Of a DNA stretch of 40,975 nucleotides, positions 1-40,975 are shown in pieces (position 1 is the stretch's first letter; each line of letters begins with the position of its first letter). The position numbers and the translations under genes are program-made. Origin of the DNA: a virus; IMG/VR virus record IMGVR_UViG_3300035698_006545, positions 1-40,975 of that record; one strand, 5' to 3'. The notes beneath the pieces were generated by a model that made no database searches, was not told the origin of the DNA, and saw nothing but the letters and a program-made list of their open reading frames with translations.

Positions 1-102
1 CAGGACGATAAGGAGAAAGAGAAGCCCAAAGAACCGAGAAATAACACGAAAGAAGCTAATAGTGATTCATTGAGCGGCAGATATTTGAGGATGAAATTAT
101 GA
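1..102 (+). CDS. 3' end of a gene cut by the window edge (likely the YopX-like gene at the right end)
   Basis: Frame 1 is open from the first base to a TGA at 100-102, giving a 33-residue, very hydrophilic, Lys/Glu/Asn-rich tail. No start lies inside the window. The stop overlaps the ATG of the next gene (ATGA at 99-102), the same coupling used along the small genes at the right end. If the contig is circular, this frame continues exactly from the open YopX-like frame at 40526-40975, giving a 183-residue protein. Joining is inferred from frame and orientation only. Confidence 0.6.
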   Translation, partial: QDDKEKEKPKEPRNNTKEANSDSLSGRYLRMKL

Positions 103-332
103 ATAACGCACAGCTAAATGGCTGCTCTTTGGAAGGCTGGGAGTGCTTCCATTGTCGAGAACTATTCACAACAATCGGGGGCGCGAGAGATCACTTTGGA
201 GCAAAGCCAACAGCAACTCCAGCCTGCCTAATTAAGAAGGGTGCCGAGCTAGGCTTGGTGATGGAGTTGCGAAAGGCCGAAGAAAGGATTGTTGAGCTTG
301 AGACAATGATGCACACCAAGGGAGCAGAGTAA
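99..332 (+). CDS. Small phage protein with a Cys/His zinc-finger-like N-terminus
   Basis: This is a 77-residue protein. Residues 14-43 carry Trp-Glu-Cys-x2-Cys, then a Gly-Gly-Ala-Arg-Asp-His-Phe-Gly block and a Pro-Ala-Cys-Leu block, so C-x2-C plus His and Cys could bind one zinc. The C-terminal third is a charged helix. Small proteins with this ECFHC...ARDHFG...PACL layout recur in early regions of phages of Gram-negative bacteria, and I know no assigned function. The gene is coupled upstream by ATGA at 99-102, and its TAA directly abuts the next ATG at 333. Zinc binding is inferred from residue spacing only. Confidence 0.75.
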   Translation: MNNAQLNGCSLEGWECFHCRELFTTIGGARDHFGAKPTATPACLIKKGAELGLVMELRKAEERIVELETMMHTKGAE

Positions 333-650
333 ATGAGTGATAAGCCCGATACGCAGGAGCTGGTGGATAACAGCAAACTAATCGCTGACATAGCTAAATG
401 CAAAAAATATCTCGATGACGATGGAACTCTGCCAAGGTCAGCCGGATGGTTGTCTGAGGTTTTCGGGCGAACTATTCAAGCCCTAAACGCCAAGCCCGAT
501 GCCGTCACCATAGAATCCCAAGAGAGGGAGATAGCCTCCAAGCAAGCACGTATAGATGAGCTGATGCTTGAGTTCTGCGAGGACGAAATGACGCAGGAGC
601 AGCTGGATAATTGGGTGTCGCATCAGGTGATGTCCGAGCACAAGGGGTAG
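333..650 (+). CDS. Hypothetical early protein, 105 aa
   Basis: I do not recognise this protein. It is acidic (many Asp/Glu) and predicted mostly helical. A coiled-coil-like stretch of alternating charged and aliphatic residues spans about 60-85, and the end is acidic (FCEDEMTQEQLDNW). It begins immediately after the TAA of the zinc-finger-like gene and ends 4 bases before the SNase start, inside a compact plus-strand operon. A GGAG-type ribosome binding site lies in the end of the upstream gene. Position and size suggest an accessory early protein; nothing supports a biochemical role. Confidence 0.7.
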   Translation: MSDKPDTQELVDNSKLIADIAKCKKYLDDDGTLPRSAGWLSEVFGRTIQALNAKPDAVTIESQEREIASKQARIDELMLEFCEDEMTQEQLDNWVSHQVMSEHKG

Positions 651-654
651 AGAG

Positions 655-1077
655 ATGTTCAGATATAATATTGTAATTAACAGGGTGGTCGACGGAGACA
701 CGATCGACGTTGACATTGATCTAGGGTTTGATGTGTGGCTTAAAAATAAGCGTGTTAGGCTTGCACAATTCGACGCTGCCGAGTCACGAACTTCTGACAA
801 AGTAGAAGACGCAGTGGGCGAGTACACACGTGATTTGATTAAATATCGATACCCCGAATGCACTTCAGGGGTTTTGCAGAGTGAGGAATTTCACCGTGGC
901 AAGTACGGGAGGATTATCGGAAATATAGTGACCGAGCACGGTCTGTCTTGGTCGGGTTTTCTACTTGACCTGGATTTGGTGGTCGCAGAGAAAACGCATC
1001 AATCAGCCAAAACAGCTTTTTGGCACGGCAGGTACGAGGAGCTGCTTGAGCAAGGGTTAATTGGAAAGCACGAGTGA
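655..1077 (+). CDS. Staphylococcal-nuclease-like (SNase/thermonuclease fold) protein
   Basis: This 140-residue protein carries the SNase core: RVVDGDTIDVDIDLGFD (about residues 10-26) supplies the metal-binding Asp residues on the first strands. VRLAQFDAAESR (34-45) contains the conserved Arg and the Glu near the active site. A later GKYGRIIGNI block supplies the second Arg. Family members cleave DNA or RNA at phosphodiester bonds using calcium. There is no signal peptide, so it acts in the cytoplasm, perhaps in host DNA breakdown or nucleotide scavenging. A GAGAG ribosome site precedes the ATG. Its last 164 bases overlap a convergent lipoprotein ORF on the other strand. The fold assignment is firm; the phage role is inferred. 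Confidence 0.85.
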   Translation: MFRYNIVINRVVDGDTIDVDIDLGFDVWLKNKRVRLAQFDAAESRTSDKVEDAVGEYTRDLIKYRYPECTSGVLQSEEFHRGKYGRIIGNIVTEHGLSWSGFLLDLDLVVAEKTHQSAKTAFWHGRYEELLEQGLIGKHE

Positions 1078-1204
1078 CGATCTTAACTGACGCAGAGTAC
1101 CAGTTGGACCACTTCACCGGTGGCTCACCGGTGTCACTCATCTCTGCAACCCCTGCACAACCGGTTAGTATTAATAGAACAACTGCTATGATTATCTTCT
1201 TCAT
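914..1204 (-). CDS. Small lipoprotein, candidate outer-membrane lysis (o-spanin-like) subunit
   Basis: The N-terminus is Lys-Lys, a hydrophobic run IIIAVVLLI, then the lipobox LTGC with Cys16 as the lipidated residue. This is a classical signal peptidase II signal. A strong GAGGG site lies 7 bases before the ATG, and the start overlaps the upstream stop (ATGA at 1201-1204). The mature protein begins Cys-Ala-Gly and has a short Pro-Pro segment. The first 42 codons are free of overlap; the rest runs antisense through the SNase gene to a stop at 914. Position after a DUF5675 protein and a DUF1353-like protein fits a lysis role, but no partner i-spanin is adjacent. Lipidation is well supported; the spanin role is a guess. 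Confidence 0.6.
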   Translation of the reverse strand: MKKIIIAVVLLILTGCAGVAEMSDTGEPPVKWSNWYSASVKIVTRAFQLTLAQAAPRTCRAKKLFWLIDAFSLRPPNPGQVENPTKTDRARSLYFR

Positions 1205-1692
1205 ATCTCAACCCTCTTATTTAAAAATTCAAGTGACCCCTTCTCACCGGCTTTCGTTTTCGCCAGATTCGTTGCTCGATAGATCTTCCATGCTTCGATC
1301 TTCCTGGCCGTTCTGTTGTTTCCACCCTTCCACCAAGGCATAGGTTCGTTGCCCAACTCCACACAGTCACGCAACTCTTGATCAACTATGTTGTTGTTGG
1401 ATTCCGGTATGATACCCCAGTCGATCAGCCACAGACCGACATCATGTACTGCACTAGGGAAGACCATGTAGCTGTAATCAGGAAAACAATCAGCACCGTT
1501 GTGTTCAAACCCGATGTTCATGTAAAGCCACCACTCCCCGTTGTCATCTTGGAACACTTCGTACCAACCATCGCGCTGTCTGAACGGTTCGGTAATCCCA
1601 AGATCGTTGTAGAACTTGTGGTACACAGGAGTCCTCATGACGTAAATTTTCGGGCTGTATATCAATGAGGTTGTTTTAGTCGGTTCGATCAT
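1201..1692 (-). CDS. DUF1353-like phage protein
   Basis: This is a 163-residue protein. I chose the ATG at 1692 rather than the in-frame start 21 bases upstream because GGAGG lies 4 bases before it and it forms an ATGA overlap with the end of the DUF5675 gene. The segment VFPSAVHDVGLWLIDWG contains the Ala-Val-His-Asp-x2-Leu pattern seen in DUF1353 proteins, which occur near lysis and tail genes of many phages and have unknown function. It is rich in Trp and Tyr and has no signal peptide or membrane segment. It is coupled by ATGA to the downstream lipoprotein, suggesting joint translation. Family membership is judged by eye and is moderate. Confidence 0.65.
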   Translation of the reverse strand: MIEPTKTTSLIYSPKIYVMRTPVYHKFYNDLGITEPFRQRDGWYEVFQDDNGEWWLYMNIGFEHNGADCFPDYSYMVFPSAVHDVGLWLIDWGIIPESNNNIVDQELRDCVELGNEPMPWWKGGNNRTARKIEAWKIYRATNLAKTKAGEKGSLEFLNKRVEI

Positions 1693-2123
1693 ATCGCCTC
1701 CGAGACTACCCATAGCGGGTGACTGGGACCCATTGCAATGTGGTTGCTCACCAGCTCGGTGAACTCCTTCTCAAGAGATCCCCGCACCTTGTCTATGTGG
1801 TTGGTGTTGGATGCTATCAAAGGGCACCCAGCGGTGTGTTCGTGAGTGTTGCCACCATGCACACGGATGCCGGTGAAGCGAACTCCGCTCCTCTCGATGG
1901 CCCCATCAGGCTTGTTGCGAAGTAGAGTCATCTTTCGTTGAAACTTGGGGGAGTGGTTGACCATGACCTCGTAGACACCCTCTGGAATGCATGTGTCACC
2001 GGGGATCTTAACATTCGCAGGTCTACCTGGGTCTTCCAGCGTGTAGCCGAAGAACTTTCCGTTGATGAAAACCTCACCCATCGTGCAATCTTTCTTGTAT
2101 TTCCTGAAGCAATTAATAATCAT
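1689..2123 (-). CDS. DUF5675 family protein, possible cell-wall-related lysis factor
   Basis: The 144-residue protein follows the DUF5675 layout: an N-terminal strand ending in GYTLEDPGRP (about 26-35), KIPGDTCIPEGVYEV, a SPKF block, and IRVHGGNTHEHTAGC near residue 90-104. The His-Gly...Gly-Cys spacing recalls the L,D-transpeptidase catalytic signature. This is the basis for suspecting a peptidoglycan role, although the family is formally uncharacterised. The ATG follows one base after the primase stop, and its own stop overlaps the next ATG. No other recognisable endolysin is present in the window, which makes this a candidate lysis enzyme by elimination. The activity is inference. Confidence 0.75.
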   Translation of the reverse strand: MIINCFRKYKKDCTMGEVFINGKFFGYTLEDPGRPANVKIPGDTCIPEGVYEVMVNHSPKFQRKMTLLRNKPDGAIERSGVRFTGIRVHGGNTHEHTAGCPLIASNTNHIDKVRGSLEKEFTELVSNHIAMGPSHPLWVVSEAI

Positions 2124-2124
2124 A

Positions 2125-4713
2125 TTATTTCACCACCGTTAGTATTAGTCCTTGTTTAACTTTGACCAGTTGTTCTTCGTACACTTCTTTTAATTGTGAG
2201 CCTGTGTAACTCTTGTATCTCTCGGAGTTTCTCAGCACCACGAACCTAGTCATGGAGCCGTACTTCCCTCCGTCTTTTTTCCGAATGAAGCACTCCCGCG
2301 GGAGAGTATCTCTGAGCACCCTGCCCACAACAGAGTTGGTGAAGTGTTTAGACTCGCATTCTAACAGGCCCGACATATCAGGCCGAAGATCGGCTGCACG
2401 TAGAGTGTTGGCTAGATCACTTGAGGTCGTGACATCAGCTAAGAAGGCACCCACACGAGCCTCTATGAACACCTCAACAGTGCGTTGCACCGGACTCTTC
2501 GATGAGTCTTGGATGTCGCGCATAAAGTCAGTCACCGGTGGAGCCTCGCCTGGGTTGAAGTCACTCAGGTCAACCACGTTCAATAGGTGGTGAGCAACAG
2601 CCTGCACACCACCACCCTCTTTCATCCATGTCCAGCGGTCGTTCCAATACTCCTTCCACGCAGGGGTCATGTTGCCATCTTCACCGCGGGTGTTGATGTC
2701 AGACCACACCGGATAGAATCTTCTGGAAGGTCCGTTCAACTTCAGTGGTGTCTGTGAGTTGGTGGTCATTGATACATTGACGATGTTGCGAACCATGATG
2801 GGCTTGATCCCTTTCTGGTTCACGCGTAGCTTTTCCGGTGGAGCAGCGGCCAAAGGTTTGAGTTTGTTCGAGATGGCAACAGCCTCGTGGCGATCGCTCA
2901 GCTCTGCCTCGTTGATGTGCAGGTGCTTGTTGCCGAAGATGTAGTCATCGAAGTCTCTGAGTAACTCTTCACCGGCGATCGTCATGTGGTTTCTATTTAA
3001 GATCCAGAGTAGCGCATACAGGATGAAGTCCTTGCCGCCACCCTCTCGTGATCCGAGCATCAGTATGTGATTGATCTTAACATCAGGGTGCCTGATCGTG
3101 TAGGCCATCCACTGCAGGATGTGTTTCTGGTGTGCTCCGTCCCAACCCATCGCTTTGAAGTGGTCCAAGAATCTAGTAACGTCACCCTCAACACCGCTGC
3201 GTTCAGAGCTGCGATCCCATGAGTTTCCGTAGGTGATGCCGTCCTCTATAAAAATGCGAGACTTCAGGGGTGCGTAGTCCAAGCGATCAACCTTCGTCAC
3301 TGCTCCTCCTTCGAGAGCATTCGTTCGAGCATCTGAGTCTGCGTGAGAGTTAGTATTCTGGTACGCCTCTGGTGTGTAGAATATTTGCTTGCATGGGTTG
3401 TAGAACTGGTTTTGCTCACCGACGAACATCACGTTATCGAAGAAGTCGTGCTGAACTTTCTTGTCCTCGTACCACTCTTTCCTCAAGCTGGCGATCACTG
3501 CTTTGAATTGAGTCTGGTTCCAACCCATAGTGTGACAGATGTCTTTGTGGATGCCGATCTTCTCTATCTCAGGCATGGTGTCTGCAATCTTGAGAATCTT
3601 AGTAGAGTATTCCATAGCCTCAGTTGAGGACGGACTGACCATTTTGAGAAGGTTCATCACCTGACTCATCATGGGCTCAGGCTTAGCAGGATTGGGAGTG
3701 GCTGCTGGTTGAGGTGCTGCTGTTTGGGGTGCTACTGGTTGAGGTGTCTCAACCCCCGGTGATAAAATGTCAGCGAACTCGCGCATGACTTGGAACTCTT
3801 TCATTGCTGAGCCGAAGTTGGGATCAGTCTCTTCGATGTAGAAAATCAGATCCCCACCGGTGCGCTCCTGACATGCACCGTGGTGACACTTGAACCCGAT
3901 GGAGCCATCCTCGTTGGTGAAGATAGCAGCACCGTTGTCAGCACCTTCAGTGTGCTCGTCAACCCAAGGGCACTCAACCTCATACCTGCCTTTGCTCAGG
4001 GTTGATTTGATTTTTAGAATGTCAGGTATAGAAAGCAGGGGGTGGTTGTCAATCTCAGCGGCACCATCGACACGGCCTTCCCTACGCTCAACATCTAGGT
4101 TCACGTTGAAGGGTTCAGCCAGTGCCTCAAGTGTTGTTGTGAGCGCAGGCTCCCACTTCAGCATGCGACACTGGAACGGCTTGCCGTCGATCAGTCTCTT
4201 GGCTTTGTTGTTGACACCTTCAGGTAGTCGCACGTAGCGAGTGACACCCTTCATGCCTGGGTCTTTACCGTCAGGTGCGAGACCTTGAGCCACCAGTCCA
4301 TCGAGCAGGTTCTCAACGCGGTGTCGATCCGCGCACGGCTCAGTAAGTAGATACCCCCACTGCTCTGACCCATCAGATGTTTCTAGGACGTAGGTGGGTG
4401 AGGGGAGCTTCTCGACCTGGCTCATCGGCAGCTTCTCTTTCACGTCATCGAGCACGATCAGATTGGTGTGCCTAAATAGAGACTTTCTTCGTCGAGCTTT
4501 CTCTTCATCGTCAGCATAGAAGCAGCTGATTGTAAAGTATTGATTGGACTGCTCAGCGAAACGGTATCGGCTGAAGTAGTCTCCTGCCCATGCGGCCATG
4601 TGCCTGTCAGCAGGAATATTCTCTGGGTCGTACTGGAAGTCGGTGACATGACTCCATGCTGCGTCATCACCGAATATCGCAGTCATGAAATCGAAGTTGC
4701 TTAATGTAACCAT
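2125..4713 (-). CDS. Primase-helicase: RepB/AEP-type primase fused to a D5-like (DUF5906) helicase
   Basis: This 862-residue protein combines priming and unwinding for replication. The N-terminal part has LIVLDDVKEK, an ETSDGSEQWGYLL block and RYVRLPEGVNNKAK, as in RepB-like archaeo-eukaryotic primases. A zinc-binding-like segment follows (CPW...EHT...FKCHHGAC). A Pro/Ala-rich linker separates the helicase part, with Walker A-like GSREGGGKDF, an acidic strand ending HINEAEL, and a sensor-like MTTNSQTP as in D5/DUF5906 ATPases. I place the start at 4713 (ATG, AAGGA about 11 bases upstream); an open extension to 4866 runs through the leader hairpin and promoter and is not credible. It is unusual in facing opposite to all other replication genes. 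Domain calls are from motifs only. Confidence 0.85.
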   Translation of the reverse strand: MVTLSNFDFMTAIFGDDAAWSHVTDFQYDPENIPADRHMAAWAGDYFSRYRFAEQSNQYFTISCFYADDEEKARRRKSLFRHTNLIVLDDVKEKLPMSQVEKLPSPTYVLETSDGSEQWGYLLTEPCADRHRVENLLDGLVAQGLAPDGKDPGMKGVTRYVRLPEGVNNKAKRLIDGKPFQCRMLKWEPALTTTLEALAEPFNVNLDVERREGRVDGAAEIDNHPLLSIPDILKIKSTLSKGRYEVECPWVDEHTEGADNGAAIFTNEDGSIGFKCHHGACQERTGGDLIFYIEETDPNFGSAMKEFQVMREFADILSPGVETPQPVAPQTAAPQPAATPNPAKPEPMMSQVMNLLKMVSPSSTEAMEYSTKILKIADTMPEIEKIGIHKDICHTMGWNQTQFKAVIASLRKEWYEDKKVQHDFFDNVMFVGEQNQFYNPCKQIFYTPEAYQNTNSHADSDARTNALEGGAVTKVDRLDYAPLKSRIFIEDGITYGNSWDRSSERSGVEGDVTRFLDHFKAMGWDGAHQKHILQWMAYTIRHPDVKINHILMLGSREGGGKDFILYALLWILNRNHMTIAGEELLRDFDDYIFGNKHLHINEAELSDRHEAVAISNKLKPLAAAPPEKLRVNQKGIKPIMVRNIVNVSMTTNSQTPLKLNGPSRRFYPVWSDINTRGEDGNMTPAWKEYWNDRWTWMKEGGGVQAVAHHLLNVVDLSDFNPGEAPPVTDFMRDIQDSSKSPVQRTVEVFIEARVGAFLADVTTSSDLANTLRAADLRPDMSGLLECESKHFTNSVVGRVLRDTLPRECFIRKKDGGKYGSMTRFVVLRNSERYKSYTGSQLKEVYEEQLVKVKQGLILTVVK

Positions 4714-4770
4714 TACACGTAGAATCCTTGTCTGTTGTCCCGGCTCTCTACCGGTTATGTGTGGACCTTG

Positions 4771-4798
4771 GCCCCTTGAAATATAGGGGCTTTTTTTT
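4771..4798 (+). terminator. Intrinsic terminator reading rightward
   Basis: The stem GCCCC (4771-4775) pairs with GGGGC (4786-4790) around a 10-base AT-rich loop, followed by eight T. The T-tract follows the hairpin only on the plus strand. No plus-strand gene ends here, so it probably stops antisense transcripts coming from the left early genes, insulating the promoter of the replication operon. The same hairpin lies in the leader of the minus-strand primase transcript. Confidence 0.7.
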
Positions 4799-4844
4799 GC
4801 TCTGAAGAAATGCTCCTGCTTTGTTAACTCGAAATCAGTCCTGC

Positions 4845-4873
4845 ATACTACACCTAATCTTCCCAAAGCTCAA
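4845..4873 (-). promoter_or_regulatory. Candidate sigma70 promoter for the leftward primase operon
   Basis: On the minus strand, TTGAGC (4873-4868) and TAGTAT (4850-4845) are separated by 17 bases; each matches four of six consensus bases. Transcription would begin near 4838 and give a leader of about 125 bases containing the hairpin at 4771-4790. It is divergent from the plus-strand promoter at 4908. Weak by sequence, supported by position. Confidence 0.35.
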
Positions 4874-4907
4874 TGTGTTAGACATCTGTCGTAGTAGTAA
4901 CCTTTGT

Positions 4908-4936
4908 TTGACATCCTCTCACAACTGCTTCATACT
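4908..4936 (+). promoter_or_regulatory. Sigma70 promoter for the replication operon
   Basis: A perfect TTGACA (4908-4913), a 17-base spacer and CATACT (4931-4936, four of six) lie about 35 bases upstream of the first rightward gene. The phage encodes no recognisable RNA polymerase, so use of the host holoenzyme is expected. The promoter lies just past the terminator at 4771-4798. Confidence 0.6.
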
Positions 4937-4971
4937 CGCCCCTCACTTAATTTTTAAAGATGGAGAAACCG

Positions 4972-5175
4972 ATGGGCTTAGAATCACGAGTCTCATTCCG
5001 ATGCACCGATGAAACATTGTCCAGGTTTGAGGAGCAGTGTAAAAACTACGACCGCGACTCGGCTGATGTTCATCGTGAAATGATGGATGCGTTCAGCGAA
5101 GGTAAGCTGACCATATCTGTTTCCAAAGATAAAAAAACTCTGATGAAGGGGGTCCACATTGTCGATAGAAAATAA
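4972..5175 (+). CDS. Ribbon-helix-helix-like small DNA-binding protein
   Basis: This is a 67-residue protein. The ATG at 4972 has GGAG six bases upstream; an in-frame ATG at 4960 lacks a site. ESRVSFRCTDETLSRFEEQC resembles the strand-helix start of Arc/CopG-type ribbon-helix-helix proteins, followed by a second helix (SADVHREMMDAFSEG). It is the first gene after the replication promoter, so autoregulation of that promoter or of the divergent primase promoter is plausible. The end overlaps the next gene by 17 bases. The fold is judged by pattern and length; no operator was identified. Confidence 0.65.
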   Translation: MGLESRVSFRCTDETLSRFEEQCKNYDRDSADVHREMMDAFSEGKLTISVSKDKKTLMKGVHIVDRK

Positions 5176-5647
5176 TCTTGAATCAATCGCTAAGTCGCTG
5201 GCAATAATTGCAAAACACTACGGGGAAAATTCGTTCACTGTTAAGAGTGATGGTGCAACAGAGGATATAAAGCCTCCTAAAAAGCCCAAAGCTGAGAAGG
5301 TGATTGTACCCGACCTTGCACCGGTACTCGCGCCTGACCTTGATGATCCTCACGCGATGAGTGCAGCCAACCTTGCACCACAGGTGGAAGCTGAAGAAGA
5401 CAGTGCAGCCCACCGAGATGCAGCTGGTGAAGAGATCACTGTCGTGGCTGCGACTGCTGACACACCTACTAATGCTGTCGGTCTGAACGCTGTCATGGTT
5501 GATCACTACAACCGCACCGGTAAAGACTTCCAGTTGATCAGCAAGGTCATTGCAGGTTTTGGGTTTGCAGGTGTAGCTGAGATCCCCGTTGATCTGTACG
5601 CAACGATCATCGACGCGGTTGCTCAGATACCGGATGCTGAGCAATGA
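5159..5647 (+). CDS. Hypothetical replication-operon protein, 162 aa
   Basis: It starts with TTG at 5159, preceded by a strong AAGGGGG site six bases upstream and overlapping the end of the previous gene. Residues 1-25 look like a short helix (SIENNLESIAKSLAIIAKHYG), then a Pro/Ala/Glu-rich low-complexity linker to about 100. A compact C-terminal domain follows (about 110-160, NAVMVDHYNRTGKDFQ to IIDAVAQIPDAEQ). I know no function. The order of helix, disordered linker and small domain suggests an adaptor or a partner of the DNA-processing proteins that follow. It is coupled by ATGA to the next gene. Confidence 0.7.
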   Translation: MSIENNLESIAKSLAIIAKHYGENSFTVKSDGATEDIKPPKKPKAEKVIVPDLAPVLAPDLDDPHAMSAANLAPQVEAEEDSAAHRDAAGEEITVVAATADTPTNAVGLNAVMVDHYNRTGKDFQLISKVIAGFGFAGVAEIPVDLYATIIDAVAQIPDAEQ

Positions 5648-5907
5648 GGATTAACGTCTATAGTCAAGAGTTAACAGATGAGGTGCTTGCGATAGAAAAA
5701 CTGTCGAACACTGGCCTAATCTATTCGGCAGTTCAATTGGTATTGCATTCATCTGAGAAGCTGCATCACCCCCCTCACGATGATGATAGAAGTGCAGTTA
5801 CTTTCTGGTTGCCTAAATCAGTTGATCGTAGGGAAGAGTTGGCGAAAGCCTTCGAGAAGATGGCAGCAAAGGTTAGAAGCTGCCCACCAGAAACGGGGTT
5901 GGACTAA
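5644..5907 (+). CDS. Conserved small phage protein with DDDRSAVTFW signature
   Basis: The 87-residue protein opens MRINVYSQELTDEV, has an aliphatic middle with QLVLHSSEKLHH, then DDDRSAVTFWLP and a helical end. Short proteins with this RINVY...DDDRSA(V/I)T(F/L)W plan occur in many phages, often in replication regions; the role is unknown. It overlaps the upstream stop by ATGA and its TAA overlaps the next ATG (TAATG at 5905-5909), so it is translated in a tightly coupled block with the DUF2800 nuclease. The acidic triplet could bind metal, but nothing more can be said. Confidence 0.75.
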   Translation: MRINVYSQELTDEVLAIEKLSNTGLIYSAVQLVLHSSEKLHHPPHDDDRSAVTFWLPKSVDRREELAKAFEKMAAKVRSCPPETGLD

Positions 5908-7259
5908 TGGAAGAACTTCACGCCAGGTTAGGCCCATCGAATCACCGCTGGCCTCACTGTCCCGGCTCACCTCGTGAAGAGGCAGCGTATCAGGACATTG
6001 CAGGTGAAGCGGCGATCGATGGCACTGGATCACATCTACTGTTAGAGCTGTGCCTGCAGAACAATGTTCGTGCTGAACAGTACGACATGCAGATCATTGG
6101 AGCCAATCACCACGATCGTCCGGGCGGTTGGCTTGTAGACTTCGAACGCTGTGAAAGAGTTCAGCAATGCTTGGACTACATCACCCGCCGAGTCAATGAG
6201 TTGAGCAAACAGCTCCCAGGCTCCAAGGTTAAGGTCGAAGCGGAAGCTAGATCAGATCCCGGTGGTATGGTTGGTCGCGATGACTGGTGGGGCACTTGTG
6301 ATGTCACCATCTTAGCTACCAATAAGCACAACAAGTGTCTGTTCTTGGAGGTGTGCGATTACAAAGATGGTCGCATGTTCGTGTCTGAGAAAGAGAACAC
6401 TCAGCTGTACAGTTACCTCATCGGCAAAGCTCGACCTTACGTTGCCAGCGGTGAGAACTTAACGCGCCCTGCAGATTTTACAAATATCTCAGGCGGTTAT
6501 CGGATGACAATTGTTCAACCGAAAACAAACCCATCAGTTAGATACGAAGACACCACTGCGAAGAGAGTCAATGAAGTATTGGCCGAACTGCAGAACGCTG
6601 CTGAACTAACTGATGATCCTAACGCACCGCTGGAGTCAGGCAAGCACTGCCGCTGGTGTAAACACAAAGATAATTGCAATGCTGAATCAGAGCGGAGCAT
6701 GGAGACAATAGCCACAATGACAACCGATGTCGCAACAACAGGGGAGACACCTTCCTTCAGTCTCGATTCATTCACCGCGGTCTTAGCGGATATTCAGAAT
6801 GCATCACCGGAAGTGCTCGTACAACTGACCGATGCCAAACCGGGTGTCGATGCTGCGTTCAAGAAGATATGGGACGAGATCGAACGAAGGGTAGTACACG
6901 GCACAGATGTTCCTGGGTTCGCTATGCGCCCCGGTAACGGAAAGAATGTTTGGTCTTACGATGAAAATGAGATCGCGACCAAATTGAAGGCGAGGCGACT
7001 GAAGAAGGATGAAATATATCCTTCCAAGTTGATCTCGCCAGCGCAAGTCTTGAAGCTAGAAAAGCTGAGCGACTCGCAAAAAGAAAAGATCCAGAAGGAT
7101 CTGATCATACACATGCCGGGGGATCTAACCCTTAAACGTGTTGCCTTTGACGAACCTGAAGCTGTGAACCCTGCAGAGTTAATGTTCGGAGATGTAGCAC
7201 GTAATGTGATAGAGAACGAACCCGAAACCACAACAGAGACAGAAGTCTCATTCTTATAG
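5907..7259 (+). CDS. DUF2800 family PD-(D/E)XK nuclease (RecB/Cas4-like)
   Basis: This is a 450-residue protein. The N-terminal part has CPGSPREEAAYQ and GTGSHLLLELCL (His of motif I). Next come DDWWGTCDVTIL (catalytic Asp, about residue 125-136) and FLEVCDYKDG, whose acidic residues and Lys form the PD-(D/E)XK core. A cysteine cluster, HCRWCKHKDNC (about 245-255), resembles the iron-sulphur site of Cas4/AddB-type nucleases. The remainder is helical. Family members are associated with phage recombination and replication alongside DUF2815 SSBs, exactly as here. It probably works as an exonuclease on phage DNA ends. Fe-S binding is inferred from Cys spacing. Confidence 0.85.
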   Translation: MEELHARLGPSNHRWPHCPGSPREEAAYQDIAGEAAIDGTGSHLLLELCLQNNVRAEQYDMQIIGANHHDRPGGWLVDFERCERVQQCLDYITRRVNELSKQLPGSKVKVEAEARSDPGGMVGRDDWWGTCDVTILATNKHNKCLFLEVCDYKDGRMFVSEKENTQLYSYLIGKARPYVASGENLTRPADFTNISGGYRMTIVQPKTNPSVRYEDTTAKRVNEVLAELQNAAELTDDPNAPLESGKHCRWCKHKDNCNAESERSMETIATMTTDVATTGETPSFSLDSFTAVLADIQNASPEVLVQLTDAKPGVDAAFKKIWDEIERRVVHGTDVPGFAMRPGNGKNVWSYDENEIATKLKARRLKKDEIYPSKLISPAQVLKLEKLSDSQKEKIQKDLIIHMPGDLTLKRVAFDEPEAVNPAELMFGDVARNVIENEPETTTETEVSFL

Positions 7260-7269
7260 GAACAACAAC

Positions 7270-8007
7270 ATGTCAAAATTAAAAATTAAAGGGATACTTT
7301 CGTACCCTAATATATTCATCGCTAAGGCTATCAACCCTGGTGATGACCCCAAGTTCACAGCTTCATTATTGATCTTGAAAACAGACCCTCAAGTCCCAGT
7401 GATCCAAGCAGCTATCGAAGCGGTGAAGCTCAATGGATTTCCTTCTGGTTTTCCTGCCTCCGGTAAAACGTGCTTGCACGACTGCGCGGTGAAGTTCCCA
7501 GATGACCCAACACTGGCAAACTACATGGTGTTGACAGCTGCTGCAAAAGCCAACAAGAAGCCTATCGTAGTTGATATGAATGTCCTCCCTGTTATGAGTG
7601 AGGCTGACGCATACGCCGGTGTCGAGGTTTGGTTTAGTGTTAACATCTACAGCTATGACATGCCAGTGAGCAAGGGTGTAACCTCTGGTTTAAATGGGGT
7701 TATGGTCACTGGAGTGGAAGGTGCTCTAGGTCACTTGGGTAACGAGGAATCTCCTGCAGAGATGTTCGCAGGCATAGCAGGCACTGCTCCACCTCAAGCT
7801 GCAGCCGCCGGTGGGCCTTCACCAACCATCACGCCTGCACCGAACTCAGTGCCAGCTCCTACGCTGACACCTACACCGACGGGCCCAACCTACGTCATGA
7901 CAGCAGCAGCTCAGGGTAACACCAGAGAAGCACTGATAGGCAATGGTCAGGGCTGGACTGATGAGCTGCTGATTGCCCAAGGCATGATGATCGCTTCGTC
8001 TGTGTAA
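7270..8007 (+). CDS. DUF2815 family single-stranded DNA-binding protein
   Basis: The 245-residue protein begins KLKIKGILSYPNIFIAKAIN, typical of DUF2815 phage SSBs, with an OB-fold-like region to about residue 160 (VWFSVNIYSYDMPVSKGVTSGLNG). A Pro/Thr/Ala-rich linker (about 175-210) follows, then a short C-terminal segment (TREALIGNGQGWTDELLIAQ). The usual acidic SSB tail is replaced by this segment, which may bind a replication partner. It sits between the DUF2800 nuclease and the polymerase, the standard neighbourhood. A structured RNA element begins 12 bases after its stop, and a hairpin (8005-8017) overlaps the stop codon. Confidence 0.85.
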   Translation: MSKLKIKGILSYPNIFIAKAINPGDDPKFTASLLILKTDPQVPVIQAAIEAVKLNGFPSGFPASGKTCLHDCAVKFPDDPTLANYMVLTAAAKANKKPIVVDMNVLPVMSEADAYAGVEVWFSVNIYSYDMPVSKGVTSGLNGVMVTGVEGALGHLGNEESPAEMFAGIAGTAPPQAAAAGGPSPTITPAPNSVPAPTLTPTPTGPTYVMTAAAQGNTREALIGNGQGWTDELLIAQGMMIASSV

Positions 8008-8017
8008 ACTAAGTTTA
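8005..8017 (+). other. Small hairpin overlapping the SSB stop codon
   Basis: TAAAC and GTTTA pair around the loop TAA; the stop codon forms the 5' end of the stem. It is separated by one base from the tRNA-like element and could stack on it. No T-tract follows, so it is not a terminator. Confidence 0.45.
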
Positions 8018-8018
8018 T

Positions 8019-8107
8019 GGGGCATTAGAGGTTCGGTAACTCGCCCGGTAGCCTCCCTGATGGGAATGCCGGGAGCCGGTAACTACGCAGTCCGGCATGC
8101 TCCACCA
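8019..8107 (+). ncRNA. tRNA-like structured RNA element ending in CCA, without anticodon arm or T-loop
   Basis: Manual folding gives a closed four-way junction. Acceptor: 8019-8025 GGGGCAT pairs with 8097-8103 ATGCTCC (7 bp, one G-U), then A104 as discriminator and CCA at 8105-8107. Linker TA at 8026-8027. D-like arm: GAG (8028-8030) with CTC (8040-8042), nine-base loop containing GG. One base (8043). Long arm: 8044-8050 with 8067-8073 (7 bp), an internal loop, then TCCC/GGGA (8054-8057, 8062-8065) with TGAT loop. Last arm: GCCGG (8075-8079) with CCGGC (8092-8096), then ACT/AGT capped by ACGC. The spacing mimics tRNA but no anticodon loop or TTCGA T-loop exists. It lies between the SSB and Acb2-like genes, ending about 10 bases before the latter's ribosome site. 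Function unknown. Confidence 0.6.
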
Positions 8108-8129
8108 ATTCTAATTCTGGAGAAATAAA

Positions 8130-8384
8130 ATGAAAGACCAACACGAAAAGATTAAAGGCTATCGAGATCTCAGTCAGGAAGAGATCGACTTGATGAACGA
8201 GGTTAAAGAGATGGGCACCAGTATCGAGGTGCTCGTCGAAAAGATGAAGCACATGAACCACGATGTTTCGGTAGTCCCTCACGAGAATCGCCCAAATCCC
8301 CGCTGGCTTGCAATCGGTCAAACTGATCTTCAAACAGGAGTCATGGCACTGGTTCGAAGTGTTGCTAAACCAACATCATTCTAA
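8130..8384 (+). CDS. Acb2/Tad1-like protein, candidate anti-CBASS cyclic-nucleotide sponge
   Basis: The 84-residue protein matches the small helical-hairpin family I recall as Acb2/Tad1: IKGYRDLSQEEIDLMNEVK at 8-26 and a C-terminal RWLAIGQTDLQTGVMALVR followed by SVAKPTSF. Acb2 proteins form helical oligomers that sequester CBASS signalling cyclic nucleotides. Tyr11 and Lys26 here fall at the numbers I remember for ligand-contacting residues in the Pseudomonas phage PaMx33 protein. A GGAG site precedes the ATG. Its TAA overlaps the polymerase ATG (TAATG), so it is expressed with the replication genes, early enough to counter an immune alarm. Family assignment is from memory of the sequence pattern; activity is untested. 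Confidence 0.7.
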   Translation: MKDQHEKIKGYRDLSQEEIDLMNEVKEMGTSIEVLVEKMKHMNHDVSVVPHENRPNPRWLAIGQTDLQTGVMALVRSVAKPTSF

Positions 8385-10423
8385 TGAGCCAACCTGACTT
8401 CCTATTCTGCTTAACGCCAGGTGACCTTGATTGGGACATAGAATCACTCCCGAACATTTTCACCTGTACGTTCAAGCACAACACCACAGGACAAGTGTGG
8501 TACTTTGAGATCAGCCCTCGGCGCGATGATCTCAACATGCTGATGTGGTTCATCGTCCGGTGCATCGAAGAAGGTTGTCGCTGGGTTGGATACAACTCTC
8601 TAGGTTATGACTACCCGGTGATGCACTTCATCTACCGCAATCAGAAAGCATTAATAAGCTACGCTGATATCTACAGGAAGTCGAAAGAGGTTATCGACAC
8701 ACCGTGGAACAATAGATTCAGTCACATGATTTGGGACAACGATCAGGTCGTGCCACAGATCGACCTCTACAAGGTCCATCACTTCGACAATCCATCCAAA
8801 TCTACCAAGCTCAAAACCCTTGAGTTCAATATGCGAATGGACAATGTTGAGGATGGTCCGGTGGAGTTCGATGTTGATGTGCCACTTGAGCTGATGGATT
8901 CGCTGAAGGGATACAACATCAATGACGTGGATGCCACCGGTGAGTTCCACGACAGGTCGAAAGGTCAGATCGTATTGAGAGAATCACTCTCTAAGAAATT
9001 CAACATGAACATGCTCAACTTCAGTGACGTGAAGATCGGTGAGCAGATTCTAGTTCATGAGCTTGAGAAGGTGGGTGTCGATTGCTACATGTACGTCGAT
9101 GGCAAGAAAAAGAAACGACAAACTCAGCGTGAAGAAATTAGAATTGCTGATGTGATCTTACCGTATGTGCGGTTCGAGCATCCTCAGTTCTACGGAATAC
9201 TGCACGAGCTGCAGGGCAAAGTCATCACCGAGACCAAGGGTGTCTTCAAAGACATGGTCGCGAATGTCGGTGGTATTGAATATGAAATTGGAACAGGCGG
9301 TTTGCATGGATCAGTCAAAGCGAAGATCATCAGAAGTACGAGCACTCATCAAATTGTTGATGTCGATGTGGCTAGTTATTACCCTAACCTCTCCATTAAG
9401 AACAACCTCTATCCCGAACATCTCGGCCAGCAATTCTGTACCGCCTATCTGGGTGTCTATGAGACTAGGAAAACCTTCCCGAAAGGTTCACCGGAAAACG
9501 AAGCGTTCAAGCTGGCACTCAATGGGTCATTCGGTGGCTCGAACAATGAATACTCGCCGTTCCTAGATCCACAGTACACGATGAGCATCACCATCAACGG
9601 CCAGCTGCTGTTGTGCATGCTCATTGAACAGCTGATTAAGATCCCAGGGCTGAGCATGATCCAGGCCAACACCGATGGAGTCACGTACCTGTGCCCCAGA
9701 GAGTACCTAGAGCATGCTCGTAATCTAAACACATGGTGGGAAGGGGTCACTCAGCTGGAGCTAGAAGAGGCTCTGTACAGCCGTATGTGGGTGCGTGATG
9801 TGAACAGCTACATTGCCGAGTACGAAGGCGGGAAGCTGAAGAGGATAGGTGCCTACGCCTACGAGACAGCCGACGAGAACCCTGGCACACGAGAGCTGCC
9901 CTACCATAAGAACTGGGGCACTCGTGTCGTGCAGAAGGCAGCTGAGGCATTCCTCGTGAGTGACACACCGATCAGGAAGTATGTCGAGAATCACACCGAC
10001 ATCTACGACTTCTTCAACTCAACGAAAGTACCGGGCGGATCAACGCTTGAGTGGGGTGGTGAGACAATACCAAACATCTGCAGATACTACTGCTCAACGG
10101 ATGGTGAGAAACTTGAGAAGGTGATGCCTGCCACTGGTCCGATCGGTGCATTCAAACGTGCCAGCAAAGTTGATGAGACACTGTATAACTCGGTGCTCGC
10201 TGAGACAGGCTACTACGCTTGGGATGAGAGGATTCACACCAAGAACAAGAGCACCTACAACGAGCGTAGGATGTCACTCGATGCAGGGTGGCTCACAACA
10301 ATCTGCAACAACGTAACGAATGAAGAGTTTGTTCAGAGTAACTATCACCCAGAGAATCTGAACTACGAATACTATATCCAAAAAGCTGAGAAACTTGTTA
10401 ATCTGATGGAGTTTGAATTATGA
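8384..10423 (+). CDS. DNA polymerase, family-B-like, with 3'-5' exonuclease
   Basis: This 679-residue protein is the replicative polymerase. Exonuclease motifs: DWDIESLPN (Asp18, Glu20), WVGYNSLGYDYPV, and YNINDVDAT (the Tyr-x3-Asp motif). Polymerase motifs: DVDVASYYPNL near residue 325 (motif A), KLALNGSFGG near 375 (motif B with the Lys and Asn), and ANTDGV near 428 (motif C, with NTDG in place of the usual DTDS). It is shorter than host family B enzymes and lacks a protein-primer-like insertion that I can see. It is coupled by TAATG to the Acb2-like gene and by ATGA to the next gene. Exonuclease and polymerase catalytic acids are present, so both activities are expected. Confidence 0.88.
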   Translation: MSQPDFLFCLTPGDLDWDIESLPNIFTCTFKHNTTGQVWYFEISPRRDDLNMLMWFIVRCIEEGCRWVGYNSLGYDYPVMHFIYRNQKALISYADIYRKSKEVIDTPWNNRFSHMIWDNDQVVPQIDLYKVHHFDNPSKSTKLKTLEFNMRMDNVEDGPVEFDVDVPLELMDSLKGYNINDVDATGEFHDRSKGQIVLRESLSKKFNMNMLNFSDVKIGEQILVHELEKVGVDCYMYVDGKKKKRQTQREEIRIADVILPYVRFEHPQFYGILHELQGKVITETKGVFKDMVANVGGIEYEIGTGGLHGSVKAKIIRSTSTHQIVDVDVASYYPNLSIKNNLYPEHLGQQFCTAYLGVYETRKTFPKGSPENEAFKLALNGSFGGSNNEYSPFLDPQYTMSITINGQLLLCMLIEQLIKIPGLSMIQANTDGVTYLCPREYLEHARNLNTWWEGVTQLELEEALYSRMWVRDVNSYIAEYEGGKLKRIGAYAYETADENPGTRELPYHKNWGTRVVQKAAEAFLVSDTPIRKYVENHTDIYDFFNSTKVPGGSTLEWGGETIPNICRYYCSTDGEKLEKVMPATGPIGAFKRASKVDETLYNSVLAETGYYAWDERIHTKNKSTYNERRMSLDAGWLTTICNNVTNEEFVQSNYHPENLNYEYYIQKAEKLVNLMEFEL

Positions 10424-10620
10424 TAGATGATACACTTTTTGAAAACATGGCAGAGCTTAACGACAATGGGGTGAGTGTGGCGCTACACTCAGATAAAGAC
10501 TTTTTGGTTGTCGCTTTTCCTATTAACGTAAACAGAATTGGTGATCTAATATCTTTAGTGAAATCACTTGATCCAAAAGATACACCCAGAACTAAGAAGA
10601 CGGAGGGCACCCAACACTAA
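10420..10620 (+). CDS. Hypothetical small protein, 66 aa
   Basis: I do not recognise this protein. It is acidic at the N-terminus, has a beta-rich middle (VSVALHSDKDFLVVAFPINV) and a polar Lys/Thr-rich tail. It is joined on both sides by stop/start overlaps (ATGA at 10420, TAATG at 10618), which supports it as a real gene between the polymerase and the VRR-NUC nuclease. No transmembrane segment or metal motif is visible. Confidence 0.65.
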   Translation: MIDDTLFENMAELNDNGVSVALHSDKDFLVVAFPINVNRIGDLISLVKSLDPKDTPRTKKTEGTQH

Positions 10621-10937
10621 TGGGAGTTAACGAAAATCCAATTGAACTGCACTTCAACTCAGAAGTTGCTGCGCTCGGTGGCATCACCTACAAGTGGGTG
10701 TCACCGGGGCGAGCCAATGTCCCTGATCGAATAGCCATCCTCAACGGCAACGTGTACTTCGTTGAAGTGAAGCCGTTCGATAAGGATCTGAACACAGGTC
10801 AGAGAAGAGAACTAAGAAGACTTGCGTCCTACGGTGCGAATGTTTACGCAGTGATAGGAAGACAAGGTGTCAACACATTCATAGAGATGATAAAAAATGC
10901 TCCTGCAGCCAAAAGACTTTTACCAATACCAGCGTGA
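10620..10937 (+). CDS. VRR-NUC domain nuclease
   Basis: The 105-residue protein is a single VRR-NUC domain of the PD-(D/E)XK superfamily. An N-terminal Glu helix (PIELHFNSEV) leads to GGITYKW, then VPDRIAILNGNVYFVEVKPF with the catalytic Asp and Glu-x-Lys, and a Gln helix (TGQRRELRRLASYGA). Such stand-alone phage VRR-NUC proteins are structure-specific nucleases, probably acting on branched DNA during replication or packaging. The start overlaps the previous stop (TAATG), and its last 41 bases overlap the helicase gene. Motifs are complete, so it should be active. Confidence 0.88.
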   Translation: MGVNENPIELHFNSEVAALGGITYKWVSPGRANVPDRIAILNGNVYFVEVKPFDKDLNTGQRRELRRLASYGANVYAVIGRQGVNTFIEMIKNAPAAKRLLPIPA

Positions 10938-13329
10938 AGCGATAACTCACCAGCTCACCCATGACAAGTCGATGTTGTGGCTGCAGATGGGTCTGGGTAA
11001 AACGCCAATCTCACTCACCACCATCGTTGACCGCATGCGAGCAGGCACGGTGAAGAAGACTCTCATCTTCGGACCACTCCGAGTGATCCACTCTGTGTGG
11101 GCAAAGGAAGCACGGAAGTGGGAGCACACTAAGCACCTCAGATTCAGTGTTATGCACGGCACACCTCAAGATAGAACACGAGCCATGTTTGCTGACGCTG
11201 ATATATTCCTGTGCAACTACGAGAACATGAACTGGTTGGCTGAGCAGCTTGACCACTTCTACCTGAGTCAAGGTAAAGAACTTCCCTTTGAGTTTGTAAT
11301 CTACGATGAGATCTCGAAGCTGAAGAACGCGCAGACTCGACGCATGAAGGGTGGCACTAGAATTAAAAAAGACAAACTCGACAACGAGTACAAAATCAAA
11401 CTCACCGGTTGGAGGAAGATGGTTCCCCACTTCAAGTTTGCCAGTGGTCTCACCGGGACACCTGCACCCAATGGGTATCTGGATCTGCACGGACAGTACC
11501 TAGCGATCGATGGGGGGAAGAGACTTGAGCCTACGATCACCGCTTACAAAGACAACTACTTCACCAGTGATTACAACGGGTGGAAATACACACCCACGAA
11601 GGCTGGTGCTCAGTGGATCGAGCACAAGATCAGCGACATCACCATCAAGATGGACGCAGCTGACTATCTGGATATGCCTGATGTGACAACCATCAACATA
11701 ATGGTGGATCTCCCAGCTAGTGCTAGGAAAGCGTACAAAGAAATTGAGAAGGAGATGTTCACTCAGCTGGAGAATGGCAACGAGATCGAAGTGTTCAGCA
11801 GGTCCAGCGTGTCGAATAAATGCCTGCAGTTCTGCGTAGCCGGTGACACTGAGGTGCTCACCGATTCAGGGTGGAAGCAGATTCAACACTTCAACAGCAA
11901 CGATAAAATCTGGGATGGGGTTGAGTGGTCAAGTGTCCACAGTCTTGCTTTTAATGGAGTCAAAGAAGTGATAGAATGTGACGGTGTGTTCATGACACCA
12001 GATCACAAAGTGTTGACGGTGTCCGGTTGGGTAGAAGCAGAGGATATATCAAATGGTGATGCCAGCGAAAGATTTGACCGGGCAAAAGTTAGGCTACCTA
12101 GTGGTTATAAAGAGAGCAGGCTCGACAACGGGAAAAGCGAAAAGAGCAAAATGGTTAGTGCATTGTATTTGTGGGAAAGTATTCGAGGCTATTGGTCAGA
12201 ACTTAAGGAATCCCCATCGACCTGGAATAAAGTCATGCGGTTGTCGCAGAGGGGAAGCTATATTGCAGCAGACGGGGTCTCATGGAATGGCGAAGACTCG
12301 ACAATACACAAGTTGGATAAACATGAGGTCTCGCTGCAGGAATCCGAAAGACAAGGACTATCCAAACTACGGCGGTCGAGGAATCACAGTGTGCGACGAA
12401 TGGTACGATTCATTCTCAGCATTTTGGAAGGACATGGGAGTGACCTACCAAAATCATTTAATGATAGAGAGAGTGGACAACAACAAGAACTATTGCAAAG
12501 AGAATTGTCGCTGGGCCACTCAAATGAGGCAGTCGAACAACACCCGATCGAATGTGCTAATCAATACACCGATTGGAAGGGTAACGGTGACTCAGGCTGC
12601 TCGGCGGTACAAACTGAAGGATGGAACCATCTTTGCCAGAATGAGGAGGGGTTGGAAAGAAGCAGATCTAATTCTCCCCGCAGGATCGAAAAAGTCTATG
12701 ACCTAATCAATGCCGGTGTACGCCATCGATTCACCGTGCGCGGTAAGAATGGTGAAGTTTTTATTGTTCACAACTGCAACGGCTCACCGTACATTGGCGA
12801 GACCAAAGAAGTTGAATACTTGCACGGTGTCAAGATCGATGCACTAGAAGAGATCCTGGAGGGTGCCGCGGGAAAGCCTGTCCTATGCAGCTACACGTTC
12901 GTGAGTGACGCTGAGAGGATCATGAAGAAATTCGGGAAGAAGTATAGGGTCGTTGATCTAACGAAGACTAAGGCCAGCCTGACAGAGGCTGTGATCGAAC
13001 GGTGGAATCGCGGTGAGATCGATCTGATGGTTGGGCATCCGGCATCAATGGGACACGGTATCGATGGACTCCAAGAAGCAGGAAGCATCATAGTGTGGTT
13101 CGGTGTGAACTGGTCCTTGGAGTTGTATGAGCAGATGATAGCTCGATTGAATCGCAATGGTCAGACTAAGCCAGTGTCAGTGATCAGGATCTTGTGCAAC
13201 GACACCGTCGATCTCGCTGTGGCAGATGCCATTGAACGCAAGACCGACGATCAGGAAGGGTTGAAGGCAGCTCTGCAGCGATACCGTGAAGGCATCACCA
13301 CGAATGATCTATCGGTGAACTTCTTTTAG
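10897..13329 (+). CDS. SNF2/DEAD-like helicase interrupted by an intein
   Basis: The precursor has 810 residues; removing the intein (residues 313-626) leaves a 496-residue superfamily 2 helicase. Motifs: YQREAI, MGLGKT (31-36, Walker A), VIYDEISKL (motif II, DEIS), SGLTGTPAPN (motif III), GHPASMGHGIDGLQ (motif V) and QMIARLNRNGQTKPV (motif VI with both Arg). Extein residues rejoin as KCLQF-CNGSPYIG, a natural continuation matching the LQ...NGA-Y segment of phage homologues. It probably remodels DNA or forks during replication. It starts inside the VRR-NUC gene with only a weak ribosome site, so translational coupling is likely. It is the last gene of the operon and ends five bases before the convergent fibre chaperone. 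Confidence 0.85.
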   Translation: MLLQPKDFYQYQREAITHQLTHDKSMLWLQMGLGKTPISLTTIVDRMRAGTVKKTLIFGPLRVIHSVWAKEARKWEHTKHLRFSVMHGTPQDRTRAMFADADIFLCNYENMNWLAEQLDHFYLSQGKELPFEFVIYDEISKLKNAQTRRMKGGTRIKKDKLDNEYKIKLTGWRKMVPHFKFASGLTGTPAPNGYLDLHGQYLAIDGGKRLEPTITAYKDNYFTSDYNGWKYTPTKAGAQWIEHKISDITIKMDAADYLDMPDVTTINIMVDLPASARKAYKEIEKEMFTQLENGNEIEVFSRSSVSNKCLQFCVAGDTEVLTDSGWKQIQHFNSNDKIWDGVEWSSVHSLAFNGVKEVIECDGVFMTPDHKVLTVSGWVEAEDISNGDASERFDRAKVRLPSGYKESRLDNGKSEKSKMVSALYLWESIRGYWSELKESPSTWNKVMRLSQRGSYIAADGVSWNGEDSTIHKLDKHEVSLQESERQGLSKLRRSRNHSVRRMVRFILSILEGHGSDLPKSFNDRESGQQQELLQRELSLGHSNEAVEQHPIECANQYTDWKGNGDSGCSAVQTEGWNHLCQNEEGLERSRSNSPRRIEKVYDLINAGVRHRFTVRGKNGEVFIVHNCNGSPYIGETKEVEYLHGVKIDALEEILEGAAGKPVLCSYTFVSDAERIMKKFGKKYRVVDLTKTKASLTEAVIERWNRGEIDLMVGHPASMGHGIDGLQEAGSIIVWFGVNWSLELYEQMIARLNRNGQTKPVSVIRILCNDTVDLAVADAIERKTDDQEGLKAALQRYREGITTNDLSVNFF
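11833..12774 (+). other. Intein in the helicase, 314 codons, overprinted by an HNH gene
   Basis: Splicing blocks are all visible. Block A is CVAGDTEVLTDSGWKQIQ with nucleophile Cys1, and block B is GVFMTPDHKVLT with the Thr-x2-His pattern. Block F is KVYDLINAGVRHRFTV, and block G is GEVFIVHN followed by extein Cys (+1) at 12775. The recognisable Hint domain is about 73 N-terminal plus 30 C-terminal residues, a minimal size. The roughly 210 codons between are stop-free but show no LAGLIDADG or HNH motif in this frame. Instead a homing endonuclease is encoded there in the +1 frame. Splicing competence looks intact by residues. Confidence 0.88.
12053..12706 (+). CDS. HNH-type homing endonuclease nested out of frame in the intein
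   Basis: This is a complete 217-residue protein in the +1 frame relative to the helicase. It begins MVMPAKDLTGQKLGYLVVIK, matching the usual start of free-standing phage HNH proteins, then a zinc-ribbon-like pair (CICG and SCGC). Next is WINMRSRCRNP, then YGGRGITVCDEW, and the nuclease core RVDNNKNYCKENCRWAT. It ends with an HTH-like repeat region and RRGWKEAD. An AGAGG site lies nine bases before the ATG at 12053; a second ATG at 12059 is possible. Its stop falls at the start of intein block F. It probably cuts intein-less helicase alleles and so drives homing of the intein. Family pattern is clear; the target site is unknown. Confidence 0.88.
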   Translation: MVMPAKDLTGQKLGYLVVIKRAGSTTGKAKRAKWLVHCICGKVFEAIGQNLRNPHRPGIKSCGCRRGEAILQQTGSHGMAKTRQYTSWINMRSRCRNPKDKDYPNYGGRGITVCDEWYDSFSAFWKDMGVTYQNHLMIERVDNNKNYCKENCRWATQMRQSNNTRSNVLINTPIGRVTVTQAARRYKLKDGTIFARMRRGWKEADLILPAGSKKSMT

Positions 13330-13333
13330 GGGT

Positions 13334-13924
13334 TTACAGCGCTGCCAGCGCGGCCTCTGCAGCGTCTAGCTCATCATTGTCTGTGGCAGCCTCTATCAAG
13401 GCTGTCACCGCATTGAACTGGTAAAACAGAGCATCTTTACGGTCCGCCAAAACCGAGAATGACGCCAACAATTTCGCTGAAGTCATTGAAATCTCTTCTT
13501 TTCCTACAGTTGTAAACGTCATTAACTCTTGAGCTTTCCCAGTGGAAACATTTATAAAAGCCTTCAAGGTCTTATCCCCGATATTCGCCCGATCCGAGTC
13601 ATTACGAAAGTGAATCTCTTTTTCATCCACTGGAAAAGGAACAACTATATTAGAGTAGAACTTTTCTCTTTTCTCTTTTTTGGCTCTAGCTAGAAGCTCG
13701 ACTCGCCTTTTTTCAACATCTGGCACAGGGTGCGCCCACGACCCTTCGTAATAGGTTGACTCCCCGAAAACGGTTTCTTTTGGAATCGAAGCCAGATGTA
13801 ATACACTTGCGCTCTTAGTGGTTGTTCTTGGGTCAGAAAAGCCATTTCCAAAAAATCCTTTTGAGCTAAGCGAGCCGCCTGAATACAGCGCAACATTGTC
13901 GGAATTTCTTACTATAATTTGCAT
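13334..13924 (-). CDS. Tail fibre assembly/chaperone-like protein (DUF4376-like C-terminus)
   Basis: This 196-residue protein is encoded directly after the fibre gene, the classical place for a fibre chaperone. The C-terminal half (about 95-196) has a strand-rich start, a NDSDRANIGDKTLKAF segment, FTTVGKEEISMTSAKLLASF and a helical tail rich in Ala/Asp. This resembles DUF4376-type fibre-associated proteins. The N-terminal part is Ser/Gly-rich. It is convergent with the helicase, with only four bases between the two stops, and no terminator is visible there. The role is inferred mainly from position. Confidence 0.6.
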   Translation of the reverse strand: MQIIVRNSDNVALYSGGSLSSKGFFGNGFSDPRTTTKSASVLHLASIPKETVFGESTYYEGSWAHPVPDVEKRRVELLARAKKEKREKFYSNIVVPFPVDEKEIHFRNDSDRANIGDKTLKAFINVSTGKAQELMTFTTVGKEEISMTSAKLLASFSVLADRKDALFYQFNAVTALIEAATDNDELDAAEAALAAL

Positions 13925-13925
13925 G

Positions 13926-16307
13926 TTAGATTGACCCCAGTACGCGAGTAACTTGAATACAGCCGAAGTCCGCTAAGCCACTAATCGGACTGCACATAAC
14001 GCATATTCCATCGTCCAGTTGAATAAAATCTGTTCGTCCTGCTTGTGTGTATGTGTCGTTCCCTCCAGTACGTCCAATCAGGCTTTCTTCTAGTATTTTT
14101 ATTTCGCCTGAATCTGTAACAGAGGCTAAAGCGTAATGTTGCTGCTTTCCTTGCGCTACCCAAGGGCTGAAAAGTAAAGCTTGGCTATTTCCAACTGCTG
14201 CCACTCTGGGAAAACCTTCCGTCGCTTCGGAGGGATAATTATTCGCCCTTATGTGGGAAACTTGAGCTACTGCGCTAGAAATTACAGTATAAGTATGTAA
14301 TTCATTCCAAGCGCCCTCGCCGGAGGCGCTGTCCGCAGCCGCTATAATCCCAATACCATTGCCTAAGATTGTTTGGTCTAATCCTCCCGCCGCTCCGGTG
14401 GCGAATGTTACAGTAGAGCCGCCTGTCATCGTGTTTCCTGAAACAGTCATAGGCTCAGCATAAATGCTAGTAGATGCAAATTGCCAAGCAACTACTACTT
14501 CATCCACCCCTGAAACTTTTACTCTTATATTTCTTCCTGCGTTCGCTCCGAACACCGCAAGCGGCGTTCCTGCTGCGTTTATCGTGTGACCCGTAGTTGT
14601 AAATGCGACTACATACGGGTGTTGGGAAGTGTTGTGATAGCCGCAAACAAAGGTGTCTGCGCTAGTCATTACCACGCTAGGGCTGTAATGCGCAGAGGTA
14701 ATAACCCCCGTTGCCACTCCGTTTCTTGTAGCTTCCAGAGTAATAGTTACACCACTAACTGAAAGCTTATAGGCGTTTAATTCATTCCCCGCATCTACGG
14801 CGCAGGCTATCGCCTCATCAGCTACATCGGTGGCACACACTGTAACCAGATAGATTTGTTCATTGTCAATGACAAGTGGAGCACCCACGTCTGCGACACC
14901 ATCTACCCAGCGAATCGCGACCGCTGTCAAGTAATCAGAGTTTGCGTCGTCCTCGTAAACTATAATGATTTTATTCGTGCCAATCTTTGCCATAGCCGTG
15001 TATTCAGTAGCGGCATTCTCAAAAACTATCAGAGATTCATTCTTGATAGAAAACCTTCCGTTCTCTGCTATCCAAGTCCCATCTGTGCTCGAAGCAGACA
15101 AGGTTAATCGGATAGTTTCACCAGGCCAAACCTCGCCAAAGGTAGTCCCAGCATTTTTGCTGTTAAGGGTGAATTTTTTACTTCCTGTGTTTTTTATTAT
15201 TGCTGCAAGTAGGCCAACAGTATAATCACTCCCCGCTGGCATGTTTATTTCTAGATTGTCCGCAGAGCAGGCAACTTCATGCAAAAGAACGCTAGAGCTT
15301 AATTCCGCATTAGATGCCGGGGTAATAGATTCGGCTCCTGAAAGGCCAGAGGCTGAGTGGGTGTCAATCATTTGCTTGGTGCCAGCAACTGTCGGATATA
15401 CCAGATTACTAGAGCCAGCGATATTTTCACCGGACGTGGACTTCTCCACTATTCCTTTAACTGTGGTACTGGCTTCCACCACGGTAGACACTTTCCAAAC
15501 CGCTGCTGTGGCTGTTGCATCAACACACTTGTATCCAATTTTACTGGTGACATTCACCCACGAGGAGCCAATGACAAATATCCCATCACCGGAAGTATTG
15601 GCCCCATCGTCGTTGGCTGTGGGTGCAGATGTTGCATCAAGTTTACTAAACACCGCGTAACTAGCAGCAAGCACAGCACTTTCAGCCGCATCATCGGCCT
15701 CGTCGGTGGCAAGACTGACTTGATCAGCAGCAAGCACCTCCGACGCAGCTGCCGCGTTTTCACTAACCAGTGCAGCCGCTGCACTTGCTGCTGCTTCAGA
15801 TACCGCAGCAGGAAGAATTGTGTCGTTCTCTAACGTGAGCGCATCTGCCGACCACTTCAAGTACCCATCAGCTACTGGGGTCGGCAAGGCCGCATCTGCA
15901 GCACCTGAGTAGCTGTCTGGTAACCTGGCTGATTGACTTATAGACTTGCCTTGTTGTTGGCTCAAGAACGTCAACTTATCGAATGCTGCCTCATGCACTG
16001 AGGGGTAGAAAGCACCTTGAGATGCCAAGTCAACATCTTGGGTTTCAAGATAGTTGGCTCGAATGTACCATGTGTAACCTGTGGGGAGATTACCTGCTAC
16101 CCTGGTGATAAGCCCACCGCTGTCGTTGCCCACACTACCCACAGTGTAATCAGTATCAACAGTGAGGGTAGTGATGGCACCATCAGCATCAGTCTCAAAG
16201 ACTGTCAGTTGGTTTTTCGTTTCAACCCTGAACAAGTACGAATACTCATCTGCAGTGTTATCCCCGGTGTACGGTCCACTAACTATGGTTGTGGTTTCTA
16301 CTGTCAT
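13926..16307 (-). CDS. Tail fibre with T7-like N-terminus and predicted seven-bladed propeller tip
   Basis: This is a 793-residue protein. Residues 1-150 (SGPYTGDNTADEYSYLF onward) resemble the T7-type fibre N-terminal domain that attaches to the podovirus tail. About 165-225 is an Ala-rich helical, coiled-coil-like shaft. From about 430 to the end, seven similar strand segments recur at 49-57-residue steps (KIIIVYEDD, EAIACAVDAG, TFVCGYHNT, EVVVAWQFA, GIGIIAAADS, QALLFSPW, GICVMCSP), the hallmark of a beta-propeller. This tip probably binds the host surface. AGAGG lies eight bases before the ATG. The C-terminal part looks slightly more AT-rich than the N-terminus, fitting modular tip exchange. 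No intramolecular chaperone or enzyme motif was recognised. Confidence 0.8.
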   Translation of the reverse strand: MTVETTTIVSGPYTGDNTADEYSYLFRVETKNQLTVFETDADGAITTLTVDTDYTVGSVGNDSGGLITRVAGNLPTGYTWYIRANYLETQDVDLASQGAFYPSVHEAAFDKLTFLSQQQGKSISQSARLPDSYSGAADAALPTPVADGYLKWSADALTLENDTILPAAVSEAAASAAAALVSENAAAASEVLAADQVSLATDEADDAAESAVLAASYAVFSKLDATSAPTANDDGANTSGDGIFVIGSSWVNVTSKIGYKCVDATATAAVWKVSTVVEASTTVKGIVEKSTSGENIAGSSNLVYPTVAGTKQMIDTHSASGLSGAESITPASNAELSSSVLLHEVACSADNLEINMPAGSDYTVGLLAAIIKNTGSKKFTLNSKNAGTTFGEVWPGETIRLTLSASSTDGTWIAENGRFSIKNESLIVFENAATEYTAMAKIGTNKIIIVYEDDANSDYLTAVAIRWVDGVADVGAPLVIDNEQIYLVTVCATDVADEAIACAVDAGNELNAYKLSVSGVTITLEATRNGVATGVITSAHYSPSVVMTSADTFVCGYHNTSQHPYVVAFTTTGHTINAAGTPLAVFGANAGRNIRVKVSGVDEVVVAWQFASTSIYAEPMTVSGNTMTGGSTVTFATGAAGGLDQTILGNGIGIIAAADSASGEGAWNELHTYTVISSAVAQVSHIRANNYPSEATEGFPRVAAVGNSQALLFSPWVAQGKQQHYALASVTDSGEIKILEESLIGRTGGNDTYTQAGRTDFIQLDDGICVMCSPISGLADFGCIQVTRVLGSI

Positions 16308-16319
16308 GATAAAGCCTCT

Positions 16320-16649
16320 TTATTTGGCAATTAAATCAACCGCCCAACGGTATACGGCGTAAAGGCCGATGCCCACAACAGGCCATTTAGCCAACCACAA
16401 TCCGAATTTCTGAACTCTCAGTCCAAGACTAGCAGCTGCCTGCAGGTCGTGCTGTAACTTAACTATCGGGTCAAGCTCTTTAGTGAGAGCTGTGACCGCT
16501 TTCGTATTGGCTTGGGTGCAGCTGATGAGTTCATCAAACCGATCTTCACCGTGCTGGAACTTCTCTTCACAAAGTTGGATGTGATCGTTAAGAGTCTCAA
16601 CATGCTGGTCGAGCCTTTCTTGCAATAGCATTACCGATTCCCCAGCCAT
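16320..16649 (-). CDS. Coiled-coil protein with C-terminal membrane anchor, possible holin or spanin-like
   Basis: This is a 109-residue protein. The second of two adjacent ATG codons (16649) has AGAGG at better spacing than the first. Residues 5-65 form a long amphipathic, coiled-coil-like helix (LQERLDQHVETLNDHIQLCEEKF). The end has one hydrophobic segment (WPVVGIGLYAVYRWAVDLI) followed by Ala-Lys. Tail-anchored small proteins in this position of podovirus genomes are often holin-like or i-spanin-like, but orientation and sequence do not decide. It lies between the giant ejected protein and the fibre. Confidence 0.55.
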   Translation of the reverse strand: MAGESVMLLQERLDQHVETLNDHIQLCEEKFQHGEDRFDELISCTQANTKAVTALTKELDPIVKLQHDLQAAASLGLRVQKFGLWLAKWPVVGIGLYAVYRWAVDLIAK

Positions 16650-16689
16650 CATAAACCTCTAGTCATTTTCACGTTCAAGGATTTTAACA

Positions 16690-19600
16690 TTATTCTCTGG
16701 TGGGGCCAAACGATAATTGCCTTGCTGTCAAGTCCTCACCTTCTTCAAGAACCTCGTACAAATGCTCACCTGTGGCCCATGCCTGGTTGACCCCAGGCAC
16801 ACCCAACGAGGCACCAACCAGCTTGCTCACTGCTTTGATCTCACCCTTCGTCAACTCCTCATCCGTAACCAGAGCCTCCACCACACTTGGGATGCGCGTG
16901 AGACCCTGCTCAAGCACTGAGGCTACAGGTGTCATGTTGTACCCATATTCCCCTGCAATGCCGCTGGCTGCATCTCTGACGAAGGGGATCGATGCGAACG
17001 GGTACAGTGCCAGTCGAGTCAGAGTCTTCCGGTAGACCTCATCCTCGTCATCATCCCCACCGAACTCACCGCGCATCAACATTTCCAGAATGACCGGTAC
17101 AACAATGATGAACGCCGCTTTTGCCGCGATAGTGGTTGGGGTATCTAACCCTGACTTCGCACTGCGAGCTGTATCACGTTGCTGGTTCCACAACGAGCTG
17201 AAGAAGGTCATGAACATGGTGAAGGTGGTGTGAGTCTTTGACTGGTTTCTCATAATGCGAGCCATGTCCTTCGTCGCACCTGAACCTTGCACATTCTCGA
17301 TCAACCAATCAGCGTAAGCGAATGCTTTCTTCTCATCACCGGAGAGCTTCATCTCTTTGATGTACGCCGCATACCACGACGGTAGATCCACACTGTAGAT
17401 CTGAATCAGTGCAATGTGCTTCATTGACGCTTCTTGCACTGCAGCGATCGCGCCGCGCTTGCCTTCAAGCTGCTTCATCGCATTACCAATCTCACGATCC
17501 ATTGTGGTAGTTCTGTGCTTGAGCACTTTGGAGTTCTCATTGGCAAATGTCCACGCTTCCTGAATAGTCTTAGGACTACCCATGATCGCACCGAACGCTT
17601 GCATCATGTTCCCCAAACCAACCTCAGCAGTTGAGTTAGCCAATCCCAGTGTCTGCATCAGACCAGTTGTTACTTTGAATCCCATCACACCCAGAGTTAC
17701 GCCGAATCTTAGCTTCTGGAATACTGAGTCGATAAACGTCTTAGTCGGTGCAGCAGATCCTAATTTTGCAATGTCATTCAACCACGGCTTCAACTCTGCA
17801 AACTCTTCAGGTCCGAGCTTCCTTGAGATGGTGTTGGAAATCGTCTTGTTCCTGATCAGCTTGTTAAGCTGACGGACAGCATCGTGGTGAGTGATGAAGT
17901 GGATTGTCTCTTGGAAGTGATTCGGCACAATAGACAAATCCAGCAGCACCGGCGCATAGAATCCTGTACGCTCATTCGTAGACGATGCGTTGACAGATGA
18001 TTGAATGCTGCCGGTGGTGCTGAACATGGAGTCAACTCGCGCTGCGGCATCTTCTTCATTCTTACGAGCCACATCAGATCGAGCCGGGTCATACTTCACC
18101 GGGTAGTATCCCCCTTTCAAAGTTCTCTGCTCACCATCCACGTCGATGCTGAACGACTGTTCCTGAACCTTCGGTGGTACTAGACCTGTTGTTTTGCGAT
18201 GCACTTCAGCAAGCTGAGGATAAAGAAGATCCATCTGTTGCCAGATCAACTCAACAAGATCCCACTCCTCCCCGGTCATCTCTGCAAGCACAGCCTGGAG
18301 TTGGGGATTGTCGATGGTGATCGTGGTGTCATCTTCTTTGTTAGCCCAACCTTCACCAAGTAGCATCTTTCTCAGGTTGCTCTGGTTACCGGTGTTGAGT
18401 GCAACAGCGATAATCTGGTTACCCATAAGGTTACCGTCATTCTTGTCATCCTTGATCTCAGGGATGAAGAACTTGGTCATGCCTCGCTTCACCGCTGCAC
18501 GAGAACGGTCACTGATCGCATCAGTCACAACACCGGTGACAGCACCCATCATTTCGATTTCGTTGAACAACGCTTCGTTCAAACCACTCATGAGAATCTC
18601 ATGGCTCATGCCTGCGCGTTCGCCACCGTCAAGCCACGATGCCATCCAAGGAATCTTGCTCATCTGAGCCATTGCCCAGCGACCGGTGTTACGACCCTTC
18701 GTTGCATCAGTTCTCTGCGGTACGAACTTGTCTTTCGCTACAGTATTGAGGTGAGTATCCCACCGCTGAACCAGTTGTTCGAATGCAATCTCTTCACCGT
18801 AAAGATCCATCTTCGTCGCGTAACGTGCAACGTGCTCAATGTTCTTAACTGACTCATTAATCCCTAACAGCGAATCGTAGGGGACATTCTTCCAGTGAGT
18901 TTGGTACGCTTCATCAAGAACTTCCGGTGACAACACTAAACCGTCACCCTCAAGCTCCATCATCTGACTCATCCAGACATTCAGGCTTTCATTCTTCTGA
19001 TCCACCGCAGTGAGGGTGGCAGACTTTCTAAATTCGAATCGACTAAGGATCTTGACCAACTGTTCCCAGTAGCCGTTCTCAGCTTTCATTATTTCTTCAC
19101 GCACAGACTTCTTGTTGTACCGCTTCATGCGATCAACAATCTTCAGCGTGTTGTTCCTGGCATCTGTTGCTGCTTTCGCTAGGTAGAAGTTCAGGATCTC
19201 ACGCGACTTGGCACGAGAGGCTGCAGCCATATCACCTTGAGCCTGAGCGACCGCTGCTTCTTTCCCTGCGATCTCTTTGGCCTTCTGGTACTTACCAGGT
19301 TGGATCTGTCTGAACGCCAGCTTGCCGATGTTCTCTTCAGCCAATTGCTTTATGGCCTGACGTGCCAGAGTAGGAGCACCGGCAGTCTTATTGATTTGCT
19401 TCAGCTCGCGCAGTAAGAGCTTGCCTCGCTCTTCGTTCTGTAGAGCCTCAGTTGCCTGCTGCTCAATAGTACCGTCGTTCAGGATGTCACCGTGGGTCTC
19501 AAGCATGCGAGCCTCAGCAGCAGCCTCAGCAGCCTGCTTGATCGGTGCAGACTCGATTATGTCAGTGAGCATCTCGTCACCGGAGTTGTACTCCAGGAAT

Positions 19601-22600
19601 GCTGCAGCTTCATCAGGATGCACACTGTCAGCTCCTGCAGCCAACATGCCGTTGAGTCTCTCAGGGATTCTTACTGACTTGATGCCGCGCTTATCGACTC
19701 GCTCTTCACCGAGTAATTCACGCACGACACCTTTGTCAATTTTAAGATCTGTGCTACGCAGGGCAGTGATTGCCCTGTAGACTTTCTCCTCACGCAGACG
19801 AGCAGTCTCTTCGACCACCATGTCTGCCTTCTCTTCCTTCCACCAGGACTTAGTTTGTCGGGTAAGTTCCTTGATAACCTTCTCGCGAAGGGTCTCTGAT
19901 TCAACATCTTTGGCGGTCGAAACATTTTTCTGATACTCAACGAATGCAGCATCAGTCATGCCTGCCATCGTTGCATCAGTGAATAGGGGTTGAACTTGCT
20001 CACGAGCACGAGCCATATCAAGCTGTTCTTCAGTCGCTAGCATGCGATCAAAGACAGCCCTCATATCATCTGTTAGGTTGATGTTCAGGTTGCCTTGTAT
20101 TCTTTTGTACACCTCAGCAAGCCATCGAGCGAAGGTTCTGAAAACATTCCTCAACTCTACCGATGGTGCCTTACCCTCCATCAGGTACGCCTCGAACCCA
20201 CGAGCGAACTGCTCATGTGTCGCACGTCGAAGCGCAGCGTCTTTGTCTACGTCACCGGTGGACGCTTGATCGATGAACTGGTTCACATCATCTTCGGTGA
20301 TTCTGCCAGTTTGCCCTTGAGGGATTTCAGTGTCTTGCCTGAGTGGGGTGAGTGTTTCAAACACACCAGCAACCATACCCATGCGACCATTGATGCTCCA
20401 GAATCCAAGGTACCCTGCTTCCTTGATCGCGGCCTCATAGTTGGTGAGACCCTTGGTCTTGTCCAACCCATCAGGGTTCGCATTACCGTCATACATTCTC
20501 TCAGCAGGAACGCTCACTATGTATTCGTGGTTGCCTACACCGTACTCTTTTACATACCCGCCCTTCTTGCCAGTCTCAATTCCGTACAGTGTTCGGTTCT
20601 GCCAGTTGGGTTCACTGGATCTGTCTCGCTCACGACCTGCATAGTTGCTGCCGTAGAACTCAGGATCAAGATTCTCAAGCCCCTGCTTCTTGGAGTAGTG
20701 CTCAAGGATGATCTGACCGCCAACAACCGGTGGCCGAGTCAACTTACCGCCCTTATCCCTTCCTGTTGTGTCGGCCTTCTTCTTATCGTTTACCTTGCCC
20801 TCTTCAGATACCCATAGAGGCATCAGTCCTGTTTTTTGATCTGCGTACACTGTGTCAGCAGCAGTTGCTGTTCTGTTCTTCTCACCGTGGGGGCCGAAGT
20901 TCACCCATGAGTTTTGACCCCTGGTCTCAGAAGTCATTGCTCTTAGTGCTAACGGACTATACATGGTTGCATGAGACTGCCACGCATTCTCTTCACCCTG
21001 TGCTCTAAATCCGTTGCCGTTCTTCACATGTCCGAAGTAGTCATGGACAACTCTGAATATGTCGTTGACTAGAATCTTTTCGCCGCTGATTTCAAAATCA
21101 GTTTCAGCTAGTAATGGGTTATCAGACACATCAACCTGCTCGTCGGAGCCAAACCCTTCACGAGTTGAGTACACGTACAGGTGGTTGTTTTTAACAACAT
21201 CTTCGATCGCTAACCGTGGGGTTTTGGCATAAGGATCTTCGCCGCGGATGAAATCGATCTGCAGGCCAGATGCCAAAACCTCTTCATACTGAGCGATTGT
21301 CTCTTCAATCATCGCAGCGTAAGCAGCTTTGACTTCAGGGTTCTGAGGATCGTGCTCCATGTTTTCATATTCGACAGCGATCCTCGCAGCACGATCACGA
21401 TCCAATACGGCATGCTCCACATTGTCCTCGTACTTGAGGCCAGCTTTCTCAGCGTATCGCTTAGCCACATCTCTTGCCAACTGGTGAGGTGTATCTTGGG
21501 GTTGCTGAAGATCACCGGCGACCTTACTCTCTAAATAGCCATTGGCTTCGTTAGCAACCTCTACAGCATTGCCCTTGAACCACTTTCCAATGTCAGTAGC
21601 GTTCTTCGACCCAGCTTTCAGCTCCTGCTCGTACATGAAGTGTGCGAACTCATGCAGGAATGTTGACAGGTCAGAGGCTTCAGCTAACCGTATTACTGAG
21701 TTGTCTGGGTTGAAGTATCCACGGGCTGACTTATCGTCTTCAATATCGCTTCGCTGTTCAAAGGCTGGCTCTCCACTAGGTCGTGTTGCACCTGCAGGTC
21801 GTCCCTCCCCAACAGTGGATGCTGGGCGTTCAAGTCGTTGATCTGCGAGTTTTCTGAATTCTTGCTCATAATCTGTTGCCTCTACTCTTGCGGCACGTAT
21901 GCCATTATTGATGTACAGGTCTTTCTCTGCGTACCATAACAGTGCTTGTATGGTTGCAAGATCCAGATCCTGACCTTTATCAGCGAGCTTCTGTTGAGTC
22001 TCCTTCATCACCTCGCGCATCCAAACACGATTTCCACCGTTCTTAGGATCGATGATTGGAGCGGTAACACCCTCAACGAGATTCTTGCTTTGCTTATTCA
22101 CATCAGACTTGTCTTTGAATTTGCTGGCTGTATACCTGCCGTGGTATATCTGAGCGAACTCCATCAGAGACTCATCGTTCTTCATCAACTGAGGTCGTTT
22201 GAATCCGAACAGCCCCTTCACCGGTAGACCCTTGATGGTCTCTCTCAGTTTAGCTGCTCGTTCTGGGAACGCCTTCTCAAAGACAGGAACTTGTGTTCCA
22301 GTCATACGACCCCACGTTCTCATGAACCATCGGTCCATTGTTACGTGGTTGAAGTTACCGACCAGGTTCTGGAAGAAGATCCCAACTTTGGGTCCGAACA
22401 CAGCAGAGGTAGGTACAGTCTGATCGACATTCTCACCGTTGAGGTTGAATCCCATTTCTGCAAGTTCTTTGACGGTTCTGGGTGTGTTCAGGAATTCTTG
22501 AACATTCTCCAGACCCATCATCTCAACCAGCTCATTGAACCGTTTGAAACCTTTAACCATTGCACCGGCTTCTTTGCCGAAACCTTCTTCTGGAATTCGA

Positions 22601-25089
22601 CCGGTCTCTTTGTACTTGTTGTACGTGAACTCTGCGTTGCGTGAGTTCTCCTGAACTGAAGCACCGTTGGAAGTTATTGCCATGATCACTTTGAAAACAG
22701 TCATGGCATTAGCATCTGTCGCTAGTTCAGGATGCATCTGTGCAGCGAACTCCATTGCAGAGGCAATCGATTGCTTGTACCACTGAGCAGCATTCGAACC
22801 TTCACCTACAGCAGCGATGGTCTCTTCAACCAACTGATCTGAGATGATCTCCTTGTTCTCTGGAGTCTTCGCATCAAGTCGCTTGCCGTGCTTGTCGAGA
22901 ACTTCCTGATCGAACTTCGCAGCCAGATCCCTAACAGTTGCAGTGGGTACTGCTGATTGAAAAAATGCATCATCAATTGGAATGAACACACCCAGCTTTC
23001 GCATGGCTCTGATGGCATCTTCTTTCGGGTCACCGGTTGTTTCTTTCTGCACGGACAACGACCCTTCAGACAGAACCGTTGAGAAGAATTGTTGAAGCTC
23101 GCTGCCTGTCAAATCTCTTATATCTGCGTTTGCTTCATCTGACAAAAGTTGCAAATCATCTTCACTAAATTGTTTCTCTATTTTCTTGATCGTAGCTTCT
23201 GGAACTTCCTGCTCTGACAACGATCGAGTCAAATCCAAAGGAATCATGTTCTCAGTAGGCTCGTTGAAGTCAGTGAAGAACTCTTTCGTTTTCTGCAGCA
23301 ATGACTTCTGCTGATCCAGATCTTCCTTCACACCGGTCTGTGGTCCGACAATGGTGAGACCGGACTGCTCGTAGGCTTCCTGAATAGTGACACCGTTCTC
23401 TTTGGCGAAGACAGTAGCCCACGCAGGGACGAGCTGAGCCATCGCTGCAGCGTTCTGTGGCTGAACCTGACCGCTGTCTACCAGCTGAGTACGAACCTCC
23501 TCATAGATCTCCTGAGCCTGCACGTACTCGCTCACGTTCTCCTGAGCCTCAGTCACTAGCTGCTCGATATGTTCTTGAGCTGTGACTCGCGCCTGCTCCT
23601 GAGATTCTGGAGATAACGACCCTTCACTCAGCGTCATCGATCCACGCAGAGCTTCAAAGTGGGTGGTGCCCGCGATCACAGTAGCGAATGCAGCAACCGG
23701 GACTGCAACATCTTCACCGGCTATTGTTTGGTCGAGCGATTCCTTCAGCAGGATCAGAGCACCATCGCTGGATATCTCCTGATCAACCAGGTACTCAGCA
23801 ACCTTGTCAGCGTTCAGGTAGACCTGAGTGTTACTGTCACCGTCATTCTGCTGCACGAACTGGTAGAACTTGCTGGGATTTCTCTGCTTGAGTTTGGAGT
23901 CAGTTGCTAAGCGATTGATCTCATCGATCTGATTCTGTTCAACTTCAACTTGCGACTGAGCAATCTCAGCATCGCTAGACAATCGTTGAGGAACGCCCCC
24001 ACCCTTACCGGGTATAGCAGTGAGGATAATACCTCTCACAATTGCACCGACAGATCCTGCTACTGCTGCTTCGTTCCCTATTCCCTCAAGCAAAGGTGCA
24101 TCTGGGTTGGTAGTTTGTTGCTCAATGAAACTCTGAGAAATGTTCTCAACCACTTCCTGAACAGCCTCTATACCACCAGCAAGAACAACATCAATGACAG
24201 CACGAGCTACTTTGTTCTTGATTGCTGGCGGTATACGGTTGAGGATCAGATCCAAGCCCATGCGTTCTGACGCGCCGGTTGCTATGCCACCACCCAACAG
24301 GGCAGCTTCAGCTAAGAGATCTTGACCTTTCGTTCCAGTCTCTTCTTGTCGGTCTGCCTGCAGAGACACACCCGTACCAAACAACATTGGCAATGTCACA
24401 AACGGAGCCACCAGATGCATGACCACCTGACCACCCATTTGACCAACACCTGCCGCAACATCGGTGACAAAGTTCTGGTCTTCAGGATCAGGGGCAATGT
24501 CTTCTGCTGTGTCTCTTATCTTCTGACCTGTGTAATTCAGCAGAGCACCGGCGATTAACCTTACATTGTCACCGTAACTTCTATCTTCGAATTCTTTATT
24601 CCCAGCAGCCACTCTATCTATTGACAGAGCAGTCTCACCGAGACCTTCAACTCCCATCCCGATTGCTTGGAATGGACCAGAGGCCAACCCTCTTACTACA
24701 TTGAATACGCTTTCAAGTTTCTCAAGCACAGGCACATCATCATGAGCCACAGATGCGTTCTCATAGTCGCTGAAGAACTTAGCAGTGTTGGGACTGTTCT
24801 GCGACAGCTGGTCGTAGTCGGTTTTCTGAGAGTCAACGAACTGTTGGACTTGCTCAGGGTTGCTTTTTATAGCCCACTCAGGAATTCCCGATGCTTCAGA
24901 TAGTCGGGTGTTTTCGGATACTTGATCAGGGTTTGCTTTAACAGCCTGAGTCATTGTGGATCTTACTTGCTGTGCTCTTCGATCATTCGGCGCAACGATC
25001 CCACCGTCAACAGGTTTCTTACCATCACCGATAGTTTTGAAATCTACTTTGTCAATGTCGAACTCAAGACCAAAAGTTGTATCAGTCAT
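16690..25089 (-). CDS. Giant internal virion (polyvalent, ejected) protein, 2799 aa
   Basis: I start it at the ATG 25089 (AAGGGA about 10 bases upstream), not at an in-frame TTG 33 bases earlier. Residues about 100-370 hold several Gly/Ala-rich hydrophobic stretches. About 700-1070 is a helical block (KVIMAITSNGASVQENSR to FGPKVGIFFQNLVGNFNHV) resembling domains of DarB-like phage proteins. His1146-Glu-Phe-Ala-His is an HExxH metallopeptidase-like motif. Around 1349 lies HDYFGH, then GEENAW and TRGQNSWVNFG. About 1480-1580 is an ADP-ribosyltransferase-like block (GGYVKEYGVGNHEYIVSVPA). The C-terminal 350 residues include membrane-like segments. Ejected with the DNA, such proteins build the envelope channel and can defend the genome. 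Enzyme roles are inferred. Confidence 0.85.
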   Translation of the reverse strand: MTDTTFGLEFDIDKVDFKTIGDGKKPVDGGIVAPNDRRAQQVRSTMTQAVKANPDQVSENTRLSEASGIPEWAIKSNPEQVQQFVDSQKTDYDQLSQNSPNTAKFFSDYENASVAHDDVPVLEKLESVFNVVRGLASGPFQAIGMGVEGLGETALSIDRVAAGNKEFEDRSYGDNVRLIAGALLNYTGQKIRDTAEDIAPDPEDQNFVTDVAAGVGQMGGQVVMHLVAPFVTLPMLFGTGVSLQADRQEETGTKGQDLLAEAALLGGGIATGASERMGLDLILNRIPPAIKNKVARAVIDVVLAGGIEAVQEVVENISQSFIEQQTTNPDAPLLEGIGNEAAVAGSVGAIVRGIILTAIPGKGGGVPQRLSSDAEIAQSQVEVEQNQIDEINRLATDSKLKQRNPSKFYQFVQQNDGDSNTQVYLNADKVAEYLVDQEISSDGALILLKESLDQTIAGEDVAVPVAAFATVIAGTTHFEALRGSMTLSEGSLSPESQEQARVTAQEHIEQLVTEAQENVSEYVQAQEIYEEVRTQLVDSGQVQPQNAAAMAQLVPAWATVFAKENGVTIQEAYEQSGLTIVGPQTGVKEDLDQQKSLLQKTKEFFTDFNEPTENMIPLDLTRSLSEQEVPEATIKKIEKQFSEDDLQLLSDEANADIRDLTGSELQQFFSTVLSEGSLSVQKETTGDPKEDAIRAMRKLGVFIPIDDAFFQSAVPTATVRDLAAKFDQEVLDKHGKRLDAKTPENKEIISDQLVEETIAAVGEGSNAAQWYKQSIASAMEFAAQMHPELATDANAMTVFKVIMAITSNGASVQENSRNAEFTYNKYKETGRIPEEGFGKEAGAMVKGFKRFNELVEMMGLENVQEFLNTPRTVKELAEMGFNLNGENVDQTVPTSAVFGPKVGIFFQNLVGNFNHVTMDRWFMRTWGRMTGTQVPVFEKAFPERAAKLRETIKGLPVKGLFGFKRPQLMKNDESLMEFAQIYHGRYTASKFKDKSDVNKQSKNLVEGVTAPIIDPKNGGNRVWMREVMKETQQKLADKGQDLDLATIQALLWYAEKDLYINNGIRAARVEATDYEQEFRKLADQRLERPASTVGEGRPAGATRPSGEPAFEQRSDIEDDKSARGYFNPDNSVIRLAEASDLSTFLHEFAHFMYEQELKAGSKNATDIGKWFKGNAVEVANEANGYLESKVAGDLQQPQDTPHQLARDVAKRYAEKAGLKYEDNVEHAVLDRDRAARIAVEYENMEHDPQNPEVKAAYAAMIEETIAQYEEVLASGLQIDFIRGEDPYAKTPRLAIEDVVKNNHLYVYSTREGFGSDEQVDVSDNPLLAETDFEISGEKILVNDIFRVVHDYFGHVKNGNGFRAQGEENAWQSHATMYSPLALRAMTSETRGQNSWVNFGPHGEKNRTATAADTVYADQKTGLMPLWVSEEGKVNDKKKADTTGRDKGGKLTRPPVVGGQIILEHYSKKQGLENLDPEFYGSNYAGRERDRSSEPNWQNRTLYGIETGKKGGYVKEYGVGNHEYIVSVPAERMYDGNANPDGLDKTKGLTNYEAAIKEAGYLGFWSINGRMGMVAGVFETLTPLRQDTEIPQGQTGRITEDDVNQFIDQASTGDVDKDAALRRATHEQFARGFEAYLMEGKAPSVELRNVFRTFARWLAEVYKRIQGNLNINLTDDMRAVFDRMLATEEQLDMARAREQVQPLFTDATMAGMTDAAFVEYQKNVSTAKDVESETLREKVIKELTRQTKSWWKEEKADMVVEETARLREEKVYRAITALRSTDLKIDKGVVRELLGEERVDKRGIKSVRIPERLNGMLAAGADSVHPDEAAAFLEYNSGDEMLTDIIESAPIKQAAEAAAEARMLETHGDILNDGTIEQQATEALQNEERGKLLLRELKQINKTAGAPTLARQAIKQLAEENIGKLAFRQIQPGKYQKAKEIAGKEAAVAQAQGDMAAASRAKSREILNFYLAKAATDARNNTLKIVDRMKRYNKKSVREEIMKAENGYWEQLVKILSRFEFRKSATLTAVDQKNESLNVWMSQMMELEGDGLVLSPEVLDEAYQTHWKNVPYDSLLGINESVKNIEHVARYATKMDLYGEEIAFEQLVQRWDTHLNTVAKDKFVPQRTDATKGRNTGRWAMAQMSKIPWMASWLDGGERAGMSHEILMSGLNEALFNEIEMMGAVTGVVTDAISDRSRAAVKRGMTKFFIPEIKDDKNDGNLMGNQIIAVALNTGNQSNLRKMLLGEGWANKEDDTTITIDNPQLQAVLAEMTGEEWDLVELIWQQMDLLYPQLAEVHRKTTGLVPPKVQEQSFSIDVDGEQRTLKGGYYPVKYDPARSDVARKNEEDAAARVDSMFSTTGSIQSSVNASSTNERTGFYAPVLLDLSIVPNHFQETIHFITHHDAVRQLNKLIRNKTISNTISRKLGPEEFAELKPWLNDIAKLGSAAPTKTFIDSVFQKLRFGVTLGVMGFKVTTGLMQTLGLANSTAEVGLGNMMQAFGAIMGSPKTIQEAWTFANENSKVLKHRTTTMDREIGNAMKQLEGKRGAIAAVQEASMKHIALIQIYSVDLPSWYAAYIKEMKLSGDEKKAFAYADWLIENVQGSGATKDMARIMRNQSKTHTTFTMFMTFFSSLWNQQRDTARSAKSGLDTPTTIAAKAAFIIVVPVILEMLMRGEFGGDDDEDEVYRKTLTRLALYPFASIPFVRDAASGIAGEYGYNMTPVASVLEQGLTRIPSVVEALVTDEELTKGEIKAVSKLVGASLGVPGVNQAWATGEHLYEVLEEGEDLTARQLSFGPTRE

Positions 25090-25093
25090 TTTA

Positions 25094-26818
25094 TTATTGT
25101 TTCCCTTGTCTATACGCTTCAATGAGGTTCTCTGAAGTCACTGGTATGCCATCGTCAACAAGCCTATCAATAATCGGCTTGAAGAACCCCATAGTTTCAC
25201 CAGTGACTGGTGTGTTGTCTATTCCTTCCAGAGCACCTGCGATGTCATCGTAGTATTGACCTTCAATGTCTTTCAGTCCGTATTCAGCATCGTAGTAAAA
25301 AAACGCATCTTCGAATGTCTTAGTGATCGCCAGCTGACCGAGCATATTGTCCATCTCTGCACTGGTCATATCACGCCCATCGTTATCCTCTTTCCACTTA
25401 ACTTGTTCGGCGGTGATTAGAGCGTAGTACGCATTGACTTGTTCTCTCTGTCTATTGCTGTAATCTTTCGGTGTTGACTTACCAAATCCGAAGGTGCTGT
25501 TGATCGCAGCAGTAACCTGAGCAGTTTCGCTTCTGCCTAATTGAGAGTCGGAACCACTTCGCGCAGACTTCACCGCGGTGGTTAGCTTGCTAATATCAGC
25601 GTTAGCGAATACACCGACATAATCTGAAGGGGTGACTTTTGCCAACTTGCCCTGCGGAAGCAACAGAATATCAGACAACTGAGCAAAGTCAGTGACTGGT
25701 GATGTGCCAGCCTTCAGTGTAGATTGTTGGGCGGCGCTCATCGCATCCCAGCCTTCTGGGTTAGCAGATATAAACTGATCAATTGATCCACCTTCAGGGT
25801 CAGTCAAGAATTTCAACCCATCGTCGTAAGTGGCAGCTGCGAACTGTGAGTCGGCTATTTGCTTCTGGTTCAGCTGGTAAGCGAACTCACGATGAGCTGC
25901 AGACCTTTCAACCGGGTCACTGTACTTCTCATTGATTTCTGCTGTGCCCAGTGTTTTAGCGTTAGGCAGATCACCCAAACGATTAACTAAGTCAGTGGAC
26001 GATATCACCGCGCCTTCAGCAGCCTGTTGAGTTCGCTCAGTCTTCCTGGCTCTCTCAATACTGATCTGCAAGTTAACCCGCGATGGCCCTTCTATCGATT
26101 CTGAGAACTCGTTGAGCGCAGACTCACCGGCGATCGCACTAACCGACAATGCAGACTCAACAACAGCGATTGAGAACTGTGAGTCGTAAGTCTCGACAGA
26201 CTCTGCGATTGTCTCTGGTGAGTCACCGTTCATCCCACCCAAATTTTTAATGTGCTCGATGCCCAGCCCTCGCTGAACATCAGCCACTGCCGGATCATCC
26301 CAGTACAGAGATGCAGCCTCAATGGTGTTCTCAATTTGAGCACCGAGGGTGGTTCTTTCATGCTCATCGAACTGGGAGACAGCGTGTTGATCAATACTCC
26401 CAATTGCACGAGTCATCTGTGCATCGGTGTTCTTGTTGAAAAGACTGCGAGCACGAGTTGAGCTTATGTCATCTGAATACTTTCGGCGCAGTTTCTCTAA
26501 CTCTTCTTTGCTGTTATCAGCTGACTCAAATGCATCTTTGCCGCGAGTTGTAGAATAGTTAGTTAGGAATGCGTTCTTCTCTCGCTCGAACCCTACGATT
26601 GAATCTTCAGCAGTGTTGAGGTCTACACGCTCTGCGAACCGAGCAATCTCATCAGAGAAATTCTTAATGCCACCACCCACATTGCTGATGGCTTGTCCTT
26701 CAACACCCGCGTTAGGGGTAGCCACACCGAACGTACCCTGAGAGACATTGCTTCTCCGAGCTGCCGACGCTACTGTGCTACCTACTTTTGATGCACCGTA
26801 TGGTGTCACTGTTGGCAT
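25094..26818 (-). CDS. Internal virion protein, 574 aa (T7 gp15-like position)
   Basis: The protein is strongly helical and rich in Ala, Ser and Glu, with long charged helices in the first 200 residues (EELEKLRRKYSDDISSTRAR). It has no signal peptide or clear membrane span. I see no transglycosylase motif. It sits between a smaller Ala-rich internal protein and the giant protein, the order typical for podovirus ejection proteins, so it is probably part of the inner core released into the host. AGGAAA lies seven bases before the ATG. Its stop is 4 bases from the giant protein's start. Role inferred from context. Confidence 0.75.
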   Translation of the reverse strand: MPTVTPYGASKVGSTVASAARRSNVSQGTFGVATPNAGVEGQAISNVGGGIKNFSDEIARFAERVDLNTAEDSIVGFEREKNAFLTNYSTTRGKDAFESADNSKEELEKLRRKYSDDISSTRARSLFNKNTDAQMTRAIGSIDQHAVSQFDEHERTTLGAQIENTIEAASLYWDDPAVADVQRGLGIEHIKNLGGMNGDSPETIAESVETYDSQFSIAVVESALSVSAIAGESALNEFSESIEGPSRVNLQISIERARKTERTQQAAEGAVISSTDLVNRLGDLPNAKTLGTAEINEKYSDPVERSAAHREFAYQLNQKQIADSQFAAATYDDGLKFLTDPEGGSIDQFISANPEGWDAMSAAQQSTLKAGTSPVTDFAQLSDILLLPQGKLAKVTPSDYVGVFANADISKLTTAVKSARSGSDSQLGRSETAQVTAAINSTFGFGKSTPKDYSNRQREQVNAYYALITAEQVKWKEDNDGRDMTSAEMDNMLGQLAITKTFEDAFFYYDAEYGLKDIEGQYYDDIAGALEGIDNTPVTGETMGFFKPIIDRLVDDGIPVTSENLIEAYRQGKQ

Positions 26819-26827
26819 TGTTGTTTC

Positions 26828-27454
26828 CTAGTAATTCTGGTTGGCGATCTGAGAGCTGGCATCGGGAGTCGGACTGCCTGCAGATGAGTCACTATTAAAC
26901 CAGCTTGAGTCAAACCCATTGAACCCTGCAGCAATCGCATTGAAAGTGCCAGCTCTTCCTGCAGAACTGGCTGCATCACCGAACGCACCGGCCTCATTCA
27001 GAGCAGCCTGAGAATCGGCATCGCCCTGCATCCTGGTGGCTATTGACGAGTGAACGAGGGTTGATGCTTGGTCTTGATAATTGCGACGAGTCGTAAGTGC
27101 ATCCACCTCACCAAGGCGAGCACTATCAATCTGAACACTCGCTGCAGTACCTGTGTCAGCGATCACACCACCGGCGCTGTACGACGCACGTTGTGAAGAG
27201 ATCAACTCAGCCGTGCCGCGACGAACCTTGTTCTCAGCCTCCACACCTGCTCTGCGTGTCTGTGAGGCTTGAACCTCAAGTCTGCGAGCATTGTACAGGC
27301 TGATGGCTTTGATGCTCTCAGCCTGCTTCCTAGCAGCAGCTGACCGGACTCTAAAGGCTTCTTCAGATTCGTCACCGGCTTTCTTCGCACCATAGACATT
27401 GAGACCGGTGCCGACTATACCGGCCACGGCACCTGCTACGTATACTAATGTCAT
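26828..27454 (-). CDS. Internal virion protein, 208 aa, with N-terminal hydrophobic segment (T7 gp14-like)
   Basis: I place the start at the ATG 27454, which overlaps the upstream stop (ATGA at 27451-27454) and has GGGAG about seven bases before it. It begins LVYVAGAVAGIVGTGLNVYG, a membrane-like helix, followed by a long Ala/Arg/Glu helix and an Ala/Gly/Ser-rich end. Small ejection proteins of podoviruses that insert in the outer membrane have the same plan and position, directly before the two large internal proteins. A longer frame to 27544 exists but lies inside the cupin gene. Function is inferred from order and composition. Confidence 0.72.
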   Translation of the reverse strand: MTLVYVAGAVAGIVGTGLNVYGAKKAGDESEEAFRVRSAAARKQAESIKAISLYNARRLEVQASQTRRAGVEAENKVRRGTAELISSQRASYSAGGVIADTGTAASVQIDSARLGEVDALTTRRNYQDQASTLVHSSIATRMQGDADSQAALNEAGAFGDAASSAGRAGTFNAIAAGFNGFDSSWFNSDSSAGSPTPDASSQIANQNY

Positions 27455-27882
27455 GAGTCTACTCCCAACGCGAGCTCCATTTCCTTGTAACTTGGATAAG
27501 ACAGATCGGCTATTATTTCGTCTATGGTCATCACGCCATCCCAAGGGAATGCGTTAACCAGGACACAGTCTTCCAACACTAAAAACCCCTTCTTCACTCC
27601 GGGGTCGGTAACAAATGTCGCTGGAGAATGCATGGTGTAAGTGCCCGTATCGGTAATCACTTTCACAGATCCTTTGGTCAGCATGTTCACCGATGAGTTC
27701 TTGTGAACAGCACCAGATAGAACAACACCAGCGGGTGCGTACAATTCTCTCACATAAACGCCGTGAGCAAAATGGTGATGGTATTCGAAATCGTCCTCAG
27801 TGAGAGTCTCAGTAGAATTGATTATAGCACTTTCAAGGCGCTCCATGCGCTCTCTATGTTCACTGTTGACCAACTGGCTCAT
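27451..27882 (-). CDS. Cupin-like small protein in the tail module
   Basis: This is a 143-residue protein. The central part has short strands with YHHHFAHGVYVRELYAPAG, MLTKGSVKVIT and TFVTDPGVKKGFLVLE, as expected for a cupin-type beta barrel; the His cluster at about 35-41 could bind metal. Similar proteins occur between the tail nozzle and internal proteins of many podoviruses, with no assigned function. The start overlaps the nozzle stop (TGATG), and the end overlaps the next ATG. The fold is proposed by pattern only. Confidence 0.6.
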   Translation of the reverse strand: MSQLVNSEHRERMERLESAIINSTETLTEDDFEYHHHFAHGVYVRELYAPAGVVLSGAVHKNSSVNMLTKGSVKVITDTGTYTMHSPATFVTDPGVKKGFLVLEDCVLVNAFPWDGVMTIDEIIADLSYPSYKEMELALGVDS

Positions 27883-29966
27883 CAGCTCACATCCAAATCA
27901 GGGGTGATCGACAGTACAGACAGGGGGAACGGAGCACGTTGCTCAACACGAATCGAACCACCCTTGCTCCACTGGGGGTCAATCACCACCTCGATATCCT
28001 TAGTGGTTCTCAATACGATCTCGTCATATCCATCTGAGTCAAGTCGAGGCTTGATCTCGGTCATCACACCTGTCACTCCTGAATCACTCACAGGACCAAC
28101 CCAGCCACCGCGGGACTTCTCCACATTGAATGACACCTTCGATATGGAAAGATCCTTACCGTAGGTCTGCACTTGGCCGCTGTCGATGTCGAGAGTTTCG
28201 AATGCAGGAATATACGCTAGTCCTATATGAACCACACTGGCAGCGATCGGCAGAGTTACTTCGCCCGATACCACTGTAAGACCCGCAACTTCATTCCCGT
28301 CAGCGTTAACAGTAATGGCCTCGCCTTCAAGGTGACCCAGCCCACTAAACACCGTCGCAGGTGTAGAGTTATAGCTAAGACCACTATCAACACAATAAGC
28401 ATTTTCTGCCGAATCGTCATGTCTTGGCTCCATGCGCTCAACGTACCTGACTGTGGCACCGTCGATTGTGCGCTTCACTATGAAATAAGTTGCATCACGA
28501 TCACCTTCTTTGATCGTGGTTACTGATTCGAACTCACCGGACGCGCCAGTGTTATGGTGATGCCATGCCCAAATCTGATGTTGCTCCTGATACGTCAACC
28601 CAAGAAGCTCACCGTCAGATCTGATGAGCCAAAGAATGCCGTATGGCTCCTTCTCGTAGCTCATCTCTATGATCTCGTAGCCCTTGAAAAGGTGCTCAGC
28701 CATGATCGACAAATCCTGACCCTTAGACGTGTCAGTGTTGAACGAGTACTTGAGACTCCTAACTCGGTTGCCCTGATCCTGAATGAACACCACAGAGTCA
28801 CCGACAACTGCAGGGGTCACATAAGAACATCCATAGTAGGATTGAATCCTCGCACTGATAGTGTACGGAGTCAGAACTAAATCTTGCCCTTCACTGACCT
28901 TCCACTCTGCGCCAGAGGTCAAGAGAACCAGTGCGTCAATATCAACGATGTGCCTAATCGCGTTAACTTCTTTGCCCTTGATTGTGAACTCGATCGCGTC
29001 ATCATCGCGAGCAGGACTAGAAGAGCGCAACGAATCATAGATAGCAGATTGGCTCGCGTAAACAGTCTGAGGGAGAGTAGTGGTGTTCGCGTAAATCTGA
29101 CGCTGCTGATAGTACCCCACTGTTGAGGGCTTATTGTTGGCCCCAGCAAAAGGAAGGTTGTCTATCGGAGGTGAGTCAGAGGTGACAGGTGCAATATTAA
29201 AGTCATCGAAGGTGAGGTTTAATGAATCCCCAATCCATCCGAATATTCCTGTTGAGTCTGAAGGGTCTTTATAAACTCGGTAATACACCGCGCCCGCGAC
29301 TATGGTCCACGTCACCCGAATACCACCGGTGACGCTTAACGAATTTGTGTTCAATGAAACCGGATCTGATGCCACGGATTCAACACCATTAGCATCGACA
29401 GCGGTGACCACGTAGGTGTATCGCTTGTTGTTGGACCCAGCACCTGCACCGACAGTTGCTAACGTAGGAGCTGGAGCTGGAGCAGGGACAGATGATGCAT
29501 AGCTGATGGTGTTCAGTGTCCACGCATCGTGATCCGTTCGCGTGAGAGCTTTAGGATCGTGACTGGGGTGTACGATAGTCATCACGTCAGCATCTTGAGT
29601 GAAATTCAAACGAGATAATTGCGCCGTTGTGTAGGGGGTGACTATGCTGTACAAAGCTGGCCCCGCCCCGTCGAGGACAAAGCCCCCATTTTTGATCACA
29701 TGCATGACCAAATCTTCGAAGACCAACACATAGGTTTGTTCAGTGTTAAAACTGAAAGGAATCAATCGACCCTTTGCTGCCATATCACTGGGAAGATTGC
29801 CGATGTACTTGGTGCCTGGTCGAGAGTAAACCCCACCTTGAGGGCGAATTATGTTGTTCTCGCACAGTGTCAATCCGCTCTGGTATTTCTCCAGGGACGC
29901 TCGTGCTCTTAAACTGGGGGCGAGTTCTCCACCGGTGAAAGATCGTTGGATAATTGAATCAGCCAC
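27882..29966 (-). CDS. Tail nozzle/hub protein (T7 gp12-like stabilization protein)
   Basis: The 694-residue protein begins ADSIIQRSFTGGELAPSLRA and continues with GLTLCENNIIRPQGGVYSRP, the hallmark start of podovirus nozzle or stabilization proteins. A fibronectin-like segment lies near 150-230 (KRYTYVVTAVDANGVESVAS). The rest is beta-rich, fitting the propeller-like nozzle that closes the short tail. It starts with GTG at 29966 with AGGA about eight bases upstream. It follows the adaptor gene, with which it forms the tail tube. Confidence 0.85.
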   Translation of the reverse strand: MADSIIQRSFTGGELAPSLRARASLEKYQSGLTLCENNIIRPQGGVYSRPGTKYIGNLPSDMAAKGRLIPFSFNTEQTYVLVFEDLVMHVIKNGGFVLDGAGPALYSIVTPYTTAQLSRLNFTQDADVMTIVHPSHDPKALTRTDHDAWTLNTISYASSVPAPAPAPTLATVGAGAGSNNKRYTYVVTAVDANGVESVASDPVSLNTNSLSVTGGIRVTWTIVAGAVYYRVYKDPSDSTGIFGWIGDSLNLTFDDFNIAPVTSDSPPIDNLPFAGANNKPSTVGYYQQRQIYANTTTLPQTVYASQSAIYDSLRSSSPARDDDAIEFTIKGKEVNAIRHIVDIDALVLLTSGAEWKVSEGQDLVLTPYTISARIQSYYGCSYVTPAVVGDSVVFIQDQGNRVRSLKYSFNTDTSKGQDLSIMAEHLFKGYEIIEMSYEKEPYGILWLIRSDGELLGLTYQEQHQIWAWHHHNTGASGEFESVTTIKEGDRDATYFIVKRTIDGATVRYVERMEPRHDDSAENAYCVDSGLSYNSTPATVFSGLGHLEGEAITVNADGNEVAGLTVVSGEVTLPIAASVVHIGLAYIPAFETLDIDSGQVQTYGKDLSISKVSFNVEKSRGGWVGPVSDSGVTGVMTEIKPRLDSDGYDEIVLRTTKDIEVVIDPQWSKGGSIRVEQRAPFPLSVLSITPDLDVS

Positions 29967-29969
29967 TGT

Positions 29970-30629
29970 TTAATTCCTAACTGTAACAAAGTCACTTTCG
30001 GTTTGGTCATACTGTCGCTGGTTATTGTCGCTGTCTTCTGCCTGTTCGATGAACACAGCGTAGCGACCTAAGTTAGTTTCACTCAAAGCCCTACCCTCTT
30101 TCGCACCGGCTATGGGTACGGCGATGTAGCTCGCAAGAAGATACGCGAGAGCAGACACCATCTTCTTAGGAAACAGGTTAGCGTTCTCGATGTAAATATT
30201 GTAATCAATTCTGAGCAAGGTTTCGTTGGCACCAATAACTCTGTTGCCATCAACATTTTGAATTTCGTATTCTGGAGGAGGGAAGTCTCCCGGTCGAGGA
30301 GCATTGGGGTCTGTGTTCCTACGCGCAGTTTGAGAGCTGCCTGTGGTTGTGCTGACCTCATCCTCTTCCCTAAGAAGATAATTAATGCGGATACAATCTG
30401 AGGGGTACTGATAGGAGTAGGCCCAAGAGAACAGGTCTGTTGTCAACACACCTAATGCTGCTGTCTTGTGGGCGAACCCCCATCGAATGCTTTCAAGCAC
30501 TTCACCCAGAGCTTGTGGGTAGAACAAGACACACTGTTGAGCTTGAATACTAGGCTCGGTGAGAGAGTTGATGCTCCCCGCACGAATGTGAGCCAACGCC
30601 ATATTGCAGATCTCAACCTTGCTTGTCAT
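29970..30629 (-). CDS. Head-tail adaptor (T7 gp11-like tail tubular protein A)
   Basis: The 219-residue protein begins SKVEICNMALAHIRAGSINS and has QQCVLFYPQALGEVLESIRWGFA and YPSDCIRINYLL, the conserved plan of podovirus adaptors. These form a ring under the portal and carry the nozzle. The Pro-rich, variable middle (NTDPNAPRPGDFPP) is a loop seen in several homologues. AAGGA lies about ten bases before the ATG. Order staple-adaptor-nozzle is standard. Confidence 0.85.
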   Translation of the reverse strand: MTSKVEICNMALAHIRAGSINSLTEPSIQAQQCVLFYPQALGEVLESIRWGFAHKTAALGVLTTDLFSWAYSYQYPSDCIRINYLLREEDEVSTTTGSSQTARRNTDPNAPRPGDFPPPEYEIQNVDGNRVIGANETLLRIDYNIYIENANLFPKKMVSALAYLLASYIAVPIAGAKEGRALSETNLGRYAVFIEQAEDSDNNQRQYDQTESDFVTVRN

Positions 30630-30631
30630 TT

Positions 30632-30949
30632 CTAATCGTCCTTGTAAAGAATAGAAGTTGCATCTGACGCTTCTGAGTCACCGATCCCCACTTCTGTCAT
30701 TTGGATCTCGATCTCAGAACTGTTGTAGTCGCTGCCCTCAGACTGGCTTGAGTGCTCAGACTTGGATGTCACCTTAGCAACACCGTACACCACAACCTCG
30801 TCACCGACCGTCAGCTCGCTGATGTCTAACTCTTTGATGAGGTCTTCATCAAATCGCAACGTGGTCCCGTAAGGATAGCGAGGGGTGTCATCATCATACG
30901 AGACCATGCTCTCTTCTGACTTTTCCTTCTCGATCTTTACAGTTTTCAT
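30632..30949 (-). CDS. Capsid-staple-like protein, 105 aa
   Basis: This is a 105-residue protein. YPYGTTLRFDEDLIKELDI is followed by VGDEVVVYGVAKVTS and IEIQMTEVGIG, matching the small proteins often labelled capsid staple/stabilising protein in podoviruses with BPP-1-type capsids. It is very acidic with a Ser-rich loop. It overlaps the upstream gene's stop by ATGA. It would bind the outer or inner capsid surface next to the cement protein; this is from family resemblance, not from proof. Confidence 0.65.
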   Translation of the reverse strand: MKTVKIEKEKSEESMVSYDDDTPRYPYGTTLRFDEDLIKELDISELTVGDEVVVYGVAKVTSKSEHSSQSEGSDYNSSEIEIQMTEVGIGDSEASDATSILYKDD

Positions 30950-31257
30950 AGGGTTTTGACCTTCGACCCAGATTTAGTGATTTGGGGAGCGAGTGCGTTC
31001 TGGGGGTTGTCACTCTCAATCGCCGCAGCACCCTGGTCGTTCTTGTCTGCTTCAATCTTCTTCTTAGCTGCCTTAGTTGCGGCTGCAGACTTCTTCCTCT
31101 GCGCTGCAGTTTGTGCTGCAGACAGATCCTTAATCCTTGTCACCCATGATGGGACAGGGTCGAGTGGCTTGTCGGTAACAAGAACGGGACGCTTCCCATC
31201 AGGACCGTACAAGACACCGTCGTGTGTCCCTGGTGAATTAACTTGATAACGTGGCAT
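30946..31257 (-). CDS. Hypothetical protein of the head module, 103 aa
   Basis: I do not recognise this protein. The first 55 residues look folded (RYQVNSPGTHDGVLYGPDG and VLVTDKPLDPVPSWV). The middle is an Ala/Lys-rich helix (AQTAAQRKKSAAATKAAKKK), and the end is polar. The basic helix could bind DNA or the acidic capsid lining. GGAG lies seven bases before the ATG, immediately after the terminator at 31270-31296, so its expression depends on readthrough or a separate start. Confidence 0.65.
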   Translation of the reverse strand: MPRYQVNSPGTHDGVLYGPDGKRPVLVTDKPLDPVPSWVTRIKDLSAAQTAAQRKKSAAATKAAKKKIEADKNDQGAAAIESDNPQNALAPQITKSGSKVKTL

Positions 31258-31269
31258 ACTTTTCTCCAG

Positions 31270-31296
31270 TTAAAACAAAGGGGCATCGCTGCCCCT
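31270..31296 (-). terminator. Intrinsic terminator after the cement gene
   Basis: On the minus strand AGGGGCA pairs with TGCCCCT (31296-31279) around the GNRA-type loop GCGA, followed by TTTGTTTTA. It lies between the cement stop and the ribosome site of the 103-residue gene. It probably lowers transcription from the abundant capsid genes into the tail genes rather than stopping it fully, because no new promoter is evident downstream. Confidence 0.7.
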
Positions 31297-31317
31297 GAGT
31301 TTAACGATTAGAAGCTG

Positions 31318-31755
31318 TTAAGCCCCGGTTACGTTGGTTTGATTGCCCATGCTAATGCCAGCAGTAATCTTACCCGCTGTAGCATTGGAACCAGTCACCG
31401 TGTAGCGAACACCCAAATACCGCAGCGTGTCACCGTTAGGGACACACTGCATGAATGTCTGCTTGCCCGCCACCAAATCAGCCACCGCAATAGTTTGAGT
31501 GTTGAGTACAACTGGTGATGTCAACCCTGCTGCTGCACTGCACTCAAGAGTGATAGTGAGAGAGGTCAACGTGGCGAAGTCTTCAGTCACCTGAATAAGA
31601 ATTGGAATAGGCGTACCTTTTCCCAAGTCACGATTCAATGGAGCCTGAGCATCGTAAGGAGTGCCAGCTACACCTTGATCAATCACGTTAGTGCTGATCG
31701 CGGTGGCTGTCACTGCCTGATCGTCGGAGAAAATTTCCTGTGTTGAAAGTATCAT
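31318..31755 (-). CDS. Capsid cement/decoration protein (Bbp16-like)
   Basis: This 145-residue beta-rich protein begins ILSTQEIFSDDQAVTATAIS and STNVIDQG, with PIPILIQVTEDF in the middle. This matches the Bbp16-type structural protein encoded after the major capsid gene of Bordetella phage BPP-1 and relatives. In BPP-1 the protein sits between capsomers as cement. It lies one base after the major capsid stop, and GAGGG precedes the ATG. Confidence 0.78.
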   Translation of the reverse strand: MILSTQEIFSDDQAVTATAISTNVIDQGVAGTPYDAQAPLNRDLGKGTPIPILIQVTEDFATLTSLTITLECSAAAGLTSPVVLNTQTIAVADLVAGKQTFMQCVPNGDTLRYLGVRYTVTGSNATAGKITAGISMGNQTNVTGA

Positions 31756-31756
31756 G

Positions 31757-32758
31757 TTACACGACCCTCGCTTCAGTGTTTAATAGGGCATCTGTCTCAC
31801 GGATCGGAATGCCACGGTAAGTTAGAATTTCCTTACCTTGAATGTCCGTTCCAGGCTTCAGACGAATGAACGCATCAGATGCACCTGCGTTAGTTGCCAG
31901 AGCGTCAAGAGACTCCATGACATCCTTGTTGCAGTAGATCGCGATCTTACCACCGGCAACTCTGCGGTTCTGCAGCTGGTAGTACGCTTTACGAAGGAAG
32001 TCATAAAGAGCAACTGAACCACCTTGCATATCTGAAGCATCGACGTTAGCGACACGAGAAACGTATCTCCAGTCTTTAACTGCAAGACCGACATTCCAAG
32101 TGAACAGCTCTTCCTTACCGAAGTAAGCATTACCGGCACCATCAGTAAGACGCTGCTCGCCTTTATCTTCGCGAGTAACACCAGCCTGAGTACCTTTAGG
32201 GTACAAGACTTGCGTCTGATTCTCACCCCAAGTCACGAACCAGATCGACGTGTTGTCCGAACCAGTACCACCAGCATCAATGATCTGATTGCCGTTAGGC
32301 GCACTCAAGTCATTAAAACGTGGAGCAAGACCCATGAACTCTTCAGGATCTGTCGCGGTGTTGCCGTAGAACATTTTACTGCCTACTTCCTGAGACATCG
32401 CCTCAAGGAATGATTTAGCCTCAGCCAACCGAACAGCACCGGGGTTAGCAGAGAGGGCCAGAATACGATTATCAATCGTGCTCAAACCTTCCACAAAACC
32501 AGTTGTGTCAGTCACCTGAGTTCGGCCTGATTTGCTCTGAGGGATGCCTTGATACAGCTTACCCCAAGCAACAGACGGTAGACCGGATTGCACGGTGTGC
32601 AGGTGTTCGGTCCCTTTGTTACACTCGACAGCGATGGCATCATCAAGAATGGGTTGCATCTCGCTCAGCATATCGATAACTGGTGCGATCTGACCCTTGG
32701 GATCTTGAAGTTTGTACAGCTCTGTCAAGCCAAAAAAAGTGTTTCCAATAGTAGCCAC
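31757..32758 (-). CDS. Major capsid protein (BPP-1/Bcep22 type)
   Basis: The 333-residue protein begins with GTG at 32758, GGAG about eight bases upstream; a nearby ATG is out of frame. ATIGNTFFGLTELYK, an ELHTVQSG-like block (TEHLHTVQSGLPSVAWGKLY), RLAEAKSFLEAMSQEVGSKM and FYGNTATDPEEF match the podovirus capsid family of BPP-1 and Bcep22, an HK97-like fold. It assembles the icosahedral head on the scaffold encoded just upstream. No cleavage site or protease gene was seen. Confidence 0.88.
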   Translation of the reverse strand: MATIGNTFFGLTELYKLQDPKGQIAPVIDMLSEMQPILDDAIAVECNKGTEHLHTVQSGLPSVAWGKLYQGIPQSKSGRTQVTDTTGFVEGLSTIDNRILALSANPGAVRLAEAKSFLEAMSQEVGSKMFYGNTATDPEEFMGLAPRFNDLSAPNGNQIIDAGGTGSDNTSIWFVTWGENQTQVLYPKGTQAGVTREDKGEQRLTDGAGNAYFGKEELFTWNVGLAVKDWRYVSRVANVDASDMQGGSVALYDFLRKAYYQLQNRRVAGGKIAIYCNKDVMESLDALATNAGASDAFIRLKPGTDIQGKEILTYRGIPIRETDALLNTEARVV

Positions 32759-32769
32759 TTTTCATACTC

Positions 32770-33537
32770 CTAATTAATTGTTTGTTTCTCATTCGGGTAC
32801 AATAGATCAGCGGTATCCAGAATACTTTCTGGCACTGGATCGTTCCCCAATGAACCTGGACTGTCTTCTTTCATAAGTTTACCGACACGGGCGAATGCAC
32901 GGATGAACTCAGGATGGTTTCCCAACCCAAATTGTTTAAGCACGTTCTTAAGCTCTGGTGTTCCAAACTTATTCACTGCGGCATCTGCAGCCTGCACAGA
33001 CTCAGTGAAATGATCACCACCTATCTCGGTGTCAGCTTCAGCAGCTGTCACCCACTCAGATTTGAGCTTAGTAAACCGTTCCTGTTGATCAGTGACACCT
33101 TGAGTTTCAAGCTCACCGTGATAATCAACATACTTCTGTGCTGCCTCTACATCGAATCCCATGTCCTGAAAGAACGGTGTCATGTTCTCGATATACTGCG
33201 AGTCCATCTCTACTCCCTGCGCGGTCTTGATCGACTCGTAGGAGGTAGCTTCTTGCTTACCAGCATCGCTGGCATCCGCAATGACTGACTCGTCATCACT
33301 AACTTCGCCCTCTGGTTTCCCAGATTCTTTAGTATCCTTTGGTGCAGCTGCAGCTTCATCTGCAGCTGTCTTGGTTGCTGCTGCTTCATCTGCAGCTGTC
33401 TTGGTTGCTGCTGCTGCTTCATCTGCAGCTGCAACAGGCTTTTCAATAATGCTATCAGGTGCTGCTGCGTCAGGTGCTGCTGCGTCAGGTGCTGCTGCGT
33501 CAGGTGCTGCTGCTGCTTGTTCTGTATCAGTTGTCAT
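32770..33537 (-). CDS. Capsid scaffolding protein with repetitive Ala-rich N-terminus
   Basis: The 255-residue protein is acidic and helical. Residues 1-75 are low-complexity: four AAPDA-type repeats and two to three ADEAAA-x-KTA repeats. Then an acidic linker and a helical region (NMTPFFQDMGFDVEAAQKYV) lead to a C-terminal EFIRAFARVGKLM segment that may bind the capsid. Position between the portal side and the capsid is standard for scaffolds. The start overlaps the upstream gene by 11 bases, with AAGGAAA as ribosome site. Confidence 0.8.
   Translation of the reverse strand: MTTDTEQAAAAPDAAAPDAAAPDAAAPDSIIEKPVAAADEAAAATKTAADEAAATKTAADEAAAAPKDTKESGKPEGEVSDDESVIADASDAGKQEATSYESIKTAQGVEMDSQYIENMTPFFQDMGFDVEAAQKYVDYHGELETQGVTDQQERFTKLKSEWVTAAEADTEIGGDHFTESVQAADAAVNKFGTPELKNVLKQFGLGNHPEFIRAFARVGKLMKEDSPGSLGNDPVPESILDTADLLYPNEKQTIN
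33353..33431 (-). repeat. Imperfect 30-bp tandem repeat in the scaffold gene
   Basis: Two identical 30-base units (33353-33382, 33383-33412) and a partial third (33416-33431) encode the ADEAAATKTA-type repeat. Unit length is a multiple of three, so copy number can change without loss of frame. Confidence 0.8.
33455..33514 (-). repeat. 15-bp tandem repeat, four copies, in the scaffold gene
   Basis: Four units of TCAGGTGCTGCTGCG (plus-strand reading; the last ends in T) encode Ala-Ala-Pro-Asp-Ala repeats near the scaffold N-terminus. It is in frame and probably slippage-prone. Confidence 0.88.
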
Positions 33538-33796
33538 CTGTAAAGTTTTCCTTTAGTAGTTGTAGAAAATGATCCTCATCAGCCTGCTTTGCTTGCTCAA
33601 CCAACCACACACCAACTGATCGTTTCGACGTGTTGTGCTTCATCTTCTCAACGTCACTGCTGTATGTGTCGTTGAAATACCCTGCTTCGATGAGCAATGA
33701 GCTGATAAACCTTCTACCTCCAGGTGTTCGAATTATATCATGTAAATCACTGACTTCAACCGCAATCTCATGATTGGTATCCTCCTCACCGCTCAC
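33527..33796 (-). CDS. Bbp19-like small phage protein
   Basis: The 89-residue protein has LHDIIRTPGGRRFISSLLIE with AGYFN and a later KRSVGVWLVEQAKQ helix, matching the Bbp19-like domain: x-TP-x-GRRF...LLxxAG...GxxxVGxxL. These proteins are encoded between the portal and scaffold genes of BPP-1-like phages; function is unknown. It overlaps the portal stop by ATGA and the scaffold start by 11 bases. Confidence 0.78.
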   Translation of the reverse strand: MSGEEDTNHEIAVEVSDLHDIIRTPGGRRFISSLLIEAGYFNDTYSSDVEKMKHNTSKRSVGVWLVEQAKQADEDHFLQLLKENFTDDN

Positions 33797-35478
33797 TTCA
33801 ACCCAGCCTGACGCATCACTTCAGTCACCGCGTTCTCGCCACCGGTGTCTATTTCGGATGCAGTCTTGGTGGTCTCAATCTGCTGAACAGCCTGAGCTGA
33901 CTCTTGTGCAGCCTGCTTGGCCTGGGCTTCACCGGCCATGATCTCACCAACCTCATCGTCAGATCTGATGATGTTCGGATCAGTACCCATCGCCTCTGAG
34001 AACGCATCGACAGTCTCTGTGGCGTTGATCTTGTGACGTGCTTCAGGCCAAACCTGAGCAACCTCTGCAGCGAATGAGACAGTCTGTCTGAGTCCACTTA
34101 CAGCCACCATGCGCTGAGCCTGGGCCAATACTGACACATACTCTATCGCCAACTTGCTGTCCTGCAGCTCTTGTGGGGGGGGAGGTAAGATGCCCGCTCG
34201 CTGTAGAATGTTAAATGTTCGATCAACTAATGGATCAAGCAGCTCATCATGCAAGCGTTCCAGAACAGGTCCAAGCATCAACAACTTCTCTTCCTGCTTC
34301 TCAGCCACTTCAGTCGCAGTGATGGGTTGGCGCTTGTTGTTGTTGATCATCATCAAGAATAGATCTTCATAGAATCCACGCTTGATTCGACCCTCAGCTT
34401 CAAAGTTCACATCCCTGATCGCATTGATGTCTGGTCGATAGTTCCCGTAGATGGATGAGATCGTGTCATCAGATCCAGCAGATCCACCGTAGATCATCTC
34501 ACCGGGTTGGGGAGTCTGACCTTTCGTCTTGTTCTTCAGCCCTGCACTGGTAAGCAGAGGAGGGTTCGACACCTTGTCCACTGCTTGATACTTTCGCTTC
34601 TCACCGAGCTGCAGAGCTTTCGTATCACCCAACACAACCATACCTGGACAATCGCTTGAATAGACACCCTCACCGACCACATCCCAGCGAGGTGCCATGA
34701 TGGGGAAATCTTCGAACCCCGATTCCTTGAGGAACCCATCTTCAGTGTTGCCCTTCGACTTCTCGTAATAGACAGATCTGAATGGCATGTCTCCAGCAAA
34801 CGGACTCATGTGATCGCGGTCATCGTTAGGCTCAACTGCGTGAACACAATCTATCCACGATTCTGTGTTGCCGTTCTCCCACTGCTGCTTCACAGAATCA
34901 GATACTTTATCAATGCCGAACTTCTTCACGAGCTGACCAACAGTCTGCTGGTACTCACGGTACATAGTGTCAACCCTATCGATGCCGTTGACCCCCAACA
35001 TGTAACTGCCGACAGTGTACTGCTTGCATCGGATCACATTCTCGAAGTCTTGATAGACTCCCATCGCACCAGTGCCGAACACTCCAATCTCAGCATATAA
35101 CGAGTGCAATGAGTTGTAGGTGTTCGACTGCGAGTAGACCCGGTACATGATTACTTCAACCGCATGCAACCACCGCTTCACCGCTGCATGCTCTTTCAGC
35201 TTAGGATCTGCTGTTGCCAGCTTGAACCAGGGACGAGCAGGTGATGTGATGCCCGCCATCATTCCTGAAGCAAGTGTTCTCGACGCGAGTCTGCTTGTGT
35301 TGTTGATCTGCTTGGTGTTGCGCCTCAGTGCCTTGTCGCTGTCACCCATGAGGAACTTGCCGCGGTGAGCCAAGTGATAGTCGGACAACTCCCCCCACCA
35401 CGGCATGAAGTCAGAGCGAGCTGACCTGAGATTCTCAAGTCGCTTATTGAACTTCGCCACTTTTGTGTCATTACTCAT
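33793..35478 (-). CDS. Portal (head-to-tail connector) protein
   Basis: This is a 561-residue protein. I use the ATG at 35478 with GGGA seven bases before it; an open frame to 35559 has no such site. SARSDFMPWWGELSDYHLAH and the following SRLASRTLASGMMAGITSPA are characteristic of the T7-type connector family (PF12236). A long C-terminal helical, Gln/Ala-rich tail (about 500-561) fits the barrel and crown. It forms the DNA entry channel, contacted by terminase and adaptor. The 111 bases upstream hold no gene and only a weak -10-like TATACT on the minus strand. Confidence 0.87.
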   Translation of the reverse strand: MSNDTKVAKFNKRLENLRSARSDFMPWWGELSDYHLAHRGKFLMGDSDKALRRNTKQINNTSRLASRTLASGMMAGITSPARPWFKLATADPKLKEHAAVKRWLHAVEVIMYRVYSQSNTYNSLHSLYAEIGVFGTGAMGVYQDFENVIRCKQYTVGSYMLGVNGIDRVDTMYREYQQTVGQLVKKFGIDKVSDSVKQQWENGNTESWIDCVHAVEPNDDRDHMSPFAGDMPFRSVYYEKSKGNTEDGFLKESGFEDFPIMAPRWDVVGEGVYSSDCPGMVVLGDTKALQLGEKRKYQAVDKVSNPPLLTSAGLKNKTKGQTPQPGEMIYGGSAGSDDTISSIYGNYRPDINAIRDVNFEAEGRIKRGFYEDLFLMMINNNKRQPITATEVAEKQEEKLLMLGPVLERLHDELLDPLVDRTFNILQRAGILPPPPQELQDSKLAIEYVSVLAQAQRMVAVSGLRQTVSFAAEVAQVWPEARHKINATETVDAFSEAMGTDPNIIRSDDEVGEIMAGEAQAKQAAQESAQAVQQIETTKTASEIDTGGENAVTEVMRQAGLK

Positions 35479-35589
35479 GTTGTTGTCCCATGTCTCAAAA
35501 TAGTTCTTTCCAAAGTATAGATGCGTTGATAGTCGCAGAGTTATCGCTTGACCCAGCAATCGTTATAGACTTGCTTTAACTGTGCTCAT

Positions 35590-36471
35590 CTATGATCCCA
35601 ACAAAGTCTTCACAAGAGTGTTGGCCTCAGCAGTGAGACCTTGACCGCTTGTTTTAATAACATCAGTTTGACCTTTTGCTCCGGTACGTTTACGTGTTGC
35701 GCGTCGAACACTTCTCAATGAGGGTGACCGAGGCACTTCACCGGCAACATTGCGAGGTGTCTCTGCTGCAGAAGTGGGCCCATAGATCCCACCGGGGCCA
35801 GGTTCTCCTGGATTGCCTAAGTTCCCAGGATCATCGTCGGGTAGTTTAGACCCAGGCCCACCACCATCATCAGTGAGGTCACCACCAATCACATCATCAA
35901 CAATCTTCTCGTCACCGGTGCGGTTGTCCTCACCCGGATCTAAGATGCCATTGTCATTGGGGTCATCTGTGTTGATAGGATTCTGCACACCGAACTCATC
36001 AATGAATCGCTGCTCATTGTTGGCTGCACCTGCACCTGACCACCACTGAGCATACTCATTCGGATCTGCAGTCCAACCCTGAGCAGCGAATGCCCTATCG
36101 ATATCTGGGTTGTCAGCGATGAACGATCCCCAATCGTAACCAGCTGGGATGTCATAGCTCACACCTGACGCAGTTACGCCTGATCCATTGGTCGATCGGT
36201 AAGGGTTGTAGTTGTCTTTGTACGCTGAGTCAGGTGCTGCATTCTGCGCTCTGACCCCAGTCTCGTAAGTGGGCTGACCTGCAGCTGCTGTATCACGAGT
36301 GGTCTCAGTCGCATCTTTCCCGGTCGCGGTGACTGGGGGTGTGATGCCCGTAGGTGTTGGTTGTGGCCCCACTGTTGGTTGTGTCTGTTGTGGTCCTGTA
36401 GCAGGCGCACGAGGGGATATCGTGTTCATGAAGATCTTTGCTGCTTCTTCACCGGTGAATACTTGTGGCAT
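35590..36471 (-). CDS. Hypothetical virion-operon protein with calcium-loop-like motif, 293 aa
   Basis: I cannot name a function. The N-terminal 70 residues are Pro/Thr/Gln-rich and probably disordered. About 100-165 is a folded patch with YDIPAGYDWGSFIADNPDID and GWTADPNEYAQWW. Near 175 is DPNDNGILDPGED, matching the D-x-N/D-x-N-G-x2-D-x2-E calcium loop of EF-hand or dockerin type. A Gly/Asp/Pro-rich stretch follows, and the end is basic (SVRRATRKRTGAKG). It lies between large terminase and portal, so a head-assembly or minor structural role is plausible. Confidence 0.7.
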   Translation of the reverse strand: MPQVFTGEEAAKIFMNTISPRAPATGPQQTQPTVGPQPTPTGITPPVTATGKDATETTRDTAAAGQPTYETGVRAQNAAPDSAYKDNYNPYRSTNGSGVTASGVSYDIPAGYDWGSFIADNPDIDRAFAAQGWTADPNEYAQWWSGAGAANNEQRFIDEFGVQNPINTDDPNDNGILDPGEDNRTGDEKIVDDVIGGDLTDDGGGPGSKLPDDDPGNLGNPGEPGPGGIYGPTSAAETPRNVAGEVPRSPSLRSVRRATRKRTGAKGQTDVIKTSGQGLTAEANTLVKTLLGS

Positions 36472-36512
36472 GCTAAAAAGCCCTCAATTGGGTGTACATA
36501 TTCGGCATTGTA

Positions 36513-38084
36513 CTACATCGCGTCCATAGGATCATAGTCATTTATCTGCCTGTTGGCGTACTCCCTAGCGTGTGGAGCCACGTCATCGCTCCCGCGGTCA
36601 ACCTCAAGCGGTGCAACCTCATGAGCGAACAACAGATAGAACTGGTCAGCCCAGTCAGGTGATACACCCAATCTCTTCTTCAGATCTGGCTTTCGTTCAA
36701 GCACCAACTGATCCTTGTCGTTGTGCCAGAACTCCCTAATCGTCAGCTCTTCTTCCAGCTGTGGATCATCAGGTATGGCACCACCGGCCATCAACCACTC
36801 ACGACACCTGAATGCCATCTCAGCTGTCTTGTTGACGTAATGCTTCTCATCATCTGCTTTGCCACCAAAGTTAACACCGAACACGTTGTAGCCCAGCTGA
36901 CGGATGCGATCTACTATTGGACCACCTATTCCAGTTTCATCCACGAAGATGACATCAGGCTTGTGTCGATTGAATACCTCAACCAGCTTAGCCACAACAA
37001 CCATTGAGTCACGAGACTTATCACCTGGGATTCGATATGTGCCCTCAGACTTCGCATCCTTCCCGCGTCTGAATCCGATCATGCAATTGTCTTCACCACC
37101 ACGCGCAACATCGACAGAGCAGATCAATGGATCATCTGGTAGATAACGACCAACATCACGCTTCATTGCATCAAACACAATGTCACCTGGGATGAACTGC
37201 ATATCACCTGCGCGAGGGAATCGACCAAGTACACGAACCCTGACAAAGTCAGAGTCCTCACCCCAGTCATTGATCCACTCATCGATCAGCTTCTTGTTCG
37301 TCATCTTCGCGGTGCGTGAATCAACCTGTGATGTTGTCCATCGTGATGACGCAGCGAAACACTTCTTGAATGCTCCTGTGTTCCTGGTTGGGTTGCCGAA
37401 TGCAAAGATCATCGGCTCACCATCTGTCAGTCCACCCTCAGCCACTTCCCATATCTTATCTGGGACAGCTGACGCTTCATCGAATATGTAGAACGGTGTT
37501 GAGTTCGCACAATGCAGACCAGCGAATGCTTCTGAGTTCTCCTCGCGACAGGTCTGAGCATCAACACGCCATGACTCTGGATATGCCTTGTGATACATCG
37601 AGAGAGATCCCTTACCACTGTTCAACTCGAACCAGTGACCGGTGATGCATCTCTCCTTCCACTTAGCCAGCTCACCCCATGTCTTGGTCTTCAACTGCTC
37701 ACCGGTGTTAGCTGTGACAATACCTTTTGCTCTTGGCCTGGTGCTCATGATCCACAGTATCAACCATGCAACCAGGGCTGACTTTCCTATGCCGTGACCT
37801 GATGCAATGGCTTCACGAATAGCATCAACCGGTGTGACACCGTTGAAAGCATTCTCGATGCACTTCTCGCCCACATCCTCAAGCAGATCAATCTGCCAAG
37901 TGTCTGCACCCACGAACCCTTCGAGTTCGTCATAGTCCCAGTCGAATGCCCACAGCACGAAACCCAGCGGATCATTCCTAAACTGGGCGCACTCTTCTGC
38001 AATGTGGATATCAACTTGGTCCGGGCTGTAGTCCGGTGATTGTATGGCGAGGGATAGAGAGTTCTGATCGAATGGAGGACTCAC
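36513..38084 (-). CDS. Terminase large subunit
   Basis: This is a 523-residue packaging motor. ATPase: GHGIGKS (96-102, Walker A), FDEAS (201-205, Walker B), and a coupling-like FGNPTRNTG. Nuclease: CSVDVARGGED near 322-332 and VIFVDETGIGG near 377 supply the RNase H-like acids. It starts with GTG, overlapping the upstream stop (GTGA at 38081-38084), with only a weak ribosome site, so translational coupling is likely. It cuts concatemers and pumps DNA through the portal. All catalytic motifs are present. Confidence 0.9.
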   Translation of the reverse strand: MSPPFDQNSLSLAIQSPDYSPDQVDIHIAEECAQFRNDPLGFVLWAFDWDYDELEGFVGADTWQIDLLEDVGEKCIENAFNGVTPVDAIREAIASGHGIGKSALVAWLILWIMSTRPRAKGIVTANTGEQLKTKTWGELAKWKERCITGHWFELNSGKGSLSMYHKAYPESWRVDAQTCREENSEAFAGLHCANSTPFYIFDEASAVPDKIWEVAEGGLTDGEPMIFAFGNPTRNTGAFKKCFAASSRWTTSQVDSRTAKMTNKKLIDEWINDWGEDSDFVRVRVLGRFPRAGDMQFIPGDIVFDAMKRDVGRYLPDDPLICSVDVARGGEDNCMIGFRRGKDAKSEGTYRIPGDKSRDSMVVVAKLVEVFNRHKPDVIFVDETGIGGPIVDRIRQLGYNVFGVNFGGKADDEKHYVNKTAEMAFRCREWLMAGGAIPDDPQLEEELTIREFWHNDKDQLVLERKPDLKKRLGVSPDWADQFYLLFAHEVAPLEVDRGSDDVAPHAREYANRQINDYDPMDAM

Positions 38085-38314
38085 CGCTCAGTCACCGTGA
38101 TCTCAAGCAGTGCAACTTCTAACTTCAGATCATTGTACATCTGCAGCAGCTCATCGTGTCTCGCGTCTTGGCGCTCATCAGCAGCTCTGAACGCATCGCT
38201 GTCATCAGCCTCAGTGGTCTCGGAGTACGCATTGATTCCACCCGCGGCGAACACAACACTGAACAGTGCAGCGACAACGGGGGAGTTCTTCAGTTCTTTA
38301 ATGATTGTGCTCAT
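38081..38314 (-). CDS. Small membrane protein with coiled coil, i-spanin or holin candidate
   Basis: The 77-residue protein has one N-terminal hydrophobic helix (VVAALFSVVFAAGGINAY) followed by an acidic, coiled-coil-like region (DERQDARHDELLQMYNDLKL). One transmembrane helix plus a periplasmic coiled coil is the plan of inner-membrane spanins, and also of some accessory holins. It lies between the terminase subunits, tied to both by stop/start overlaps. Role unproven. Confidence 0.6.
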   Translation of the reverse strand: MSTIIKELKNSPVVAALFSVVFAAGGINAYSETTEADDSDAFRAADERQDARHDELLQMYNDLKLEVALLEITVTER

Positions 38315-38766
38315 AGGAATGACACCTCAGTCTTCTCAGGTTCACCGCCGCGGGCAGCTAACCTGGTTCTGGATCTGCTCAGCCGTTCAATGACTGCCTC
38401 AGCTCCTTGGATCTCAACCTTCTCCGCGGCGAACGCATCAACTGCTGCATGTTTGCCGATCAGGTTCAGTGACTGGTTGGATGCTGAGATCTTGCCCTGC
38501 TGCTTAGCTATCATGTGATTGTCCACCAGTTCAAGTTTGAGCCACTCTGCATCGATCACTGAGTTCTTCAGCTGGAATATCTTAATGCGAGCCAGAGCGT
38601 TCACCACCACCTCATCCTTCAGATAATCATACGCAGTCTGCGCTGAGATGTTCACCGCGGCAGCTGCTCGTTGAGCGTTGCGATCCTTCACGTATTCAAT
38701 GATGAAGAATGCCTGGGTATCACTGCACCCGGTGAGGTCTTCCATTGTGAGCTTGTTGTTCTTCAT
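38311..38766 (-). CDS. Terminase small subunit
   Basis: This is a 151-residue protein. I use the ATG at 38766; the in-frame extension to 38883 runs across a promoter-like sequence at 38801-38829. An N-terminal helix-turn-helix (RNAQRAAAAVNISAQTAYDY) is followed by long helices and a basic end (RLSRSRTRLAARGG), the layout of small terminases that recognise the packaging site and hand DNA to the large subunit. It is the first gene of the virion operon. Confidence 0.75.
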   Translation of the reverse strand: MKNNKLTMEDLTGCSDTQAFFIIEYVKDRNAQRAAAAVNISAQTAYDYLKDEVVVNALARIKIFQLKNSVIDAEWLKLELVDNHMIAKQQGKISASNQSLNLIGKHAAVDAFAAEKVEIQGAEAVIERLSRSRTRLAARGGEPEKTEVSFL

Positions 38767-38800
38767 GTTCTCGTTACCACTTGACACTTCCGAAAACGCT

Positions 38801-38829
38801 ATTCTACCACTGTGTTCTACCGTGAACAA
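38801..38829 (-). promoter_or_regulatory. Candidate promoter of the leftward virion operon
   Basis: On the minus strand TTGTTC (38829-38824), a 17-base spacer and TAGAAT (38806-38801, five of six) with an upstream TGG form an extended -10 element. Transcription would start near 38794, just before the small terminase ATG at 38766. Confidence 0.5.
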
Positions 38830-38896
38830 CACAGGCAATCTGTGGCGCTGGAACTCTGTTGAACCATGTCCCGTGTTAAGCACCCGTCAAGTTCGT

Positions 38897-39085
38897 GGAG
38901 CACAGGAGCACAGCAAATTACCGACCTCGCCCCTCAAATTACGAATTTTAACTATATTCAATCTCTCTGCCATCAATATATGAGAATTAACTGTGCTCCT
39001 GTTCACTTTTTGCTCTATAACCGCTCATATCAATACATTCCGAGGAGCACACATAGCATAAGTTGCTGTGCTCCTGCTGTGCTCC
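38897..39085. repeat. Six copies of GGAGCACA in both orientations (iteron/operator-like)
   Basis: Plus orientation at 38897-38904, 38905-38912 (directly adjacent) and 39044-39051; minus orientation (TGTGCTCC) at 38992-38999, 39067-39074 and 39078-39085. The outer pairs form an inverted repeat of two tandem copies around an AT-rich core. Exact matches at this density in 189 bases are not expected by chance. Confidence 0.85.
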
Positions 39086-39231
39086 TGCTGTTCACCCCAA
39101 ACTTCGTGGTTCCCAATAGTAACCATTATCCGTGTTAAACCCGTCATATCCCTTGCGCCCCACAGTACCCCAAATCACAACAACACCAGAACACGCCACA
39201 GAGAATGTTGTTATTCATTGTCGCACAGGGG

Positions 39232-39261
39232 TTGACAATCACAGACCATGTCCCGTATCAT
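39232..39261 (+). promoter_or_regulatory. Sigma70 promoter for the rightward small-gene operon
   Basis: TTGACA (39232-39237), an 18-base spacer and TATCAT (39256-39261, five of six). The start site would be near 39268, about 34 bases before the first ATG at 39302, which has AGGAG seven bases upstream. Confidence 0.65.
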
Positions 39262-39301
39262 TCAGTTATTCACTTAAAACACAGCAACCAGGAGCACGAT
39301 T

Positions 39302-39583
39302 ATGAGCAACCAACATCTTGAGAACTTGGTGGAGATCCACCAGAACAACAGCGATCTGAGCTTGGACGACTTGGCACGGATTGCCGATGTATCGCGGCAG
39401 GAAGCGTATGACGTACTGCAGGCTCACTACTCTACTCGTGGGCGCGGTGCACCTGCCCACGTTGGGGAGCCAATAGAGAGTGTCTGCGAAGCAGCACTGC
39501 AGCAATCAGTCGAGGCACTGGGCCTGGACTATGGGACAGCAACCGGTGCTGAAGTGGTAGCAGCTATAAGGAAGCAGTCATGA
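39302..39583 (+). CDS. Small early protein with helix-turn-helix-like N-terminus, 93 aa
   Basis: Residues 17-45 (SDLSLDDLARIADVSRQEAY) resemble a helix-turn-helix in which LARIADVS is the first helix and turn. The C-terminal part is a small helical domain ending EVVAAIRKQS. It is the first gene after the divergent control region, so a regulator acting on the GGAGCACA repeats is a reasonable guess. The next small ORF starts inside its stop (ATGA at 39580-39583). Fold and role are inferred. Confidence 0.6.
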   Translation: MSNQHLENLVEIHQNNSDLSLDDLARIADVSRQEAYDVLQAHYSTRGRGAPAHVGEPIESVCEAALQQSVEALGLDYGTATGAEVVAAIRKQS

Positions 39584-39645
39584 GCACTCACACTAAGAAT
39601 CACTTGATCAGCATTTCGTTGATCCTACTACTACTAGTCATTTAG
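39580..39645 (+). CDS. 21-residue hydrophobic micropeptide
   Basis: The frame MSTHTKNHLISISLILLLLV-I starts by ATGA overlap with the previous gene and ends at TAG 39643-39645. It has a short polar head and a run of about 12 hydrophobic residues including four consecutive Leu, long enough to insert partly in a membrane. It may be a real micropeptide or only a coupling frame that carries ribosomes toward the GGAG site of the next gene. Confidence 0.4.
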   Translation: MSTHTKNHLISISLILLLLVI

Positions 39646-39657
39646 GAGAGCACGGTC

Positions 39658-39831
39658 ATGGACAATTTCACAGCAACAGGTTTGGCAGAGGGCTTCATCG
39701 AAGCTGACAGCGAAGAGCAGGTCATTGAAGCATGGCAGCACCTGCACACTACCGGGCTTGCGTACCAGCTGCAGGGCTTCTTTGGACGCACAGCTCAACA
39801 ACTAATCGAACAGGGAGTAATAGAGGCATGA
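39658..39831 (+). CDS. Small conserved phage protein, 57 aa
   Basis: GLAEGFIEADSEEQVIEAW is followed by HLHTTGLAYQLQGFFGRTAQ and QLIEQGVIEA. Short phage proteins with the same AWxxLxxTGLxxxLQGxFGRTAxxLIExG pattern are widespread near early genes; function unknown. GGAG lies about ten bases upstream. Its last 44 bases are repeated almost exactly at 40071-40114. The stop overlaps the next ATG (ATGA at 39828). Confidence 0.72.
   Translation: MDNFTATGLAEGFIEADSEEQVIEAWQHLHTTGLAYQLQGFFGRTAQQLIEQGVIEA
39788..39831 (+). repeat. Direct repeat copy 1 (44 bp)
   Basis: The sequence from GCACAGCTCAACAACTAATC to the ATGA junction matches 40071-40114 with one mismatch (GAGGC versus GAAGC). It encodes the C-terminus AQQLIEQGVIEA and contains the ribosome site GGGAG of the following gene. 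Confidence 0.92.
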
Positions 39832-40070
39832 ATATAGAAACTCGGCAAAGAAGTTTAATTAACACCGACCCACAACGTAGGTGCTACAACGGGTGTCACT
39901 ACAGTAGTGAACTTGTGTGGACACCATGGGTGGTGTTGGAATATAACGTGCCCCCAGAAAGGGAAGACCAAAGGCTTGTTTTCTGGCGAGAGCTAAACGA
40001 CTACGCGGTTAGTGAACGCGGTGAAAGTGCCAGGAGAGAGCATCGCGTAGCGGGAGAGGTGACAGCATGA
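39828..40070 (+). CDS. Small conserved phage protein, 80 aa
   Basis: The ATG at 39828 overlaps the upstream stop; the longer in-frame reading to 39732 lies inside the previous gene. RRCYNGCHYSSELVWTPW and FWRELNDYAVSERG are the recognisable blocks, with two Cys and a His that could bind metal. Similar small proteins occur in other phage early regions; no function is known. It ends in EVTA with the AGGTGACAGCATGAGCA junction sequence. Confidence 0.72.
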   Translation: MNIETRQRSLINTDPQRRCYNGCHYSSELVWTPWVVLEYNVPPEREDQRLVFWRELNDYAVSERGESARREHRVAGEVTA

Positions 40071-40073
40071 GCA
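40057..40073 (+). repeat. Gene-junction repeat AGGTGACAGCATGAGCA, copy 1
   Basis: Identical 17-base sequences occur at 40057-40073, 40313-40329 and 40516-40532. Each spans a stop/start overlap: it encodes the last residues VTA of one gene, the AGGTGA ribosome site, and Met-Ser of the next. Confidence 0.92.
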
Positions 40074-40114
40074 CAGCTCAACAACTAATCGAACAGGGAG
40101 TAATAGAAGCATGA
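40067..40114 (+). CDS. 15-codon coupling mini-ORF, a duplicated gene end
   Basis: MSTAQQLIEQGVIEA starts by ATGA overlap with the preceding gene and stops by ATGA overlap with the next. Codons 3-15 duplicate the end of the 57-residue gene. It is likely a leftover that delivers ribosomes to the next start through its internal GGGAG site, rather than a functional peptide. Confidence 0.5.
   Translation: MSTAQQLIEQGVIEA
40071..40114 (+). repeat. Direct repeat copy 2 (44 bp)
   Basis: Second copy of the 39788-39831 sequence, one mismatch, 283 bases downstream. It replaces the usual direct join between the 80- and 71-residue genes. Confidence 0.92.
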
Positions 40115-40326
40115 GACTAACAGTCGTAAACCTAAGAAGGGATCGCAAGTTCAAGGTGCGATACTACTGGGACGGTGAGCCGAACATGTTCGGTGGTCAC
40201 TATCCGGGCACAGCGATCACCAAGATCCTGACAGCCGAGCAGCTCGACGCTGAGATACTGCGCTGCATCGAGAAGGGACATCTGATAGTTAACGAGTCGA
40301 TCGCACGACTGAAGGTGACAGCATGA
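40111..40326 (+). CDS. Hypothetical small protein, 71 aa
   Basis: I do not recognise this protein. It begins RLTVVNLRRDRKFKVRYYWD, has FGGHYPGTAITKIL and an Asp/Glu helix, and ends LKVTA. It is basic at the start and acidic in the middle. ATGA overlaps join both ends; the downstream junction is the AGGTGACAGCATGAGCA repeat. Confidence 0.65.
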   Translation: MRLTVVNLRRDRKFKVRYYWDGEPNMFGGHYPGTAITKILTAEQLDAEILRCIEKGHLIVNESIARLKVTA

Positions 40327-40329
40327 GCA
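40313..40329 (+). repeat. Gene-junction repeat, copy 2
   Basis: Identical to 40057-40073; joins the 71- and 68-residue genes. Confidence 0.92.
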
Positions 40330-40529
40330 CAGATTCAGCAGCAATGACATCTAGGCCCGGTGTTGAGCTAATCGCAACATTTCCTGAAGGCACCACTGTT
40401 GTCGGCATAGTCAACTTCAAAGATCAGGTTATCGTGGCAACCAGCAATGGTGTCTATGAGTTGGTGGACGATGGTGTTTACGGTCACACTAAGGTATTGA
40501 AACTAATCGAAATGGAGGTGACAGCATGA
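40323..40529 (+). CDS. Hypothetical small protein, 68 aa
   Basis: This small beta-rich protein (GVELIATFPEGTTVVGIVNF and QVIVATSNGVYELVDDG) looks like part of a propeller-type blade or small barrel. I know no function. It is coupled on both sides by ATGA overlaps with the repeated junction sequence, ending in EVTA. Confidence 0.65.
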   Translation: MSTDSAAMTSRPGVELIATFPEGTTVVGIVNFKDQVIVATSNGVYELVDDGVYGHTKVLKLIEMEVTA

Positions 40530-40532
40530 GCA
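40516..40532 (+). repeat. Gene-junction repeat, copy 3
   Basis: Identical to 40057-40073; joins the 68-residue gene to the YopX-like gene. Confidence 0.92.
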
Positions 40533-40975
40533 GGCCACTGAAGTTCAAAGCGGTTGTCAGGAAGGCGGTCGGTGGACTACACGTTGGTGAGTGGGTTCAT
40601 TTTGGGATTTTCAATGCACCGGCGATGGGTGTTATTGATTTGGACACACTGGTTCAATTCACCGGCCTCTACGATGTCAACAAGGTTGAGATCTACGAGG
40701 GTGATATTGTTATGGTGATCAACTACCTTAACGGCAAACCTTGGGAGGGTCATATCCATCCTTGTGAGGTTCGGTTTACTTGCGGGCGATTCGATCTCAA
40801 GAATGCATGGAGCGGCGAGACATTGAGTGACAGCTCAGTTGAAGTCATCGGTAACATCCACGAGGAATCCGGAGCTATTGAAATGAACCCACAACTGATC
40901 CACCTTTATAAGATGCGCCGAGCTGAGCAGCGTACACCTGGTTGGTACGAGAGCTTCGGCAGGGGGCAGCATGCA
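40526..40975 (+). CDS. YopX-like protein, open at the right window edge
   Basis: The 150 codons from the ATG at 40526 contain no stop. LVQFTGLYDVNKVEIYEGDI matches the core of the YopX family (xTGLxDxNGxxIYEGDIV), small phage proteins of unknown function common in accessory regions. A later VEVIGNIHE fits the family's usual end. The extra Arg/Gln-rich tail runs off the edge and is probably completed by the open frame at 1-102. Family call is good; the complete length depends on circular closure. Confidence 0.78.
   Translation, partial: MSRPLKFKAVVRKAVGGLHVGEWVHFGIFNAPAMGVIDLDTLVQFTGLYDVNKVEIYEGDIVMVINYLNGKPWEGHIHPCEVRFTCGRFDLKNAWSGETLSDSSVEVIGNIHEESGAIEMNPQLIHLYKMRRAEQRTPGWYESFGRGQHA

Follow-up and report, generated by a model that had tools for sequence, protein, structure and literature searches.

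Conventional inteins carry their endonuclease domain (LAGLIDADG or HNH) in frame, and mini-inteins and split inteins are taught as derivatives of this arrangement. Fractured genes with split inteins, in which a free-standing endonuclease gene lies between Hint-N and Hint-C, were reportedly described by Dassa and colleagues in 2009. Here we describe an intein in a helicase gene of the virus record IMGVR_UViG_3300035698_006545 (the window, meaning the whole 40,975-base stretch of DNA that was analysed). It shares with conventional inteins the Hint domain, an endonuclease placed between block B and block F, and presumed homing, but the endonuclease is encoded out of frame, between a start and a stop of its own, and a linker fills the intein frame. 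With fractured genes it has in common a separate endonuclease gene, although here the intein is contiguous and the nuclease overlaps it.

The closest published case is the ShiLan domain/Pacc40, a hidden out-of-frame HNH in a phage methylase of mycobacteriophages (Arsenault, Gosselin, Gogarten 2025, PMC11855218). It has no intein splicing motifs or fold, and its authors conclude that it is neither intein nor intron and is retained in the protein (PMC11855218); in the window, by contrast, the HNH-type ORF lies within a Hint splicing domain. For phage APSE-1, GenBank already lists an HNH ORF (P46) that overlaps the DNA polymerase ORF (P45) in the +1 frame, the same arrangement as in the window, with the annotated start of P46 well downstream of where homology begins. 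In Sodalis phage SO-1 the HNH gene gp39 lies in +2 within the polymerase gene gp38 and is labelled a type I self-splicing intron; both of these precedents are annotations only. In the literature searched, no paper treats such overprinted inteins as a class of their own, and the precedent found there comprised the ShiLan work and one genome announcement only; priority is uncertain. The original prediction knew of no described case, a statement that needs qualifying in the light of the ShiLan analogue, which is no intein, and of the annotated P45/P46 overlap.

The coordinates first proposed for the intein and the HNH ORF proved exact (Table 1). The helicase ORF is a single frame, open over its whole length, with Pfam domains SNF2-rel_dom (2.5e-13) and Helicase_C (3.5e-06) and a match to a PHROG DNA helicase family (3.5e-120). 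The full set of splicing blocks claimed for this frame (Cys1, TPDH, HN↓Cys+1; arrows mark splice junctions) is present, block B being T55-P56-D57-H58, and the intein scores above the cut-off of the NCBIfam family intein_Nterm. Cys1, His58 and Asn314 are invariant across 44 intein homologues, in which TxxH and HN↓Cys are likewise kept, and the N-terminal part of the Hint domain gives sequence matches to the NEQ068 and Mtu RecA mini-inteins. A search for intein-free helicase homologues, as the original prediction had proposed, found them with the junction intact: once the intein is excised in silico, the helicase aligns through NKCLQF↓CNGSPY with intein-free Vibrio phage helicases, among them the 498-aa helicase of Vibrio phage 1.185.O, and dozens more IMG/VR helicase genes encode the uninterrupted protein. 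The element thus combines the features of a class 1 type intein (Cys nucleophile, TxxH, terminal HN and Cys+1) with a modelled Hint fold and an in-frame insertion that has intein-free homologues at the same site. The two half-intein ORFs of a fractured split intein are absent from the helicase locus.

Table 1. Features of the intein-bearing helicase locus, in positions of the window.
Feature	Position	Strand	Remarks
SNF2-type helicase gene, intein-interrupted	10897..13329	+	precursor 810 aa; 496 aa after predicted splicing
Intein	11833..12774	+	314 aa, helicase codons 313-626; Cys1 ... His313-Asn314, then Cys+1
Hint splicing domain, N-terminal part	11833..12102	+	intein residues 1-90; block B TPDH at 11995-12006
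AGAGG, candidate ribosome-binding site of nuclease	12039..12043	+	9 nt before ATG; read directly
HNH-type endonuclease gene	12053..12706	+	217 aa; +1 relative to intein frame; own ATG, own stop
Intein-frame linker	12103..12669	+	residues 91-279; predicted disordered; nuclease encoded across it in +1
Hint domain, C-terminal part	12670..12774	+	residues 280-314; blocks F and G, ...VYDLINAGVRHRFTV...VHN; pLDDT 93-95
Cys+1 of C-extein	12775..12777	+	insertion point ...LQF↓CNGSPY...

The same DNA is predicted to encode two very different structures. An AF2 model of the intein frame, built with 44 homologues, adopts a Hint fold with pLDDT of 94-97 over residues 1-70, 71-88 over residues 71-90 and 93-95 over residues 281-314, and its best Foldseek matches are the DnaX, DnaB, gp41-1 and RecA mini-inteins. 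Residues 96-277 fall mostly below 50, that is, a linker of about 190 aa predicted to be disordered, whereas the nuclease frame yields a well-folded model (mean pLDDT 90.1). This model comprises N-terminal zinc-finger-like paired cysteines (CxCG...CGC), a nuclease core with matches to HNH families and, at the C-terminus, a helix-turn-helix that Pfam also detects in some members of the nuclease family. The nuclease matches PHROG HNH-endonuclease families (best E=8.6e-58, phrog_374), as do 44/44 of its homologues; these are diverged (34-72% identity to the window HNH), yet the frame remains open in all, with invariant Cys, His, Asn and Trp, Asn151 and Asn163 among them. None of the Pfam HNH families matches the nuclease, and a Foldseek search with the model found no solved relative. 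I-HmuI resembles it in being modular with a C-terminal DNA-binding helix-turn-helix, and gives a weak match only (E=0.034), in the nuclease core; in this weak alignment the canonical first HNH His, the active-site His of I-HmuI, falls on Arg140, and the window nuclease, unlike I-HmuI, is not intron-borne. Because the canonical first His, a Pfam HNH match and a solved relative are all lacking, its catalytic identity, and with it the label 'endonuclease', rests on PHROG family membership and names and on distant similarity.

We evaluated the openness of the intein frame against a null model in which the HNH amino acids and codon usage were fixed and synonymous codons permuted (1000 permutations). 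The intein frame of the window contains no stop across the HNH where 12.3 are expected, and 0/1000 permutations were stop-free; the third frame, serving as a control, has 22 stops against 19.1 expected and hence no depletion. This test rules out a chance ORF. It also supersedes the figure that the original prediction offered, (61/64)^217 or 3e-5, which is arithmetically right but rests on a poorer null. Across 46 homologues the intein frame has 0 stops against 351 expected, although these 46 tests are not independent because the homologues share ancestry, and their third frame averages 13.4 stops against 12.8 expected. Homologues with stops in the intein frame, which the original prediction had named as evidence that would speak against it, were looked for: the frame is open in 46/46 HNH-embedding inteins. 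The corresponding frame is free of stops in 51 (copies included) of 185 near-full nuclease relatives; none has one stop, and 134 have 2-44, the range seen in free-standing HNH relatives; the host frames of the stop-free relatives possess the Cys1 and [H/S]N↓Cys boundaries. These observations confirm an intein with an out-of-frame HNH-type ORF in which both frames are held open, and the permutations indicate that the intein frame actively avoids stops.

That both frames have been kept open does not mean that both are equally constrained, as the original prediction might suggest. At nuclease codons 21-205 the conservation of the linker is 0.17-0.28, against 0.16-0.27 forced by the nuclease frame (0.275 against 0.272, for example), and it is above expectation only over nuclease codons 1-20, which also encode Hint-adjacent residues (0.314 against 0.196 forced). 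Identity to the two nearest homologues is 29-38% in the linker compared with 66-67% in the Hint parts. Selection on the linker peptide itself was considered and left no sign beyond the first 20 nuclease codons. Since most of the linker is conserved only at the level that the nuclease frame forces, it is selected mainly for the absence of stops, and a stop within it would presumably be harmful through truncation of the helicase or polymerase.

The intein of the window is not a single oddity and belongs to a family in which the nuclease occupies either alternative frame, +1 or +2. A nuclease-based search of IMG/VR and GTDB genomes, plus phage isolates, recovered 47 distinct inteins of 252-326 aa, including that of the window (46 further loci). 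All 47 have Cys1, [H/S]N↓Cys and an HNH in +1 that starts about 170-235 nt into the intein and, in intact copies, stops 5-74 nt before its end. The hosts of the +1 cases are family A DNA polymerases (insertion sites include GGKL↓CEN and VEN↓C(T/V)QA), SNF2 helicases (LQF↓CNG, QIS↓CGA and TQK↓CLQ) and terminase-like proteins (L060, L078 and L090, identified by eye) of phages and prophages. Isolates with this layout include the Caulobacter phages RW, GB2A, RLK and KcrB, Shewanella phage SFCi1 and the Hamiltonella phages APSE. In the polymerase inteins of Jerseyvirus (Salmonella) and Dhillonvirus (Escherichia/Shigella/Sodalis) the HNH is in +2, and the intein frame is stop-free where 4-5 stops are expected.

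An HNH-independent search used the Hint N-block only; its queries were overprinted inteins, such that it samples relatives of these rather than all inteins. It returned 126 distinct related inteins, among which the HNH lies in +1 in 65, in +2 in 35 and in frame in 0/126; the rest comprise 12 mini-inteins (110-167 aa), one intein with another long alternative ORF and 13 that lack a C block in frame, owing to contig ends, errors or split loci. Six fractured polymerase loci were found among the relatives (L081/L302, L082, L362, L350, L371 and L400), in which the N-part of the polymerase plus Hint-N ends in a stop and is followed by an HNH ORF and then by an ORF encoding Hint-C plus the C-part of the polymerase. 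The double-coded layout, which recurs in more than 100 phage genes, is thus no artefact: it represents a widespread type of mobile element that has gone largely unrecognised.

Internal initiation appears the likeliest route to the nuclease. The SD-like energy before the start codons of the family averages -7.1 kcal/mol compared with -4.5 kcal/mol at internal in-frame starts (p=1.6e-11), although the SD-like GGxTGG of the polymerase inteins is partly a by-product of conserved Gly-Trp codons in block B. The ATG, AGAGG and stop attributed to the nuclease of the window are all present; its putative ribosome-binding site, with an SD-like energy of -5.8 kcal/mol, is nevertheless no better than those of internal in-frame start codons (-5.9).

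We consider it highly probable that the element is a homing intein with an overprinted endonuclease, one mRNA giving rise to two products. Translation of the helicase frame would produce a precursor whose intein is a Hint domain interrupted by an unstructured linker of about 190 aa; the Hint halves would fold together, excise the intein and ligate the helicase to its 496 aa. Initiation at the internal start, in the +1 frame within the intein, would produce the 217-aa HNH-type endonuclease, which would cut the intein-free helicase allele and so drive copying of the entire element. Stops in the intein frame would be selected against, as each would cut short an important host enzyme, whereas the linker sequence would for the most part matter little. 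Working splicing, use of the internal start, and cleavage of the empty site with homing are what we infer from sequence. The sporadic distribution of the inteins over several genes and sites is consistent with homing. Across different polymerase sites the nucleases of the inteins are more alike than their hosts (in L063 and L125, for example, 0.62 for the HNH against 0.35 for the extein), which fits movement between sites.

Several other readings of the locus have to be weighed against this. The intein could be real and its nuclease frame an unexpressed relic or chance ORF; the ribosome-binding site of the window, no stronger than internal controls, and a decayed example with one stop in the nuclease frame (L157) point that way. 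We regard this as very unlikely, given that the nuclease frame is open and recognisably HNH in all 44 diverged homologues, with its invariant residues, and that it is the linker frame that is conserved no more than the other forces it to be. The nuclease frame is often open for some distance upstream of its first start codon, as it would be if ribosomes entered it by frameshifting out of the intein frame, to give an extein-Hint-HNH fusion. Such a route is highly improbable: one slippery mechanism would not serve both the +1 and the +2 versions, the start codons lie close together at +172 to +226 nt, preceded by SD-like sequence, and the nuclease is a separate ORF in the split relatives. HNH genes are common in the group I introns of phages, and the label in the SO-1 record suggests that the element might be such an intron, removed from the RNA, with the host frame open by accident. 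Rfam gives no group I intron match in 10800-13800, however, and the conservation of Cys1, TxxH and HN↓Cys in 44 homologues, the AF2 Hint fold and the avoidance of stops in the host frame all speak against it, which makes this explanation extremely improbable. Assembly or sequencing frameshifts that displaced an in-frame endonuclease do occur within the same element in L007, a near-copy of L006, but the same frame relation recurs in dozens of unrelated contigs and in isolates (APSE-1, Caulobacter phage RW, Shewanella phage SFCi1), and none of the 126 related inteins has its HNH in frame; we give error of this kind practically no credence.

The direction of evolution can also be read in two ways. 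The Hint and nuclease parts are homologous in overprinted and fractured loci, and contiguous overprinted inteins might accordingly have been formed by fusion within fractured split-intein loci that carried a free-standing nuclease. We consider this reversal unlikely, because fusion would need an open linker frame to be restored and many stops to be removed (22 in L082, for instance), and because, in a tree of nucleases from the main HNH clade, three of the split loci sit singly, at three separate places, within the overprinted clade. Three changes between overprinted and split are found in all bootstrap trees and the starred branches force at least two, backbone support being moderate. This pattern supports the earlier description of the overprinted intein as an intermediate and suggests repeated change from overprinted to split, with most split relatives derived from overprinted inteins. 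With the nuclease already present as an independent gene, the intein frame might break, to yield a fractured gene, once the C-half had acquired a start codon where the nuclease ends; L082 and L362 show such an overlap of the Hint-C start with the HNH stop, as ATGA.

In a wider tree the +1 HNHs of helicases and polymerases, with the terminase cases left out, could form a single clade (AU p=0.75). The overprinted cases as a whole are unlikely to share one origin, since the terminase cases and a second helicase site (L250, L251) are placed apart and the +2 HNHs form a clade of their own; at least two origins of overprinting are likely on this phylogenetic evidence. Invasion of a mini-intein by a free-standing HNH gene, as originally proposed, agrees with the existence of related mini-inteins and of free-standing HNH relatives. 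We are evenly divided on the most inclusive view, namely that overprinting is the main manner of endonuclease carriage in this large phage intein group, that it has arisen more than once, in either alternative frame, through HNH entry into mini-inteins, and that it serves as a starting point for split inteins.

The finding reveals a group of inteins, widespread in phages and represented in the common Jerseyvirus and Dhillonvirus phages, whose endonuclease is a second, overprinted gene, and it points to a class of genes mostly missed by annotation pipelines. It furnishes a clear case from nature of overlapping genes, one frame of which is under constraint chiefly to remain free of stops, and the linker, being presumably freely exchangeable, may help in building new split or conditional inteins. 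Overprinting explains how an endonuclease can be acquired, lost or swapped by an intein with no need for a folded fusion. Furthermore, overprinted inteins may represent a step toward split inteins, and they constitute a sequence-supported intermediate on the way to these and to fractured genes.

The helicase family of the window also carries inteins at a second site, GHPA|C...HN|SMGHG, in loci L249-L252, again with an HNH ORF of their own in the +1 frame, and in these loci the window-type insertion site reads ANGSPY, compared to CNGSPY in the window itself. On its minus strand the window also encodes a very long ORF of 2810 aa.

Mini-inteins of 110–167 aa (L127, L319, L294, L382 and others in the Hint-block search set) are close kin of the overprinted inteins, and in L127 one adjoins an overprinted intein within one polymerase gene. 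In the double-intein polymerase gene of L063, the first intein carries a +2 HNH ORF and the second a +1 HNH ORF. The long ORF in the L341 intein contains the motif LDRIDN...YEPGNLRF, had no match to the HNH profile and is possibly an additional endonuclease branch.

Among known phages, HNH homology in APSE-1 P46 begins near 3203 (GTG), upstream of the annotated start, which looks to have been placed too far downstream. Sodalis phage SO-1 gp38/gp39 comprises a polymerase intein with a +2 HNH ORF; the insert looks like an intein, contrary to its record label of type I self-splicing intron. Separately, the 'CRISPR spacers' annotated in Vibrio phage gene NVP1185O_27 do not form an evident CRISPR array; they belong to a coding tandem repeat with a unit of 27 bp (9 codons).

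Coordinates of features in the window and related loci
Feature	Locus	Position	Remark
Second-site helicase intein	L250	after ...IGHPA	HNH 4403-5071
Intein	L341	3623-4408	different kind of host gene; long +2 ORF
P46	L206 (APSE-1)	3431-3853	as annotated
Mini-intein	L127	aa 246-365	of polymerase ORF
Polymerase ORF	L063	1162-4947	two inteins in single gene
NVP1185O_27 repeat	L004	2504-2804	
2810-aa ORF	window	16690-25122 (-)	
Fractured DNA polymerase genes	L081/L302, L082, L362, L350, L371, L400		

The fractured polymerase loci run from polymerase-N with Hint-N, through an overlapping HNH ORF, to Hint-C with polymerase-C, this last ORF having its own start codon, which in L082 and L362 overlaps the HNH stop as ATGA. 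All are split inteins, apparently new, and kin of the window's element.
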